Part shown: in pieces, positions 1-64,000 of the stretch | How the letters are laid out: each line of letters begins with the position of its first letter | Numbering within the stretch: position 1 is the first letter of the stretch | Source of the DNA: Meiothermus sp. Pnk-1 | Lineage (GTDB): Bacteria > Deinococcota > Deinococci > Deinococcales > Thermaceae | Assembly (NCBI RefSeq): GCF_003226535.1 | Contig: NZ_QKOB01000002.1 | Span: 62,001-126,000 of the forward strand | Length of the DNA: 64,000 nucleotides | Direction of reading: 5' to 3' | Translations under genes and position numbers: made by a program | The notes under the pieces: model-generated | Seen by the model: only the letters and a program-made list of their open reading frames with translations | Told to the model about the DNA's origin: nothing | Database searches by the model: none

Positions 1-935
1 ACCGCCCGCTGGGCGCTGGCCCCGCCGGGGTGGCGGGTCATGCCGTAGCTGGTGCGGATGAGGCTGACCCTGGCGCGGGCAAACTCCAGCGCCAGCCGCT
101 CGATGGTGGCCGCCGGGACGCCGGTGACGGCTTCGGCCCGCTCGGGGGGCCACTCCAGGGCCACCGCCCGGTATTGCTCGAAGCCCTGGGCGGCGCGCCC
201 CAAGTAGGCCGCGTCGTAGAGCCCCTCGCGCAGGATCACGTGGGCCATCGCGTAGGCCAGCGCCCCATCGCTGCCGGGGCACAACTTGACGTGCTCATCG
301 GCGAAGCGGGAGGTGAGGTTTTCGTAGGGATCGACGTGGACGATCTTGGCCCCGCGGTGGCGGGCTTCCTTGAGGAAGGGCGTGAGGTGGGTGTTGGTGT
401 GCAAAGAGTTGATGCCCCACAGGAAGATGAACTTCGCTTCGGGCACGTCCTCGGGGTCTACGCCGTAGCGGGGGGAGCCATAGGTGGCCTCCCAGGCCGC
501 CGCGCCCGCCGTGGCGCAGATGGTCTCGTCGAGCTCGCAGGCCCCGATGGCGCGGAAGAAGGCCAGGGGATGGGCGTACTGGTGCAGGCCCATGGTCCCG
601 GCGTAGTGGTAGGGCAGCACCGCCTCGCCGCCGTGCCGCTCGAGCACCTCGCGCAGCCGGCTGGCGATCTCGTCCAGGGCCTCCTCCCAGCTCACCCGCT
701 CGAACTGGCCCGAGCCCTTGGGGCCCGCGCGGCGCATGGGGTAGAGGGGGCGCAGGGAATGGTGGTTGCGCTCGGGGTAGCGGTAGGTCTTGACGCAGGC
801 GAAGCCCTGGGTGAAGGGGTGGCGGGGGTCGCCCTCGACCTTCAGCAGCCGGTTCGCCTCCTCGTCGATGGAGAGGATCAGCGAGCAGGCGTCGGGGCAG
901 TCCAGGGGGCAGGTGGCTCGAGCCGTACGGGTCAT
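1..935 (-). CDS. Molybdopterin oxidoreductase (bis-PGD family), 3' end outside window
   Basis: Only the first 311 or so residues are in the window. The N-terminus holds Cys9, Cys13, Cys17 and Cys47, the usual spacing for the [4Fe-4S] cluster of bis-molybdopterin-guanine-dinucleotide enzymes, followed by the conserved Lys49. The next part reads like the formate dehydrogenase / nitrate reductase / polysulfide reductase catalytic chain, but the substrate cannot be told without the C-terminal half. No Tat signal is visible, so it is probably cytoplasmic. The ATG start has a TACGAT box seven bases upstream and no ribosome-binding site, which suggests a leaderless mRNA. The moaA gene at 5781 would supply its cofactor pathway. 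Confidence 0.85.
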   Translation of the reverse strand, partial: MTRTARATCPLDCPDACSLILSIDEEANRLLKVEGDPRHPFTQGFACVKTYRYPERNHHSLRPLYPMRRAGPKGSGQFERVSWEEALDEIASRLREVLERHGGEAVLPYHYAGTMGLHQYAHPLAFFRAIGACELDETICATAGAAAWEATYGSPRYGVDPEDVPEAKFIFLWGINSLHTNTHLTPFLKEARHRGAKIVHVDPYENLTSRFADEHVKLCPGSDGALAYAMAHVILREGLYDAAYLGRAAQGFEQYRAVALEWPPERAEAVTGVPAATIERLALEFARARVSLIRTSYGMTRHPGGASAQRA

Positions 936-981
936 GCTCCCTATCGTACCGCGCGGGCCACGCGGCTTTGTCACCTGGTTC

Positions 982-1443
982 CTACGGGTCGGGGCGGGCG
1001 TAGCCCAGCGCCAGGAAGCCGCTTTCGTCGGGCTCGAGGCTGTGGGGGGCGAAGCCCAGGGCCTGCAGCGAGCGCAGGCTGGCGTGGTTGTCGGGCTCCA
1101 CCGAGGCCACGAAGCGCCGGTAGCGGGCGAGGCCGGGGTGCTCGAGCATGGCCCGCACGATGCGCTTGCCGTAGCCCCGCCCGCGCAGGTCGGGGCGCAC
1201 CGCGAAGGCGAAGTGGAAGGCGGTGGGGTCGTGCTCGTCGGGCTCGCCCTGCACGTAGCCCACCGCCTCCTGCCCCTGCCAGGCCAGCCAGGGCTCGACG
1301 CCGGGCGCGCGGTGGCGCAACAGCCTCCAGACCGCGTCGGGTGGGGAGAGCCAGCGGGCGAGTTCTGGGTCTTCGAACCAGGCTTCGATCAGCCTTCGCC
1401 CCGCCTCGTCTGCGGGGGCCAGCCGCAGCCGTTGGCGAGCTAT
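982..1443 (-). CDS. GNAT family N-acetyltransferase, probable ATA start
   Basis: About 153 residues with a GNAT fold: the acetyl-CoA pyrophosphate loop is seen as RPDLRGRGYGKRIV, and a later segment has the usual N-x-A-S-x-R-x-x-x-x-x-G-F pattern (NHASLRSLQALGF). The substrate is unknown. No ATG, GTG or TTG sits where the domain should begin. The reading frame starts cleanly at ATA (1443-1441), which overlaps the TAG stop of the MFS gene as ATAG and lies six bases after a strong AGGAAGGAG. A GTG at 1494 is the alternative, giving a 17-residue extension. The overlap points to translational coupling with the MFS gene. Confidence is high for the gene, moderate for the start. Confidence 0.8.
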   Translation of the reverse strand: MARQRLRLAPADEAGRRLIEAWFEDPELARWLSPPDAVWRLLRHRAPGVEPWLAWQGQEAVGYVQGEPDEHDPTAFHFAFAVRPDLRGRGYGKRIVRAMLEHPGLARYRRFVASVEPDNHASLRSLQALGFAPHSLEPDESGFLALGYARPDP

Positions 1444-2522
1444 GCCGGGCTCCTTCCTGCCCCACCCTCGAGCGCCCTTTTCGCCAGCCCCCACGATAGC
1501 GCAGCTATCAAAGCGGCCAATCCCAGCGCTGGCCCCGCGCCCAAGTGCAAAAAGGGTGGATACACCAGCCCCGCCGCCGTCCCCCCCAGGTAGAACGCGG
1601 CCACATACGTGCTGCTCACCCCGCTGCCTTGCCGACCCGAGGCGCCCCCGCAAATGCCCTGGGCGGTGAAGAGCCCGGCCATCATCCCCACGAACCCCAA
1701 CACGATGGCGAAAGATCGCTCTGGAAGCTGCACCAGCAACCCCAGCACCACAAGCGAGAACGCCAGCCGCACCGCCCTCACCTCGCCCAACCTCCGCACC
1801 AGCGGCCCGGTCAGGGCGCTCCCAGGGATCCCGGCCAGGTAGGCCAGCATCACCCCGCCGATCTGAGCTTTGGAGAGCCCCAACCCCTCGAGCCGGTAGG
1901 GCAACAGGTTGGCGACGAAGAAGTTGATAAACAACAGGGAAAACCCCATCAGGTAGAGCGGCCAAGCCCTGAGGTTATAGCTGGGGGCCGGGAGGGTGAG
2001 GGTTTCTCGCTCGCGCAAAAGCCAGAAGGCCGGAACCGCTGCGGGCAGCGCCAGGAGCAAAAGGGCCAGGCGTTCCCCGACCACCTCTCCCAAAAATCCC
2101 CCCAGCGCCCGCCCCAGCCCTCCACCCAGCACGTTTCCCGCCACCCATAGCCCGGCCATCTCCTGGGCCCGCTTGGGAAAAAGGCGCGGGAGGAGCGCGA
2201 GCGAAAGTCCGGGAACGGCCGCCGCCGCGACCCCCTGCAAGGCCCGGGCCACCAGCCACAGTCCGAGCGTAGGGGCCAAGGCCGCGAAGCCCCCCAGCAA
2301 CCCCACCCCTAGGAGACCTCCACCCACAACCCGCCCTACCGGGAGCCGCAAGCGCGGCACTAGGGGAGAAAATAGCACCAGCGCGATAAACGGCAGGCTG
2401 ATGCCCAGCCCCGCCGAGCCGGGAGGGGCGCCAAAGAGGCGCTCGAGGGCCGGGAGCAACGGCACAGCGCTGTACAAAGCCGCGTACAGGAGGGTGCCCG
2501 AGAGCAGCACAGCCCAACGCAC
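1440..2522 (-). CDS. MFS transporter
   Basis: A 360-residue membrane protein with about 11-12 hydrophobic segments, typical of the major facilitator superfamily. Short basic loops such as PRLRLPVGR and RRLGEVRAVR follow TM2 and TM8 at the usual motif A positions. It starts with GTG and the first transmembrane helix begins at once (RWAVLLSGTLLYAALYSAV). The substrate cannot be predicted; drug or metabolite efflux is the default guess. It is followed by the GNAT gene with a 4-base overlap, so the two probably form an operon. An acetyltransferase and an exporter together would fit resistance to a small molecule, but that is inference only. Confidence 0.85.
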   Translation of the reverse strand: MRWAVLLSGTLLYAALYSAVPLLPALERLFGAPPGSAGLGISLPFIALVLFSPLVPRLRLPVGRVVGGGLLGVGLLGGFAALAPTLGLWLVARALQGVAAAAVPGLSLALLPRLFPKRAQEMAGLWVAGNVLGGGLGRALGGFLGEVVGERLALLLLALPAAVPAFWLLRERETLTLPAPSYNLRAWPLYLMGFSLLFINFFVANLLPYRLEGLGLSKAQIGGVMLAYLAGIPGSALTGPLVRRLGEVRAVRLAFSLVVLGLLVQLPERSFAIVLGFVGMMAGLFTAQGICGGASGRQGSGVSSTYVAAFYLGGTAAGLVYPPFLHLGAGPALGLAALIAALSWGLAKRALEGGAGRSPA

Positions 2523-2623
2523 CAGCTTAGGCTAAACGCCAGGCCTCAAATGCTCAACACCTGGGACCTCTTCGGCCCGCCCGGTCTATCCATGTAGAGT
2601 TAAGCACCAGGTTGAACCACACT

Positions 2624-4819
2624 ATGCCCACCGTTCTCAAAGTCGCCCTCCCACTGCCCCTGGAGGCCATGTCCTACCGCCCTCCGCACGGAGATGGGCG
2701 CGAGGCTTTGGGGCAGCGGGTGGTGGTGCCTTGGCGCGGTGAGCTGCGGGTGGGGATCGTTACTGCGGTAGAGGCCGATAGCCAGCGGGCTTTTACCCTG
2801 CGCGAGGCCGTGGCCTATCTGGATGAGCAGCCCTGGCTACGTCCGGAAGAGCTAGGTTTCTTGCACGCCGCAGCGCAAGATTGTTTCTGCCCCCTGGGTA
2901 CCCTGCTCGACGATCTCTTGCCCTTCCTCGAGCCCCCCCTCACCCACCGGGTGCGGCTGGTGCCGGGAGCCCCGCCCAGCATACTTCCGGCGGGGATGGG
3001 GGATCTGCTGGAGTGGCAGGAGGCCCGAGGCTATGACCCCCGTCTCCTGGACATGCTGCGCGAGGCCGGGGTGCTAGAAGAGGAGGTGCGGGCGGATCGC
3101 CCCAGCCGCAAATTTCTCATCCCGCTGCGCGAGCCCGATGCGGGCCTCTCCGCCAAGGCCCAAGCAGCCCTGCGCACCCTGCTCGAGCTGGGCGAAGCCC
3201 CCAGCATGGCCGAGCTGGCCCGCCAGGCGGGGGTAGGGCCGGGGGTGGTCAAGACCCTGCTGGAAAAGGGATATGCAGGCTGGCAGGAGCGCAGGCTGGA
3301 GCCGCCCCTCCCCGGGGGCAGCCCGCTGGAACCGCTCGTCTTGCCTGAGGTTCCGGCCCGGCTCAACGGGGGTCGGCTGCGCGACCGCCTGCGCCTTCTG
3401 GCCGGGATCGCCTCCCAGGGCCCAACCCTGGTCCTGTTTCCCGAGGTGGCGCTGCTTGAGCGCTGGCTAGAACACTTCCCTCAGGCCCGTCCCTTCCACG
3501 GAGAACTCTCCGCTGAGCTGCGGCGGCAGGAGTTTGCTGGGTTCCGCACGGGCGGGGTGGTCTTCGCCACCTACCAGGGGTTGCTGCTGCCCTTCACCCC
3601 GCGGCGGATCGTGGTGGTGGAAGAGGCCAGCGAGGCCTATAAGCTCCCGGCGGGCTCGCGGGCCCACTGCGTGCGCCTGGCCGAGCGCCGCGCCGAACTC
3701 CTGCGGGTGCCCTTGACCTACCTCTCCCAAGTGCCCAGCGTGGAGACCCTCGAGCAGCCCGGGCTGAGCTTCCCTCCGCCCCGACCGCGCGTACACCTGC
3801 TAAACCTCAACCAGGAGCGGGGTTACCCCTTGAGCGGGGCCGCGGTGGCGTTGCTGCGCCAGGTGGAGGAGAAACGGCGCCAGGCAGTGGTGCTAGCCCA
3901 CCGCCGGGGGTATAGCGCGGTCCTGCGCTGCCACCGCTGCGACTGGAAGGCCATGTGTTCCAACTGTGCGGTACCGCTGCGCTACCACAAGGGCGCTCGG
4001 GCCGCCTTGCGCAGCCCGCATACGAGGGCTGGGGTTTTAATCTGCCACCAGTGTGGCCTCGAGCAGACGGCCCCTCAACTCTGCCCCCAGTGTCAGTCGG
4101 AGACCTTCGACTTTCAGGGACCCGGGGTGGAGTGGGTACAGGACGAGCTGAGAAAACACCTGCCAAATTTGCCCCTATTCCGCTATAGCGCTGAACTCAA
4201 AGACGACCTGAGCCCGCTGCTGGGCGGCCAGCCGGGAGTGTTGGTCGGGACCACCGCGGTATTGCGAGCTCCGGTGCTGCCCGAGCTGGCCCTAGTGCTG
4301 TTACCCTACGCCGACGGGTTCGTGCTCGAGTCCGACTTTCGCGCCGCCGAGCGCTACCACCGGCTGTTGTGGCAGCTCACCGAACTGCACCCCCGCCGCC
4401 GCCCGCTCATCGCTTTGCAAACCTTCGAACCGGCCCATCCGGCCCACGAGGCCCTGCAAGCTGGGGACCCAGAAGCCTTTCCCCGCAGCGAGCTGGCCTT
4501 GCGCCGGGCCTTGGGCTACCCACCCGTCAAGAGGATGCTCAAGCTCGAGGTTAGCCACCCCAAGGAGCCCGTCGCCCGCGATGCGGCAAACCAGCTAGCC
4601 CTGGCTTTGGCCCCCCGGCTCGAGCCTGGAGAGATGCTCGGGGCGGGCCCGGTCCCCGCGCCGATCCCGCGGGTGCGCAACCAGTTCATCTTCCATCTCT
4701 TGCTGCGCAGCACCTCCGAGCGGTTGCGCGAGTTGATCCGCGACCTACCCCGTTTCCGCGGGGTACGGGTGCGCCTGGATCCCGACCCGCAGAGCTTCGT
4801 GGGACTGCTCGAGGACTGA
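2624..4819 (+). CDS. priA: Primosomal protein N' (PriA) lacking helicase motifs
   Basis: About 731 residues. The N-terminal 3'-DNA-binding domain, the eight-cysteine zinc region (CHRCDWKAMCSNC, later CHQCG and CPQCQ, roughly residues 435-490) and the C-terminal domain match PriA, which reloads the replisome at stalled forks. The helicase core is degraded. No GxxGxGKT Walker A is present where NGGRLRDRL stands, the DEEH box reads VVVEEASEAYK, and the arginine-finger GRAGR motif VI is absent. Motif Ia-like LVLFPEVALL and the zinc site remain. Loss of ATPase residues is known for Deinococcus PriA (a described pseudohelicase), so this looks ancestral to the phylum rather than recent decay. An in-frame TTG lies 12 bases upstream of the chosen ATG. 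Confidence 0.93.
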   Translation: MPTVLKVALPLPLEAMSYRPPHGDGREALGQRVVVPWRGELRVGIVTAVEADSQRAFTLREAVAYLDEQPWLRPEELGFLHAAAQDCFCPLGTLLDDLLPFLEPPLTHRVRLVPGAPPSILPAGMGDLLEWQEARGYDPRLLDMLREAGVLEEEVRADRPSRKFLIPLREPDAGLSAKAQAALRTLLELGEAPSMAELARQAGVGPGVVKTLLEKGYAGWQERRLEPPLPGGSPLEPLVLPEVPARLNGGRLRDRLRLLAGIASQGPTLVLFPEVALLERWLEHFPQARPFHGELSAELRRQEFAGFRTGGVVFATYQGLLLPFTPRRIVVVEEASEAYKLPAGSRAHCVRLAERRAELLRVPLTYLSQVPSVETLEQPGLSFPPPRPRVHLLNLNQERGYPLSGAAVALLRQVEEKRRQAVVLAHRRGYSAVLRCHRCDWKAMCSNCAVPLRYHKGARAALRSPHTRAGVLICHQCGLEQTAPQLCPQCQSETFDFQGPGVEWVQDELRKHLPNLPLFRYSAELKDDLSPLLGGQPGVLVGTTAVLRAPVLPELALVLLPYADGFVLESDFRAAERYHRLLWQLTELHPRRRPLIALQTFEPAHPAHEALQAGDPEAFPRSELALRRALGYPPVKRMLKLEVSHPKEPVARDAANQLALALAPRLEPGEMLGAGPVPAPIPRVRNQFIFHLLLRSTSERLRELIRDLPRFRGVRVRLDPDPQSFVGLLED

Positions 4820-4912
4820 TCTGCTCTCATCGTCCAAACGGGGCGCTTCGGGCCATAACGTGCGCGCTGGGTGCGGGCGGGCCCAGGACCTGCCTATTTC
4901 CCGACCTTTCCG

Positions 4913-4921
4913 TGCTATAGT
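4913..4921 (+). promoter_or_regulatory. Extended -10 promoter for the S1-domain gene
   Basis: TG-C-TATAGT forms an extended -10 element about 120 bases before the S1-domain start codon at 5043. No good -35 is seen, as expected for an extended -10 promoter. It implies a leader of about 115 nt. No further gene is seen in the 222-base gap between priA and the S1-domain gene. Confidence 0.45.
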
Positions 4922-5042
4922 GAGGCAGTCGTGAGATCCCCCACTCTTTGTGCTCGACCTCTGCGGGGCGTATACGACCTCGATCCCCCAGGGGCGAGAA
5001 ATCTGGTTGCTTTGCCCAGCGAGCAACAGGAGGAAAAACTGA

Positions 5043-5432
5043 ATGCAAATTGAAGCGGGTGCTATCGTGGAAGGCCGCGTCACGCGGATCATGGACTTTG
5101 GGGCTTTTGTCGAGCTTCCCAACGGAGAATCTGGGCTGGTGCACATCTCCCAAATCGCCCATGAGTTCGTCAAGAACGTGCGGGACCACCTCTCGGAAGG
5201 GGAGGTGATCCAGGTGATGGTGCTCGGGCGTGACGATAAGGGACGGCTCGACCTCTCCATCAAGGAACTCACCCCAGCCCCGGTCGAACCCCCCCGGCCC
5301 AAGCGGCTTCCACGACAAGCGCCGGAGTTCGAGAACAAGCTCAAGAGCTTTTTGCGCGGCTCGGGTGGCTTGGGGAGTGGGAGCGGTAAGAAGCCCGGCG
5401 GCAAAGGTAAGGGCGGGCGTGGGCGGCGCTAG
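5043..5432 (+). CDS. S1 RNA-binding domain protein (GSP13/CvfD type)
   Basis: A 129-residue protein. Residues 5-75 form one S1 domain (GAIVEGRVTRIMDFGAFVEL, HISQIAHEFV, LGRDDKGRLDLSIKEL). The tail of about 50 residues is rich in Pro, Lys, Gly and Arg and ends GGRGRR, a likely RNA- or ribosome-contacting extension. Single-S1 proteins of this size (general stress protein 13, CvfD, YabR) associate with ribosomes and modulate translation in Firmicutes; the same role here is inferred. A clear AGGAGG precedes the ATG, in contrast to many leaderless genes nearby. The gene stands alone, followed by repeat copy A. Confidence 0.85.
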   Translation: MQIEAGAIVEGRVTRIMDFGAFVELPNGESGLVHISQIAHEFVKNVRDHLSEGEVIQVMVLGRDDKGRLDLSIKELTPAPVEPPRPKRLPRQAPEFENKLKSFLRGSGGLGSGSGKKPGGKGKGGRGRR

Positions 5433-5461
5433 TGGTCTGGTGGCTTGATTTGTGCTGACTT

Positions 5462-5655
5462 AGACGTCGTAGGTCATACGTCATACGAAGGGGATCGGTC
5501 CCCTAGGTGTACGGCGGTACGCCGTCCCAAAGGGGATCGTCCCTCGGGTGTACCGGCCCTGCCGGTCCCGATAGGGGATCGTCCCCCGCGTTTAGCGTAA
5601 GACGTACGACGTAAGCCGCGTTTAGCGTTTTGCGTATAGCGTACGACGTAAGTCG
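5462..5655 (+). repeat. Heptamer/42-bp intergenic repeat, copy A
   Basis: First full copy of the repeat family. A left arm of ACGTNNT-type heptamers (5462-5487) leads into GGGGATCGGTCCCC, then two 42-bp units built on GGTGTAC - hairpin - GTCCC - GGGGATCGTCCC. The variable hairpins here are built on GGCG/CGCC and CCGGC/GCCGG. The right arm (5588-5655) is a run of GCGTTTA/GCGTTTT/GCGTATA heptamers, present twice. It fills most of the 348-base gap between the S1-domain gene and moaA; the rest (5656-5780) holds only the moaA leader. Confidence 0.9.
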
Positions 5656-5780
5656 CGGTGGATCGAGCCAATCGTGCCGCCAGCCCCAGCGGACATTTGT
5701 AATTCGCCTGACCTGCTATGGAGAGCGTATTGCATTAAAATGCGATACGGCCCTAAGCTTTCACGGTCCAGGGGGAATGC

Positions 5781-6755
5781 ATGAAGCTATTCGACAACTA
5801 CGGGCGCCTCATCAAGGATTTGCGGCTTTCGGTAACGCCCCGTTGCAACCTGCACTGCCTGTACTGCCACCCTCTGGGCTGGGAGCAAAGCGAACCCCCT
5901 GGCGCCGTCACGGTAGAGGACGTGCGCAACTTTCTCACCGCCATGCGCTTGCTGGGCCTCGAGGCAGTGCGCTTCACCGGGGGGGAGCCCCTGGTGCGCA
6001 AGGAGCTGTCCCAGATGATCGAGGCCGCGCACGAGGTCGGCATTCCCGATATCGCCATCACCACCAACGGCATGCTCTTCAAGCGCAAAGCTAAGGAGCT
6101 GGTGGCTGCCGGGCTGGGCCGCATCAACCTCTCGATGGACGCGGTGACGCCCGAGGTCTTCAGAACCATGACCCGGGGTGGGGACGTGAAGCGGGTCTGG
6201 GAAGCCATCGAGACGGCCTGGGAGCTGAACTTGCACCCGGTGAAGATCAACGCCGTGATGATCCGCGGTATGAACGAAGCAGAGGTCATCCCTTTGGCTT
6301 CCCTCTCGCTGGATAAGCCCTTACATGTGCGTTTTTTGGAGTACATGCACCTCGACAACTCCAACCCCGAACTCTACCGCTCGCGCTTTGTCGCCGGAGC
6401 CGAGACCCGGGCCAAAATCGAGGCCCACTTCGGCCCGCTGCGAAAGCTGGCCACCGACCCCAGCGCCCCGGCGAAGGTCTACCAGATCCCGGGCGCAGTG
6501 GGCACGGTGGGATTCATCAACCCGGTGACCGAGCCCTTCTGCGCTAGTTGTTCGCGGTTACGCCTGACCTCCGATAAAAAGCTCCGCCCCTGCTTGCTCA
6601 CCGACCTCGAGCTGGACATCGCCTGGGCCTTCGAGGCGGAAAACCCCGTAGAGGCCCTGGTAGATGCTATCCTTCTGGCCACCGACCGCAAGCCCGCTTT
6701 TGGCAACACCCTGCCTAAGCTGCGCGAGCGGGTGATGGTGGGGATCGGGGGTTAG
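5781..6755 (+). CDS. moaA: GTP 3',8-cyclase MoaA
   Basis: A 324-residue radical SAM enzyme that converts GTP to 3',8-cyclo-GTP, the first step of molybdenum cofactor synthesis. Cys22, Cys26 and Cys29 (CNLHCLYC) bind the SAM cluster; Cys254, Cys257 and Cys271 bind the second [4Fe-4S] cluster that holds GTP. The GGEP motif follows at FTGGEPL. The protein ends in Gly-Gly, the C-terminal motif needed for activity in MoaA. A purine-rich AGGGGGA precedes the ATG. It is monocistronic and faces ppa. Mo-enzymes in the neighbourhood include the oxidoreductase at 1-935. Confidence 0.95.
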   Translation: MKLFDNYGRLIKDLRLSVTPRCNLHCLYCHPLGWEQSEPPGAVTVEDVRNFLTAMRLLGLEAVRFTGGEPLVRKELSQMIEAAHEVGIPDIAITTNGMLFKRKAKELVAAGLGRINLSMDAVTPEVFRTMTRGGDVKRVWEAIETAWELNLHPVKINAVMIRGMNEAEVIPLASLSLDKPLHVRFLEYMHLDNSNPELYRSRFVAGAETRAKIEAHFGPLRKLATDPSAPAKVYQIPGAVGTVGFINPVTEPFCASCSRLRLTSDKKLRPCLLTDLELDIAWAFEAENPVEALVDAILLATDRKPAFGNTLPKLRERVMVGIGG

Positions 6756-6829
6756 GGCGCGACCGGCTTAGCCGCGCTAAACCCAAAAACGCCCGGGAGC
6801 GGTCGCCGCCCGCTCGAGCCCCCTGTCTA

Positions 6830-7369
6830 TCAGCGGTCTTTGGCCGCCTGGAAGCGCGCGATACAGGCCTTGACTTCCTCTACGGCCCGCTCCCGGCCCT
6901 CCCAGCCGGTCACCTTGACCCACTTCCCCTTATGGGCCTCGAGGGCCTTGTAGGTCTCGAAGAAGTTCTGGATTTCCGCCTTGGTAGCCGCCGGAACGTC
7001 GGATAGATCCTGGATGTGATCCCAGCGGGGGTCTTCGGCCACCACCCCCAAAATCTTGGCGTCGCCGCCCTTTTCGTCTTGCATGTCCACCATGCCGATG
7101 ATCCGTACGTCCACCACCACCCCCGGCAAGAGCGGGTAGGTCGAGAGGATGATCCCGTCCAGGGGGTCGCCGTCCTCCGCCAGCGTCGAGGGGATAAAAC
7201 CGTAGTCGCCAGGATAGAACTGGGCGGTGGGAAGTACCCGGTCGAGCTTGATGGCCTCGAGCTCGGGGTCGTATTCGTATTTGTTGGTCGAGCCGCGGGG
7301 GATCTCGATGACCATGTGTACGATTTCGGGGGCTTTTTTGCCAACCGGCAAATTCTTGAGGTTCGCCAT
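6830..7369 (-). CDS. ppa: Inorganic pyrophosphatase (family I)
   Basis: A 179-residue soluble family I pyrophosphatase, which hydrolyses PPi to phosphate with Mg2+. The signature DGDPLDGI (DxDPxD metal site) is present, with EIPRGSTNKYEYD upstream and a conserved KWVKVTGW near the C-terminus. Size and sequence fit the hexameric Thermus enzyme. It is convergent with moaA and stands alone. An AATACT or TAGAAT box lies 6-9 bases before the ATG with no ribosome-binding site, so the transcript may be leaderless. Confidence 0.96.
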   Translation of the reverse strand: MANLKNLPVGKKAPEIVHMVIEIPRGSTNKYEYDPELEAIKLDRVLPTAQFYPGDYGFIPSTLAEDGDPLDGIILSTYPLLPGVVVDVRIIGMVDMQDEKGGDAKILGVVAEDPRWDHIQDLSDVPAATKAEIQNFFETYKALEAHKGKWVKVTGWEGRERAVEEVKACIARFQAAKDR

Positions 7370-7445
7370 AGCGGGAGTATTCTAACCCGCAGTGCAAGAG
7401 TTGGGTCATAGCGGGTGGGGCATTGCGCGGCCTCACGCCTGGGGG

Positions 7446-7616
7446 CGTACGTCAAACGTCATACGTCGAACGAAGGGGATTGGTCCCTCAGGTGTACGGG
7501 CGTAGCCCGTCCCGATAGGGAATCTACCCTAGGTGTACCGGCTCCGCCAGTCCCGATAGGGGATCATCCCCCGCGTTTAGCGTCTGGCGTTTTGCGTATT
7601 GCGCATGGCGTACGAC
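7446..7616 (+). repeat. Heptamer/42-bp intergenic repeat, copy B
   Basis: Left heptamer arm (about 7447-7472), a GGGGATTGGTCCC entry, two 42-bp units with variable hairpins on GGGC/GCCC and a partly mismatched CCGGC/GCCAG, then the right arm of GCGTTTA, GCGTCTG, GCGTTTT, GCGTATT heptamers (7573-7616). It occupies the gap between ppa and the lipoprotein gene. Orientation is the same as in copy A. Confidence 0.9.
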
Positions 7617-7659
7617 ACCGGCGGGCGCGGTTTGGTTCTCCACCCCGGCCGGCTGGTGG

Positions 7660-8859
7660 CTATTTACCGCTGTTCCCCGAAGAATTTCCCTCCGCAGGGT
7701 TGTCCTGCTCACCCGTGTTGCCACGGGAGGGCGGCGCGGGGGGATTCGGTGAGGTCTGGCCGGGCTGCTGGGGTTGGACCGGGGTCGGGGCGGGGTTGCC
7801 CACGTTGCTCCAGCGGTAGGAGGAGCGCAGCAGCTCGAGGTCTTTCTGGTCCACCACCCCGTCCTCGTTGAGGTCGCCGGGAAGGTTGGGTTTGGGGGTC
7901 GGCTGGGGTTGGGCCTGCGCGGGGGGGGTTTGCTGATCGGTCGGGGTCTGAGCGGCCTGTTGGGGAGCCGGTTGCTGGGCTTGCTCCGGGTTGGGTTGCG
8001 ACGGAGGGGCCGGTGAGGTGGTTGCGGGTGAGGTCTGAGCAGGCGGGGCTGCGGGCTGAGGAGCCGAGGGTGGCGGGGGCGGGGTTTGGGTGCCCGGCGT
8101 CTGGGGGTTGGCCTTCTTGCCAAAGTTCTGGGCCAATGTGAGCAGGTCGGCATAGGTGTACTTGCCTTCGCCGGTGGCCCGCTCAAAGGAGGGGTTGTTG
8201 GGGAAGGGTTTAGCCTCCTTGTCATAGAAGGCCACCCGGGGTTGGAGCGCCGGGCGCAGGGCCTTGGTAGGGGAGAGGGTCAGGCGCAGCACCTCGAGGT
8301 CCCGCCTAGGCTGGGTGAAGGCCACGTCCAGGTCCATCACCTCGCGCTCGGGGTTGTAGCGGGCCACGTAAACGACCCCCGCCTGGGCTTGCAGGCTTTC
8401 CAGCGCCGGCTTTAGGTCCTTCAAGGGAATCTGGGCCTGGAACCCCCGTGACTCGCGGCCCTCGAGCCGAAGCAGCAGGATAAAGGGTTGGTTCACCTCG
8501 GACTGCGGTTGCACCAGGGTCAGCCTGGGCGGGGGGGGATCGGAGACGACAAGGGTGAGGTCTTTGTAGGTTTTGGAAAGGTTTGCGTCTTCGATGATGA
8601 GCCGAAGCTTGTAGTTTCCCTTTTCCTGGGGGATGCCGCTGAGCCCGGTGCGGTTGAAGGTAAGGCCCTTAGGGAGGGAGCCCTCGAGCTTGAAGGTATA
8701 AGGCTGCACCCCGCCGTCGGCGGTGAAGGTCGCGTTGTAGGGATCGCCCACATAGGCCGGCGGCAGGCTGGTATTGATATTCAATGGCTGCTTGGAACCC
8801 CCCTGGTCGGTGCCGCAGGCGGCCAGTACCAGCGAAAGCCCCAGAAGAAAGACACGCAT
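7660..8859 (-). CDS. Secreted lipoprotein with Ig-like and dockerin-like segments
   Basis: A 399-residue protein. The signal peptide MRVFLLGLSLVLAAC ends in a lipobox (LAAC, Cys15). Residues 28-110 resemble a putative Ig (He_PIG-like) domain: LPPAYVGDPYNATFTADGG, LPKGLTFN, LSGIP. A mixed region of about 140 residues follows, then a Pro/Gln/Thr-rich linker of about 90 residues. Near residue 348 there is a single calcium-loop motif, DLNEDGVVDQKDLELL, as in one half of a type I dockerin. The C-terminus is another Pro/Gly/Asn-rich tail. It is probably exposed at the cell surface, and its partner is unknown. No cohesin is seen in the window. Confidence 0.75.
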   Translation of the reverse strand: MRVFLLGLSLVLAACGTDQGGSKQPLNINTSLPPAYVGDPYNATFTADGGVQPYTFKLEGSLPKGLTFNRTGLSGIPQEKGNYKLRLIIEDANLSKTYKDLTLVVSDPPPPRLTLVQPQSEVNQPFILLLRLEGRESRGFQAQIPLKDLKPALESLQAQAGVVYVARYNPEREVMDLDVAFTQPRRDLEVLRLTLSPTKALRPALQPRVAFYDKEAKPFPNNPSFERATGEGKYTYADLLTLAQNFGKKANPQTPGTQTPPPPPSAPQPAAPPAQTSPATTSPAPPSQPNPEQAQQPAPQQAAQTPTDQQTPPAQAQPQPTPKPNLPGDLNEDGVVDQKDLELLRSSYRWSNVGNPAPTPVQPQQPGQTSPNPPAPPSRGNTGEQDNPAEGNSSGNSGK

Positions 8860-8965
8860 GGTCTTAACTTAGTTTGACCTCATGAGAGTAAGTTCGGATA
8901 AAGCTTCATGATTGCGGCAGGTCGTAGCTGCTTCCACCTTGCTTTTGCGCCGTCTCAGCACCCCG

Positions 8966-8971
8966 TATAGT
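8966..8971 (+). promoter_or_regulatory. Leaderless -10 box of dcd
   Basis: TATAGT eight bases before the dcd ATG, with no ribosome-binding site between. Transcription starting 6-8 bases after the box would begin at or just before the start codon. The same TANNNT-to-start spacing recurs before many genes in the window. Confidence 0.6.
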
Positions 8972-8979
8972 GTGGAACG

Positions 8980-9528
8980 ATGAGCATCAAACCCGACTGG
9001 TGGATACGCGAGCAGGCCAAAAGGGGCATGATCGAACCCTTCGAGGAGCGCCTGGTGCGCGAGGGGGTGATCAGCTACGGCCTCTCCAGCTTCGGCTACG
9101 ATCTGCGGGCTGCGCGGGAGTGGAAGATCTTTGCCAATGTCTTCCATACCATCGCCGATCCCAAGGGTTTGGATCCCAAGAGCTTCGTGGACTATGAGGG
9201 CGACGAGGTGATCATCCCTCCCAACTCCTTCGTGCTGGCGCGATCAGTAGAGTATATCCGCATGCCCGACGACGTGCTGGCCATCGCCATCGGCAAGAGC
9301 ACCTATGCCCGGGTGGGCATCGTGGCCAACATCACCCCCCTCGAGCCCGGCTGGGAGGGGCACGTCACGCTCGAGTTCTCCAACACCACCCCGCTTCCGG
9401 CCAAGATGTACGCGGGGGAGGGCTGTGTGCAGCTAGTATTCTTCCAAGGCGAGCGTCCCGAGATCACCTACGCCGACCGCAAGGGCAAGTACCAAGGGCA
9501 GAAGGGGATCACCCTGCCCAAGCTCTGA
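8980..9528 (+). CDS. dcd: dCTP deaminase
   Basis: A 182-residue deoxycytidine triphosphate deaminase, which makes dUTP for thymidylate synthesis. Family hallmarks are SSFGYDLR near the N-terminus, the catalytic and nucleotide-binding stretch [31 protein letters not shown], and the C-terminal [14 protein letters not shown] that closes over the triphosphate. Bifunctional dCTP deaminase/dUTPase enzymes share the fold, so hydrolysis to dUMP cannot be excluded from sequence. The gene supplies the same pathway as thyA at 29202. Confidence 0.94.
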
Positions 9529-9564
9529 CGGGAAGGACGGGGTTCTTGCGGTAGACTATCCCGG

Positions 9565-10275
9565 ATGAGAGTTGCGGCCGTCGCGGTTGTGCTGCTGCTG
9601 GTGGTGGGCGGGGTGGCGCTGCTCGTTTCCCGGGGTACGACCGGGGGAATCGGCATGAGGGCGGCCACCAGCGGTTCGGCTTCTCTCCAGCCTTCCGCCG
9701 CCCCGCAAGGAGAATCTGGAATGGAAACCTTACCTTACCTGTCCCAAACCCCCGTGCGCCAGTTCGCCAAGCCCGAGGATGTCTTGCGGCCAGGCCTGGA
9801 CTACTACGCCGTGTTTGAGACCACCAAGGGCAAGTTCACCGTAGATCTTTACGAAGAGCAAGCCCCCAAGACGGTCAACTCTTTCGTCTTTCTGGCCCTC
9901 CACCACTACTTCGACGGCCTCGTCTGGCACCGGGTGATCCCCGGCTTCGTGGCCCAGAGCGGCGATCCCACCGGCACCGGGACGGGTGGACCGGGGTACC
10001 GCTTTGGCCTCGAGGTCACCCCCAGCCTCAACTACGACAAGGAGGGCGTATTGGGCATGGCCCGCACCTTCGACCCCAATTCCAACGGCAGCCAGTTCTT
10101 CATCACCTACGGCCCCACCCCCAACCTCAACCAGCAGTACACCATCTTCGGCCAGGTTACCGAGGGCATGGACGTGGTGAAGCAACTCGCCCCCACCGAA
10201 GGGGTGGCCAACCCGGCTCGGGGCGAGGCACGGGATAAGATCCTGGCGGTAAAGATCCTGGCCAGGGCTAAATGA
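9565..10275 (+). CDS. Cyclophilin-type peptidyl-prolyl isomerase, membrane-anchored or exported
   Basis: A 236-residue protein. Residues 3-21 form a hydrophobic signal or anchor ([19 protein letters not shown]) without a clear cleavage site, followed by a Ser/Pro-rich linker to about residue 70. The cyclophilin domain fills the rest: [56 protein letters not shown], including the catalytic Arg in FHRV-equivalent WHRV and the QFFI motif. It likely helps fold proteins outside the cytoplasm. A TAGACT box seven bases before the ATG suggests a leaderless start. hisZ begins five bases after its stop, so the genes may be cotranscribed. Confidence 0.9.
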
Positions 10276-10279
10276 GCCC

Positions 10280-11377
10280 ATGATCCCTGAGGGTACCCGC
10301 TACTACCTTCCCCCCGAGGCCCGGTTGCGGCGCGAGCTTGCCGAGCGGCTTACTGCGCTGTTCCATGGGTGGGGGTATGAGCTGGTGGAGCTTCCAGCGC
10401 TCGAGCTGTATGATCCCCGCCACGTGCTGGCCGAGCGCTCGTTTAAGCTGGTGGACAAGACCGGGGACGTGCTGGCGTTGCGCTCGGACTTCACCAGCGC
10501 CCTGGCCAACCTGGTCGAGGCCTTCCCGCCTGAACACCTCCCCGTGCGCTACCAGTACGCCGGGCAGGTCTGGTTGCGCGAGGCCGACGCCGAGCTGGGG
10601 CGGGTGCGCGAGTACACCCAGTTTGGGGTGGAGCTGGTAGGGGTCTCGAGCCCCCAGGCCGATGCGGAGGTTCTCGAGCTGGCCTGGGAGGCCCTGCGAG
10701 CCCTGGGCTTCGTGGGGGCCAAGATCGAAGTGGGGTTGCCTTCCTTGGTGCGGGATTTGCTGGAGTCTGTCGGTCTTGAGCCCTCCAAGACCGAGGCTTT
10801 GCGCCAGGTCATCCACCGCAAGAATATCCCTGAACTCGCTAGCCTGCTCGAGGCGTACCGCGTGGGCCACCTGGCGCCGTCTATTCTGGCCCTGCCCGAT
10901 CTATACGGCGGGCGCGAGGTGTTGAGGGAGGCCCACAGGCTCAGCCTGAGCGAAAAGGCCAAAGCCGACCTCGATTGGCTCGAGGAGGTGCTGACCCTCC
11001 TCCCCCAGGTCCCGCTGCTTCTCGACCTGGGCCGGGCCCGGCGCCTAGACTACTACACCGGGATCAACTTCCAGGCTTACACCCAGGACTTCGGCCTGCC
11101 GCTCTTGGGCGGGGGGCGCTACGACGGAACCCTCCTGCCGCAGGCCTGTGGCTTTACCGTGGGGCTCGAGCGGGTCATGGAGGCCTTACGCTTGCCGAGC
11201 GAGGCCGGGGTGCCCCAGGTGCTGGCCGTGGACCGGGCCCTAGCCCGACAGCTCCGCGCCCAGGGGCAGCGGGTCGAGCTGGCCTGGACCGATGATCTCG
11301 CCGCACTGCGGCGCTACGCCCGCAGCCGGGGAATCCCCCTCATCGCGGTGGAGGGAAGGCTCGAGGAGATCCCGTGA
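10280..11377 (+). CDS. hisZ: ATP phosphoribosyltransferase regulatory subunit HisZ
   Basis: A 365-residue paralogue of histidyl-tRNA synthetase without the anticodon-binding domain. HisS-like motifs are [12 protein letters not shown] and [12 protein letters not shown] (motif 2) and [22 protein letters not shown] and [10 protein letters not shown] near the C-terminus. HisZ binds the short form of HisG to make the active, histidine-inhibited hetero-octamer. The next gene is exactly such a short HisG and starts inside the hisZ stop codon (GTGA), which supports the assignment and implies translational coupling. Confidence 0.93.
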
Positions 11378-11994
11378 TCCGCGGACGCTATTCCCTGGTT
11401 CTGGCCCTGCCCAAAGGGCGCAACTTTGAAGACGGCTACGCGGCTTTGCAAAAAGCTGGCCTCGAGCTTCCCAAAGTCCAAGGCGAGCGCACCATGATCC
11501 ACGGGCGGGAGGGTGGGATCGCCATTTTGGAGCTGCGCAACGCCGACGTGCCGCTCTACGTAGACTTGGGCATCGCCGATGCCGGGGTGGTGGGCAAGGA
11601 CGTGCTCTTGGAGTCTGGACGGGACGTGTACGAGCCGGTGGACCTGCGCACCGGGGTTTGCCGCCTCTCGCTCATCCGCCATCCCGAAAGCACCGGCCCC
11701 ATCCGCCGCATCGCCACCAAATACCCCAACTTCACCACCAGGGTGATGCGCGAGCGCGGCTGGGTAGCGGACGTGCTCGAGCTCTCGGGTAATGTCGAGC
11801 TCGCTGCGGTTACCGGCCTGGCCGATGCGGTGGTGGACGTGGTGCAGACCGGGGCCTCGATCCGGGCAGCCGGGCTCGAGGAGGTCGAGGTGCTGGCCTA
11901 TTCCTCGGCCCGGCTCATCGTCAACCGCCAGGCCCTAAAGCTCAAGAGCGAACTGCTGCGCCCGCTGATCGCCAAGTTGCGGGAGCAGGTTTAG
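11374..11994 (+). CDS. hisG: ATP phosphoribosyltransferase catalytic subunit (short form)
   Basis: A 206-residue enzyme that condenses ATP and PRPP in the first step of histidine synthesis. The signature [27 protein letters not shown] is near residues 145-170, with the early LALPKGR motif at 10-16. The length of about 200 residues lacks the C-terminal regulatory domain of long HisG, so HisZ is required. It starts with GTG overlapping the hisZ TGA by four bases. No other his genes are in the window. Confidence 0.95.
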
Positions 11995-12094
11995 CGCTTC
12001 GCTCATCCTAAGCAGGCAGCGCCCCTCCTGAAGCGAGCTAAAAAGTCTCCTCCCTCACTTGGGCCACTCGAGGTGCGGGGATATGATGCCCTCC

Positions 12095-13111
<1,017 letters not shown>

Positions 13112-13155
13112 GGGGCGTCTTGCCCGGAGAGTTCTGCGTTCCGCATAATCGTCCC

Positions 13156-13824
13156 GTGACGCCCGAGCGCTGGAGGAAGATCAATGCGGTGTTGGATCGC
13201 CGCCAGCCCGACCTGACGGTGCTGATGGAGCGGGTCCACAAATGGCACAACTTCTCGGCAGTGCTGCGCAGCTGTGACGCGGTGGGGGTGCTCGAGGCCC
13301 ACCTGGTCCCCGCCGCTCACGGCATCCCCGAGGACAAAAACCCCAGCCGCCCCACCGCCGCCACCTCGGGAAGCGCGGCCAAGTGGGTGGGGGTACGCCT
13401 CCATCCCGATACGCCCGCCGCGTTCGCGGAGCTGCGGGCTCGAGGGTTCATCGTCTACGCCGCGCACTTCTCGCCTGTGGCGGTGGACTATCGCGAGGTG
13501 GACTACACCCAGCCTACGTGCATCCTGCTCGGTACCGAGAAGTGGGGCGTGACTGAAGAGGCGGCTGCGCTAGCGGACGGGCACATCGTTATCCCTATGA
13601 TGGGCATGGTGCAAAGCCTCAACGTTTCGGTCGCGGCGGCGGTGATCCTCTTCGAGGCCCAGCGCCAGCGGATGCGCTTGGGGATGTACGATGGGTCTAG
13701 GCTCGAGCCCGCCTTACGCCAGCGCCTTCTTTTTGAATGGGCCTATCCCGACTGGGCCGAGCGCTGCCGCAAGGAGGGGCGGGATTACCCCCCCCTTGGC
13801 CCCGAGGGCGAGATCTTGTGGTAG
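13156..13824 (+). CDS. trmH: tRNA (guanosine-18-2'-O)-methyltransferase TrmH
   Basis: A 222-residue SpoU-class enzyme that methylates the ribose of G18 in the tRNA D-loop. It closely follows the Thermus protein: [35 protein letters not shown] (motif 1 with the catalytic Arg), [10 protein letters not shown] (motif 2) and [22 protein letters not shown] (motif 3, the SAM-binding knot). A short insert ([16 protein letters not shown]) lies before the knot. The GTG at 13156 gives the family N-terminus and follows CATAAT by six bases. Its 5' end lies 44 bases downstream of the aldo/keto reductase gene. Confidence 0.93.
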
Positions 13825-13833
13825 GAGGAACCC

Positions 13834-15048
13834 TTGCCCAACGCCCAGCACCTTGCCCAACAAGCCGCTCAGGCTGTGGACGCCGAGGAAGTGGTGCGCC
13901 TGGCGCGAAAGCTGGTTCAGATCGAGAGCTACTACCCCGGCCCCGGCGAAGGGCCGGTGGTGGAGTACCTCGAGCCCTACCTGCGGGAACGGGGGTTTGA
14001 GACCGCCGTTCAAGAGGTAGCGCCAGGCCGCCCCAACCTGATCGCGGACTTGGGAAAGGGGCCGGGAGGGCTTATCCTCGAGGGCCACACCGACGTGGTG
14101 ACGCACGGGAGCCTCGAGCGCTGGACGGTCCCCCCCTACGAGGGGCGGATCATGGGTGGCCGGCTCTACGGGCGGGGTGCCTGCGATATGAAAGGAGGGT
14201 TGGCGGCGGCGGTTGTGGCGGCTCAGGCGGTCGGCGAGGTCCTGGGGGAGCCCAGCAAGGCCCTGCGCCTAGCTTTGCTATGCGACGAGGAGGGCTTGAT
14301 GCTGGGGGTCAAGGCCTTTGTCCGGGCCGGGCACGCCCAAGGCTTCGCCGGGGCCATCGTCTGTGAGCCGGAGGAGAACCAGATCTGTTTGTGGCAAAAG
14401 GGCGCGATGCGGGTATGGATCCACTTCCAGGGCCGGATGGCCCACGGAGCGATGCCCTACGCCGGGGCCAACCCGATCCCCTCGGCGGCGCGGTTTGTGG
14501 CCGAGTTGGGCCGCCTCCAAAGCGAACTCCACTCCGAGAGCTTCCACGAGCATCTGGGAAAACCCTGGCTCACCCCCACGGTCTTCCAGGGCCTCGCAGG
14601 GGAGGGCCAGTTTAACGTGATCCCCGATCGGGTAAGGGTGGGCCTGGATATCCGCACCAACCCCGGCCAGGATCACCGGGAGATCGAAGGGCGGCTGCGG
14701 GCGGCCCTTGCGACCAGTTTGGATCCCGGGGTGACGGCTGAGCTCGAGGTCTTCGAGGACCGCCCGGCTACCGAGACGGCTGGGGAGGCCCGTGTCGTCC
14801 GCGCTACCCAAGAGGCCCTCCGGCTGCTGGGGATGCCAATTCAATATGGCGGGGTGCCGGGGGCTACCGACGGCACGTTCCTGTGGGCCTGGGCGGGGCT
14901 GCCCATCGTCACCATCGGCCCCGGGGGGCGCACCCTGCCGCATCAGGCCGACGAATACGTGGAACTCGAGGAGCTCATCGCCGCGGCCCGGCTTTACGCC
15001 GCGACCAGCGTACTCTTTCTGGCCGATCCCGGCCCTCTCCCCACTTAG
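13834..15048 (+). CDS. M20 family peptidase / deacylase (ArgE/DapE-like)
   Basis: A 404-residue zinc metallopeptidase. Metal ligands are in ILEGHTDVV (His, Asp), GRGACDMKGG (Asp), CDEEGL (catalytic Glu and ligand Glu) and the C-terminal His of TLPHQADEYV. The dimerisation domain lies around residues 190-310. The family includes acetylornithine deacetylase, succinyl-diaminopimelate desuccinylase and carboxypeptidases; the exact substrate cannot be read. The start is TTG with a strong AGGAGG seven bases upstream, ten bases after trmH, so it is probably cotranscribed with it. Confidence 0.88.
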   Translation: MPNAQHLAQQAAQAVDAEEVVRLARKLVQIESYYPGPGEGPVVEYLEPYLRERGFETAVQEVAPGRPNLIADLGKGPGGLILEGHTDVVTHGSLERWTVPPYEGRIMGGRLYGRGACDMKGGLAAAVVAAQAVGEVLGEPSKALRLALLCDEEGLMLGVKAFVRAGHAQGFAGAIVCEPEENQICLWQKGAMRVWIHFQGRMAHGAMPYAGANPIPSAARFVAELGRLQSELHSESFHEHLGKPWLTPTVFQGLAGEGQFNVIPDRVRVGLDIRTNPGQDHREIEGRLRAALATSLDPGVTAELEVFEDRPATETAGEARVVRATQEALRLLGMPIQYGGVPGATDGTFLWAWAGLPIVTIGPGGRTLPHQADEYVELEELIAAARLYAATSVLFLADPGPLPT

Positions 15049-15057
15049 AGGGCGGTG

Positions 15058-15209
15058 TGATATTGTGAACCCACGGACGCACCAATGGAACGTGTCTCAG
15101 AGCTAAAAAGTTGCCATTGGGCCGGGGAGCCTGAGAAGGGCTCGCCCGGTGAAGGGTCGAGGGCCGAGGGGTAAGGGCCCCGTCGGTCCGCCTGAGATAC
15201 GCAGAACCC
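15058..15209 (+). promoter_or_regulatory. Extended -10 and structured leader of the peptide ABC operon
   Basis: TG-A-TATTGT (15058-15066) can serve as an extended -10. The following leader holds several helices: CCAATGG (15082-15088) with CCATTGG (15114-15120); CCGGGGAGCC (15122-15131) with GGCTCGCCCGG (15139-15149); and a CCGAGGGG/CCCCGTCGG pair (15164-15171 with 15178-15186). The loop of the first helix contains TCTCAG, which can pair with CTGAGA at 15131-15136 or 15192-15197; GTGTCTCAG/CTGAGATAC would close the whole fold. I could not match it to a known riboswitch class. It could be a regulatory leader or simply a stable 5' UTR. Confidence 0.45.
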
Positions 15210-15261
15210 CGCTCCGGCGCGAATATAACCCGCGAAAACACCTTCTTCAGGAGGAACTGTC

Positions 15262-16767
15262 ATGTGCAGACGCTGGTTGTTCGTCGGATTATTGGCCTTG
15301 CTGGGCCTTGCCTGGGCCCAGAACCGGGGCGGAACTCTCACCATCGCCATCCAGACCGAGCCCGCCGCCTGGGATCCCACCCAAGTGGCCGGGGCCGATA
15401 TCTCGCGGGTGGTCTATGACAACGTGCTGCAGGGGCTGGTCAAGCGCAACGCCAAGGGAGAGATCGTCCCCGCCTTGGCCGAGAGGTGGACGGTCTCGAA
15501 CAGCGGGCTAACCTACACCTTCAACCTGCGGCGCGGGGTGAAGTTCCACGACGGCTCCGACTTCACCGCCGCCGACGTGGTGGCCAAGTTCAACCGGGCC
15601 CGTAACCCCGACACCAAGGCTTCCGGTCACCTGCGCCCTGACCTGTACAAAGACATATCGGCCGTGACCGCACCCAACCCCTATACGGTGGTGTTTACCC
15701 TGCGTCAGCCCAACAACGACTTTTTGTTCACCCTCTCGCGGCCCGAGTCGCTCATCACCCCCAGCGGGGCTAAGCTCGAGGATTTACGAGCCAAACCCAT
15801 CGGCACCGGCCCCTTCCGCTTCGCTGCGTGGGAGCGCGGGGTAGCGGTACGGCTCGAGCGCAACCCCAACTACTACATCCCTAACCTACCCTACCTGGAC
15901 GGGGTGAACTTCCGCTTCCTGGGTGACGGCGATGCCCAGCTCGCGGGCCTACGCGCCGGTGACCTCGACGTGATCGCCTATAGCCTCTTGCCCGAAAACG
16001 CCCAGGTGCTAAGCCGCGACAACCGCTTCAAGGTCTTCTCCGGCTCCGGCACCGCCGAGGCCGTAGCCGGTTTCAACCACAGCCGCCCCCCCTTCAACGA
16101 CGTGCGGGTGCGCCGGGCCATCACCTTGGCCACCAACAAGGACGAACTCATCCAGGGCGCGATGCTCGGTTACGGCACCAAGATCGGCTCGATGCGCAGT
16201 CCCGGCGAGGCCTGCTACGTAGACCTTTCGAACTTCAACCCCTACAATCCCGAGGAGGCCCGTAAGCTCCTAGCCGAGGCGGGATTTACTGCCCAGAACC
16301 CCCTCAAGTTCACCTACACCTTGGCCGCTGAGTTCCCCTACGAGCGCCGCATCGGCGAGGCCATGGTGGCCCAGCTCAACAAGTTGGGGCCGATGCTCCA
16401 GGTAAACATCCAGGTGGTGGATTTCAACACCTGGATCCAGCGGGTTTTCACCAACGCCGATTACGCCATGACCATCATCGGGCACGTGGAGGCCAACGAC
16501 ATCGGCAACTGGGCCAACCCCAAGTACTACTGGCGCTACAACAACCCCCGCTTCCAGCAGCTGTTCACCGCCTATTTGCGGGCCCCCAACATGCAAAAAG
16601 CCTGCGAGAACCTGGCCGCGGCCCAGCGCCTTTTGGCCGAGGATGCCGCCGCGGTCTTCACCATGAGCCTGCCTGCGTTGGGGGCCTACCGGGCCAACCT
16701 CCAGAACTGGCCTGGCTCCAGCCTCTCTCCGGGCATCGCCGTAGCCGAGGTATGGTGGCAAAAATAG
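15262..16767 (+). CDS. ABC transporter substrate-binding protein, family 5 (peptide/nickel type)
   Basis: A 501-residue exported binding protein. The signal peptide (CRRWLFVGLLALLGLAWAQ) ends near Ala-Gln at residue 20. The family 5 signature is at LAERWTVSNSGLTYTFNLRRGVKFHDG, with KPIGTGPFRF further on. Peptides, opines, nickel chelates or sugars are all possible cargo. A good AGGAGG precedes the ATG. It heads an operon with two permeases and an SDR gene, behind the structured leader. No ATPase gene follows. Confidence 0.92.
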   Translation: MCRRWLFVGLLALLGLAWAQNRGGTLTIAIQTEPAAWDPTQVAGADISRVVYDNVLQGLVKRNAKGEIVPALAERWTVSNSGLTYTFNLRRGVKFHDGSDFTAADVVAKFNRARNPDTKASGHLRPDLYKDISAVTAPNPYTVVFTLRQPNNDFLFTLSRPESLITPSGAKLEDLRAKPIGTGPFRFAAWERGVAVRLERNPNYYIPNLPYLDGVNFRFLGDGDAQLAGLRAGDLDVIAYSLLPENAQVLSRDNRFKVFSGSGTAEAVAGFNHSRPPFNDVRVRRAITLATNKDELIQGAMLGYGTKIGSMRSPGEACYVDLSNFNPYNPEEARKLLAEAGFTAQNPLKFTYTLAAEFPYERRIGEAMVAQLNKLGPMLQVNIQVVDFNTWIQRVFTNADYAMTIIGHVEANDIGNWANPKYYWRYNNPRFQQLFTAYLRAPNMQKACENLAAAQRLLAEDAAAVFTMSLPALGAYRANLQNWPGSSLSPGIAVAEVWWQK

Positions 16768-16797
16768 GCTAAAGATGCCGCTTTTCGGGTAGCCGAA

Positions 16798-16825
16798 GCT
16801 GGAGCAAGGGGAGCTTGCTTCCAGC
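16798..16825 (+). other. Intercistronic hairpin after the binding-protein gene
   Basis: GCTGGAGCAAG pairs with CTTGC-T-TCCAGC across a five-base loop, with one bulged T. There is no T-run, so it may stabilise the upstream message or partly attenuate rather than fully terminate. It would allow more binding protein than permease to be made, a usual stoichiometry for ABC importers. Confidence 0.5.
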
Positions 16826-16853
16826 CCCGCGCCTTCGGCCGTTAGTTGCTGCG

Positions 16854-17801
16854 ATGTTTGCCTATATCCTTCGCCGCTTGGCCTTTGCAGCCGTCACGCT
16901 CTGGTTGGCGACCTTGCTGGTGTTTGGCGCTTTGCTCTTGATCCCCGGCAACCCCGCGCAGGCCATCTTGGGGATCGACGCCACCCCCGCCGACGTGGCT
17001 GCGCTCGAGCACCGCCTGGGCCTGGATAAACCCCCCCTCGAGCGCTACCTGAACTGGCTGGGCGGGGTGTTGCGGGGCGACCTGGGCCAGAGCATCCGCT
17101 ACGAGACCTCGATCTCGGGGCTTATTGCCGCCCGGTTGGGGATCACCTTGCCCATCGTGATCGCCGCGCTCCTGCTGGCGACGTTGATCGCGGTGCCTTT
17201 GGGGATCTTGGCCGCGCGGCGGGCCGGGAGCTGGGCGGACCTGGCGGTGTCGGCGGGGTCGCTGTTGGGGGTCGTGCTGCCCTCGTTTTGGGTGGGGTTG
17301 ATGTTTATCTACGTTTTTATCGTCTGGCTCAAGTTGCCTTTGCCCTCGAGCTTCCCCATCGGCGGCTGGAGGGAACCGGCCAAGGCCATGGCGGCTTTGG
17401 TGCTGCCGGTGCTCACTGTGGGGCTGGCCAGCGCCTCGCTGCTGGTGCGGCTGGTGCGGGGGAGCGTGCTCGAGGTGCTGCACCAGGACTACGTGCGCAC
17501 CGCCCGCTCCAAGGGGCTCTCCGAGCGGGTGGTGCTGTACAAACACGCCCTGCGCAACGCGGCCTTGCCGGTGGTGACGGTGCTGGGGCTGGAGTTCGCC
17601 AGCTTGCTCATCGCTACGGTGGTGGTAGAGACGGTCTTCGGTATCCCCGGTCTGGGCTCGCTCTCCTTGCTGGCCATCAGCGCGCGGGACTACCCGTTGG
17701 TGCAGGGGGTGGTGCTGACCATGGCCAGCTTTATCGTGCTGCTCAACCTGATCGTGGATCTGCTGTACGCGCTGCTCGACCCGAGGGTGAGTTATGCCTA
17801 G
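16854..17801 (+). CDS. ABC transporter permease, DppB type
   Basis: A 315-residue inner-membrane permease with six transmembrane segments. The ATPase-docking EAA loop is seen at DYVRTARSKGLSERVVLYKHALRNAALPVV. The N-terminal FAYILRRLAFAAVTLWLATLLVF is typical for the DppB/OppB group, so ATG 16854 is preferred over a longer upstream start. It pairs with the DppC-type permease that overlaps its 3' end by eight bases. Confidence 0.93.
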   Translation: MFAYILRRLAFAAVTLWLATLLVFGALLLIPGNPAQAILGIDATPADVAALEHRLGLDKPPLERYLNWLGGVLRGDLGQSIRYETSISGLIAARLGITLPIVIAALLLATLIAVPLGILAARRAGSWADLAVSAGSLLGVVLPSFWVGLMFIYVFIVWLKLPLPSSFPIGGWREPAKAMAALVLPVLTVGLASASLLVRLVRGSVLEVLHQDYVRTARSKGLSERVVLYKHALRNAALPVVTVLGLEFASLLIATVVVETVFGIPGLGSLSLLAISARDYPLVQGVVLTMASFIVLLNLIVDLLYALLDPRVSYA

Positions 17802-18603
17802 CCGGATGCCGCTTTCGCTGCGGATCGGCGGGGCGATCCTCGCCTTGATCCTGCTGATGGTGGTGGCGAGCGCGTTCAACCCCGTAGACCCCAACGCCAC
17901 CACCCCCAACCGGCTTTCTCCCCCTTCGCTGGCCCACCCGCTGGGTACGGATATCCTAGGGCGGGATACGCTGGCGCGGGTCTTGGCCGGGGCTGAGAAC
18001 GCCCTGTACGTGGGCTTGGTGGCGGTGGGCATCGGCTTATCGCTGGGATTGGTGCTGGGCGTTTTAGCCGGTTACTTTGGTGGCTGGCTCGACCAGGGGT
18101 TATCGGTGCTCTTAGAAACCCTCTACGCCCTTCCCGCCCTCCTGATCGCCCTGCTGCTGGCGGCCATTTTCAACCCCGGCGTCACCACCTCCATGCTGGC
18201 CATCGGGCTGGCGGCGGTCCCGGCCTTCGCCCGGGTAGCGAGGGCCAGCGCGCTTTCGGTGAAGGCCCAGCCCTATATCGAAGCAGCCCGGGCTTTGGGC
18301 ATGGGCAACCTGCGGATCATGCTTCGGCACGTGCTCCCAAACATCCTGGGGCCGCTGGTAGTGCAGGCCAGCCTGGCTTTCGCGGCGGCGATCCTGGCCG
18401 AGGCTGCCCTGTCGTACTTGGGCCTGGGCACCCAGCCCCCCAACCCTAGCTGGGGCCGGATGCTGCGCGAGGCCCAGAGCTACCAGGAACTCACGCCCTT
18501 CCCGGTGATCTTTCCGGGTATGGCCATCGGGCTGGCGGTGCTGGGGTTTAACCTGTTGGGGGATGGGCTGCGGGACTGGCTCGATCCCCGGAGGAGATCA
18601 TGA
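17794..18603 (+). CDS. ABC transporter permease, DppC type
   Basis: A 269-residue partner permease. It has an N-terminal helix, the DppC-specific HPLGTDILGRDTLARVLAGA motif near residue 48, and an EAA loop at PYIEAARALGMGNLRIMLRHVLPNILGPL. It overlaps the preceding permease gene by eight bases and the following SDR gene by four (ATGA). The system lacks its own DppD/DppF ATPases here; they must be encoded elsewhere or shared. Confidence 0.93.
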   Translation: MPSRMPLSLRIGGAILALILLMVVASAFNPVDPNATTPNRLSPPSLAHPLGTDILGRDTLARVLAGAENALYVGLVAVGIGLSLGLVLGVLAGYFGGWLDQGLSVLLETLYALPALLIALLLAAIFNPGVTTSMLAIGLAAVPAFARVARASALSVKAQPYIEAARALGMGNLRIMLRHVLPNILGPLVVQASLAFAAAILAEAALSYLGLGTQPPNPSWGRMLREAQSYQELTPFPVIFPGMAIGLAVLGFNLLGDGLRDWLDPRRRS

Positions 18604-19391
18604 ACTACAAGGATATGTTCCGGATGGACGGCGAGGTGGCGTTGGTGGTGGGCGGTGGCTCAGGGATCGGGCAGGCCGCCGCGGAGGCGCTGGCGGCGCA
18701 GGGGGCGAGGGTGGTGGTGGCCGATTTGAGGCTCGAGGGGGCTGAGGAGACCGCCTCCCGCATCCAGGCCGCTGGAGGCCAGGCCGAAGCGGTGCAGTTG
18801 GACTTGCTGGACGGCGGCGCAGTGCGCCACCGGATCAACAACATCCTCACCAAGTACGGGCGGCTCGATACGGCCGTCTCGACCCCCAGCATCAACGTGC
18901 GCAAGCCGCTGCTCGAGTACACCGACGAGGAGTTTGACCGGGTGCTCAGCGTAAACCTCAAAGGAACCTTTCACCTGCTGGCCGAGGCCGGTCGGGCGAT
19001 GGCCGATCGGGGCTCGGGTTCCCTCATCGCTTTTTCTTCCATCCGCTCCTTGGTGGTCGAGCCAGGGCAGGGCGTGTACGCGGCCACCAAGGCCGGGACG
19101 GTGCAGATGATCCGGGCCCTGGCCGCCGAGCTCGGCCCCAAGGGAGTGCGGGCCAACGCCATCGGCCCCGGGGTGATTGACACCCCGCTCACCGCGCCCA
19201 TCAAAAACCAGCCCGACTGGTACAACGCCTACGCGGCTAAGAGCGTGTTCGGCCGCTGGGGAAAACCCGAGGAGGTGGCCGGGGCGGTGGTCTTTTTGGC
19301 TTCCAAGGCCGCTTCTTACATCACCGGCACGATTATCTTCGTGGACGGCGGCTGGACGGCTGTGGACGGGCGGTTTACCCCCCCGCTCTAA
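18600..19391 (+). CDS. Short-chain dehydrogenase/reductase
   Basis: A 263-residue classical SDR. The Rossmann motif reads GGGSGIG (residues 19-25), the active-site Ser lies in IAFSSIRS and the YxxxK motif is YAATK. The cofactor-binding C-terminal [11 protein letters not shown] is normal. The usual NNAG stretch is altered (STPSIN), so it may be somewhat divergent. An Asp after beta-2 (VVADLR) favours NAD+ over NADP+. The start overlaps the dppC-type stop, so the enzyme probably acts on what the transporter imports; the substrate is unknown. Confidence 0.9.
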
Positions 19392-20617
19392 GCCCCGTAT
19401 TTTTGCAGCTTACCCGCGTGGGCCAAGAGCAGCGGCATCAGCTCCACCCCCCGCAGGTGCCCTAGCGAGCCCCTGGCCGCCTCGTCCTCGGTGAAGCGCT
19501 GGGCGGCATCATTGCGGAGGTAAGGGGCATGGAGCAAAAGCGGTACCGGGTGCCAGGAGTGGGCCTTGAGGAGGCTGGGGGTGGAGTGGTCGCCGGTGAT
19601 GGCCAGCACGTCGGGCTTTAGGGCCAGGAGTTCGGGGAGCAGGGCGTCGAAGATCTCCACCTTGTGGGCTTTCTCGGCAAAGTTGCCGTCCTCGCCGGTA
19701 GAATCAGTCTTTTTGAAGTGCAGGTAGAAGAAGTCAAAGCGCTTCCAGTTCTCCTGCAAGGCTTTGATCTTGCCCTCCGGGGCGTCCTCCGCACCCTCGA
19801 CGGGCAAGACCTCCATGCCCACCAGGCTGGCCACGCCCTTGTACATGGGGTAGCTGGCCACGCAGGCCGGGGTCAGCTTGTAGACCTGTTCCATGGTGGG
19901 GAACTTGGGCCGCTCGGAAACTCCGCGGAAGAGGGCGCCGTTGACCTTAGGCTCTTCTTTTAGCACCTCCCGGATGCGCGCCGAGAGGGCGTTGAGGATG
20001 GCAGCTGTCTTGGCGCTGGCCGTATCGCTCGGATCGAGGGCGTGGGACTGTAGCGGGGGCACCCCGGTTTTTTGGGGGTCGGTGTCGCTCACCTTGTCGC
20101 CCAGCCCCGCGGCGCGCAGGATCACCACGAAGCGATGCTCGCTCTCGGTGTAAAAGTGGATGCGTACCCCTTCGATCTCCTCGATGGCCTCTTTGAGCTT
20201 GGCCACGATGCGGCGGTTCTCCTCGTCGGAGGGCCGCCCGGCGCGGCGGTCGAGCACGTTGCCTTGGGTGTCTAAGGTGGCGAAGTTGCCCCGTACCCCG
20301 ATGTCGCCATCTTGGAAGTCGGCCCCGATGCCGATGGCCGAGAGCGCTCCGCGCCCCACCAGGTACTTGAAGGGGTCGTAGCCAAAGAGCGCAAGGTGGC
20401 CAGGGCCGGAGCCGGGGGCTAAGCCCGGGTGGACCGGGGTGAGCAGCCCCAAGGCGCTTTTTTGGGCCAGCGCATCGAGGTTGGGGGTTTTGGCGGCGGC
20501 CAGCTCGGTGGGGCCACCGGGCTGCTGGGGCAGACCGCCTACCCCGTCCAACACCACCAGCAGGATCTTGGAGGGGGTTTTCTGGCTGAGTTCCTCGAGG
20601 ATGGGGAATAAGTCCAT
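19388..20617 (-). CDS. apgM: 2,3-bisphosphoglycerate-independent phosphoglycerate mutase, archaeal type
   Basis: A 409-residue alkaline-phosphatase-superfamily enzyme interconverting 3- and 2-phosphoglycerate. Metal and catalytic sites are visible: VVLDGVGG (Asp), [14 protein letters not shown] (catalytic Ser), [19 protein letters not shown] and [20 protein letters not shown] (Asp, His, His). Its length and motifs fit aPGAM (ApgM), not the 510-residue iPGM. It is convergent with the SDR gene with a four-base overlap. TAGAAT lies six bases before the ATG, suggesting a leaderless transcript. Confidence 0.93.
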
Positions 20618-20659
20618 GCGGCCATTCTACCCGGCTTCGGAGGGCTGCCGTACCCCTGT

Positions 20660-21190
20660 TCAGTAATAGATGGGCGGTCGGCTGCTCAACCACTCCTCGG
20701 GCAGGAGGCTATACATATACACATCCCAGGGCTCGCCGCGGATCCAGCGGTAGCGTCGCAGGAGTCCCTCACGGCGAAAACCCAGCTTCTCCAACGCCCG
20801 CTGCGAGCGCACGTTGTTTACGTGCACAATGCTCTGGATACGCCGCAGGTCGAGCGGTCCAAAGGCGAAGTCGAAGAGCACCACCTTGGCCTCGGTGTTG
20901 AGGCCCTGTCCCCAGTAGGGCCGCCCCACCCAAGTCTCGGTCTCGCCGAGCTTGTTCTCCCAGTCCACCTCCAACCCCACCACCCCGCAGGCTCGCCCTG
21001 CGAACTCGATGACGAACATCCCCTCCTTAGCTGCGAGGCGCTCGAGGTAAGCCCGGGTTTCCTCCTCGCTTTGGTGCGGGCTCCAGTACAGATAGGAGGT
21101 GAGCTGAGGGTCAGAGGCCAACGGGAAGAGGTCAGGGGCGTCCTCCCCTCGAGGGGGGCGCAGCAGTATCCGGGGGCCGCGCAGTTCCAT
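20660..21190 (-). CDS. GNAT family acetyltransferase, RimJ/RimL-like
   Basis: About 176 residues. The N-terminus ELRGPRILLRPPRGEDAPDLFPLASDP is typical of the RimJ/RimL group, and the acetyl-CoA motif (GRPYWGQGLNTEAKVVLFDFAF) and the VHVNNVRSQRALEKLGFRREG segment follow. Substrates of this group are often protein N-termini or antibiotics; nothing more specific can be said. The ATG at 21190 fits the domain start. The longer in-frame extension upstream reads through low-complexity sequence and is not preferred. Confidence 0.87.
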   Translation of the reverse strand: MELRGPRILLRPPRGEDAPDLFPLASDPQLTSYLYWSPHQSEEETRAYLERLAAKEGMFVIEFAGRACGVVGLEVDWENKLGETETWVGRPYWGQGLNTEAKVVLFDFAFGPLDLRRIQSIVHVNNVRSQRALEKLGFRREGLLRRYRWIRGEPWDVYMYSLLPEEWLSSRPPIYY

Positions 21191-21223
21191 GTGTAGGAAC
21201 AGCTTAGCTCTTGTGTGGCGGGC

Positions 21224-21238
21224 GGGATAGTCTATCCC
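21224..21238. promoter_or_regulatory. GGGATAG/CTATCCC palindrome upstream of the GNAT gene
   Basis: A perfect 7-1-7 inverted repeat. On the minus strand it contains TAGACT, a plausible -10 for the GNAT gene, with a leader of about 30 nt. It could be a regulator site over the promoter, or a fortuitous palindrome. Confidence 0.35.
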
Positions 21239-21250
21239 CAGACGAGGCAA

Positions 21251-21455
21251 GGGCGTAACGCCGTACGCCAAACGCTAAACGCGACTTAGGTCATACGTCG
21301 TACGTTTTTTCATACGCAATACGCAAAACGCCAGACGCTAAACGCGGGGGTAGATTCCCTATCGGGACGGCGTGTCGCCGTACACCTAGGGGACGATCCC
21401 CTGTCGGGACGAGCAAAGCTCGTACACCCGGGGTAGATTCCCTGTCGGGAAGGCG
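21251..21455 (-). repeat. Heptamer/42-bp intergenic repeat, copy C (inverted, truncated)
   Basis: Copy in opposite orientation. Reading the minus strand there are two 42-bp units (hairpins on CGAGC/GCTCG and GGCG/CGCC), then a long right arm of GCGTTTA, GCGTCTG, GCGTTTT, GCGTATT heptamers broken by a T-run at 21305-21310 and followed by a second heptamer run. The left heptamer arm is missing: the copy stops inside a third unit near 21455. Confidence 0.88.
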
Positions 21456-21465
21456 TACTACTCGC

Positions 21466-21805
21466 AGAGGGGGTTAGGGTGGGGACGGTGTATGTCGTAG
21501 GCCCTCCTGGGGGTGCTGAGCCCGCGGATTGCAAAGGCCGGAGAGGTCCGGGTTTCCCAGTCAGCGGGGTTGTTCTTGTTGCCGGTGGGCTCGAGCCCCT
21601 AGAACCGGTTTGAACTCGGCCTCGGGGTTGACTCGGTTTCCTTGTACGTAGAGATGTAGTTCCCCTCCCAGGCCAGGACGAAGATCCCGCTGGGGTGGTG
21701 TTGCGCTCGGTGAACCAGGCCCGGCCGGCTTTGTTGGATCGGCTTGTCTGGCTGCTGAAGATGGCCACCGGATAGATCCGGAAGAGCACATTTTGGCATA
21801 GATCG
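21466..21805 (-). pseudogene. Decayed gene of unknown function
   Basis: The minus strand between repeat C and proS carries protein-like text split over three frames: LFRIYPVAIFSSQTSRSNKA, then IFVLAWEGNYISTYKETE, then NPEAEFKPV, then TGNKNNPADWETRTSPAFAI. At least three frameshifts separate these pieces and no intact start is seen. The pieces look like one former protein of 100-120 residues, perhaps a small secreted protein, but I do not recognise the family. It may be the remains of a gene cut by the neighbouring repeat. Confidence 0.35.
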
Positions 21806-21875
21806 CCGGAGTTCCCGGCTAAGGCAGCGCTCCCGCCCCTACGGCGTGCGTCGAGCCCTCGGCGTTTCGCTATGA

Positions 21876-23318
<1,443 letters not shown>

Positions 23319-23363
23319 GGAGCGGATGACCCGCTGGTCAGTTGCGGGGTATACTCTTAGGCT

Positions 23364-24029
23364 GTGAGCCCCGCCCCCTGTCCTAGGGAGTCCACCAGGG
23401 CGAAGAAAGAGCGCGCCGCGAGGATCCTTGCGGTGTTGGAGCAGCGCTACCCCGGCGCCGCCAGCGAGCTTGCGCACCGCAATCCCTTTGAGCTTTTGGT
23501 GGCCACCGTGCTCTCGGCGCAGGCCACCGATGCCTCGGTAAACCGGGCCACACCCGCGCTGTTTGCCCGGTATCCTGACGCCCGCGCCTTGGCGCAAGCC
23601 ACCCCGGCGGAGGTAGAGCCCTTTATCCGCTCTATCGGGCTTTACCGTAGCAAAGCCCGAAACCTCGTCGCTTTGGCCCAGCGCCTGGTGGAGAGGCACG
23701 GTGGAGAAGTCCCCCAGGACAAGCAGGCCTTGATGCAGCTGCCGGGGGTGGGCTGGAAGACCGCTACGGTGGTGCTGGGAGCGGCCTTCGGGATCCCCGG
23801 GATCGCCGTGGACACCCACCTGACCCGGCTCTCCCGCCGGCTCTGCTTCTCCCAAGCCAAAGACCCCGAGCGGATCGGGGCCGAGTTGGAACGCCTCTTT
23901 CCCCGCGAGAAATGGGTTTTCACCCACCACGCCCTGATCCTCCACGGGCGCTATGTCTGCACGGCCCGCAAACCGGCCTGTGAGCGCTGCCCCCTCTACG
24001 CCTACTGCCCCAGCAAGGGCGCCTGGTAG
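23364..24029 (+). CDS. nth: Endonuclease III
   Basis: A 221-residue DNA glycosylase/AP lyase for oxidised pyrimidines. The helix-hairpin-helix reads LPGVGWKTATVVLGAAFG with the catalytic Lys in GWKTA, and the catalytic Asp lies in IAVDTHLTRLSRRL. The [4Fe-4S] loop is CTARKPACERCPLYAYC (C-x6-C-x2-C-x5-C). It starts with GTG eight bases after TATACT, as for leaderless messages. It has its own promoter 45 bases after proS. Confidence 0.96.
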   Translation: MSPAPCPRESTRAKKERAARILAVLEQRYPGAASELAHRNPFELLVATVLSAQATDASVNRATPALFARYPDARALAQATPAEVEPFIRSIGLYRSKARNLVALAQRLVERHGGEVPQDKQALMQLPGVGWKTATVVLGAAFGIPGIAVDTHLTRLSRRLCFSQAKDPERIGAELERLFPREKWVFTHHALILHGRYVCTARKPACERCPLYAYCPSKGAW

Positions 24030-24079
24030 CTGGCGTGGCGGGCGCTCCGCCTAAAGTCTGATGCATCGCTTGGGGATGT

Positions 24080-25234
24080 ATGCCATTACTCTCTCGTATG
24101 AACCCTATCTACCGCATCCTCGCCGCCTCCTTTTTCTGGGGCATGGGCGGGAGCCTGAACTGGCTTTTCCTAAATTTTCACCTCGAGGCCTTGGGCCTTA
24201 GCAAGTCCCTGATCGGTTACGCGAACGCCACCCCCGCGGTGGCCGGGGTGCTCTTCAGCCTCCCCTTGGCCTTTTTGATCCCCCGGCTGGGGTATGCCCG
24301 CAGCATCCTGCTCGGAGGACTGCTGGCGATATTGGGGGTACTGGGTGTGGCCTCGGGGGTAGCGGTGTTTCCCGGGCTTTTCCTCTCTGGGGCGGGCCAG
24401 CTTTTCGTGACGGGAGCGGTGGCCCCTTTATTGGCCCGGCTGGTGCACCCCGATCAGCAGGTCAGGGTGTTTGCTTGGCAAGGGGCGTTGGGTACGGGCT
24501 CGGGTTTTCTGGGGAGCCTGATCGGGGGGGTGCTGCCCCACCTGATTGGGCGGGAGTTCGTAATGTACGGGGTGGCCCTCTCCTTTGTGCTCTCCGTGCT
24601 CTGCGTGAGGGGCCTGAAAGACGCCCCAGGGTCGGCGAGGCGTTTTGCTCTGCGGAATCCACGGGCTTGGCTCTTGCTGCTGTTGCCTCAGGGCATCGTC
24701 TCGCTCGGGGCTGGGCTCACCATGCCCTTTCTCAATCTTTTTTTGCGGGGTAAGTTTGCCCTCGATTACACCGCCGTGGGGGGGCTCTTCGCCCTTAGCT
24801 CCCTCGCTACCATGGCGACCATGCTGGTGCAGCCTTATCTGGTGCGGCGGATGGGCAAGGTGGGGGCCATCATCTTCGTCCAGGCGGCCTCGTTGCCGTT
24901 TTTGGTGATCCTGGCCTGGGTGCCGTGGCTCCCTTTGGTCACCGTGGCCCTCTTCGTGCGGGGGGCCTTGATGAACGCGGCGGGGCCGGTGTACACCGCG
25001 CTGGTCATGGACCATCTGGACGAAGAGGAGCGCTCGGGCTTTTTGCTCGTCGAGGGGAGCGTTTGGCAGCTGGGCTGGGCGGGTGCAGCGGCGGTTTCGG
25101 GGCGGGTGCAGCAGGCCATGGGGATCGGGGGGTTCGATTATCTGTTCGGGGCCATGCTGGGGCTGTACATGGCTTCGATCCTGTGTTACCCGCTCTTTTT
25201 CCGCCCGCGGCGGCGTGCGGCGGAGGGGGTTTAG
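24080..25234 (+). CDS. MFS transporter
   Basis: A 384-residue integral membrane protein with about 12 predicted helices. It has a motif A-like loop (FLIPRLGYARSILLGG) after TM2 and a repeat at VRRMGKVGAIIFVQ. The substrate is unknown. An ATG at 24098 (NPIYRILAASFFWGMGG) is an alternative start; it lies seven bases after ATTACT, which fits the leaderless pattern better. Confidence 0.85.
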   Translation: MPLLSRMNPIYRILAASFFWGMGGSLNWLFLNFHLEALGLSKSLIGYANATPAVAGVLFSLPLAFLIPRLGYARSILLGGLLAILGVLGVASGVAVFPGLFLSGAGQLFVTGAVAPLLARLVHPDQQVRVFAWQGALGTGSGFLGSLIGGVLPHLIGREFVMYGVALSFVLSVLCVRGLKDAPGSARRFALRNPRAWLLLLLPQGIVSLGAGLTMPFLNLFLRGKFALDYTAVGGLFALSSLATMATMLVQPYLVRRMGKVGAIIFVQAASLPFLVILAWVPWLPLVTVALFVRGALMNAAGPVYTALVMDHLDEEERSGFLLVEGSVWQLGWAGAAAVSGRVQQAMGIGGFDYLFGAMLGLYMASILCYPLFFRPRRRAAEGV

Positions 25235-25315
25235 GGTCAGCTCGCCGGTAGGGAAAAGCCAAGCGCACGGTTACATCAGCCGCAAGCTGGGATCAAGTGC
25301 GTTGAAGGCCTTGAA

Positions 25316-25942
25316 CTATTTTTGCTCCGAGACCGCTGCGTAGGCTCCCAGGGCGATCATCGTACAACCCGCCGTGACCCTCGAGCCCCGGCGAAACCGG
25401 GGGCTATGGTTCATGCGAGCCCCCAGCGGGCCGGCCAGGAGCGCCACGATCACGTCGGCCAGGGTGTTCAAGGCCACCGAGATCGAGCCCAGCAGGACGA
25501 ACTGCCAAAATACTCCTCCCGCTGCCCGGTCCACGAACTGGGGGATAAAGGCCAGGAAGAACAGGGCGGTCTTGGGGTTGAGCACCTCGGTCACGATGCC
25601 CTGGCGAAAGGCGGCCCAGTTGCTGCCGAGGACTTTCACTTTCGGCTGATGCGGTTCGCGGCTCAGCAGGGTGCGCACCCCGAGATAGACCAGGTACGCG
25701 GCCCCGGCATACTTCACCACGCTAAACGCCACCGCTGACGTGGCGAGGAGCGCCGAGATACCGATGGCTGCGGCGAGGACGTGAACCATACCCCCGACCC
25801 AGGTTCCCAGCGATGAGGCTATACCCTCCCCCCGGCCCCCGCGCAGGCTACGGGCCAGCACATACAGCATTCCCGGGCCGGGGGTCGCGGCCAGCACTAC
25901 CGCAGCGGCCAAGAAGGTGGCGAAGGCGTGGGGTTGGGGCAT
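25316..25942 (-). CDS. LysE family amino-acid exporter
   Basis: A 208-residue protein of the LysE/RhtB family with five to six helices. The family signature is AATPGPGMLYVLARSLRGGRGEG near residue 18, and LNPKTALFFLAFIPQFV is at about 118. RhtB-like members export homoserine, threonine or leucine; the substrate here is not certain. The ATG follows TATAAT by six bases, and the start codon is only 17 bp from that of the divergent glyoxalase-like gene. Confidence 0.9.
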   Translation of the reverse strand: MPQPHAFATFLAAAVVLAATPGPGMLYVLARSLRGGRGEGIASSLGTWVGGMVHVLAAAIGISALLATSAVAFSVVKYAGAAYLVYLGVRTLLSREPHQPKVKVLGSNWAAFRQGIVTEVLNPKTALFFLAFIPQFVDRAAGGVFWQFVLLGSISVALNTLADVIVALLAGPLGARMNHSPRFRRGSRVTAGCTMIALGAYAAVSEQK

Positions 25943-25947
25943 GGGGT

Positions 25948-25954
25948 TATTATA
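25948..25954. promoter_or_regulatory. Overlapping divergent -10 boxes (lysE-type / glyoxalase-like)
   Basis: The plus strand reads TATTAT (25948-25953), six bases before GTG 25960. The minus strand reads TATAAT (25954-25949), six bases before ATG 25942. The two boxes share six of seven positions. Both spacings fit leaderless initiation, so two RNA polymerases could not occupy the site together. Confidence 0.65.
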
Positions 25955-25959
25955 TTGGA

Positions 25960-26592
25960 GTGACCGTCCTTGACCACCTTGTCGTCGCGGCCCGAACCCT
26001 GGGCGAAGGCTCCGCTTACGTCGAGCAGGTTCTGGGCCTACCGACGAGCCCCGGCGGGAAGCACCCCAAGATGGGTACCCACAACCGCCTACTGAACCTG
26101 GGTGGCGGGGTCTACCTCGAGGTCATCGCCATAGACCCTCAAAGCGCTCCGCCAGACCGCCCGCGCTGGTTCGGCCTCGACTCCCAAGCCGTGCGAGAAA
26201 GCCTCGAGGCTGGCCCCCGGCTCATCCACTGGGTGGCCCGCACCGATGGGTTGGAAGGGGCGCTGGCAAGACTGCCCGAACTGGGCCGTATCCACCGCAT
26301 GAGTCGGGATGACCTTTCTTGGGACATCACCATCCCCGACGACGGGAGCCTGCTCGAGGGTGGCCTGGTCCCCACCCTGATCAGCTGGGGCGATACCCCC
26401 CACCCCACCACCCGGCTCCCCGAGGTGGGGTGTCGGCTGGTGGGGCTGCGCGGGGTTCATCCCCGGCCCGAGCGGGTAGCCCAGGCGCTTTGGAAACTGG
26501 ACATGGCCGAGGCGCTCGAGCTGCACCAGGGCGAGCAGGTCGGCCTCGAGGCCAAAATTCAAACCCCCGGGGGCTTGCGCCTGCTCCGATAG
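25960..26592 (+). CDS. Glyoxalase-like domain protein
   Basis: A 210-residue protein that begins VLDHLVVAARTLGEGSAYVEQVLG, typical of the glyoxalase-like family (vicinal oxygen chelate fold, Pfam Glyoxalase_3 type). A second half-module follows (LIHWVARTDGLEGALARL). His6 and the Glu of YLEVIAID may bind a metal. The reaction is unknown. The GTG start is set by the divergent promoter and by the domain start. Confidence 0.8.
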   Translation: MTVLDHLVVAARTLGEGSAYVEQVLGLPTSPGGKHPKMGTHNRLLNLGGGVYLEVIAIDPQSAPPDRPRWFGLDSQAVRESLEAGPRLIHWVARTDGLEGALARLPELGRIHRMSRDDLSWDITIPDDGSLLEGGLVPTLISWGDTPHPTTRLPEVGCRLVGLRGVHPRPERVAQALWKLDMAEALELHQGEQVGLEAKIQTPGGLRLLR

Positions 26593-26658
26593 CCCGGCGG
26601 CCTATACCTTTTCCCGGTAAACTTGGTAGGCTAGACCCACAACCCCAAGGAGTCAGCC

Positions 26659-28293
26659 ATGAACGGCCTGATGATGGATTTCCCCCTCACCCTAAACCAC
26701 TTCCTCGAGCGCGCCGGGAAGCTCTTTCCCCAAGAGGAGATCGTCACCCGCCTTCCCGACAAATCGCTCCACCGCTACACCTACGGCGACTTTTACCGCC
26801 GCGCGCGGGCCTTGGCCGAGGCGCTGCAAAAAGCCGGGCTCGCTCCGGGCGACCGGGTAGCGACCCTCTCCTGGAACACCTACGCGCACCTCGAGGCCTA
26901 CTTTGGCATCCCCGCGGCGGGGGGCGTGCTGCACACCCTCAACCTGCGGCTGCACCCCTCCGATATCGCCTACATCATCAACCACGCCGAAGACCGCTTC
27001 CTCATCGTAGACGACGTGCTCTTGAAGCTTTATGAGGCCATCAAGGATCAGGTCAAGCTGGAGCGGGTGATCGTCGTGCCGCTCACCGGGCAGCCCGTCC
27101 CCGAGGGGCTTACCAGCTACGAGGACTTCCTGGCGACCGCCAGCGGCGATTTCGCCTACCCCGAGATCGAAGAACGCGCCGCGATGGGCCTGTGCTACAC
27201 CTCGGGAACCACCGGGCGGCCCAAGGGCGCCCTCTACTCCCACCGCTCGATGGTGCTGCACAGCCTGGGCTCGGCGTTGCCGGATGCCCTCAACCTATCT
27301 GGCCGCGATACCTTGTTGCCGGTGGTGCCGATGTTCCACGTGATGGCCTGGGGGCTGCCCTTCACCGGGGTGATGACCGGGTGCAAGCTGGTGATGCCGG
27401 GGCCGCACTTGGACCCGGTGAGCCTCCTGGACCTCTACGAGGGCGAAAAAGTCACCAAGACCGCCGGGGTTCCCACCATCTGGCTGGGCATCCTCCAGGC
27501 ATTGCAGAAAGAGCCCAACCGCTGGAAGCTCGAGCCCATGGAGATGGTGGTGGGGGGTTCCGCTGCCCCCGAAGCGATGATCCGGGCCTTCGATCAGTTC
27601 GGCCTCAAGGTGTTGCACGCTTGGGGCATGACCGAGACCAGCCCGCTGGGAACCACCAGCCGTCTCAAGCGCCACCTGTTGAACCGACCCCCCGACGAGC
27701 AGTACCGCTACCGGGCCAAGCAGGGCCTGCCCACCCCGCTGGTCGAGGTGCGGGCAGTGAACGAGCAAGGCCAGGTGCCCTGGGACGACAAGACCCTGGG
27801 CGAACTCCAGGTGCGGGGGCCGTGGGTGGCCTCGAGCTATTTCCGGCTCGAGGCCGAGCGCGACAAGTGGACCGAGGACGGCTGGTTCCGCACCGGCGAC
27901 GTGGTGGCCATCGACCCCGAGGGCTACGTGCGCATCGCCGACCGCACCAAGGACCTGATCAAGTCGGGCGGGGAGTGGATCAGCTCGATTGACCTGGAAA
28001 ATGCCCTGATGAGCCACCCGGCGGTCAAGGAGGCGGCGGTAATCGCCCTACCGCACCCTAAGTGGGATGAGCGCCCCCTGGCGGTGGTGGTGCTCAAAGA
28101 GGGGATGAGCGCCACCCCGGAGGAGCTGCGGGCGTACCTCGAGCCCAAATTTGCCAAGTGGTGGCTGCCCGACGCCTTCGTCTTCGCAGACGAGATCCCC
28201 CGCACCAGCACCGGCAAATTCATGAAAGCCCGCCTGCGCGAGCAGTACCAGGGATATCGCTGGGAGCAGGGCAAAGCGAGCGCCGAGGGATAG
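26659..28293 (+). CDS. Long-chain fatty-acid-CoA ligase (AMP-binding)
   Basis: A 544-residue ANL-superfamily enzyme. The P-loop is YTSGTTGRPKGALYSH (about residue 180), the A5 motif is HAWGMTETSPLGT, the A7/A8 region is WFRTGDVVAIDPEGYVRIADRTKDLIKSGGEWIS, and the catalytic Lys lies in RTSTGKFMKARLR. Sequence and length match the Thermus long-chain acyl-CoA synthetase. It activates fatty acids for beta-oxidation or lipid synthesis. AAGGAG precedes the ATG. A thioesterase gene follows by 17 bases. Confidence 0.93.
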   Translation: MNGLMMDFPLTLNHFLERAGKLFPQEEIVTRLPDKSLHRYTYGDFYRRARALAEALQKAGLAPGDRVATLSWNTYAHLEAYFGIPAAGGVLHTLNLRLHPSDIAYIINHAEDRFLIVDDVLLKLYEAIKDQVKLERVIVVPLTGQPVPEGLTSYEDFLATASGDFAYPEIEERAAMGLCYTSGTTGRPKGALYSHRSMVLHSLGSALPDALNLSGRDTLLPVVPMFHVMAWGLPFTGVMTGCKLVMPGPHLDPVSLLDLYEGEKVTKTAGVPTIWLGILQALQKEPNRWKLEPMEMVVGGSAAPEAMIRAFDQFGLKVLHAWGMTETSPLGTTSRLKRHLLNRPPDEQYRYRAKQGLPTPLVEVRAVNEQGQVPWDDKTLGELQVRGPWVASSYFRLEAERDKWTEDGWFRTGDVVAIDPEGYVRIADRTKDLIKSGGEWISSIDLENALMSHPAVKEAAVIALPHPKWDERPLAVVVLKEGMSATPEELRAYLEPKFAKWWLPDAFVFADEIPRTSTGKFMKARLREQYQGYRWEQGKASAEG

Positions 28294-28310
28294 CGCAGCC
28301 TGGGCAGCGG

Positions 28311-28718
28311 ATGGATAAACGCCGTCACCGCCACCTCATCACCGTGCAACCCGGAGACATTGACGAGCTGGGGCACGTCAACAACGCCGTGTACCTGCGC
28401 TACCTCGAGGACGTAGCCCGGGCTCACGCCCGGCGGGTGGGGATGCCGCTCGAGCGCATGCGCGAGCTGGGGGCGCTCCCGGTGGTGCGCCGCCACGTCA
28501 TCACCTACCACCGCGCCGCCACGCTGGGTGAGCGGCTTTGGGTCTCGACGGAGATCCTGGAGGCGGGGGGCCTCCGCGCCAAGCGGCACAACGAGGTGCG
28601 CCGGGCCACGGACGAGGCGTTGCTGGTGGAAGCCGACACCGACTGGGTATGGGTGGATCCGGTGCGGGGGCGGCCCTGCAACTGCCCCGCGTTGCTGCTT
28701 GAAGCTTTTGGCTTTTAG
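28311..28718 (+). CDS. Acyl-CoA thioesterase, hot-dog fold
   Basis: A 135-residue protein of the 4-hydroxybenzoyl-CoA thioesterase type. The signature is GDIDELGHVNNAVYLRYLEDVARAH, though the usual catalytic Asp-x-Asp is shifted to Asp-Ile-Asp-Glu. It lies 17 bases after the acyl-CoA ligase gene and probably acts on acyl-CoA made by it. It is convergent with folA, overlapping by four bases. Confidence 0.87.
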   Translation: MDKRRHRHLITVQPGDIDELGHVNNAVYLRYLEDVARAHARRVGMPLERMRELGALPVVRRHVITYHRAATLGERLWVSTEILEAGGLRAKRHNEVRRATDEALLVEADTDWVWVDPVRGRPCNCPALLLEAFGF

Positions 28719-29200
28719 CGCCGCTCGAGGTCTAGGAAGCTGAACGAGAACGCATGCCGTCCGTCGGCGGGGTGAAACACCCGGTTCGTTTCCCTCCACC
28801 CGGAGAGGTCGAACTGGGGAAAAAAGGTGTCCGCTCCCGCGATCTCGGCATCCACCAGGGTTAGCCGCATCCGCTGGGCGAGGGGAAGGGTGAGGGCGTA
28901 GACTTCCCCGCCCCCGATTACCATGATCTCTCCGCCCCCCAGGCCGGCCTCGAGGCTGTGGACCACCTCCACCCCCTCCGCCCGGAAGTGGGGATCCCGG
29001 CTCAGCACCACGTTCCGGCGCCCCGGCAGGGGCCGCCCCAGGCTCTCGAAGGTTCTGCGCCCCATCAGCACGGTATGCCCCAAGGTGAGGGCCTTGAAGC
29101 GCCGCAGGTCGTCGGGAAGGTGCCAGGGGAGCCGCCCCTCCTTGCCGATGGCGCGGTTGCGGTCCATGGCCGCAATCAGGGTGAGGGAGGGGGCCTCCAT
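28715..29200 (-). CDS. folA: Dihydrofolate reductase
   Basis: A 161-residue enzyme that reduces dihydrofolate with NADPH. The folate site reads NRAIGKEGRLPWHLPDDLRRFK with the catalytic Asp, NADPH motifs are LMGRRTFESLG and IMVIGGGEVYAL, and the C-terminal FSFSFLDLERR is a usual strand. It follows thyA with a one-base gap, so the two form the classic thyA-folA operon, in which DHFR recycles the dihydrofolate that thymidylate synthase makes. Confidence 0.96.
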   Translation of the reverse strand: MEAPSLTLIAAMDRNRAIGKEGRLPWHLPDDLRRFKALTLGHTVLMGRRTFESLGRPLPGRRNVVLSRDPHFRAEGVEVVHSLEAGLGGGEIMVIGGGEVYALTLPLAQRMRLTLVDAEIAGADTFFPQFDLSGWRETNRVFHPADGRHAFSFSFLDLERR

Positions 29201-29201
29201 C

Positions 29202-29996
29202 TCAGACCGCGACCGGGGCGGGAATCGGGGGGTGGGGATGGTAGCCCTCGAGCCGGATATCCTCGTAGCGGAAGGCGAACAGGTCGCGCACCTCGGGGTT
29301 GAGGCGCACGGTGGGGAGCGGGCGCGGTTCGCGGGTGAGCTGGAGCCGGGCCGGCTCGAGGTGGTTGTTGTAGAGGTGCGCGTCGCCCAGGGTGTGGATG
29401 AACTCGCCGGGCTCGAGGTCCGTCACCTGCGCGACCATCAGCGTGAGCAGGGCGTAGGAAGCGATGTTGAAGGGCACCCCCAGGAAGACGTCGGCGCTGC
29501 GCTGGTAGAGCGAGCAGGAAAGCCGGCCGCCGGCGACGTAGAACTGGAAGAGGGCGTGGCAGGGGGCCAAGGCCATCCTGGGCAGGTCGGCCACGTTCCA
29601 GGCGCTCACGACGAGCCGCCTGGAGTCAGGGTTGCGGCGGATCTCCTCGAGCACCCAGGAGATCTGGTCTATGGTCCTGCCGTCGGCCCCTTCCCACGAG
29701 CGCCACTGCTTGCCGTAGATCGGCCCCAGCTCGCCCGATTCGTCGGCCCACTCGTCCCAGATCGAGACCCCGTGCTCCTTGAGGTAGCGGATGTTGGTGT
29801 CCCCGCGTAAAAACCAGAGCAGCTCATAGACTACGCTCTTCCAGTGGACTTTCTTGGTGGTGACCAGCGGGAAGCCCTCCTGGAGGTCGAAGCGCATCTG
29901 GTAGCCGAAGACCGAGCGGGTGCCGACCCCGGTGCGGTCGGACTTGGGTACCCCATGCTCGAGCACATGGCGCAGGAGTTCGTGGTAGGCCTGCAT
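29202..29996 (-). CDS. thyA: Thymidylate synthase
   Basis: A 264-residue enzyme that methylates dUMP with methylene-tetrahydrofolate, the same length as E. coli ThyA. The catalytic Cys146 lies in [40 protein letters not shown] and [12 protein letters not shown] carry the phosphate, dUMP and folate contacts. TAAACT lies seven bases before the ATG, so the thyA-folA mRNA may start leaderless. Upstream are tandem 24-bp repeats and the terminator of the SLH protein gene. Confidence 0.97.
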
Positions 29997-30016
29997 CGGG
30001 GGTAGTTTACCGCGTG

Positions 30017-30063
30017 GCGGTCGCTAAAGCGAGCCTTGCAGCGGTCGCTAAAGCGAGCCTTGC
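30017..30063. repeat. Two tandem 24-bp hairpin repeats upstream of thyA
   Basis: A 23-base sequence containing GGTCGCTAAAGCGAGCC occurs twice with one base between the copies (30017-30039 and 30041-30063). Each copy holds TCGCT-AA-AGCGA. They sit directly upstream of the thyA -10 (30004-30009), over the position a -35 or an activator/repressor site would occupy. Confidence 0.7.
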
Positions 30064-30075
30064 GGCGCGGCCAAA

Positions 30076-30112
30076 GGGAAAACCCCCTCCTGGCTAGGAC
30101 GGGGGTTTTCCC
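30076..30112 (-). terminator. Terminator of the SLH outer-membrane protein gene
   Basis: GGGAAAACCCCC pairs perfectly with GGGGGTTTTCCC across a 13-base loop, 22 bases after the stop codon. The T-run forms part of the stem and the element reads the same on both strands. Confidence 0.85.
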
Positions 30113-30133
30113 AACGAGGAGGCCCGAAGACTT

Positions 30134-31393
30134 CTAGAAGGAGACCTTCAAGCCGGCGCGAGCGCCCAGCCCGAACTGGAGGTTCTGTTCGAAGCGGGGG
30201 TTGGCCTCGGCAAACAACCCGAGGTTGCGGGAGAAATTGAGGCCAAAGCCGACCACGCTGTTGCCGTAGGTGTTGGCCAGGATGTCGCCGGGGGCGCTCA
30301 GATCTACACGGGCGCCCAGACCGAGGTAGGGATCGAAGAAACCGCCAGGGTTGAGCGAACGGATGAAGTTCAGCTCGAGCGCCAAGTTGTTGTTGCTCAG
30401 GCGGTAATCCACCCCCAGCCGGGGCCCGAAGCCCAAGAAGAGGTCGCGCAGACCGATTGTCGCGGAGACGCTCAGGTTATCGGTGAAGTTGGAGGAGACC
30501 GGGTTGGTGGTGATCGCCGGGTAGGCCGCGCCGATGCCTAGGTATACGCTGGGCAGCGGGGCGGGGGTCGACTCGGTGACCGGAGCGGGAGCTGGGCTCG
30601 GGGTGGGAGCCGGGGCAGGAGCCGGCGCCGGGGCAGTGGACTGCTGACGCAAAGCGGCCAAGTCAGCCTGGAGGCTCTTCACCTGCTGCTCCAGAGCTGC
30701 GATGCGCTGGGCCTGGGCGGTGTTGGCTTGGCTGAGCTGTTGCACCTGCCCCTCTAGCGCGGTCACCCGGGGGGTCAGGTCGGGGCCGGCGGCAGGGGCT
30801 GGCTGGGCCGGAGCCTGGCTGAGCTTTTGCACCTGTTCCTCAAGGGCGGCAATTCGCGCGGCGAGGGCATCGCTCTGCGGGGTCTGGGTGGGCTGCCCCC
30901 CAAGGCTCTTCACCTGCTGCTCGAGCGCGGCGATTCGGTTGGTGAGTTCGGTGGTGTCGGGCGTGGGGCGACCTGCGAGCTGCTGCACTTGCTGCTCGAC
31001 GGAGGCCAGGCGTTTGTCTTGGGCAGCGCTGGCCTCCTCGAGGGCCGCCAGGCGCTTCTGGAGGGCGGCTAGCTCGGCTTGGACTTGCTGCATCCCCTGC
31101 TGGATCATGCCCTGATCCTGCGGTGGCACCTGGCTGAGGGCGCCCGATTGCAGCAGGCGGTAAAAGATTAGGGCGGCCTGGTAGCGGGTGAGGTTCTCGT
31201 TGCCCCGGAAGGTGCCATCGGGGAAGCCCTGGATGAGGCCGCGCTGCGTGATGTACTCCACCGCCTCCCTTGCCCAGTGGCCCGCCGGCACATCGCGGAA
31301 ATTGGCAGGCGGGTTTTGGGCTTGGGCCAGCGACAGCGAACCCAAGCCCAGCGAAAACGCTAACACCGAGGAGAACCATGGTTTTCTACGCAT
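30134..31393 (-). CDS. SLH-domain outer-membrane protein with coiled coil and beta-barrel
   Basis: A 419-residue protein built like a small SlpA. The signal peptide ends near AQAQ. One SLH domain spans about residues 30-80 (FRDVPAGHWAREAVEYIT, GFPDGTFRGNENLTRYQAAL), followed by a heptad-rich coiled coil (about 85-240) with repeated RIAALEQQVKSL blocks, a Pro/Ala linker, and a C-terminal beta-barrel that ends in Phe (GLKVSF). In this phylum such proteins tie the outer membrane to pyruvylated cell-wall polymer; that role is inferred. GGAGGT precedes the ATG. Its SLH domain is nearly identical to that of slpA at 40567. Confidence 0.9.
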   Translation of the reverse strand: MRRKPWFSSVLAFSLGLGSLSLAQAQNPPANFRDVPAGHWAREAVEYITQRGLIQGFPDGTFRGNENLTRYQAALIFYRLLQSGALSQVPPQDQGMIQQGMQQVQAELAALQKRLAALEEASAAQDKRLASVEQQVQQLAGRPTPDTTELTNRIAALEQQVKSLGGQPTQTPQSDALAARIAALEEQVQKLSQAPAQPAPAAGPDLTPRVTALEGQVQQLSQANTAQAQRIAALEQQVKSLQADLAALRQQSTAPAPAPAPAPTPSPAPAPVTESTPAPLPSVYLGIGAAYPAITTNPVSSNFTDNLSVSATIGLRDLFLGFGPRLGVDYRLSNNNLALELNFIRSLNPGGFFDPYLGLGARVDLSAPGDILANTYGNSVVGFGLNFSRNLGLFAEANPRFEQNLQFGLGARAGLKVSF

Positions 31394-31728
31394 TTCAAAC
31401 ACCTCCGAGGATCCTAGGGCTGCAAGCCAAAGACCGGCCTGCACACCCCCACCCTATTGGCCTTGGATGAAAGGACTCCCAAAAACAGGTTGTGGCCTCG
31501 TTGGGCGCGCTGTCATCTGTCTCATGCAAAGCCAGAGCCTAAGCCCATAGCCTTCAAGGCAAAGCCAATGGGGAAGGTGAATCCGAGGCCGGGCATTAAA
31601 TGGGGACCGGCTCAAGATTTGATAAAACCTAGCCGTTTGCGGAGGAATCCTGGTTGGCGCCCTGCGAAGGCCGCGGCGAGAGGGGGGGGCCAGAACGGGT
31701 GCGGGGTCGGCGGACCAACTGCAAAGCG
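31394..31728. other. Gap between SLH protein gene and small membrane protein gene
   Basis: I see no convincing gene or RNA here. It must contain the promoter of the SLH protein gene, but no clear -35/-10 pair stands out on the minus strand. Confidence 0.4.
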
Positions 31729-31959
31729 CTACCCCCGAGGTGGGGATAGCCTTCGCCTGCGGATACGCCGCCATCCGCCTCCCAGGCGCAGCCGCACGCG
31801 CTGCCAGCCCAAGGCACCGAGGCCGACCAGCCCTCCGATCAACGTCAGGAGCCATAGGGTGGTAAACAGCCAAACGACCACCAATAACCCAAGCCCTGCG
31901 GCCAGGCCGAGGGCCAGCCAGGCCCAGGGGCCTTGCAGGGGGAGCATTCGCGGCTTCAC
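31729..31959 (-). CDS. Small membrane protein, unknown function
   Basis: A 76-residue protein with one long or two short hydrophobic helices (WLALGLAAGLGLLVVVWLF and LWLLTLIGGLVGLGALGW) and a strongly basic tail (RVRLRLGGGWRRIRRRR), which should lie in the cytoplasm. GTG at 31959 follows TAAACT by seven bases, a good leaderless start; ATG at 31947 is an alternative. No family is recognised. Confidence 0.6.
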   Translation of the reverse strand: MKPRMLPLQGPWAWLALGLAAGLGLLVVVWLFTTLWLLTLIGGLVGLGALGWQRVRLRLGGGWRRIRRRRLSPPRG

Positions 31960-32000
31960 GCCTTCTAGTTTAGGCTCGAGAAGTTAGCGGGGACTGAGAG

Positions 32001-32669
32001 CTATGGTCCCAGCTTGCGCTTGAGGTAAAGCATGAGCTCCTCGAGCGCTGATCGCAGGGCCTTTTGCTCGCGAAGGAGTTGCTCTAGGGGATCCTCGCGG
32101 TTGCCGAAGGAGAGGGTTTTATAGAGCAAGGTGGCGTTGCTGCAGCGCGGGCAGGCCAGCCCTGAGGCGGCGATGCTGGGGGCGTAGAAGATGCGGGTGT
32201 TGTCGCGGGGGCACAGCAGGTACTTGATCCCGGCGGCCTCGCCCCGGCGGATGCTCTCGGCCAGGCTCTCTGCCTCTTCGAGCGGGTAGCCCACGAAGAA
32301 ATCCCCGGCCACCTCTAAGAAGCCGACTCCAGGTTCGCGGGTGGCCTGGATCTCGCTTTTAAAACCCCTAGGAGCCGCCCAGCCGGTACCGTTCCAGCGA
32401 AAATGGCGCAGGTGGCGCTTTCCTTGCTTGTCCTCGATCTCTACGATCAAGGTGATCTCGGGGTCGCGGGGATAGTAGAAAAACCGCACCGCAGCCACTC
32501 CTTGCAGACTGGGGTCTCTGGGCAAGGTGTAACAGAGCGGACCCTCGCCCTTCTCGGGGTAACCCACCAACTGCTGTAGGTCGTAGAGGGTCAACCCAGG
32601 GTGTTCTAGGTCACCCTCCAGGAGCGAGCGCACCTTGTCAAACGCTTGATCGAGCCCGGCATCGGCCAT
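32001..32669 (-). CDS. Conserved hypothetical protein with partial zinc-ribbon
   Basis: A 222-residue soluble protein I do not recognise. The N-terminal 150 residues look alpha/beta. CPRDNTRIF and GLACPRCSNATLLYK near residues 150-185 suggest a zinc ribbon in which one Cys is replaced by Asp. The C-terminal 40 residues are helical (LEQLLREQKALRSALEELML). TAAACT lies six bases before the ATG, suggesting a leaderless mRNA. The next gene, the PpiD-like chaperone, is separately terminated. Confidence 0.65.
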   Translation of the reverse strand: MADAGLDQAFDKVRSLLEGDLEHPGLTLYDLQQLVGYPEKGEGPLCYTLPRDPSLQGVAAVRFFYYPRDPEITLIVEIEDKQGKRHLRHFRWNGTGWAAPRGFKSEIQATREPGVGFLEVAGDFFVGYPLEEAESLAESIRRGEAAGIKYLLCPRDNTRIFYAPSIAASGLACPRCSNATLLYKTLSFGNREDPLEQLLREQKALRSALEELMLYLKRKLGP

Positions 32670-32706
32670 ACTTAGAGTTTATTAGATGGTTTTGTTTGAA
32701 GTTTTA

Positions 32707-32730
32707 GCCCATCCCTAAGAAGGGATGGGC
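32707..32730 (-). terminator. Hairpin terminator after the PpiD-like gene
   Basis: GCCCATCCCT pairs perfectly with AGGGATGGGC across a four-base loop, 23 bases downstream of the stop codon. The sequence after it on the minus strand is TAAAACTT rather than a pure T-run. Confidence 0.7.
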
Positions 32731-32752
32731 AGAAGAGGGGAACCGCAGGAGG

Positions 32753-34621
32753 TTATGGCTTGCTCGAGGGGGCTTGGTTGTCCTGCTTGGGTTGAGCCGG
32801 GCTTTCTGGCTTCGAGTCCGGGTTCGCTTCGGCAGGCTTGGTCTCCTTAGGGGTGATCTCGGCCAGCACTTTGTTGAGGTTATTTTCTACCTTGGTCTGC
32901 TTGCGCAGCTCAGCGACCCAGTCCTGGGCGGCCTTGCTTCGCTTTTGCGCCAACACCTGTTCCCGTGCTTGGTCGGCTACTTCTTCGAACGGCCGCAGCT
33001 TTTCGGCCACCCGGTTGTTGACGATGAGCACCTGGTAGCTGCTGTCGTCGAGCTTGATCACCTCGCTCACTTCGCCTAGCGGCCCCTGGGGGAAATTTTC
33101 CTTGGTGAGGAAGACCAAGCGGTTGGCGATCGGGGGTAAGGTGCCGGGGTTGACCTTGCCGTAGTCGGTCACGCTGCCGCCGTTGGCTTTGGCCAACTCT
33201 TCGAGCTTCCCACCTTTGAGGGCTGCCGCACGGAAAGCCTTAGCCTTGGCCTCATCCTCCTTTTTGAAGCTCACCCCCTTGACCTCTGCCGAGGCTGGAA
33301 TCGTGAAGGAAGCGGGATTCTCGTCGTAGTACTTGCGCACTTCCTGGTCGGTGACCGTGATGTCTTTGGTGTGATAGGCCTGCACCTCGCGGGCGATCTG
33401 GTCGCGGGCCCCCACAAAGGGCTGGTTGAGCTTCTTAGCTTCCCTTACCAAGATTTCGCGGGTGATGAGCTGCTCCAGGGCCTGTGGCATGAAGAACTGC
33501 ACCGCCAATTCCCCTAGACCCTGTTGGATAAGCTGGGGAATCTGCTGGTTAGTGAAGACCAGCTGGGTCAGCTCGGGGAGTTTGATCTCGCTCTCGCCTA
33601 CTTTGGCCACCACCGGATCCTTGTAGGTATAGGTGATGTTCTCGGCGAAGCGCACCTGGGTTTTCTTGCGCAGCTCGAGCAGGTACGCCTCTAGGGCCTG
33701 ATCGCCCTTGATCTTTTTGACGTCCTCGCTGACGCGGTCTTTGACCTCGTCGAAGTTGGGTTCACCGCCCGGTTTGAACTCCTCCACCTTCACGATGTAG
33801 TAGCGCCCCCCCGAGGCGATAGGCGCGGTGAGGCCGCCCTGCTTGAGCTTGAAGACCGCTTCGGCCACCTCGCTGGGGAAGATCACCCGGGTCACGAAGC
33901 CGGGCTCGCTCTTGCCGGTCTCGGCCCCTAGCGCCCCACCCTGGTCGGCCGCCACCTTGGAGTTCTTCTTGGCTAACTCGGCGAAGTCGGCTCCGGCCTT
34001 GAGCTGGGCGTAGAGCTCGTCGGCCAGTTTCTTGTCGTCTACCACGATCTGGCGGGCCTTGACCCGGTCTTCGGTCTTGTAGCTGGCCTTGTTCAGATCG
34101 AAGTAAAACCTGACCTCTTCGGGGGTAGGGGTAGCCTTCTTTTGGATTTCCTCGATCCGCTTTTGGATCTTCAGGTTATCGCGCAGTTCGTTGCGCAGCT
34201 GCGAGTCGGTGTAGCCGATCTGGTTCAGCAGCTGGTCGTATTGCTCCTTGGTGGTGGCCCCGGCGCGTTGCTTGAGGTCGTCGAGGGCTTTGCGCACCTC
34301 TCCCCCGGAGACGCGAATGCGGCTCGAGTCCTGCTGCACCGCCTTGGTAAGGATCACCTGCTCGATGAAGAAAGTGTCCAACAGGGGTTTCATCACCCCT
34401 TGCGGGTTGCTCGAGAGCAGCGGGTCGCGCGACTGGAGGCGGGCCAGCTCGAGTTCGCTGACCGGCCGACCGTTGATCCACATCACGGTGGGGCCTTCGC
34501 TGCGATTCCTGCCCAAGTTGCCCCCTCCCTGTAGGGCGAAAAGGATGGTTGCCCCCACCAAGAACGCCAGGGCGAGGAAACCAAAGATGATGGTGATGAC
34601 GCGCTTGTTGATTCCAAACAC
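32753..34621 (-). CDS. PpiD/SurA-like periplasmic folding factor
   Basis: A 622-residue protein. Residues 7-30 are an uncleaved membrane anchor (VITIIFGFLALAFLVGATIL). SurA_N-like helices follow (WINGRPVSELELARLQ, LLDTFFIEQVILTKA). A parvulin-type domain lies at about 190-300 (VKARQIVVDDKKLADELYAQ, ADFAELAKKNSK, GALGAE, EAVFKLKQGGLTAPIASGGRYYIVKVEE), and a second, less clear rotamase-like segment is near 470-550. The tail is Pro/Lys/Glu-rich. It probably chaperones outer-membrane proteins such as SlpA. No ribosome-binding site doubts: AGGAGG precedes the ATG. Confidence 0.9.
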   Translation of the reverse strand: MFGINKRVITIIFGFLALAFLVGATILFALQGGGNLGRNRSEGPTVMWINGRPVSELELARLQSRDPLLSSNPQGVMKPLLDTFFIEQVILTKAVQQDSSRIRVSGGEVRKALDDLKQRAGATTKEQYDQLLNQIGYTDSQLRNELRDNLKIQKRIEEIQKKATPTPEEVRFYFDLNKASYKTEDRVKARQIVVDDKKLADELYAQLKAGADFAELAKKNSKVAADQGGALGAETGKSEPGFVTRVIFPSEVAEAVFKLKQGGLTAPIASGGRYYIVKVEEFKPGGEPNFDEVKDRVSEDVKKIKGDQALEAYLLELRKKTQVRFAENITYTYKDPVVAKVGESEIKLPELTQLVFTNQQIPQLIQQGLGELAVQFFMPQALEQLITREILVREAKKLNQPFVGARDQIAREVQAYHTKDITVTDQEVRKYYDENPASFTIPASAEVKGVSFKKEDEAKAKAFRAAALKGGKLEELAKANGGSVTDYGKVNPGTLPPIANRLVFLTKENFPQGPLGEVSEVIKLDDSSYQVLIVNNRVAEKLRPFEEVADQAREQVLAQKRSKAAQDWVAELRKQTKVENNLNKVLAEITPKETKPAEANPDSKPESPAQPKQDNQAPSSKP

Positions 34622-34661
34622 TTGACTGCCTCCTTAGGCGGTGCTACCCTTGCTGATGCGT

Positions 34662-34738
<77 letters not shown>

Positions 34739-34932
34739 CCGCTTATTTTTTATCCCAACAAGCTTAGCCCCCGATGAACCCGGTTGGTTCACGCGGTCAC
34801 GGTGTAGAGCAACTCGAGCGCAGAGCCTAACCATGGTCTCGCCAGCAGATAGCCAGAGCGGATTCTAGCACACCCACCCTGCCTAGCCAGCAAGGTGACC
34901 AGCGGGTCAAATTGGGAGTATGCTTAGAGCCT

Positions 34933-36081
34933 ATGCTGCCGCTGCTGCTCTCCTGGCTGCACGCCACCAACGACCTCTTCGGGGCTTTCTTGACGCCGCT
35001 TTTGCCCAAACTCCAGGCCGCTTTCGGGGTGGGCTACGGGACGGTTTCGCTCCTGGTGGCCACCTACTCCCTAAGCGGTAGCCTGCTCCAGCCGGTAGCC
35101 GGCCTGATCGCCGACCGCTACGACCGGCGCTGGCTGGCTGCCCTGGGGCCGGTGTTGGTAGCGTTGGGCGGCGGGTTGATGGGGTTTTTCCCCACCCCGC
35201 TGGCGCTGGGGTTGATGCTGGCGTTTTCTGGCTTGGGCTCGGCCCTGTTCCACTCGGCGGCAGCGGCCCTGGTCGGGCAGTACGCGCTCCCTGAACGGCG
35301 CGGTTTTTGGCTCAGCTTCTTCTCCACCGGGGGGTACGTGGGGATGGCCCTGGCTCCGGCCCTCTCCTTGAGCGTGGTGAACGCCGGAGGGCTTAGGGCG
35401 CTGGCTTGGCTGGTTCCGCTGGCCTTCGTCCCGGCGGTGCTGCTCCTGTGGAGGGCCCCAGCGGTCCGCCTACAAACCAAGCCCTCGACCTTCAGCGACC
35501 TGGCCCGGGTCTTCAAAGGCCAGGTGGCCCGGTTGTGGGCGGTTTCTACTTTGCGCAGCGTGGTGTTCATGAGCTTTTCCACCACCATCCCTTTCTGGTT
35601 CGCCCAGCGCGGCCTCTCCGATGAGTGGGTCAAGGTCACCCTCACCGCGTACAGCGTATCCGCCACCGCGGGGGCTTTTCTGGGAGGAACCCTCTCCGAC
35701 CGGTTGGGGCGGCGCACGGTGTTGGTGGGAACCATGATCTGTGCCATACCCCTATATGTGGCGCTGTTGCTGCTCCCCCCGGAGCACTGGCTGTTCGTGG
35801 GGGTGCTTTCCCTTACCGGGGCCTTGATGAACGCCGGGGTTCCCACCGCGGTGGCCATGGCCCAGGAACACGAGCCTAAGCAGATGGCCACCGTTTCGGG
35901 GCTGTTGATGGGCTTTACCTGGGGCTTTGCCGGGCTGCTCTATGGGGTGGTGGGGCCGATAATTGAACGCTTCGGGGTTATCGAGAGCCTGAGCGTGATG
36001 GGGCTGTTGCTCATCCCCGCCCTTACCCTGTCCCTGGCGGTGCGGGAGGCAAGGCCTCGAGTAGCCCTGAAAGGCGATTGA
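34933..36081 (+). CDS. MFS transporter, fosmidomycin-resistance (Fsr) type
   Basis: A 382-residue transporter with 12 hydrophobic segments. SWLHATNDLFGAFLTPLLPKL at the N-terminus is characteristic of the Fsr-like group, motif A is GLIADRYDRRWLAALGP, and a second motif A is GTLSDRLGRRTVLVGT. Efflux of a toxic compound is likely but unproved. TATGCT lies eight bases before the ATG, a leaderless pattern; a TTG 21 bases upstream is less likely. Confidence 0.88.
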   Translation: MLPLLLSWLHATNDLFGAFLTPLLPKLQAAFGVGYGTVSLLVATYSLSGSLLQPVAGLIADRYDRRWLAALGPVLVALGGGLMGFFPTPLALGLMLAFSGLGSALFHSAAAALVGQYALPERRGFWLSFFSTGGYVGMALAPALSLSVVNAGGLRALAWLVPLAFVPAVLLLWRAPAVRLQTKPSTFSDLARVFKGQVARLWAVSTLRSVVFMSFSTTIPFWFAQRGLSDEWVKVTLTAYSVSATAGAFLGGTLSDRLGRRTVLVGTMICAIPLYVALLLLPPEHWLFVGVLSLTGALMNAGVPTAVAMAQEHEPKQMATVSGLLMGFTWGFAGLLYGVVGPIIERFGVIESLSVMGLLLIPALTLSLAVREARPRVALKGD

Positions 36082-36161
36082 TTCTCCCGCCTCGGGTACG
36101 GCGGGGCGGTGTGCGGGGCCGGATGACATCCGGCCCCCCGCTTTGGGTGCACAATGGGGCT

Positions 36162-36983
36162 ATGATCAAACGCATCCTGCTCGCTAGCGATGGCTCGGCT
36201 CCGGCTAGGGGTGCGGAAGCCCTGGCCGAGTGGCTCGCATACGAGCTCGAGGCCCACCTAGTCGGTCTTTTCGTGCGCGATAGCCGCTGGATCCGGTTGC
36301 CCGAGTTCCTCGACCTGGGGGCGCTCTCGGTGCCGTTGCCCGCCTACCACCAGGAGATCGAGCAGGCCCTCACGGTGAAGGGGGAGGGTATCTTGAAGCG
36401 GCTCTGGGATTCCGCCCAGGGGGCTGGGGTGAGCTTCGCCCGTAAGCTCGAGACCGGGGTGCCCGCCGAGGTGATCGTCCAAGAAGCCCGCACCGCCGAC
36501 CTGGTGGTGCTAGGCCGCCAGGGAGAGAATCACCCCCAGGGAGAAGCCCTCGGCGGCACGGCCGAACGGGTGGTGCGTACCAGCCCGGTCCCGGTGCTCC
36601 TCACCCCACCCGCATATACCCACCCCGAGCGGCTGCTGATCGGCTATAACGGCTCCGAGCCCGCACTGCGGGCTCTGCACTTCGCAGCGTCGCTGGCGGT
36701 GGAACTCGGCTTGGGGGTCCAGGTGCTGAGCGTGGATGACAGCTTGGACCGCGCCGAGGGGTTAGCCCGCGAGGGGGCCGAGTACCTGGCGGCCTACGGC
36801 CTGAACATCGAACCGGCGGCGCTTCAGGGCGATCCTGCCGAGCGGTTGTTGGAAGCCCAGGGGCCAGCCGACTTGCTGGCTTTGGGGGCGTTCGGCGGCG
36901 GCCCGGTGCGGCGCTGGCTCTTGGGTTCTACCACTGAATACGCCCTGCGAACCTGCCAAGGACCGGTGCTGGTGGTGCGGTAG
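36162..36983 (+). CDS. Tandem universal stress protein
   Basis: A 273-residue protein made of two UspA domains. The first starts MIKRILLASDGSAPAR and carries a degraded nucleotide motif (VLGRQGENHPQGEALGGTAERVV). The second keeps the ATP motif G-x2-G-x9-G-S (GAFGGGPVRRWLLGSTTEY). Such proteins support survival under stress, sometimes as ATP sensors. CACAAT lies six bases upstream of the ATG. The CBS protein gene follows by 99 bases on the same strand. Confidence 0.92.
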   Translation: MIKRILLASDGSAPARGAEALAEWLAYELEAHLVGLFVRDSRWIRLPEFLDLGALSVPLPAYHQEIEQALTVKGEGILKRLWDSAQGAGVSFARKLETGVPAEVIVQEARTADLVVLGRQGENHPQGEALGGTAERVVRTSPVPVLLTPPAYTHPERLLIGYNGSEPALRALHFAASLAVELGLGVQVLSVDDSLDRAEGLAREGAEYLAAYGLNIEPAALQGDPAERLLEAQGPADLLALGAFGGGPVRRWLLGSTTEYALRTCQGPVLVVR

Positions 36984-37082
36984 ATATCAGCGGCCAACGC
37001 GGCAGGGCGCCGCAAGAGAAAGCCTTCCCGAGCCATGGGGTAGACTGGAATTACAACCCTCAGGACCAGTCGGGAGGTGCTC

Positions 37083-37514
37083 ATGACGGCGACGGTGCGG
37101 CAGTTGTTACAGCTCAAGGGCAACCGGGTCTTTGACATTTCCCCCCAAGCCACGGTGTACGAAGCGCTCGAGCGCATGGCCCAGCACGACGTAGGGGCCT
37201 TGCTGGTGCTGGAGGAGGGGCGGTTGGTAGGGATCTTTTCCGAGCGCGACTACGCCCGAAAGATCATCCTGATGGGCCGGGCCTCGCGGGAGACCCCCGT
37301 CCGCGAGGTCATGACCACCGATCTGGTCACGGTCAGCCCGGAGGCCACGGTGGGCGAGTGCATGGCCCTGATGACCGAACGCCGCATCCGCCACCTGCCG
37401 GTGATGGAGGGGGGACGGCTGGTAGGGGTGATCTCCATCGGAGATGTGGTGAAGGCCATCATGACCGAGCAGGAGTTCCTGATCGCCCAGCTGCAACAGT
37501 ACATCAACTCCTAA
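37083..37514 (+). CDS. Two-CBS-domain protein
   Basis: A 143-residue protein consisting of a Bateman pair. CBS1 covers VFDISPQATVYEALERMAQHDVGALLV to FSERDYARK, and CBS2 covers VMTTDLVTVSPEATVGECMALMTERRIRHLPVMEGGRLVGVISIGDVVK. It probably binds an adenine nucleotide and senses energy state. GGGAGG lies five bases before ATG 37083, so an in-frame GTG six bases earlier is not chosen. TAGACT near 37042 may be its -10. Confidence 0.92.
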   Translation: MTATVRQLLQLKGNRVFDISPQATVYEALERMAQHDVGALLVLEEGRLVGIFSERDYARKIILMGRASRETPVREVMTTDLVTVSPEATVGECMALMTERRIRHLPVMEGGRLVGVISIGDVVKAIMTEQEFLIAQLQQYINS

Positions 37515-37556
37515 GGGGCCTGGTGACGAGATTGGTTGCGCACGCCAGTGCCCCCG

Positions 37557-37910
37557 TCACTTTCGATCCCCAACCAGCGCGTTGAGCAGGTAGCTCACGA
37601 TAGCCAGGAGGATCGCGCCGACGAAAGCCCCGCCAAAGCCGCGCACCTCGAGGTTGGTAAAACCCGCCACCACCGCCAGCACGACGGCGTTGACGACCAG
37701 GGTGAAAAGCCCCAGGGTGACCAGGTTGAGGGGCAGGGTAAGGAAGAGCAGGACGGGCCGAATCAGGGCGTTGGCCAGCCCCAGGATGAGCCCTGCTACC
37801 AAGTAATCCAAAAGCCCCGAGCCCGGGGCGAAGAAAACCCCGCCGTACAGCTGGGCCACGAGCCATAGCGCCACGCTATTCAACAGGAGGCGGAGCAGGA
37901 ATCCTCGCAT
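37557..37910 (-). CDS. Phage-holin-like (DUF/Phage_holin_4_2) membrane protein
   Basis: A 117-residue protein with four hydrophobic segments, fitting the YvlD family often named phage holin family protein (VAGLILGLANALIRPVLLFLTLPLNLVTLGLFTLVVNA). Despite the name it is a common chromosomal membrane protein, with no phage genes nearby. The function is unknown. Confidence 0.85.
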   Translation of the reverse strand: MRGFLLRLLLNSVALWLVAQLYGGVFFAPGSGLLDYLVAGLILGLANALIRPVLLFLTLPLNLVTLGLFTLVVNAVVLAVVAGFTNLEVRGFGGAFVGAILLAIVSYLLNALVGDRK

Positions 37911-37936
37911 ACCCTCAGGGTAGCATCCATAGACCG

Positions 37937-37968
37937 ACGAGGGCTCCCCGTCGCCGGGTAGCCCTCGT
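37937..37968 (-). terminator. Probable glmS terminator hairpin
   Basis: ACGAGGGCT pairs perfectly with AGCCCTCGT across a 14-base loop. It lies downstream of glmS and upstream of the holin-like gene on the minus strand. There is no T-run. Confidence 0.55.
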
Positions 37969-38012
37969 GACCGGTGGGCGTTGGCTCGCCCTTAGGGGTT
38001 AGGACGACCCAC

Positions 38013-38045
38013 CGCGCCTTGCGCTTGGCGTATAGCGTACGACAT
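38013..38045 (+). repeat. Solo heptamer arm of the intergenic repeat (copy F)
   Basis: GCGCCTT, GCGCTTG, GCGTATA, GCGTACG form a right-arm heptamer run without complete 42-bp units. The preceding bases (37972-38012) look like a badly decayed unit. It lies between the glmS stop and its terminator. Confidence 0.6.
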
Positions 38046-38064
38046 GAGCTCCGAGAAAGCGCCT

Positions 38065-39879
<1,815 letters not shown>

Positions 39880-39968
39880 GTATGACCTCGTTGATAACTC
39901 ATGACCCAATGGCTGATAGCCGATAGCTACCCGCTGGGGAACTCTATGGGCGTTTCGCCCTTAGCCTC

Positions 39969-39999
39969 TTGCGTTTTGCGTCTTGCGTCTTGCGTTTTA
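39969..39999 (+). repeat. Solo heptamer array (copy G)
   Basis: Four perfect-register heptamers TTGCGTT, TTGCGTC, TTGCGTC, TTGCGTT followed by TTA. It resembles the right arm of the large repeats and lies in the glmS-slpA gap. Confidence 0.65.
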
Positions 40000-40354
40000 G
40001 GCCCTGCCCCCGGATTGTCCCGGGCTCGCGCGCCGGGCTTTCTCCTAAGGGCTTATCTGAAGCGGAAGGGGAGGGCTTTCCCCTGGCGGCATCCGCGGAT
40101 CTTCGATCTTTTGCAGCCGGGTGGGCTGCTTATCTCTTTCTGCCTCGGCCCGTTGGCAAATGTTGGCGCCGAGTTCAGATTCAGAGTCCGCCTCCTCGTA
40201 AGGTAAACCGTGGGTGGCTTTCTTCCGCGCCCCTTGCCCTTTCCGGCTTACCCCCTGCGCTACCCGCTATGAGTTTTATACCTCCTTTCTGCATGGTACA
40301 CATCGTACCCAATAGGAGTATACATGATTCTCGGCTCTAGAGGCCCATTCTCTC
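40000..40354. other. Non-coding stretch between glmS and the slpA promoter
   Basis: No gene is seen. The only clear structure is GGTAC-ACATC-GTACC (40295-40309), a 5-5-5 inverted repeat 45 bases upstream of the slpA -35, which could be a regulator site. Confidence 0.4.
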
Positions 40355-40384
40355 TTGACAGGCGCGAGGAAAGCTCGGTATGAT
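40355..40384 (+). promoter_or_regulatory. slpA promoter
   Basis: TTGACA (40355-40360), an 18-base spacer and TATGAT (40379-40384) form the strongest consensus promoter in the window. Transcription should start near 40391, leaving a leader of about 175 nt. Confidence 0.85.
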
Positions 40385-40390
40385 GCGCCC

Positions 40391-40566
40391 GGATGTGCAA
40401 GGTGAGACCTGGGTGAGCCCGATAAGGGCTGCAGGCGCACCGGCGAGCATCCTGGCTAAGGAAGCGGTTTGGCGGCTATAGGAGAGGAAACACGGCAACT
40501 CGCCCAGGGCCAACGAACCCATTCCTATGCCAGCAACCCCTCACGAGTGAGGGTGCGAGGAGGCAT
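40391..40566 (+). promoter_or_regulatory. Structured slpA leader
   Basis: The predicted transcript starts with GGATG, which pairs with CATCC at 40448-40452; within it GTGC/GCAC, CCTG/CAGG and GCCC-GATAA-GGGC extend the helix. A second long-range stem joins GGC-T-ATAGGA (40474-40483) with TCCTATGCC (40523-40531). A perfect hairpin CCCTCAC-GA-GTGAGGG (40538-40553) sits just before the GAGGAGG ribosome-binding site (40557-40563). Thermus slpA also has a long regulatory leader; translational control or mRNA stability is inferred here. Confidence 0.6.
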
Positions 40567-43413
40567 ATGAAGAAAAGATTGGTCATCCTACTGGCAGGGC
40601 TCCTGACGGTGCTCTCCATGGGCTTTGGTTCCGCCCAGTTCTCCGATGTACCGGCTGGGCACTGGGCCAAGGAAGCCGTGGAATCCATCGCCGCGCAGGG
40701 GCTCATCGTTGGCTTCCCCGACGGCACCTTCCGGGGCAACGAGAACCTCACCCGCTACCAGGCGGCCTTGATCATCTACCGGCTGCTACAGCAACTCCAG
40801 GGGCAGCAGGGCCAGCCCGCGCCCAAGATCGACGAGGAGACCCTCAACACCATCCGCAACGCGGTGCAGGAGCTGGCGGCCGAGCTGGCGGCCTTGGGTG
40901 TGCGGGTCTCGGCGCTCGAGGACAACGCCGCCTCCAAGGACGACATCGCCCGCCTGGAAGCCGCCATCGAGGAGCTCAAGGGGGCCAAGCCGGAAGGGGG
41001 CATGGACCAGCAGGCCCTCTCCGACCTGGCCGACCGGGTCGAGGCCGCTAGCGTGGCCGCCGACACCGCGCTGGCCCAGGCCCAGCAGCTCGCCGACCGC
41101 CTCGATGCCGTGGAGGGCGATGTGGCGACGGTCAAGACCCAGCTCGAGGCCGATGCCGACAGCATCCGTGCCCTGAACGAGCTCTCCGTGCTCCTGAACC
41201 AGGACGTGCTCTCCCTGCAAGACCGGGTGACCGCCTTGGAGAAGAGCGTGGGCACCCTGAGCGAGACCGACTTCAACGAGTTCGCCACCAAGGAGGACGT
41301 GGCCGCGGTGCAGGAGTTCGCCACCGCCCTGCGCGGCGACCTGGTGCGCCTCTCCGACCGGGTGGGCACCCTCTCCACCACCGTGGATGACATCAACAAG
41401 CGGGTAGGGGCCCTCGAGTCGGTGAAGTTCACCCTCAGCGGCAACATCTCCGCCACCTACGGCTACGCCACCGCCACCGGCCCCAACTTCGACATCGACC
41501 GGCTCTTCTCCAGCAACCAGCTCAGCTCGGGCAGCGGCGCGGATGACTCCAGCGGGGCGCGCCTGCGCGTTGCGGTGCGCCGGGGCGACTTCAACCAAAA
41601 CTACACCGACTTCAGCAGCGGCCTCAACTTCGGCCTCAAGTTCGCCAGCGGCCCCATCTCCGAGGTGAGCGTCAACACCGACTTCAGCGCGGTCAACGCG
41701 GACCTCAGCCGGGCCCTCAAGGTCAACAGCGCCAGCATCAAGGGGAACCTCTCCGGGCAGAGCTTCACCGTTCAGTACAACAACGACGACGTGAAGTTCC
41801 GCTTCAACCCCTACCTCTTCTCCAACAACACCGACGGCGACGTGACCGTACGCCCCGGTGTGGTAGCCACCCTGAACGCCACCGCCCTGCCGCTCTCGCC
41901 GAGCTTCACCGTGGTGGCGGGCTCCGGGGCCAGCACCGACGGTACGAAAGGCGGCGGCAACACCGTGCTGGCGGACGACTACTTCGGCACGCGGGCCGAG
42001 GTGGGCCTGCTGGGCCTCAAGTTCGGCCTCTCCTACGCCGAGCGCAACAGCGGGCTCTCCGGCAGCTACCCCGCGGGGGGCACCGTGACGGGCGGGCGTT
42101 CGGCCTTCGGAGCGGACTGGAACGGCAAGCTCTTCGGCCTGCTGTCCCTGGAAGGCGCCTACGTCGCCTCGCACGACTTCGCCAACCCGCTGGACTTCTC
42201 TAACCAGCTCACCACCGACCAGGCCTTCTACACCAAGGTGGGGGTCAGCCTCGGCCCGGTGACCCTCAACGCTAACTACCGCGCCATTGACCCGCAGTTC
42301 GACAACGGGGTGGCCGGGATGTCGGGAGACTCCGGTTACTACTACTTCGGGCTGGGCGGCAACGGCGAGGCCCCCTTCGGCCCCAACAACGTGGGCTACG
42401 GGCTGGACGGCTCGGTCAAGCTCGGGATCCTGAACGGCATCGAGCTGCGCTTCCTCTACGACAGCTCCTCCGACTTCGCCACCCGCAGCCTGACCGCCAG
42501 CACCCTGAGCGTGGGCGGTACCGTGGGCCTCTTCGCGGGCTTCAGCCTGAGCGGCTGGTACAACAACACCCAGGTAAACGGCAACCAGGTCTCCGGCGTG
42601 GACGGCACCCAGAGCGGCCTCAACGGCAACTACAACTACTTCCTTTACGGCGCTCAGGACGACCGCTGGTCCAGCGGCTTCGGGGTCAAGCTCTCCCACG
42701 ACGGCAAGGCCTCCAACGCCCTCATCAGCGGCCTCAACCTGAACCTGGCCTACCGTACCTTCTACAACCCGGCCAGCTCTAGCAACAGCTTCACCGACAT
42801 CGAGGCCGCGGCCTCCTACTCGGGCAAGCTGGCCATCCTCAGCCTGAACCCCTTCGTCCGCTACCACACCTTCACCGATTCCAACGCCACCCCGACCACT
42901 TACGACTACAACACCCTCAAGTTCGGCATCAGCGCCTCCACCGACCCCCTGGGCATCCCGCTGAAGCCCTCGCTGGACGGTGCCTATGCCCAGCGCAACA
43001 CGAACATTACCCGCGGCTCCACTAACAGCCCGAGCGAGCAGTTCTGGCGCGCTGGCCTGACCCTGAACGAGTTCTTCGCCGCGGGGAGCAAGTTCAAGGT
43101 GGGCTACGCCAGCTACCAGGCCACCAACGTGGTCTCTCCGCTGCCGCAGGGTGGCGCCCCGGCCCGCGGCTACACCGGCGCCTTCAACAGCATCTCCAAC
43201 GACCGCATCTTCGAGTACCCCGGTGAGGTGCAGTTCCCCTGGAACCTCACCACCGGTGCGGGTACCAACAGCGGCGGCGTGGCCGGGATCTACACCGAGT
43301 GGACCTACGGCAACCTGACCAGCGCTTTTGGGGTGTTCAACCTCACCGACGGCTCGGGGAATGTCCTCTCCAAGGGCACGGCCTTCAAGGTCAGCTACAA
43401 CGTGAGCTTCTAA
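40567..43413 (+). CDS. slpA: SlpA-type S-layer / outer-membrane tether protein
   Basis: A 948-residue major envelope protein. Signal peptide to about Ala23; one SLH domain at 25-80 (FSDVPAGHWAKEAVESIA, GFPDGTFRGNENLTRYQAAL); a long coiled coil at about 95-285 (RVSALEDNAASKDDIARLEA, RVTALEKSVGTL); and a large beta-barrel from about 290 to the end, closing with KVSYNVSF. In Thermus and Deinococcus this architecture makes a trimeric, abundant protein that links outer membrane to peptidoglycan-bound polymer. Codon use is strongly biased to C-ending codons, as expected for high expression. It has its own promoter, structured leader and terminator. Confidence 0.95.
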   Translation: MKKRLVILLAGLLTVLSMGFGSAQFSDVPAGHWAKEAVESIAAQGLIVGFPDGTFRGNENLTRYQAALIIYRLLQQLQGQQGQPAPKIDEETLNTIRNAVQELAAELAALGVRVSALEDNAASKDDIARLEAAIEELKGAKPEGGMDQQALSDLADRVEAASVAADTALAQAQQLADRLDAVEGDVATVKTQLEADADSIRALNELSVLLNQDVLSLQDRVTALEKSVGTLSETDFNEFATKEDVAAVQEFATALRGDLVRLSDRVGTLSTTVDDINKRVGALESVKFTLSGNISATYGYATATGPNFDIDRLFSSNQLSSGSGADDSSGARLRVAVRRGDFNQNYTDFSSGLNFGLKFASGPISEVSVNTDFSAVNADLSRALKVNSASIKGNLSGQSFTVQYNNDDVKFRFNPYLFSNNTDGDVTVRPGVVATLNATALPLSPSFTVVAGSGASTDGTKGGGNTVLADDYFGTRAEVGLLGLKFGLSYAERNSGLSGSYPAGGTVTGGRSAFGADWNGKLFGLLSLEGAYVASHDFANPLDFSNQLTTDQAFYTKVGVSLGPVTLNANYRAIDPQFDNGVAGMSGDSGYYYFGLGGNGEAPFGPNNVGYGLDGSVKLGILNGIELRFLYDSSSDFATRSLTASTLSVGGTVGLFAGFSLSGWYNNTQVNGNQVSGVDGTQSGLNGNYNYFLYGAQDDRWSSGFGVKLSHDGKASNALISGLNLNLAYRTFYNPASSSNSFTDIEAAASYSGKLAILSLNPFVRYHTFTDSNATPTTYDYNTLKFGISASTDPLGIPLKPSLDGAYAQRNTNITRGSTNSPSEQFWRAGLTLNEFFAAGSKFKVGYASYQATNVVSPLPQGGAPARGYTGAFNSISNDRIFEYPGEVQFPWNLTTGAGTNSGGVAGIYTEWTYGNLTSAFGVFNLTDGSGNVLSKGTAFKVSYNVSF

Positions 43414-43430
43414 CCGCTAGAAGCCCCTTA

Positions 43431-43459
43431 CCCCCGCCCTTGGGCGGGGGTTATTCTTT
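43431..43459 (+). terminator. slpA terminator
   Basis: CCCCCGCCC pairs with GGGCGGGGG across a two-base loop (larger in practice) and is followed by TTATTCTTT, a good intrinsic terminator 17 bases after the slpA stop. The T-run ends at the stop codon of the convergent vapC. Confidence 0.9.
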
Positions 43460-43865
43460 AAGGCAGCAGCTCGAGGCCAATCTTGGCCTGCACCGCCCCC
43501 AAGTGCCGGCGGTCGGTGGTGGCGATTGCTCCAATGCCCAGTTCCTCGGCAATGGCGATGATGGCTGCGTCTACGAATCCCAGGCGCAGGTCGGCGTACT
43601 GCTGGTTGAGCTGCAAGACCCGTTTATAGCCTTCTGGGCTGAGGTTGGCGACCAAATAGACCCCCTGCGTGATGTCGTCGTACAGGGCAAGTTGGCCTTG
43701 GAAGCCCAGCCGGGTGGACAGCAGGTAATCGGCCTCGGCGATGGCCGGAGCAGGCAACACGGGCGGGCTATCCTCGGCATCCAGAAGGGCTCGAGCCTGG
43801 GGGTGCCAAAAGTCCTTTTTATCGTAGTAGGCAAACAAGATGCCGGTATCCACCAGTAGCGGCAC
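43458..43865 (-). CDS. vapC: PIN-domain toxin, VapC type
   Basis: A 135-residue PIN ribonuclease. The acidic metal site is visible in LVDTGILFAYYD, IAEADYLL, LGFVDAAIIAIAEE and ATTDRRHL. The gene follows its ribbon-helix-helix antitoxin gene with a three-base gap. VapC enzymes usually cleave tRNA or rRNA; the target here is unknown. The module ends at the slpA terminator. Confidence 0.9.
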   Translation of the reverse strand: MPLLVDTGILFAYYDKKDFWHPQARALLDAEDSPPVLPAPAIAEADYLLSTRLGFQGQLALYDDITQGVYLVANLSPEGYKRVLQLNQQYADLRLGFVDAAIIAIAEELGIGAIATTDRRHLGAVQAKIGLELLP

Positions 43866-43868
43866 GCA

Positions 43869-44138
43869 TTACCTCGAGGTCCCGAGCGCTTCGACCTGTT
43901 CTGGCGATAGCGAATCCAACCCTAAACCCTCGGCCAGCAGTTCCTCGGCCCGTTCCGCGGTGTCGGTGTGACCGCTGTCAAAGGCCCCAGCGTAACGGGA
44001 GCGAGGGCGGGGCTGTTTTCCCAGCTCCTTCCGCAGCAGCTCGCGGATGATCTCGGCCATGGGTTTTTTGCGACGCTGGGCCTCGAGCTTCAGCCGGATT
44101 TCCAGATCGGGGTCGAGGTAGATGGTCGTGCGCTTCAT
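43869..44138 (-). CDS. vapB: Ribbon-helix-helix antitoxin, VapB type
   Basis: An 89-residue antitoxin. Residues 2-40 (KRTTIYLDPDLEIRLKLEAQ, PMAEIIRELLRKEL) form a MetJ/Arc-like DNA-binding fold, and the C-terminal half is a flexible acidic toxin-binding tail. It should bind and neutralise the PIN toxin and repress its own promoter. TAACAT lies six bases before the ATG, a leaderless start. Confidence 0.88.
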   Translation of the reverse strand: MKRTTIYLDPDLEIRLKLEAQRRKKPMAEIIRELLRKELGKQPRPRSRYAGAFDSGHTDTAERAEELLAEGLGLDSLSPEQVEALGTSR

Positions 44139-44205
44139 ATGTTTATGTTAGCATACCTGAATGGCCCGGCCAACGAGCAACTACATCCGAAACGGCCTTA
44201 GGTCG

Positions 44206-44417
44206 TCTAAAACTGGCCCCAGAACGGGATACGCCCGTGCAACCTGGGTGCTACGTCCTACGTCGTACGTCATACGAAGGGGATCGGTCCCTCGGGTGTA
44301 CGGAGCTTGCTCCGTCCCGATAGGGGATCGTCCCCTAGGTGTACGGCGGTACGCCGTCCCGATTTTTTCCCCCGCGTTTAGCGTCTGGCGTTTTGCGTAC
44401 GACGTACGACGTACGGC
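44206..44417 (+). repeat. Heptamer/42-bp intergenic repeat, copy D
   Basis: Begins with a flank also found at copy E (TAAAACTGGCCC, then AGAACGGGATACGCCCGTGC), then the left ACGTNNT heptamers, two 42-bp units (hairpins on CGGAGC/GCTCCG and GGCG/CGCC) and the right GCGTNNN heptamers. The second unit has lost its GGGGATCG part, leaving a T-run. It fills the 297-base gap between vapB and the nucleotidyltransferase. Confidence 0.92.
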
Positions 44418-44435
44418 TGGCCTACTTTCGGTGGC

Positions 44436-45491
44436 TCAGCCCAGCTCCGCCGAGGAGAGATCCCCCAGCACCAGCTTGTGGGCTTTGGGAAGGCCGTTGC
44501 GGCTGGTGACCCGGGCCCCTACCCCCAGAATGCTCTCGTGCAGCCGCAAAGGCACATCCTCGACCACCGCGCCGTCCTCGAGGATGGAGAACTCCACCTC
44601 GGCCCGGCGCACCACCGCTCCTGGCCCCACCGAGGTAAAAGGCCCGATGTAGGCCCCATCTATGATGGCTCCGCTGGCGATCATCACCGGCCCTAAAATG
44701 GTGGACTCCCGTACCACCGCCCCCTCTTCGATCACTACTTGTCCGGTGATCTGGCTTTGCCAAACCTGGCCTTTGGTCTCGGGGTGCATCTCCGCCAGCA
44801 AAAGCCGGTTGGCGTCCAGAAGGTCGTGGGGCCGCCCGGTGTCCTTCCACCAGCCCTCTACCTCCATCCCCAGCACCGGATGGCCTCTTTCCAGCAGCCC
44901 TTGAATGGCGTCGGTGATTTCGTACTCGCCCCGGGCGCTGGGCTCGAGGCCGGCGATGATGGGGTGGATCTCCGGGCCGAACACGTAGACCCCGGCCACC
45001 GCCAGGTCCGAGGGCGGTTCTTTGGGCTTTTCGACGAGCCGCACCACCCGGCCCCCCTCCAAGACCGCCACCCCGAACTGCCGGGGGTCGGGGACCCGTA
45101 CCAGGGCGATCACCGCCCCTACCCCAGCCCGGTAGCCCGAGACGAAGCGGGCGATCCCCGACTGAAACAGGTTATCCCCCAGATACATCACGAAGGGGCT
45201 TTCGCCCAGCCATTCCCGGGCCACGCCCACCGCGTGGGCCAACCCTCGGGGCTCCTCCTGCACGATATAGCTCAGGCTCACCCCGGGGAAGCCCTCCAGG
45301 GCTTGCATGATGTCCTCGCGGTTTTCCGGGGATACCACCACCCCGATCTGCTGTATCCCGGCCTCGCGCAGGTTCTTCACCGCGAAGTAGATGATGGGTT
45401 TGCCTGCGACGCGAAAAACGTGTTTGGGGCGCGTGTAGGTGAGGGGCCGTAGCCGCGTTCCGCGCCCGGCGGCGAGAATGAGTCCTTTCAT
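44436..45491 (-). CDS. Glucose-1-phosphate thymidylyltransferase-like nucleotidyltransferase (long form)
   Basis: A 351-residue sugar nucleotidyltransferase. The N-terminal motif LILAAGRGTRLRPLTYTRPKHVFRVAGKP binds nucleotide; VMYLGDNLF carries the metal-binding Asp, and EYEITDAIQGLLERG and GWWKDTGRPHDLLDAN follow. The last 120 residues form a left-handed beta-helix (VVIEEGAVVRESTILGPVMI). Long RmlA-like enzymes of this type make dTDP-sugars for glycans or antibiotics. TAAGAT lies seven bases before ATG 45491, so this start is preferred over an ATG nine bases upstream. Confidence 0.9.
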   Translation of the reverse strand: MKGLILAAGRGTRLRPLTYTRPKHVFRVAGKPIIYFAVKNLREAGIQQIGVVVSPENREDIMQALEGFPGVSLSYIVQEEPRGLAHAVGVAREWLGESPFVMYLGDNLFQSGIARFVSGYRAGVGAVIALVRVPDPRQFGVAVLEGGRVVRLVEKPKEPPSDLAVAGVYVFGPEIHPIIAGLEPSARGEYEITDAIQGLLERGHPVLGMEVEGWWKDTGRPHDLLDANRLLLAEMHPETKGQVWQSQITGQVVIEEGAVVRESTILGPVMIASGAIIDGAYIGPFTSVGPGAVVRRAEVEFSILEDGAVVEDVPLRLHESILGVGARVTSRNGLPKAHKLVLGDLSSAELG

Positions 45492-45600
45492 TTGTCCCAT
45501 CTTACCCCGCTCGAGCCCGGATGGCCGGTAAGCTCCCCAACACCCCCAGCGCTCACGCCGAGGGTCGGGCAAGGAGAGAGAGGACGACCCAAGGGCGTGC

Positions 45601-45703
45601 TGAAAGCGTTTACAATAGAATCCCCAAAGGGATGACCTACTGCGTTGACAAAACCGATAGTATGGCTTACACTTCATCTACGCAAACTTTGTAAGCGGTT
45701 ACG
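45601..45703 (+). promoter_or_regulatory. LacI-family operators and promoter of the sugar operon
   Basis: TTGACA (45645-45650), a 17-base spacer and TACACT (45668-45673) form a good promoter for the regulator gene. TGAAAGCGTTTACA (45601-45614) lies upstream and TGTAAGCGGTTACG (45690-45703) downstream; both match the LacI/CcpA-family operator pattern around a central CG. The downstream site covers the early transcribed region. Negative autoregulation by the encoded LacI protein is likely, with possible looping between sites 89 bases apart. Confidence 0.8.
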
Positions 45704-45713
45704 AGGTTTGGCC

Positions 45714-46679
45714 GTGCGTCCGCGCCGTGTCCCCACCATCAGCGATGTCGCCCGCCTGGCCGGGGTTTCCACCGGAACGGTGAGCCGGGTGCTGAACCGG
45801 CGTCCGGGGGTCCACCCAGAAACCCGAGAGCGCGTGCTGGCGGTGGTCGAGCGTCTGGGGTATGTTCCCATGGCCGCAGCCCGGGAGCTTTCGGGACACA
45901 CCGACAAGGTGGGGGTGCTGGTCTCGCCGCGGGTGTGGAAGTACTCGCCGTATTTCATCCTGCTCTTCGAGGCGCTTAGCGATTCGCTGTGGAACGAGAA
46001 CTTCAAGCTCGAGGAGATCCCTTTGGACCCCTCGGGCCAGCCTATGACCGAGGCCGAGGGGTATATCGTGTTGGGGGCCCACGATCACGATCCCCGGCTC
46101 GAGCAGATGGTGCGGCAATACCCCGCCACGGTGCTGGTGGGGGTGCAGCCGGGGATGTTCTGGGTGGCCCCCGACGACCCCGGCGGGGCCTACCGGGCCA
46201 CCGAGCACCTCATCAAGCTAGGGCATCGGGAGATCGCCCACCTCTCCGCAGCGGGCCAGGTGGGCCGCGAGCGCTTCGAGGGGTATCGCCAGGCGCTCGA
46301 GGACTATCGGGTTCCCTATCGGCCAGAGCTGGTATTTGACGGGGCTTTCTCCACCTTACCCGCTTACCGCGCGGTGCGGCGGGCTTGGGAGCAGGGGGTA
46401 CGCTTCAGCGGCCTGTTCGCAGCTTCTGATGAGATGGCCTTGGGGGCGATAGCCGCGCTGGAAGACCTCAACTTGCGCATCCCTCAGGATGTCTCGGTGG
46501 TGGGGTTCGATGACCTGCCCGACCTGGGCCGTCCCCTTACCACGGTGCGGCAGGAGATCCCTGAGATTGCCCGTACGGTGGTGCAGCTTTTGCGGGAGGC
46601 GATCTCCCGCGCACCACCTCGAGGGGTGCGGGTCCCCGTGCAGCTGGTGGTGCGCGACACCACTGCCCGGAAGCGCTAG
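45714..46679 (+). CDS. LacI family transcriptional regulator
   Basis: A 321-residue repressor. The helix-turn-helix is PTISDVARLAGVSTGTVSRVLN with the hinge helix AAARELSGH; the rest is a periplasmic-binding-protein fold (HLIKLGHREIAHLS, GLFAASDEMALGAIAAL, VSVVGFDDLP). The GTG start fits the usual N-terminus; an upstream in-frame start would put coding sequence through the promoter. It heads the sugar ABC operon and should respond to the imported sugar or a derivative. Confidence 0.93.
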   Translation: MRPRRVPTISDVARLAGVSTGTVSRVLNRRPGVHPETRERVLAVVERLGYVPMAAARELSGHTDKVGVLVSPRVWKYSPYFILLFEALSDSLWNENFKLEEIPLDPSGQPMTEAEGYIVLGAHDHDPRLEQMVRQYPATVLVGVQPGMFWVAPDDPGGAYRATEHLIKLGHREIAHLSAAGQVGRERFEGYRQALEDYRVPYRPELVFDGAFSTLPAYRAVRRAWEQGVRFSGLFAASDEMALGAIAALEDLNLRIPQDVSVVGFDDLPDLGRPLTTVRQEIPEIARTVVQLLREAISRAPPRGVRVPVQLVVRDTTARKR

Positions 46680-46716
46680 ATCGCGCGGGTTGGCTTTTCG
46701 GTACAGGAGGAAGATC

Positions 46717-47952
46717 ATGAAGCGATGGTTGGTGGCGGTTTTGGCGTTGGCGGGACTTGGGGGCGCATTGGCCCAGACCACGGTGCGGCTGCAAGGTTTC
46801 GGGGGCAACGACCCTGCGGTGCTCCAGGGGTTGCTGCGCGAGGTGGTGAACCCGGCGTTGGAGAAGGACAACATCAAGGCGGTGTATGAGGGGGTGGAGG
46901 GAGACTATAACGCTACCTTGCTCAACGCCCTCTCCGCGGGGACCGCAGGCGACCTGTTCTATGTGGACGTGTTCCAGTCCGAGCCGATCTTCGCCTCGGG
47001 GAAGGTGGAGCCGCTCGACAAGTACTTTACCAAGCAGGAACTCGGCCAGTTCCTACCCAGCCTGCTCCAGGCATTTACCCTGGGCGGAAAGGTCTACGGC
47101 ATCCCTAAGGACTTCAATACCCTGGCCATCGAGTACAACAAGGACCTCTTCGACGAGGCCAAGGTGCCCTACCCTAACCAGACCGATACCTGGGACACCT
47201 TCAAAGACAAGCTGAAGAAAGTCCAGGCCGCGCTGGGCGACGTGGCTGGGGTATGCGTGGTGGCCGACTACGCCCGCATGGGGGCCTTCGCCCACGCGGC
47301 CGGCTTCCGGCCCTTCAACGCCCAGGGCAAGACCGTGCTAGACGAGAATTTCCGCCGCGCCTTCGAGTGGTACACCTCCTTGGTCAAGGACGGGGCGGGC
47401 AAGTTTGCCCAGGACCTCGGCGAGGGCTGGACTGGCGGCTGCTTCGGCAAAGAGAAGGCCGCGGTCGCCATCGAGGGGGCCTGGATCGGCGGCTTCTTGC
47501 GGGATAGCGCTCCCAACCTCCGCTACGGCACCACCTTCTTACCGCTGGATCCCAAGACCAAGCAGCGCGGCAACTTCGTCTTTACGGTCTCCTGGAGCTT
47601 GAACGCGGCCTCCAAGAACAAGGAAGCGGCCATCAAGGTGCTCAAAGCCCTGACCAGCCCCGAGGCGCAGAACTGGGTGCTGGCGCGCGGGTTGGCCCTG
47701 CCCAGCCGCACTGCTTTGGCCAACAGCCCCATCTTCCAGCGCACCGGCAAGGAAGCCGAGCTCAACCGCACGGTCTTCAACGGCTCTACCAAGATCGGCG
47801 GGGCGGTGCTGCCCTTCAAATTCGGCAAGTACAACGGGGCTGACTGGATGCGTCCCATCAACGAGGCCCTGCAGGCGGTGATCACCGGGAAGAAGAGCGT
47901 GGACCAGGCCATCGCGGACGCGCAGGCTGAGCTGAACCGCCTCGTTCGATAA
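46717..47952 (+). CDS. ABC sugar-binding protein (CUT1, MalE-like)
   Basis: A 411-residue exported binding protein. The signal peptide ends ALAGLGGALAQ. Family 1 features include YNATLLNALSAGTAGDLFYVDV, GGKVYGIPKDFNTLAIEYNKDLFDEAKVP and AAVAIEGAWIGGFL. Cys residues at VCVVAD and GGCFGK may form a disulfide. Sugar is the likely cargo, perhaps an alpha-glucoside because a debranching enzyme follows the operon. AGGAGGA precedes the ATG. Confidence 0.93.
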   Translation: MKRWLVAVLALAGLGGALAQTTVRLQGFGGNDPAVLQGLLREVVNPALEKDNIKAVYEGVEGDYNATLLNALSAGTAGDLFYVDVFQSEPIFASGKVEPLDKYFTKQELGQFLPSLLQAFTLGGKVYGIPKDFNTLAIEYNKDLFDEAKVPYPNQTDTWDTFKDKLKKVQAALGDVAGVCVVADYARMGAFAHAAGFRPFNAQGKTVLDENFRRAFEWYTSLVKDGAGKFAQDLGEGWTGGCFGKEKAAVAIEGAWIGGFLRDSAPNLRYGTTFLPLDPKTKQRGNFVFTVSWSLNAASKNKEAAIKVLKALTSPEAQNWVLARGLALPSRTALANSPIFQRTGKEAELNRTVFNGSTKIGGAVLPFKFGKYNGADWMRPINEALQAVITGKKSVDQAIADAQAELNRLVR

Positions 47953-47967
47953 TCGTCCGCAAGCAAA

Positions 47968-47998
47968 GCCGGGGCACACGCCTGGCGTGTGCCCCGGC
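47968..47998 (+). other. Intercistronic hairpin after the sugar-binding protein gene
   Basis: GCCGGGGCACACGCC is followed one base later by its perfect complement GGCGTGTGCCCCGGC. It lacks a T-run and lies just before the permease ribosome-binding site (AAAGGAGG), so it probably protects the upstream mRNA or lowers permease expression rather than ending transcription. Confidence 0.75.
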
Positions 47999-48014
47999 CT
48001 CCAAAGGAGGGAAA

Positions 48015-49109
48015 ATGCCTAGGGCAAAACGCACCGAACTGCTCTACGCGCTGCTGTTCACGGCCCCCTTTTTGCTCTACCTGCTGGTGTTTCATGGCTA
48101 TGCCTTTGTGCGCGCGGTCTTTTTCAGCCTGACCAACAAAGATCTGTTCAATGCCCCGAGCTTTGTGGGCCTAGCCAACTACGTCTATTTGTTTCGCGAC
48201 GAACGCTTTTTGTTGGCCTTGCAGCACTCGGTTTCTTTCACCTTGGTGGTGACGGTCTTGCAGACCTTTTTGGCACTGGTGATGGCCGCCATCGTCAACC
48301 AAAAAATCCGCGGGATCATCTTTTTCCGAACCGTCTACTATGTGCCCAGCATTCTTTCCTCGGCGGCGGTGACGCTCATCGCCATCTGGTTCTTTCAGCG
48401 CAACGGCTTCCTCAACTCCATCATCGGCTGGTTCGGCGCTCACGGGCCGGTGATCCTGGCCTTCCTGGGCATCTTCGCCCTGGCGCAAGCCGTCCAGGTC
48501 GTGTGGGAGCGCTCGAGGGGACTCCCGGTGAGCGTCTTCGACCCGGCTTTGGCCAGCCTATCGCTTTTGGTGGCCATCGCCGGGAGCTGGATCCTCTGCG
48601 CCTTGGGGTGGGTGACCCCCCGCGAAGCGGCCCCCTTTGACCTGGCCTGGCTTTCCGAGACCCGCAGCTTTTTGGGTATCCCCATCCCGCTTTGGGCCAT
48701 CATCCTCCTCAACACCTTCACCACCATCCCTACCTTGATGCTGATCTTTCTGGCGGGCTTGCAGGACATTCCCAGGAGCGTCTACGAAGCGGCGTCCATC
48801 GACGGGGCCACCCCGGTGCAGCAGTTTTTTCACATCACCGTGCCGATGCTACGCCCGGTGACCTTTTTGGTAGTCACCCTCTCTCTGATCGGAACCCTAC
48901 AGATGTTCGACCAGGTGGCCCTCTTGGGCAACGCCTCTTCCCTGGATTCCATCATCACCCTGGCCTATTTCGTCTACAACAACGTCTTCAACTCCAACGT
49001 GCCCGGCAACGTGGGAATCGCTTCGGCGGCGGCGCTGTTTTTGGCGTTGCTGACCTTTGCCATCGTGGGGCTACAGCGGCTGTTCGGCATCTCCGAGAAA
49101 GGGTACTGA
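48015..49109 (+). CDS. ABC sugar permease (MalF-like) with inserted segment
   Basis: A 364-residue permease. The N-terminal helix, GLANYVYLFRDERFLLALQHSV and the EAA loop (YEAASIDGATPVQQFFHITVPMLRPVTF) are normal for CUT1 permeases. Between about residues 135 and 225 there is extra sequence with additional hydrophobic helices (ILAFLGIFALAQAVQVVW, ALASLSLLVAIAGSWILC), making it about 70 residues longer than usual UgpA-type permeases. The partner permease also carries an insertion. Confidence 0.9.
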   Translation: MPRAKRTELLYALLFTAPFLLYLLVFHGYAFVRAVFFSLTNKDLFNAPSFVGLANYVYLFRDERFLLALQHSVSFTLVVTVLQTFLALVMAAIVNQKIRGIIFFRTVYYVPSILSSAAVTLIAIWFFQRNGFLNSIIGWFGAHGPVILAFLGIFALAQAVQVVWERSRGLPVSVFDPALASLSLLVAIAGSWILCALGWVTPREAAPFDLAWLSETRSFLGIPIPLWAIILLNTFTTIPTLMLIFLAGLQDIPRSVYEAASIDGATPVQQFFHITVPMLRPVTFLVVTLSLIGTLQMFDQVALLGNASSLDSIITLAYFVYNNVFNSNVPGNVGIASAAALFLALLTFAIVGLQRLFGISEKGY

Positions 49110-49125
49110 CCTCTAAGGAGGCGAC

Positions 49126-50493
49126 ATGGCAGCGCAGATCGCTCGACCCAAAGCCAAGCTCGACGAGCGCTTTCTGGCCCGCCGGCGCTGGGCCAGGGTG
49201 GGCTGGGTGTACGGGGCCATGCTGGCCCTGACGGTATTCTTTATTGGCCCTTTCTACGTAGCCTTTCTGGGCAGCCTCAAGGACAACCCGCTCGAGTACC
49301 CCTTCCGTTACTACTTCGCCCAGCTCCAGCCGGCCAACTGGGCGGCGGCCTGGCGATTGGGGCAGCAGGGGGCGGGTAACCCGTGGACTGGGGGGTTTGC
49401 GCCAGGGGCCAGGGTCCCCTTTGAGGTGGCCTATTTCGTGCCCCGTGACCAGCAGCCTGTGCCCCCCACCGTGGTGGTCCCCACCCGCCGCGCCGGGGCC
49501 GGCCTGAGTGCGGTGCTGGTTGAGGTTCAGGCCTCGCAGTACGCCAAAGTTTCGCCGGTGGAGGAGGTGAGCCGGACCCCCGCTGTGGTGGACGGCGAGC
49601 CTGGCCAGATCGTGCGCTACAGGTTCACGGTGACCTATCCCGGCTCTGGGCCCAAGGCCCCCCGCCTCCCGCTCGACGTGGAGGCCCCCCGCACCCAGCG
49701 CTTCTACGACGCCACCCTAGACCCCAACCGCCTGGAGCGCCGGGGCCGGGTGGCCAGCTGGGACAGCATCACCCCGGGCTTTTTCGGCTACACCTTCCGC
49801 AACTACCTGCGGGTCTTTAACGAAGCCCGCAACCCCGATACGCTCGAGAGCCTCTTCCTGCGCTGGACGGCCAATACCTTCTTCGTGGCCATCGCGGCGG
49901 TGGTCATCAACCTGATCTTCGCCTCGATGGCGGGTTACGCCTTAGCGCGGATGTACTTGCCCGGCAAGAACCTGATCTTCGGGGCTATCATCCTCTTGCT
50001 GGCGGTTCCCGCCCAGGTCACCTTTATCTCCAACTACCTGGTCCTGCGCGATCTGGGGTTGATAGGGGCGCTATGGGGGCTGATCATATGGATTGGCATT
50101 GACATGGCCCGGGTGTTTCTGATGAAGCAGTTCTTCGAGAGCATCCCCCGCGAGATCGAGGAGGCGGCGCTGATCGACGGGGCCACCCCCCTGGTCACCT
50201 TCTTCCGCATCATCCTGCCGATGGCCACCCCGGCGTTGGGGGCCCTCACCATCCTGACCTTCCAGGGGGTGTGGAACGAGTTCTTCAAGGCCACGGTGAT
50301 CCTCTCGGCGCAGCAAAACAACTACACCCTGCCCCTGGGGCTCAACTTCTTCCGCAGCTCCTACGGGGTGCAGGGGGACTGGGGAGCGATGCTGGCCAGC
50401 GCTTTCCTCTCCATGATCCCGGTGGTGATCCTGTTCGTGGTGTTCCAGCGCTACTTTGTCGAGGGGGTTTCGACCAGCGCGGTGAAGGGCTAG
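49126..50493 (+). CDS. ABC sugar permease (MalG-like) with large extracytoplasmic insertion
   Basis: A 455-residue permease, compared with about 280 for usual MalG. TM1 (YGAMLALTVFFIGPFYVAFLGSLKD) is followed by about 170 residues without helices and rich in beta-type sequence (VPFEVAYFVPRD, PTVVVPTRRAG, VRYRFTVTYPG), then the normal core resumes at NTFFVAIAAVVINLIFASMAGYALARM. The EAA loop is EIEEAALIDGATPLVTFFRIILPMATP. The insertion should lie outside the inner membrane and could dock the binding protein. No ATPase gene is present; a shared MsiK/MalK-type ATPase is likely. Confidence 0.9.
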   Translation: MAAQIARPKAKLDERFLARRRWARVGWVYGAMLALTVFFIGPFYVAFLGSLKDNPLEYPFRYYFAQLQPANWAAAWRLGQQGAGNPWTGGFAPGARVPFEVAYFVPRDQQPVPPTVVVPTRRAGAGLSAVLVEVQASQYAKVSPVEEVSRTPAVVDGEPGQIVRYRFTVTYPGSGPKAPRLPLDVEAPRTQRFYDATLDPNRLERRGRVASWDSITPGFFGYTFRNYLRVFNEARNPDTLESLFLRWTANTFFVAIAAVVINLIFASMAGYALARMYLPGKNLIFGAIILLLAVPAQVTFISNYLVLRDLGLIGALWGLIIWIGIDMARVFLMKQFFESIPREIEEAALIDGATPLVTFFRIILPMATPALGALTILTFQGVWNEFFKATVILSAQQNNYTLPLGLNFFRSSYGVQGDWGAMLASAFLSMIPVVILFVVFQRYFVEGVSTSAVKG

Positions 50494-50629
50494 GGGTCTG
50501 GTAACAAGAGCCAGGAGAGGATACCCACCCCGTTCCGCGCACGGCGTGTGGCTCCGAACATCACGTTACCCGTGCCCTGGGCGTCTCCCTCGAGCTCGGC
50601 CCCACTAGCGGTGAATAAGAGGTTTTTCT

Positions 50630-52468
50630 ATGCTGCCACTCAAAGAAGACGATACATACGCGGTGCTTTCCGAACAAGGCATGGTGGTGGAGCGCGAGGA
50701 GGGCTTCTATCGCCACGATACCCGTTATCTGTCGCGCTATCGCTGGAACCTGCCGGGCTTTGCGCTCTTGCTTTCCGAGACTCCCCGCCCGGACCGGTTG
50801 CTACAACACTGGGCCCTCATCGTGGGTCCGGATCAGAAGGTGGGCTTGCGCCGCGAATTGGTGATGCTGCGGGGGGGGTTTCGCGAGCAGCTCCAGCTGG
50901 AAAACACCTCGCTCGAGCCCCATACCCTCGAGCTCTCCCTCGAGGCCGCGGCGGACTTCGCGGACTTGTTCGAGGCCCGTGGATGGCACCGGGTGACCCG
51001 CAAGGTCACGGGGTTCTCCTACACTTCTGAGGACGGCCTCGAGGTCGCCACCCGCCTGGAAACCCAACCCGCGGCCCCCGATGGCCGCTGGAAGCTCGAG
51101 CTAAAGCCCCATGAAAAGGCCAGGATCGCCGTGGAAGCCCGCTTCGAGGGCCCTTTCGATACCCACGGCCGCGCGCTGCCCAGCTACGAGGAGTGGATCC
51201 AGCGCTTTCCCCTGCACCTCTTTAGCGGGTGCAGCCAGCAGGTCTTGGAGCAGGCCCTCACCGATTTACGGGCGCTGCTATTCTCTCTCCCCGAGGGGCT
51301 GTACCCGGCGGCGGGCATCCCCTGGTACGTCTGCCCCTTTGGCCGCGACGGCCTGCTCACCGCCTACATGGTGCTGCCTTGGGGGGCGGAGGTCGCCAAG
51401 GGGGTGCTCACCTACCTCGCCAAGCACCAGGGCAAGGAGGTAGACCCGTTTCGCGACGAGGCTCCCGGCAAAATCCTCCACGAGGTGAGGCTGGGCGAAC
51501 TCTCCCGGACTGGAAAGCTCCCTTTTGGCCGCTACTACGGCACGGTGGACGCCACGCCGCTGTTCGTGATCCTTTTGGAGCGCTACTGGCACGATACCGG
51601 GGATCTGGCGTTTGTCCGGCAGCTACAGCCCAACTGGGAGGCGGCCCTTTCCTGGATGACCACCTACGCTGACCCCGACGGGGATGGACTGTTGGAGTTT
51701 TTGCCCAACGAGAAGGGCCTCACCGTGCAATCCTGGAAGGATTCGGGCGATTCGCAAAGCCATCAGGACGGTTCGCTGGCCAAGGGGGCGATTACCGTAA
51801 GCGAGGTGCAGGGCTATGCCTACGCCGCCTACCGGGCCGCCGCCGGGTTCTACCGGGCCCTGGGGCAGCCGGAGCTGGCCCGGGGCTGGGAGGCCAGGGC
51901 GGAGCAGATCAAAGAACTCTTCCACCAGAGATTCTGGCTGCCCGAACTAGCGACCTACGCCCTGGCGCTGGATGGGGAGAAAAAGCCGCTCCGGGTCCTC
52001 TCCTCTAACCCTGGCCACCTGTTGTGGAGCGGCATCGTTCCCTCGGAGGTTGCTCCGGCGTTGGTCCGAACCATGTTTTCGCCGGCGCTTTGGAGCGGTT
52101 GGGGCTTGCGTACCTTGGGTGCGGGCGAGGTACGTTACAATCCGCTCTCTTACCACAACGGCTCGGTCTGGCCACACGATACCGCGATCTTTGCCGGGGG
52201 GTTGGCCCGCTACGGCTTCCACCGGGAGGCGCAAGAAGTAGCCGAGGCCTTGTTCCGCCTGGCGATGAGCCAGCGCGACCGGCGCCTACCGGAGCTGGTG
52301 GGCGGCTACGAGCGGCATCAGGGGGAACCGCCCGTGCCCTATCCGGCGGCCTGCCGCCCGCAAGCGTGGGACGCGGCAGCGGTGGTGTACCTGCTGCGGG
52401 TGGTGTGGGGGATGGAACCTGGGGTGAGGGCCGAGCCACCCCGGGAGGGGTTGTTGCGCCCGGCTTAA
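50630..52468 (+). CDS. Glycogen debranching / amylo-alpha-1,6-glucosidase family protein
   Basis: A 612-residue protein. The N-terminal 200 residues are a GDE_N_bis-like beta domain ([36 protein letters not shown]). The (alpha/alpha)6 catalytic domain follows: [54 protein letters not shown] and [17 protein letters not shown]. It probably trims alpha-glucans or related glycosides. It lies 136 bases after the ABC permeases and may use the imported sugar. The cytoplasmic location is inferred from the lack of a signal peptide. Confidence 0.88.
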
Positions 52469-53229
52469 ACCGGCCTTCCGGCCATCATGAAGCTGGCGGT
52501 CATCCCCCCGTCCACGGGGAGGATGGCCCCGGTGATGAAGCTGGCCCGCTCCGAGGCCAGAAACACTACCGCCTGGGCCACCTCGCTGGGCTGCCCCAAC
52601 CGCCGCAGGGCGTGCAGGTCTTCCCAGTCGCGCAAGGTTCGTTGCGGGTCCTGGGAAGCCGCGATGGCTTCCAATACCCCTTCGGTTGCGATGGCCCCTG
52701 GGGCTACCGCGTTCACCCGGATGCCCAGGGGGGCTAAGTCGAGCGCTAAGGAGCGGGTGAGGTTGATCAGTCCGCCCTTCGAGGCGTTGTAGGAGGCGTT
52801 CTCCTGTTCGGCGAACAACCCCTGCACGCTCGCTACGTTCACGATGGCCCCCCCGCCGGCCTTAGCCATCTCCCGCGCCGCCAATGCCGAGAGGTGCATG
52901 GGAGCGGTCAGGTTGACCTCGAGCACCCGCCGCCAGGCCTCGAGCCCCACCCGCAAGGCCGAGCCCGCCGCGGCGATGGCAGCGTTGTTGACCAGCACGT
53001 CGAGCCGGCCCCAGACCCCCACCGCCCCCTGTACGAAGCGCTCTCGGTCGCCCTCGTCAGCGATATCGGCCTGTAAGGCAAAAGCCCCCCAGCTTTGGGC
53101 CAACTCCTGAATCTCGGGCCGCAGGTCGCACACCGCCAACCGTGCCCCTTCCTGGGCGAACAGCTCGGCGATGGCCCGCCCGATACCCCGGGCGGCCCCG
53201 GTTACCAAGACGACTTTACCTTGAAACAT
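52465..53229 (-). CDS. Short-chain dehydrogenase/reductase
   Basis: A 254-residue classical SDR with TGAARGIG (residues 10-17), NNAAIA, the Ser in [13 protein letters not shown], and the C-terminal [17 protein letters not shown]. Asp in VCDLRPE favours NAD+. The substrate is unknown. TACACT lies seven bases before the ATG at 53229, a leaderless pattern that fixes the start. It is convergent with the debranching enzyme, overlapping by four bases. Confidence 0.92.
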
Positions 53230-53261
53230 AGGACCCAGTGTATACCTGGCGCAACCGCCGG

Positions 53262-53909
53262 TTAACCGGCTTCCACCTCGTCGGCGGTAAGGGCCTCGGC
53301 CCAGCGCTCGAGGTGGGCGGCGTCCCCTACCGTGATGGCATAGCCCTCCTCGAGCCCCTCGGGAAAGGCCAGCCGGGTGATCGAGGTGTTTTGGATGCGA
53401 AAGCGCCGCCAGGTATCGCCCTCTAGGTTCAGCGCCAGCTTGAGCGCCGCCCGGATCACCCCGCCGTGGGTCACGATCAAGAGCCGGCTCGAGGGCAGCT
53501 CGCGCAAAAAGGCTTCGACCCGGCGGCTCACCTCGGCCATGCTCTCGCCCTGGGGCCGGGGGGTGTTCCAAGGGTCGGCCCGCACCGCCCGCACATAGTC
53601 GGGAAAGCGGGCTTCGATTTCGCTTTGCAACAGCCCTTGCAAGACTCCAGAGTTGATCTCCCGGATGCGGGGGTCCAGGTAGATGGGCATCTCCAGAGCC
53701 TGGGCGATGGGCCGGGCAGTCTCCTGGGCCCGTTCCAAGTCGGAGCTGTAGAGTTTGTCAAAGGTTACCCCGCTGGCCCGCAGCCGCTCGGCCAAGCGAA
53801 AGGTCTGGCCTACCCCCCGGGGCGAGAGCGGGACGTTGAGCTGCCCCTGGTGCCGTCCCTCGGCGTTCCAGGTGGTTTCCCCGTGCCGGACCAACCAGAG
53901 TTCCTTCAT
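53262..53909 (-). CDS. Histidine phosphatase family protein
   Basis: A 215-residue phosphatase of the phosphoglycerate mutase / alpha-ribazole phosphatase branch. The phospho-His motif is [10 protein letters not shown] (residues 6-15) and the second catalytic His lies in [27 protein letters not shown] and [10 protein letters not shown] are typical. The substrate cannot be set from sequence. It follows purM on the same strand, 29 bases downstream. Confidence 0.9.
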
Positions 53910-53938
53910 AACGCGCTAGGCGCGGCTGCGGTCGGGGT

Positions 53939-54946
53939 TCACAAGACCCTTACCCCAGCCTCCGCGGTGACTCGCCCTACACGATACCCCATGCCCAGCC
54001 TTTGCAGAGCTTGCGCCGCGTCGCTCTCCCTCACGACGATCAGGTAGCCCAGCCCCATGTTGAAAACCCGGAACATCTCGGGCAGCTCGACCTGCCCGGC
54101 CTGCTGGATCAGACGGAAGATAGGAGGAATCGGCCAGCTCCCCGTGTAGATCTCCGCTCCCAGCCCCTGGGGGAGCACCCGGGGCAGGTTTTCGTATACC
54201 CCGCCCCCGGTGATGTGGGCCATGGCCCTTACCTCCAAACCCGAGTCGAGCAGCCTGGAGACGGGCTCGAGGTAGCTCCGGTGGGGCTCGAGCAGGGCCG
54301 TGGCCAGGCTCATCCCTCCCAGCTCGGGGCGGGCTTCTTCCAGCTTCCACCCCGCGAAGACCTTGCGGGCCAGCGAGTAGCCGTTGGTGTGCAGCCCCGA
54401 GGAGGGAAGGGCCAGGAGGGCGTCGCCGGGCTCTACCCTCGAGCCGTCTACGATCCCGGACCGCTCCACCACCCCCACGATGGTACCTACCAGGTCTAAG
54501 CCGCCCGAGCGGTAAACGCCCGGCATCTCGGCGGTCTCGCCACCCAGCAAGGGAATCCCGGCGGCTTGGCAGGCCTGGGCCAACGATCCCAGAACCACTT
54601 CCAAAACTCCGGGCTCGAGCCGGGCGCTGGCTATGTAATCGAGAAAGAACAAGGGCCTGGCCCCCTGCACCAACAGGTCGTTGATGCAGTGGTGGACGAT
54701 GTCGAAGCCCAGACCTTCCCAGCGCCCGGTCTGGGCGGCGAGCAAGGTCTTGGTGCCCACCCCGTCGGTGCTGGCCACCAGCACAGGCTGCTCCAGGCTT
54801 TTGAGCCTGGAGACCTCTAGCATCCCCCCAAAGGCCCCCAGCCCCCACAGCACCTCTGGCGTATAGGTGGCTTTGATCTTGGCCGAAGCCGCTTTGATGG
54901 CCCCGGCTTTGCGCTCGATGTCGACGCCGGCGTCTTCGTACCTCAC
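53939..54946 (-). CDS. purM: Phosphoribosylformylglycinamidine cyclo-ligase
   Basis: A 335-residue AIR synthetase of purine biosynthesis. Family motifs are YEDAGVDIERKAGAIK, LVASTDGVGTKTLLA, FDIVHHCINDLLVQGARPLFFLDY, LLGGETAEMPG and ALPSSGLHTNGYSLARK, with HITGGGVYENLPRVLP for the C-terminal domain. It overlaps gatB by four bases (ATGA), so the two are translationally coupled although their pathways differ. Confidence 0.96.
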   Translation of the reverse strand: MRYEDAGVDIERKAGAIKAASAKIKATYTPEVLWGLGAFGGMLEVSRLKSLEQPVLVASTDGVGTKTLLAAQTGRWEGLGFDIVHHCINDLLVQGARPLFFLDYIASARLEPGVLEVVLGSLAQACQAAGIPLLGGETAEMPGVYRSGGLDLVGTIVGVVERSGIVDGSRVEPGDALLALPSSGLHTNGYSLARKVFAGWKLEEARPELGGMSLATALLEPHRSYLEPVSRLLDSGLEVRAMAHITGGGVYENLPRVLPQGLGAEIYTGSWPIPPIFRLIQQAGQVELPEMFRVFNMGLGYLIVVRESDAAQALQRLGMGYRVGRVTAEAGVRVL

Positions 54947-56370
54947 GCGAGCGTCACCCCAATCGCCTCGGCCAGCAGTCGCCGCACCAGATCCGGTTTG
55001 GCGGTGCCTTTGGACTCCCGCATCACCTGGCCCAGGAGGGCGTTGATGGCCTGGAGCTTGCCCCCCCGGATCTCCTCCACCACCTGCGGGTTGGCCGCCA
55101 CTACCTTTTGCACCAAGGCCTGAATGGCCCCGGCGTCGGCCAGCACCCGCAGACCGCGCTCCTCTACCAACCTCTCCGGGTCGGCCCCCTCCATCACCTC
55201 GCCCAGCAGGTTCTTGGCTACCCGGCTGGTGATCTCCCCCCGTTCCTGCAGGCCGGCGAGCTTGGCCAGGTTCTCCGGGGTGAGCCGGGTGTCCTCCACC
55301 TCGAGCCCTCGCTCGTTGAGGTAGCCTGCGACATCGGCGTTGAGCCAGTTGGCCAGGGATTGCGGATTGCCCTCATAGCGCTGGAGGGCCCGATCGAAAA
55401 AGCGAGAAAGCGAAGGGCTGTAAGCCAGAATCTCCGCGTCGTACGGGCGGATGCCCGAGGCCAAATAGCGCGCATACTTTTGCGCGGGAAGCTCGGGCAT
55501 GGCGGCTTTGATACGCTCGAGCCAGGCTTGGTCGATGTGCAAAGGCGGCAAGTCCGGCTCGGGGAAGTAGCGGTAGTCCGACTCCCGCTCCTTCGTCCGC
55601 ATCAGATAGGTTTTCCCCGCCGCCTCGTCCCAGCCCAAGGTGGCCGGCTCCACCCGGCGGCCCTGGCGCAGGAGTTCGGTCTGGCGCCTGATTTCAAACT
55701 CGAGGGCTCGAGCCACGCTCCGGAAGGAGTTCAGGTTCTTGATCTCGACCTTGGTGCCCAGCCCCTCCCCGACCCGCCGCACCGAGACGTTCACGTCGGC
55801 CCGCATCTTGCCCTCCTCGGGGTTGGCGTCAGAGATGCCCAAAGTCTGGGCGATGCTGCGGATGTGCGAGAGAAAGAGCCGCGCTTGCTCAGGGCTGCGG
55901 ATGTCGGGCTCGGTCACCATCTCGATGAGGGGGGCCCCGGCCCGGTTGAGGTCGATCAGGCTATACGCGGCCCCTTCGGGGTGCAGGCTTTTCCCTGCGT
56001 CTTCCTCCAGGTGTACCCGCTTGATCCCGATGCGCTCTCCCGCGACCTCCAGATAACCGTTTTTCCCGATGGGGCGGTCGTACTGGCTGATCTGGTAGTT
56101 TTTGGGCATATCGGGGTAAAAGTAGCTTTTGCGGTGGAACTGAGTCCACCGAGCTATCTCGCACCCCAGCGCCAGCGCGAACATGATCCCGTAGTCCACC
56201 GCCTTGGCGTTCACCCGGGGCAGGACTCCCGGCAGCCCCAGATCGATGGGGTGGACGTGGGTGTTGGGGCCCTCCCCGAAATACTCAGCCGGGGTGGGGG
56301 AAAACATCTTGGTCTGAGTCTTGAGGTGAAGGTGCACCTCTAAACCCACGACGGCTTCGAAACCCGACAT
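54943..56370 (-). CDS. gatB: Aspartyl/glutamyl-tRNA amidotransferase subunit B
   Basis: A 475-residue subunit of the GatCAB complex, which converts misacylated Glu-tRNA-Gln or Asp-tRNA-Asn to the amides. It begins [21 protein letters not shown], carries [21 protein letters not shown] and [14 protein letters not shown], and has a C-terminal YqeY-like tail ([19 protein letters not shown]). GatA and GatC are not in the window. TAGAAT lies eight bases before the ATG, a leaderless start. Confidence 0.97.
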
Positions 56371-56440
56371 ACGGGTTTATTCTAAGGCCAAATGCCTGCG
56401 CAAGGCTCGAGTAAAAGGGGAACGCGCGCCGGTACGGCGG

Positions 56441-57052
56441 TCCAACGGTCCGGTGCTGGACGAGTTCCCGGAGTTCTCCCGCGGCGCGCTGGAGGTGCTC
56501 AGGCAGCCTCTAGAGGATGGGGTGGTGACGGTCTCGAGGGCCAAGGCCAGCCTGACTTTTCCCGCAAAATTTTTGCTGGTGGCGGCGATGAATCCTTGCC
56601 CCTGCGGCTGGTTCGGCGACCCGGAAAGGCCCTGTAGCTGCACCCCCACCCAGCGCCTGCGCTACGTGAACCGCATCTCGGGCCCCCTGCTCGACCGCTT
56701 CGACCTGGTGGTGGAAGTCCCAAGGCTCACCCCCGCCGAACTCGCCCGCGCCCCCGAGGGGGAGTCCACCGCAGCGGTGCGAGAACGGGTGCTTGCGGCT
56801 CGAGAGAGGATGAAGGCCCGCCAAGGCCAACTGAACAGCGAACTCTTCGGTAGAGCGCTGCGCCAACACACCGCGCTGTCCCCCGCCTCCGAGGCTCTCT
56901 TGCAAGCGGCCACCAAACGCTTAGTCCTCACCGCCCGCTCCTACGACCGCATCCTGCGGGTGGCCCGCACCATCGCCGACCTCTCGAGCTCAGAACACAT
57001 TCAGGAGGCCCACCTGGCCGAGGCCATCACCTACCGCAGGAGCCTGGGGTGA
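56441..57052 (+). pseudogene. comM: 5'-truncated comM (YifB/Mg-chelatase-like ATPase)
   Basis: About 200 residues matching only the C-terminal part of ComM, a roughly 500-residue DNA helicase. It begins at the Walker B region ([20 protein letters not shown]) and keeps [36 protein letters not shown] and the C-terminal [15 protein letters not shown]. The S5-like N-terminal domain and Walker A are missing; upstream sequence is the gatB leader and does not resemble ComM. A GTG at 56453 could start a short protein, but it could not bind ATP normally. In other bacteria ComM promotes branch migration during natural transformation. Confidence 0.85.
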
Positions 57053-57102
57053 GGGCACAATGGGGCCGATCTGTTCTTCTGATTTACTGTCATACTGAAT
57101 GT

Positions 57103-57348
57103 ATGAAAGTCATCACTCAAGTCTCTCCTAGGGGGCAGATCACCCTGCCCGCTTCGGTACGCAAGGCCCTGGGCCTCAAAGCCGGGGATGCCCTGCTGCT
57201 GCGGGTGGAGGAGGGCCGGATAGTGCTGGAGCCAGCCCGGGTGCTTCCCATGGAGGCCTACACCGAGGAGCGCATCCAGGAGTTCACCCAGGCCGCTGAG
57301 GCGAGCGAGGAGGAACTGACCGCCTTCCGCAAAGCCTGGGGGTTGTAG
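57103..57348 (+). CDS. AbrB/SpoVT-type antitoxin
   Basis: An 81-residue protein with a swapped-hairpin AbrB domain at the N-terminus (ITQVSPRGQITLPASVRKAL, GDALLLRVEEGRIVLEP) and an acidic helical tail (YTEERIQEFTQAAEASEEEL). It should neutralise the PIN protein encoded next, whose start overlaps its stop by one base, and repress the operon. CATACT lies six bases before the ATG, another likely leaderless start. Confidence 0.88.
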   Translation: MKVITQVSPRGQITLPASVRKALGLKAGDALLLRVEEGRIVLEPARVLPMEAYTEERIQEFTQAAEASEEELTAFRKAWGL

Positions 57349-57782
57349 TGCGGGTGTTCCTGGACGCCAACGTGCTCTTCTCGGCAGCGCTGGGGGGCGA
57401 GGTGTTCCGGTTGATCTGGCTCTTGGCCGAGCGGGGGCGGCTCGAGCTATGTACCAGCTTGCGCTGCTGGCTGGAGGCGGAGTTCAACCTCGAGCGCAAA
57501 CGCCCCCGGGCTGCACCCCGGCTCCCCTTGCTGATGCAGCGGGTACAGCTTGTGGCAGAGCCGGAGGGAAGCGGCCCGCCCTGCGATGAGCCCCTGAAAA
57601 CCCTGTTCAAGTCGCTGCCCGATAAAGACCGCCCGGTACTGCAAGCTGCCCTCCAGGCACAAGCCCAAATCCTGCTCACCGGCGACCTCAAGCACTTTGG
57701 CCCCCTGATGCAGCGGGAAGACCTCCCCCTGCGGGTGCTGAGCCCTGGGGATTTCATTCGTCGGGTAAGGCCCGGCTCATAA
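57348..57782 (+). CDS. PIN-domain toxin
   Basis: A 144-residue PIN nuclease that starts with GTG at the antitoxin stop (TAGTG). Acidic residues are in RVFLDANVLFSAAL, CWLEAEFNLE, LPDKDRPVLQAAL and ILLTGDLKHFG. It is the second type II toxin-antitoxin pair in the window and is only distantly like the VapC at 43458. It lies between the comM fragment and an IS relic, in a decaying region. Confidence 0.87.
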   Translation: MRVFLDANVLFSAALGGEVFRLIWLLAERGRLELCTSLRCWLEAEFNLERKRPRAAPRLPLLMQRVQLVAEPEGSGPPCDEPLKTLFKSLPDKDRPVLQAALQAQAQILLTGDLKHFGPLMQREDLPLRVLSPGDFIRRVRPGS

Positions 57783-57820
57783 TACCGATTCTGACAATCC
57801 AGTCAGGCTATACTCCCTCC

Positions 57821-57970
57821 ATGGACGCCCTGGCCCTCTACCGGCAGGGCCGCTACGCCGAGGCCCTCCTGCTGGCCCACCCCGAGGGCCTACCGGGGGA
57901 GACCCTGGCCCGAGAACTCTAAGCCGCCCGGCCATCCTCGCGTGGGTGCGCCGGCTCAGCGCCCAGTACG
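57821..57970 (+). pseudogene. 5' fragment of a frameshifted gene next to the IS relic
   Basis: An ATG six bases after TATACT (57809-57814) opens a 33-codon frame (DALALYRQGRYAEALLLAHP) that stops at 57922. A shift of frame there gives SRPAILAWVRRLSAQYG, and the text ends where IS630-like sequence begins. The start resembles TPR-like N-termini of large Thermaceae regulators, but the family is not certain. It seems to be a gene broken by a frameshift and by insertion of the element. Confidence 0.5.
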
Positions 57971-58675
57971 GCTTCTTTGGTGCATTTGCCTTCCAGCACT
58001 GCGTATTGCAGGTGGTTGTCGGGAGTTGATTGGCCCTGCGCCTCCAAAGTATCGGGGAACCTCGCGTTGGTGCGACGGCCCCTTGAGTGTCCAGCTATAG
58101 CCTATCGGTAAAGACAAACCAAACCCACTCTCGTCCAGATACTTCAGGATGACCCGACCCGCGAGCGCCCCCTTTTGAGCGTTTCGAGCGCCGCTTCGGC
58201 CTGTTGCCGTAGCTGGGGGTCGGGCGGACCGGCCACGATGTAGCGATCCCGCTTCCAGGCGTAACCCAGTTGCCTGAGGTTGCGTCGTACGCTCTGTAGG
58301 CCCAACTCCAGGACAATGGCTTCGGTCAACTGCCGCGCATTCCAGCAGCGGTCTTCCGCTAGCTTGTCCTGCATAAACTGCAGCGCCTCTGCGTGAAGTT
58401 TGCGCCGATTGCCTTTCTGGGGGCGATCCGGCAGTCCCTCGAACTTTCGGCTGGTCCAGGCCTTCAGGGCTGCACCCACCGTCCGCACGTGGCCTCCGAC
58501 ATATGCAGCAATACGGCTCATCTCCCAACGCTGGTGCGACAGGCGAACCATCTGACTGCGCAGCCTGACCTTCTTGTTCATGTGCGGGCTCTGCTCGATG
58601 GCCCTCAGCCGCTCATCCTCTTCGCTGCTCAACTCAATGTACCGAAAGTTTCCCACAGTAAAAGTCTATCGTGAG
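57971..58675 (-). mobile_element. IS630-family transposase relic
   Basis: The N-terminal half (start ATG 58656) reads as a helix-turn-helix IS630 transposase: MVRLSHQRWEMSRIAAYVG, RKFEGLPDRPQKGNRRKL, GYAWKRDRYIV. After a frameshift near 58150 the DDE domain begins (ILKYLDESGFGLSLPIGYSW), then another shift near 58080 and a final in-frame block LQYAVLEGKCTKEAV. The second and third catalytic acids and the C-terminus are lost or out of frame, so it is inactive. I could not define terminal inverted repeats. Confidence 0.82.
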
Positions 58676-58680
58676 TGTAC

Positions 58681-58982
58681 TTAAAACTGGCCCGGTCCAC
58701 CCATTCATACAGAACGGGATACGCCCGTGCAACCTGAGTGGTACGTCCTACGTCGTACGTCATACGTCATACGTCATACGAAGGGGATCGGTTCCCTAGG
58801 TGTACGGGCGTGGCCCGTCCCGACAGGGAATCTACCTCTAGGTGTACGGCGGTACGCCGTCCCGACAGGGGATCGTCCCCTGGGTGTACCGGCTCTGCCG
58901 GTCCCGATAGGGGATCGTCTCCCGCGTTTAGCGTAAGACGTACAGCGTACGACGTAAGTCGCGTTTTGCGTACGACGTATAC
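58681..58982 (+). repeat. Heptamer/42-bp intergenic repeat, copy E (longest)
   Basis: Begins TTAAAACTGGCCC, then the AGAACGGGATACGCCCGTGC block shared with copy D but with an added 15-17 bases between. The left arm has five ACGTNNT heptamers, the last three identical; three 42-bp units follow with hairpins on GGGC/GCCC, GGCG/CGCC and CCGGC/GCCGG; then the right GCGTNNN arm. It lies between the IS relic and the amino-acid ABC operon. The remaining 66 bases before the ATPase stop hold nothing clear. Confidence 0.93.
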
Positions 58983-59048
58983 CATCCCTGCTCGGGAAGG
59001 GGGGTATTTAGCTTCCCTGGCCCTCGGCCTGGAGGGCATTACCCGTCT

Positions 59049-59792
59049 TCAAAGCCGCCCAGCCTCGATGATGCTGGAGAGGAATTCCTTGGTACGCTCC
59101 TTTTGTGGGTTGCCAAAGATTTGCTCAGGCGGCCCTTCTTCGTGCACCACCCCCTGGTGCAAAAAGCACACCTTGCGGGCAACCTCCTTGGCAAAGCCCA
59201 TCTCGTGGGTCGCCAGGATCATGGTCATGCCCTCGGCGGCCAACTGGCGCAGCAGGTTCAACACCTCCGAGACCAGCTCGGGGTCCAAGGCTGAGGTGAT
59301 CTCGTCCAGGAGCAGTAGCTTGGGTTCCATCGCCAAAGCCCGCACGATGGCCACCCGCTGTTGTTGCCCACCGGAGAGGCGGTCGGGGTATTCGCCGGCC
59401 TTGTGCTCGAGCCCGATCCGCCGTAAAAGCCCCATCGCCCTCTCCTCGGCTTCGGCCCTAGGGATTTTGAGCACCTGCACCGGGGCCAGGGTCACGTTTT
59501 GCAGCACGGTCATGTGGGGAAAGAGGTTGAAGCTCTGGAAGACAATCCCCACCTCGCGCCGCAGCCGATCCAGGTCCACGCCGGGACCGGTGATACGATC
59601 CCCCTCCAGGCGGATCTCCCCCGCGCTGATGGCCTCGAGGCCGTTCACACAGCGCAGCAGGGTAGACTTGCCGCATCCCGACGGCCCGATCAGGCAGACC
59701 ACCTGGTGCTCTTCTACGTCCAGGTTGATCCCCCGGAGCACCTCCACGTTGCCGTAGTGCTTGTGTACGTTGCGTATCTCGAGGAAGCTCAT
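59049..59792 (-). CDS. ABC transporter ATPase, polar amino acid type (GlnQ-like)
   Basis: A 247-residue ATPase. Walker A is GPSGCGKST (residues 36-44), the Q-loop is VGIVFQSFNLFPHMTVLQNV, the signature is RLSGGQQQRVAIVRAL, Walker B is LLLLDEITSALDPE and the H-loop is ATHEMGFAKEVA. It powers uptake with the permease five bases upstream and the binding protein. Its subfamily moves Gln, Glu, His, Arg or cystine. Confidence 0.95.
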   Translation of the reverse strand: MSFLEIRNVHKHYGNVEVLRGINLDVEEHQVVCLIGPSGCGKSTLLRCVNGLEAISAGEIRLEGDRITGPGVDLDRLRREVGIVFQSFNLFPHMTVLQNVTLAPVQVLKIPRAEAEERAMGLLRRIGLEHKAGEYPDRLSGGQQQRVAIVRALAMEPKLLLLDEITSALDPELVSEVLNLLRQLAAEGMTMILATHEMGFAKEVARKVCFLHQGVVHEEGPPEQIFGNPQKERTKEFLSSIIEAGRL

Positions 59793-59797
59793 GGTGT

Positions 59798-60892
59798 CTA
59801 AGCCCGGGTGCGCCGCTTCTCCTGCTCGAGGAGCCGGTCTACAAAGCGTGTTTGGGGAATGGTGATCAGCATGAACAAAATCGCCACGGTGGTCACCGCC
59901 GAGAGGTTGAAGCGGTTGGAGGCAATGATCTTGGCCTGGTTGAACCCATCGATCACCCCCACCACATTCACCAGCGCGGTGTCTTTTTGCAGGGCGATAA
60001 AGTCGTTCAGCAGGGGCGGTATGATGCGCCGCACCGCCTGAGGGATGATTACAAAGCGCAGGGTCTGGCTGAAGGAAAGGCCCAACGAGCGGGCCGCGGC
60101 CCACTGGCTGGGGTGGATGCTGTCGGGCCCGGCGCGGTACACCTCGGCCACATAGGCCCCGTAGCTCACCGTAAGGGCCAGAATAGCCAGCCATTCCGGC
60201 GGCCAATCCCGCACTAGGGGCACATTGGCCAGCGGCAGGCCCAAGGCGATGAGGTAGATGCTGATGATGGTGGGCAGTCCCCGGAAGGCGTCGGTGTAGA
60301 GGGTAGCCAAAAAGCGGATCGGGGATCCGGCCCGCCCTGGGACCATGCGGGCTACCGCGATCACCAGCCCCCAGATCAAGATGAACACCTCGGCCACGCA
60401 AAACATCCAGACGTTTTTCCAGAAAGCTTGCAGCACCAGGCTGAAGGAGTCCTGGATCAGCGAGAGTTTGAAAAAGGTAGCCCCTACCGCTCCGTCGTTG
60501 GCCAGCAAAAACTGGATCGCCACGAACACCAGCGCGGCCGCTACGGCATAACCGATGGCATACCAGGCCCATTCGCGGGCCGCGGCGGCCTTGACCCGGG
60601 CTTCGATGAGTTCATGACGCCCGAGGGCGGCTCGAGCCTGGCTTGCGTCGCGCAACCCCCAGCCTACCGGGAAAAGCAGCAGCAGGGGTAGCAAAGCAGC
60701 CAGGGCCAGCAAGGCCATCACCCAGGGGTGCTCGAGCTTGTTTTGCACGAGCACCTTGTGTAACTTCTCCAAAGTAGCCCAGGCTCCAGCGATGACCAAA
60801 ACGCTCACCACCAGGGACGCCAAGGCCAGGGGAGTGGCGTCTTTAGGAATCGAAGGGGCGCGGTTGCGCCCCTGCTTGTTGATTGTGTTCAC
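59798..60892 (-). CDS. Amino-acid ABC permease with N-terminal extension
   Basis: A 364-residue permease of the His/Glu/Gln/Arg/opine family. The usual core of about 220 residues is at the C-terminus with an EAA-like loop YRAGPDSIHPSQWAAARSLGLSFSQTLRFVIIPQAVRRIIPPL. The N-terminal 130 residues add two or three hydrophobic helices (ALASLVVSVLVIAGAWATLE, VMALLALAALLPLLLLFPV). Only one permease gene is present, so the transporter is probably a homodimer. Confidence 0.92.
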   Translation of the reverse strand: MNTINKQGRNRAPSIPKDATPLALASLVVSVLVIAGAWATLEKLHKVLVQNKLEHPWVMALLALAALLPLLLLFPVGWGLRDASQARAALGRHELIEARVKAAAAREWAWYAIGYAVAAALVFVAIQFLLANDGAVGATFFKLSLIQDSFSLVLQAFWKNVWMFCVAEVFILIWGLVIAVARMVPGRAGSPIRFLATLYTDAFRGLPTIISIYLIALGLPLANVPLVRDWPPEWLAILALTVSYGAYVAEVYRAGPDSIHPSQWAAARSLGLSFSQTLRFVIIPQAVRRIIPPLLNDFIALQKDTALVNVVGVIDGFNQAKIIASNRFNLSAVTTVAILFMLITIPQTRFVDRLLEQEKRRTRA

Positions 60893-60901
60893 GGTAGGGG
60901 C

Positions 60902-61732
60902 CTAGGGCTTGAGGTAGGGAATCGCGGTGGGGTCGCCACCGAACTCCTTGGCCAGATAGGTCTGGGTGAGTTTCTTGATGGTTCCGTCCGCATTGAGGGC
61001 CTGGATGATGCGGTCGAAGGTGGCCCGATTAGGCGAGCCCTTGGGGTAGATGGCCCCGTAGCTCTCGCCGGTCTTGTACTGCCCCACCACCTCCAAAGCC
61101 CCGTTGGATTTCGCCGCCTGCACCAGCACGATGGCGGTATCGAGCATCACCACATCCACCTGGCGGGCCTGCAGCGCGGTGAACATGTTAGGGGTATCGG
61201 GGAAGACCCGAACGTTGGCGGAGGGAACTTTGAGCACGTTCTTGACAAAATCCACCGCGGTGGTCCCCTGCTGCACCCCGATCTTCAGGTTTTTGATGTT
61301 GCTCGAGTTCACCTTGGTGCCCTTGCGCACCAGCAACCCCTGGTCGGAGGAGAAGTAGGGGGGCGAGAAGTCCACCACCTTTTTGCGCTCCTCGGTGATG
61401 GTGACCTGCGAGAGGGCAATGTCGAAGGCTTTGGTCTGCCCCGCGACCAAAGCGTCAAAGGAGACGTTTTGCACTACTACCTTATCGAGCCCTGCGCGAT
61501 AGGCGATGTTGGCCGCCAGGCAGTATTCGAAGCCAGACTTGATGGTCTGGGGAGTGTCGCCGTTCCACCAGCCGGGGGCGGGCAGGTTGGTCTGCACGGT
61601 GAGCTGGCCCGGTACCGCGGGTTTGATGGAAAACTCGCCCTTTTTGCCGGTAAGCTCGCAATCGCCGATCTTCTGGGCCAAAGAGAGGGAAGCTACGGCC
61701 AGCGCCAGCAGGACGACCCACTTCTTGCTCAT
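60902..61732 (-). CDS. Amino-acid ABC substrate-binding protein (SBP_bac_3)
   Basis: A 276-residue exported protein. The signal peptide ends VASLSLAQ. Family 3 features are FEYCLAANIAYRAGL, FDIALSQVTITEERKKVVDFSPPYF and LKIGVQQGTTAVDFV. Two Cys residues (DCEL, EYCL) could form a disulfide. GGAGG lies five bases before the ATG, and a consensus promoter lies upstream. Cargo is a polar amino acid. Confidence 0.94.
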   Translation of the reverse strand: MSKKWVVLLALAVASLSLAQKIGDCELTGKKGEFSIKPAVPGQLTVQTNLPAPGWWNGDTPQTIKSGFEYCLAANIAYRAGLDKVVVQNVSFDALVAGQTKAFDIALSQVTITEERKKVVDFSPPYFSSDQGLLVRKGTKVNSSNIKNLKIGVQQGTTAVDFVKNVLKVPSANVRVFPDTPNMFTALQARQVDVVMLDTAIVLVQAAKSNGALEVVGQYKTGESYGAIYPKGSPNRATFDRIIQALNADGTIKKLTQTYLAKEFGGDPTAIPYLKP

Positions 61733-61765
61733 CAAAACCTCCAGTAAACCTGAATTACGTGGCTA

Positions 61766-61794
61766 ACCATACTGAAAGGGTAGCCAGGTGTCAA
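61766..61794 (-). promoter_or_regulatory. Promoter of the amino-acid ABC operon
   Basis: On the minus strand TTGACA (61794-61789), a 17-base spacer and TATGGT (61771-61766). The leader is about 28 nt before the ATG at 61732 and contains the ribosome-binding site. Confidence 0.8.
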
Positions 61795-61890
61795 TCCAGG
61801 CCGGGGCCAGGGTACGGGAGGCGGATGAGTGCGAGATTAACTGCTCGGCCAGAGGAGTGCCCCACGGAGAAATGCCCGATTTGGGCGGAT

Positions 61891-62979
61891 CTAAGGGGCG
61901 AGGGCCTGGGCTAGCAGGCGGTGGAAGTGGTGGACCCCCTGTTCCCGGGCCACGCTAAAGCGCCCGCGGTCGTAAAAGCGCGACTTAACTCCCTTTTGCA
62001 CGGCTTCTACCACCACCTCATCCTCGCGCTCTACCCGGTCTAGCGCCGCCCCCGCCCCGGAGTCCAGCAGGTCGGGCCTCCACACGTAGGGCAAGAACGA
62101 GACTTTGGTGAGTTCCGGCCCCAAAGGCCGCACCACGTTCACCGAAAGGCCCCAGGGGTAGAAGTTCAGCATCAGGTTGGGAAAGACCCAGTAGTAGTAG
62201 GCCCCGATGCGCTGGCCATAGTCGGGGGAGTCTTTGGGAAGCTCGAAGGCCGTCTCGCCCGAGGCCGCTACGCCTAGCTGTAGGTTGCACCAGCCGTAGA
62301 CCTCGGTGGTGTAGCTGCCGTAGTCGATCGCCGCGTTCAGCGAGGCGTGGATGAAGGGGATGTGGAAGCCCTCGAGGTAGTTGTCGCAGTACAGGGCCCA
62401 GTTAGCCCGCACCAAATAGTCACGGGCCCGCGCGGGTTCGAAGTAAAACTGCTGCAGCGGCAGCCAGCCCAGGCGCTCCTCTATGGGCTTCAAGACCTCC
62501 TCCAGCGGCACCGCCGGGTCTAGGCTGGCAAAGAGAAACTTACCCCGCCACAGCCCGAAGGGAACTTTGGGCAGATGGTCTTTCTCGCTGGGGAAATCCT
62601 TCACCCCCTCGAACTCCGGCATGGCCTGGAAACAGCCGTCCAGGCCGAAGCGCCGCCCGTGGTAGCGGCAGCGCAGGTAGCGGGCGTTGTCCCCGGTCTC
62701 AGCCACCAGCATCCCCCGGTGGGTGCAGACGTTGGAGAGGAGGTGGAGCCGGTCGTCGTGGTCGCGGGTGATCACCAGCGGCTCGTCGAGGAAGCCCTCC
62801 AGCAGGGTAAAGGGCTTGACCGTGCCAGGCGCTTTGAGGTCGTCGGTGTCGCCCACCCACTGCCAGGTGCGGGCGAACACCCGCTCCTTGGCCCGTTCGA
62901 AGATCTCAGGGTCTTTGTAAAACGCCGCGGGCAGGGTAGAGGCTTGGGAGATATCCGGGTGGACATACAGCTCGGGCAT
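61891..62979 (-). CDS. Rieske-type aromatic ring-hydroxylating oxygenase, alpha subunit
   Basis: A 362-residue oxygenase. The Rieske [2Fe-2S] site is CTHRG and CRYHGRRF (C-x-H, C-x2-H) near residues 85-110. The mononuclear iron site is DNYLEGFHIPFIH, with a later Asp ligand likely. It resembles choline monooxygenase and phenylpropionate dioxygenase alpha chains; the substrate is unknown. No reductase or ferredoxin gene is adjacent. ATG 62979 has AAGGA at good spacing; an in-frame ATG six bases earlier overlaps that site. Confidence 0.9.
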   Translation of the reverse strand: MPELYVHPDISQASTLPAAFYKDPEIFERAKERVFARTWQWVGDTDDLKAPGTVKPFTLLEGFLDEPLVITRDHDDRLHLLSNVCTHRGMLVAETGDNARYLRCRYHGRRFGLDGCFQAMPEFEGVKDFPSEKDHLPKVPFGLWRGKFLFASLDPAVPLEEVLKPIEERLGWLPLQQFYFEPARARDYLVRANWALYCDNYLEGFHIPFIHASLNAAIDYGSYTTEVYGWCNLQLGVAASGETAFELPKDSPDYGQRIGAYYYWVFPNLMLNFYPWGLSVNVVRPLGPELTKVSFLPYVWRPDLLDSGAGAALDRVEREDEVVVEAVQKGVKSRFYDRGRFSVAREQGVHHFHRLLAQALAP

Positions 62980-63206
62980 GGGCATCCTTTCTTGTGCGGA
63001 TGGATTGGCTTTGGGTCTGGATCGGCCATCAACCGCGGGTCCGCGCTACTTCCCCGCCGCGACGATGGCTCGAGCAAAGCACAGCCGTTTCGCCTCGAGG
63101 TCAATCCAGGAGCTGCCCATAGGGTAGAGGAATCATAGCAAAATTCCCCTTGAGGTGTCTTCCAGAGGAGATTGAGCGCCCTCGGCGCTGCTGGGCCGAG
63201 GTCTCG

Positions 63207-63866
63207 CTAATCGCCCCTGAGCCGGTAGCCCTGGCCCCACACCGTCTCAAGCCGATCCGACTCGGTGAGGAGCTTTTTGCGCAGCCGGCCAATGTAGATG
63301 TCCACCACCCGCTCGGTACCCTCGTACTCGGCGCCCCAGTGCCGCACCAGCAGTTCCTCGCGGCTGAAGATGCGCCCGGGGGCCTGGGCCAGGGTCATCA
63401 GCAGGTCGAACTCCAAAGGCGTGAGGTGCAACGTGTCGTTGTCGAGCCAGGCTTCGCGGCTGCCGGGGGAGAGCTTGAGCGAGCCCATCACGATGAGCCC
63501 CAGCCGGCCCGAACGGCGCAAGAGGGCCTTCACCCGGGCGGCCAGCTCGCGCACGCTAAAGGGTTTGGTGAGGTAGTCGTCGGCCCCGCTCTCGAGGCCC
63601 CGCACCCGGTTGGTCTCGTCGGCATGGCCGGTGAGCATCAGCACCGGCAACTGGCCGAAATTCTGGCGAATGCCCTCGAGGACTTCCCAGCCGGATTGTC
63701 GCGGCAGGCCCACATCGAGTACCACCAGATCCGCTTCCGGTACGAAGTCCATGGCCTCGACGCCGTCACGGGCCTCCAGTACGGTAAGCCCTGCCGATTT
63801 CAGGGTAGAGGCGACCAACATACGAATGCCCGGATCGTCTTCTACGACCAGTACTTTGGCTGGCAT
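63207..63866 (-). CDS. OmpR-family response regulator
   Basis: A 219-residue two-component regulator. The receiver domain has acidic pocket residues VVEDDPG, phosphoacceptor Asp51 (VVLDVGLP), the Thr of MLTGHAD and the Lys of LTKPFS. The winged-helix domain is normal (LTPLEFDLLMTLAQAPGRIF, VDIYIGRLRKKL, TVWGQGYRL). The sensor kinase is not in the window and could lie beyond the right end or elsewhere. An upstream extension is not needed for the fold. The 227 bases between this gene and the Rieske gene show nothing clear. Confidence 0.93.
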   Translation of the reverse strand: MPAKVLVVEDDPGIRMLVASTLKSAGLTVLEARDGVEAMDFVPEADLVVLDVGLPRQSGWEVLEGIRQNFGQLPVLMLTGHADETNRVRGLESGADDYLTKPFSVRELAARVKALLRRSGRLGLIVMGSLKLSPGSREAWLDNDTLHLTPLEFDLLMTLAQAPGRIFSREELLVRHWGAEYEGTERVVDIYIGRLRKKLLTESDRLETVWGQGYRLRGD

Positions 63867-63900
63867 CGCGTCTTCCCCCCACCAAGGATAACCCATCGTT

Positions 63901-64000
63901 CTAAAGGATCTTGACCCTGTAACAGACCTCACCACTGCCTCCTGCGCTCACACTCCCGACGCGGACCACGACCAAACCGCTGGAGACTTCACCGGCATCG
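63901..64000 (-). CDS. Possible C-terminus of an unknown protein (5' end outside window)
   Basis: An open minus-strand frame enters from the right end and stops at TAG 63903-63901. Its last residues read DAGEVSSGLVVVRVGS and CYRVKIL, which looks like a beta-rich secreted or pilin-like tail. It is too short to identify. Confidence 0.3.
   Translation of the reverse strand, partial: DAGEVSSGLVVVRVGSVSAGGSGEVCYRVKIL

Follow-up and report, generated by a model that had tools for sequence, protein, structure and literature searches.

A putative leaderless bidirectional promoter in the 17-bp gap between divergent lysE and glyoxalase-like genes of Meiothermus sp. Pnk-1

In a stretch of 64,000 nucleotides from Meiothermus sp. 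Pnk-1 (the whole of it hereafter called the window), a LysE-type exporter gene and a glyoxalase-like gene run in opposite directions from a gap of only 17 bp. We consider it likely that this gap is a bidirectional promoter of the 18-bp class between two leaderless genes, that it arose when lysE was inserted in reverse, and that expression is weak and constitutive in both directions. The promoter appears to be real and well formed, and it is probably functional. The case brings together bidirectional promoters and leaderless messages, both of them already known, and is mostly ordinary in that sense.

The gap, its start codons and its merged hexamers

The gap spans positions 25943-25959 and reads ggggttattatattgga on inspection of the window sequence. 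It is flanked by the ATG of the minus-strand lysE ORF (A at 25942) and by the GTG of the plus-strand glyoxalase ORF at 25960, in agreement with the preliminary description of this DNA, which had placed 17 bp between a LysE-type ATG and a glyoxalase-like GTG. The lysE gene (25316-25942, minus strand) encodes 208 aa with a match to PF01810 (E=2.1e-31), and its partner (25960-26592, plus strand) encodes 210 aa with a Glyoxalase_3 domain (PF13468, E=8.8e-48); both are predicted to be leaderless. Homologues support the predicted start codons of both genes. In the lysE frame ATG 25942 is the earliest possible start, and homology to the nearest LysE relative begins at residue 3. For the glyoxalase gene, GTG 25960 is the sole usable start near the conserved N-terminus TVLDHLVVAARTL, a segment that starts at residue 8 in the glyoxalase of a same-genus relative, which fits this GTG.

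The entire putative common promoter core is contained in the gap. A -10 hexamer TATTAT (25948-25953, plus strand) ends 6 nt from the GTG of the glyoxalase-like gene, and a -10 hexamer TATAAT (25954-25949, minus strand) ends 6 nt from the ATG of lysE, so the spacing of six bases reported earlier on either side was found again. The two hexamers merge into a 7-bp core, TATTATA, in which they share five positions (25949-25953) and not the six bases first described. For lysE there is also a weak -35-like hexamer, TGGTCA (25971-25976, minus strand), separated from TATAAT by a 16-nt spacer; the combination matches at 10 of 12 positions, with 0.1 such matches expected in the region. This hexamer lies within glyoxalase codons, which bears out the earlier suggestion that -35 contacts would fall inside the opposite gene. 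The same promoter-match search of the region returned no -35-like match for the glyoxalase direction. With a -35-like match on its side alone, lysE is likely the stronger direction, and the glyoxalase direction may be weak because it lacks a -35 element and starts with GTG. By inspection of the 17-bp gap, neither start codon is preceded on its strand by a GGAGG-like Shine-Dalgarno stretch at a workable distance. We found no RNA families in the region.

The arrangement on both sides of the gap resembles that of leaderless genes in Deinococcus-Thermus, where roughly 30-40% of genes are leaderless with a -10 motif adjoining the ORF, and where this motif suffices as a promoter and a -35 element is not needed (PMC12340547; PMC3160421). 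Such genes are recognised by TANNNT located 6-7 nt before the start and by the absence of a Shine-Dalgarno sequence, and here TANNNT stands at 6 nt, with no Shine-Dalgarno sequence, on either side. This spacing is also the norm of the genome itself. In roughly 0.8 Mb of this genome, 703 genes were called with candidate starts. Among them the distance from TANNNT to the start peaks at 6 nt (99 genes), followed by 7 nt (67 genes), and the remaining spacings from 0 to 19 nt hold 8-28 genes each, about 15 at most of them. In 33 of the 99 genes with 6-nt spacing an A directly follows TANNNT, and that single base is enough for the box to read as a -10 on both strands. In mycobacteria, ATG or GTG at +1 is enough for leaderless translation. 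The spacing of the genome and the recurrence of the lysE -10 in a relative (see below) give good support to the earlier proposal that both messages would be leaderless, and predicted leaderless transcription in both directions from one common -10 is likewise well supported. The published descriptions of leaderless genes in this phylum treat single genes, whereas here two opposed motifs are merged, and the words 'divergent' and 'bidirectional' are absent from PMC12340547.

If each start codon is taken as the predicted +1, the two start sites would be 18 bp apart. According to Warman et al. (2021, Nat Microbiol), as relayed by PMC10268837 and PMC12825309, the divergent starts of bacterial bidirectional promoters lie 7-25 bp apart and most often 18. 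The 18-bp class has a shared, near-symmetrical -10, in which -7T of one direction pairs with -11A of the other and vice versa, and a T at -18 that is usual and not obligatory. In the gap, position 25949 would be -11A for the plus direction and -7T for the minus direction, and position 25953 -7T for the plus and -11A for the minus direction. A T is found at -18 in the glyoxalase direction (position 25942), and a C in the lysE direction, because the partner start is GTG. The near-symmetrical -10 and the reciprocal pairing are shared with the published class, and the predicted distance of 18 bp and the -18T in one direction would be as well. On the predicted starts, the geometry would be exactly that of the commonest class that Grainger and colleagues describe for bidirectional promoters in bacteria. 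The difference is that here the predicted starts are the start codons of protein genes, with no leader expected on either side. Our literature search, whose coverage was incomplete, returned no paper in which leaderless genes and bidirectional promoters are brought together as they are here.

We hypothesise that the core TATTATA serves as the -10 on either strand and that the housekeeping sigma factor loads RNA polymerase onto it in either orientation. Transcription would then start at the A of the lysE ATG or at the G of the glyoxalase GTG, and each message would open with its start codon and be translated without a Shine-Dalgarno sequence.

Recurrence of the layout in related genomes

A search of the 64-kb window for the exact symmetric pattern CAY-N5-TANNNTA-N5-RTG gives a single site, where shuffles lead one to expect 0.03. 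In this genome the raw 17-bp pattern has five sites and its reversed control none, and in a Thermus-like genus (27 genomes, summed) it has 158 sites against four for the control. The 19-bp form is likewise enriched among 50 family genomes, the 15-bp form shows no enrichment in the family genomes, and a 17-bp pattern with the core moved by 3 bp stays near background in the Thermus-like genus. Across the 50 genomes the preferred spacing seems to depend on the genus, the 17-bp form being dominant in the Thermus-like genus (g4) and the 19-bp form in another (g3).

We rejected these raw counts as proof of double-leaderless pairs, since many sites combine one leaderless gene with a chance CAT or CAC in its neighbour. 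Most of the genome-wide matches that we inspected are one-sided leaderless genes, the raw count alone overstating significance, and many matches are one orthologous site repeated across several species. The raw counts mainly mirror the abundance of leaderless genes with a symmetrical -10. They were set aside in favour of a gene-level count, which is the fair test. Among 265 divergent pairs (2.4 Mb, parts of two genomes pooled, genes called by a simple custom caller), five have a common symmetrical -10 located 5-6 nt from both start codons. The expectation is 0.61 if the one-sided leaderless rate is applied and 0.05 under the rate for pairs in which neither side has that spacing; the Poisson P against 0.61 is 4e-4, or 4e-3 without the window's own pair, on what are small numbers.

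Other pairs of this kind were read from their translations, and their gene names, like the label 'Thermus-like' for the genus, are our own. Outside the window, this genome has a 19-bp gap with the symmetrical -10 TACGTTA between a coaX-like gene (type III pantothenate kinase) and a yraN-like gene, both predicted to be leaderless (G000:C2:41269-41293, locus L081). In the Thermus-like genus, a 17-bp divergent gap separates an sdaAB-like gene from a gene for a signal-peptide protein (G029:C1:218303-218325 and matching sites in G022-G028). The eight species among the listed matches retain the two -10s and the two 6-nt spacers, and the gap sequence and flanking bases otherwise vary. Both proteins of this pair were read in three loci, and genome G029 also has a 19-bp double-protein pair. 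As a further case we tried a conserved leaderless ORF of 11 aa that lies opposite a 199-aa gene in the Thermus-like genus. It was rejected, since it seems to run antisense to the last part of the upstream gene.

A broader reading could be considered, which we hold tentatively, at somewhat less than even confidence: that the Thermaceae repeatedly use head-to-head leaderless pairs in which one symmetrical -10 is common to both genes and the start codons stand exactly 17 or 19 bp apart, and that the present pair arose through an inserted leaderless gene whose backward-firing -10 became the promoter of an operon gene that had lost its own.

Origin of the divergent pair

Conservation of the gap in relatives, proposed earlier as a check, was not observed: the lysE/glyoxalase gap was found in none of 50 family genomes, and a scan of GTDB contigs with the LysE protein found nothing. 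This lack of conservation among the relatives examined counts against the explanation that we favour. In a same-genus genome (G001) the order is nth, MFS transporter, glyoxalase and acyl-CoA synthetase, with no lysE at the locus, and the MFS gene lies directly 5' of the glyoxalase gene, whose start overlaps the MFS stop as ATGA. In the window the corresponding neighbours are an MFS transporter gene (24080-25234, plus strand) and, 3' of the glyoxalase gene, an AMP-binding acyl-CoA synthetase gene (26659-28293, plus strand), the latter a conserved neighbour. In genus g2 the glyoxalase gene directly follows nth. DNA similarity between the window and G001 stops near 25205, in the tail of the MFS gene, and restarts at 25963, the second glyoxalase codon. 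The segment at 25205-25962 thus looks like an inverted lysE, together with some 100 bp of flanking DNA, that was inserted precisely into an operon whose ancestral order was nth-MFS-glyoxalase-acyl-CoA synthetase.

Because lysE is absent from G001 and the similarity breaks at 25205-25963, the likeliest event is a reverse-orientation insertion of lysE between the MFS gene and the glyoxalase gene, in which the C-terminus of the former and the N-terminus of the latter were trimmed. That G001 lost lysE is the less parsimonious reading, since genus g2 also lacks it at this place. The junctions of lysE gave nothing convincing in the way of insertion-sequence traces or repeats. The nearest LysE relative, in another genus and at 64% identity, also has TATAAT followed by 6 nt and a GTG (TATAATccggctGTG), and it lies 3' of a response-regulator-like gene and in the same direction. 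The simplest history that we can infer is that lysE came with its own leaderless promoter, and that the glyoxalase gene gained a promoter on the reverse face through the A after TATAAT in combination with a GTG at the junction. The -10 would have become symmetrical in this way, and its reverse face probably now drives the detached glyoxalase gene.

Alternative readings and biological meaning

For the glyoxalase gene, the chief competing explanation is transcription that reads through from the MFS operon. Only lysE would then use the promoter, the glyoxalase gene would still be transcribed by polymerase that comes from the nth-MFS operon and crosses lysE in antisense, and TATTAT would be a by-product of the symmetry of TATAAT. 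The ancestral operon order is consistent with this, as is the -35-like match on the lysE side only, and read-through could supply glyoxalase mRNA because a search of 25200-26700, which takes in the stretch from the MFS gene to the glyoxalase gene, gave no terminator-like site. However, the glyoxalase start has no Shine-Dalgarno sequence, so that translation off a long mRNA would be poor, and the distance from the -10 to the GTG is exactly the leaderless norm, and we regard read-through as unlikely. It is very unlikely that one or both messages start elsewhere, either with a leader or at a promoter within the opposing gene, and that the overlapping hexamers are chance AT-rich sequence. Promoter motifs are short and their use is not provable by sequence alone, but a symmetric pattern this rare in shuffles, with the genome's modal spacing on both sides and a lysE -10 that recurs in a relative, is poorly explained by chance.

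A regulated switch is very unlikely too. In such a switch a signal would control polymerase binding in one direction and turn the other gene off, and two facts are in its favour: the geometry bars simultaneous binding, and in published E. coli cases one side was repressed when the other was strongly activated. The earlier claim that transcription must be mutually exclusive holds as far as steric exclusion, since two polymerases cannot occupy the 7-bp core and their binding is mutually exclusive at any instant; beyond that it does not stand. The repression seen in E. coli required strong activation of the other side, and in all five bidirectional promoters tested there the basal activity was too low for competition. 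Moreover, no regulator gene lies between lysE and the glyoxalase gene, no operator-like repeat was seen in the 17-bp gap, the two proteins have no clear functional link and their pairing is not conserved, so the compact switch of the preliminary description is unsupported. The divergent lysG/lysE regions of Corynebacterium and Mycobacterium (PMC5648196) also have a lysE-family gene divergent from its neighbour, overlapping promoters and one leaderless lysE start. In M. tuberculosis, however, 108 bp separate the two genes, lysE is paired with the LysR-type regulator and an inverted-repeat operator is present, whereas the pair described here lacks a regulator and joins lysE to a glyoxalase-like gene. 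Under the bidirectional leaderless promoter that we favour, the two directions would be physically exclusive at any instant and yet both weakly and constitutively active, and the likeliest outcome is weak, independent, constitutive expression both ways.

If this reading is true, the pair would be near the smallest possible for divergent genes, with all promoter contacts beyond the short gap made in protein-coding DNA. The recurrent geometry is modestly interesting, and an origin by gene insertion is plausible. It would suggest how leaderless genomes may absorb inserted genes, the reverse face of a symmetrical -10 promoting any start codon at the right distance, and it predicts that the gaps between divergent genes in leaderless-rich bacteria would be quantised at 17 and 19 bp.
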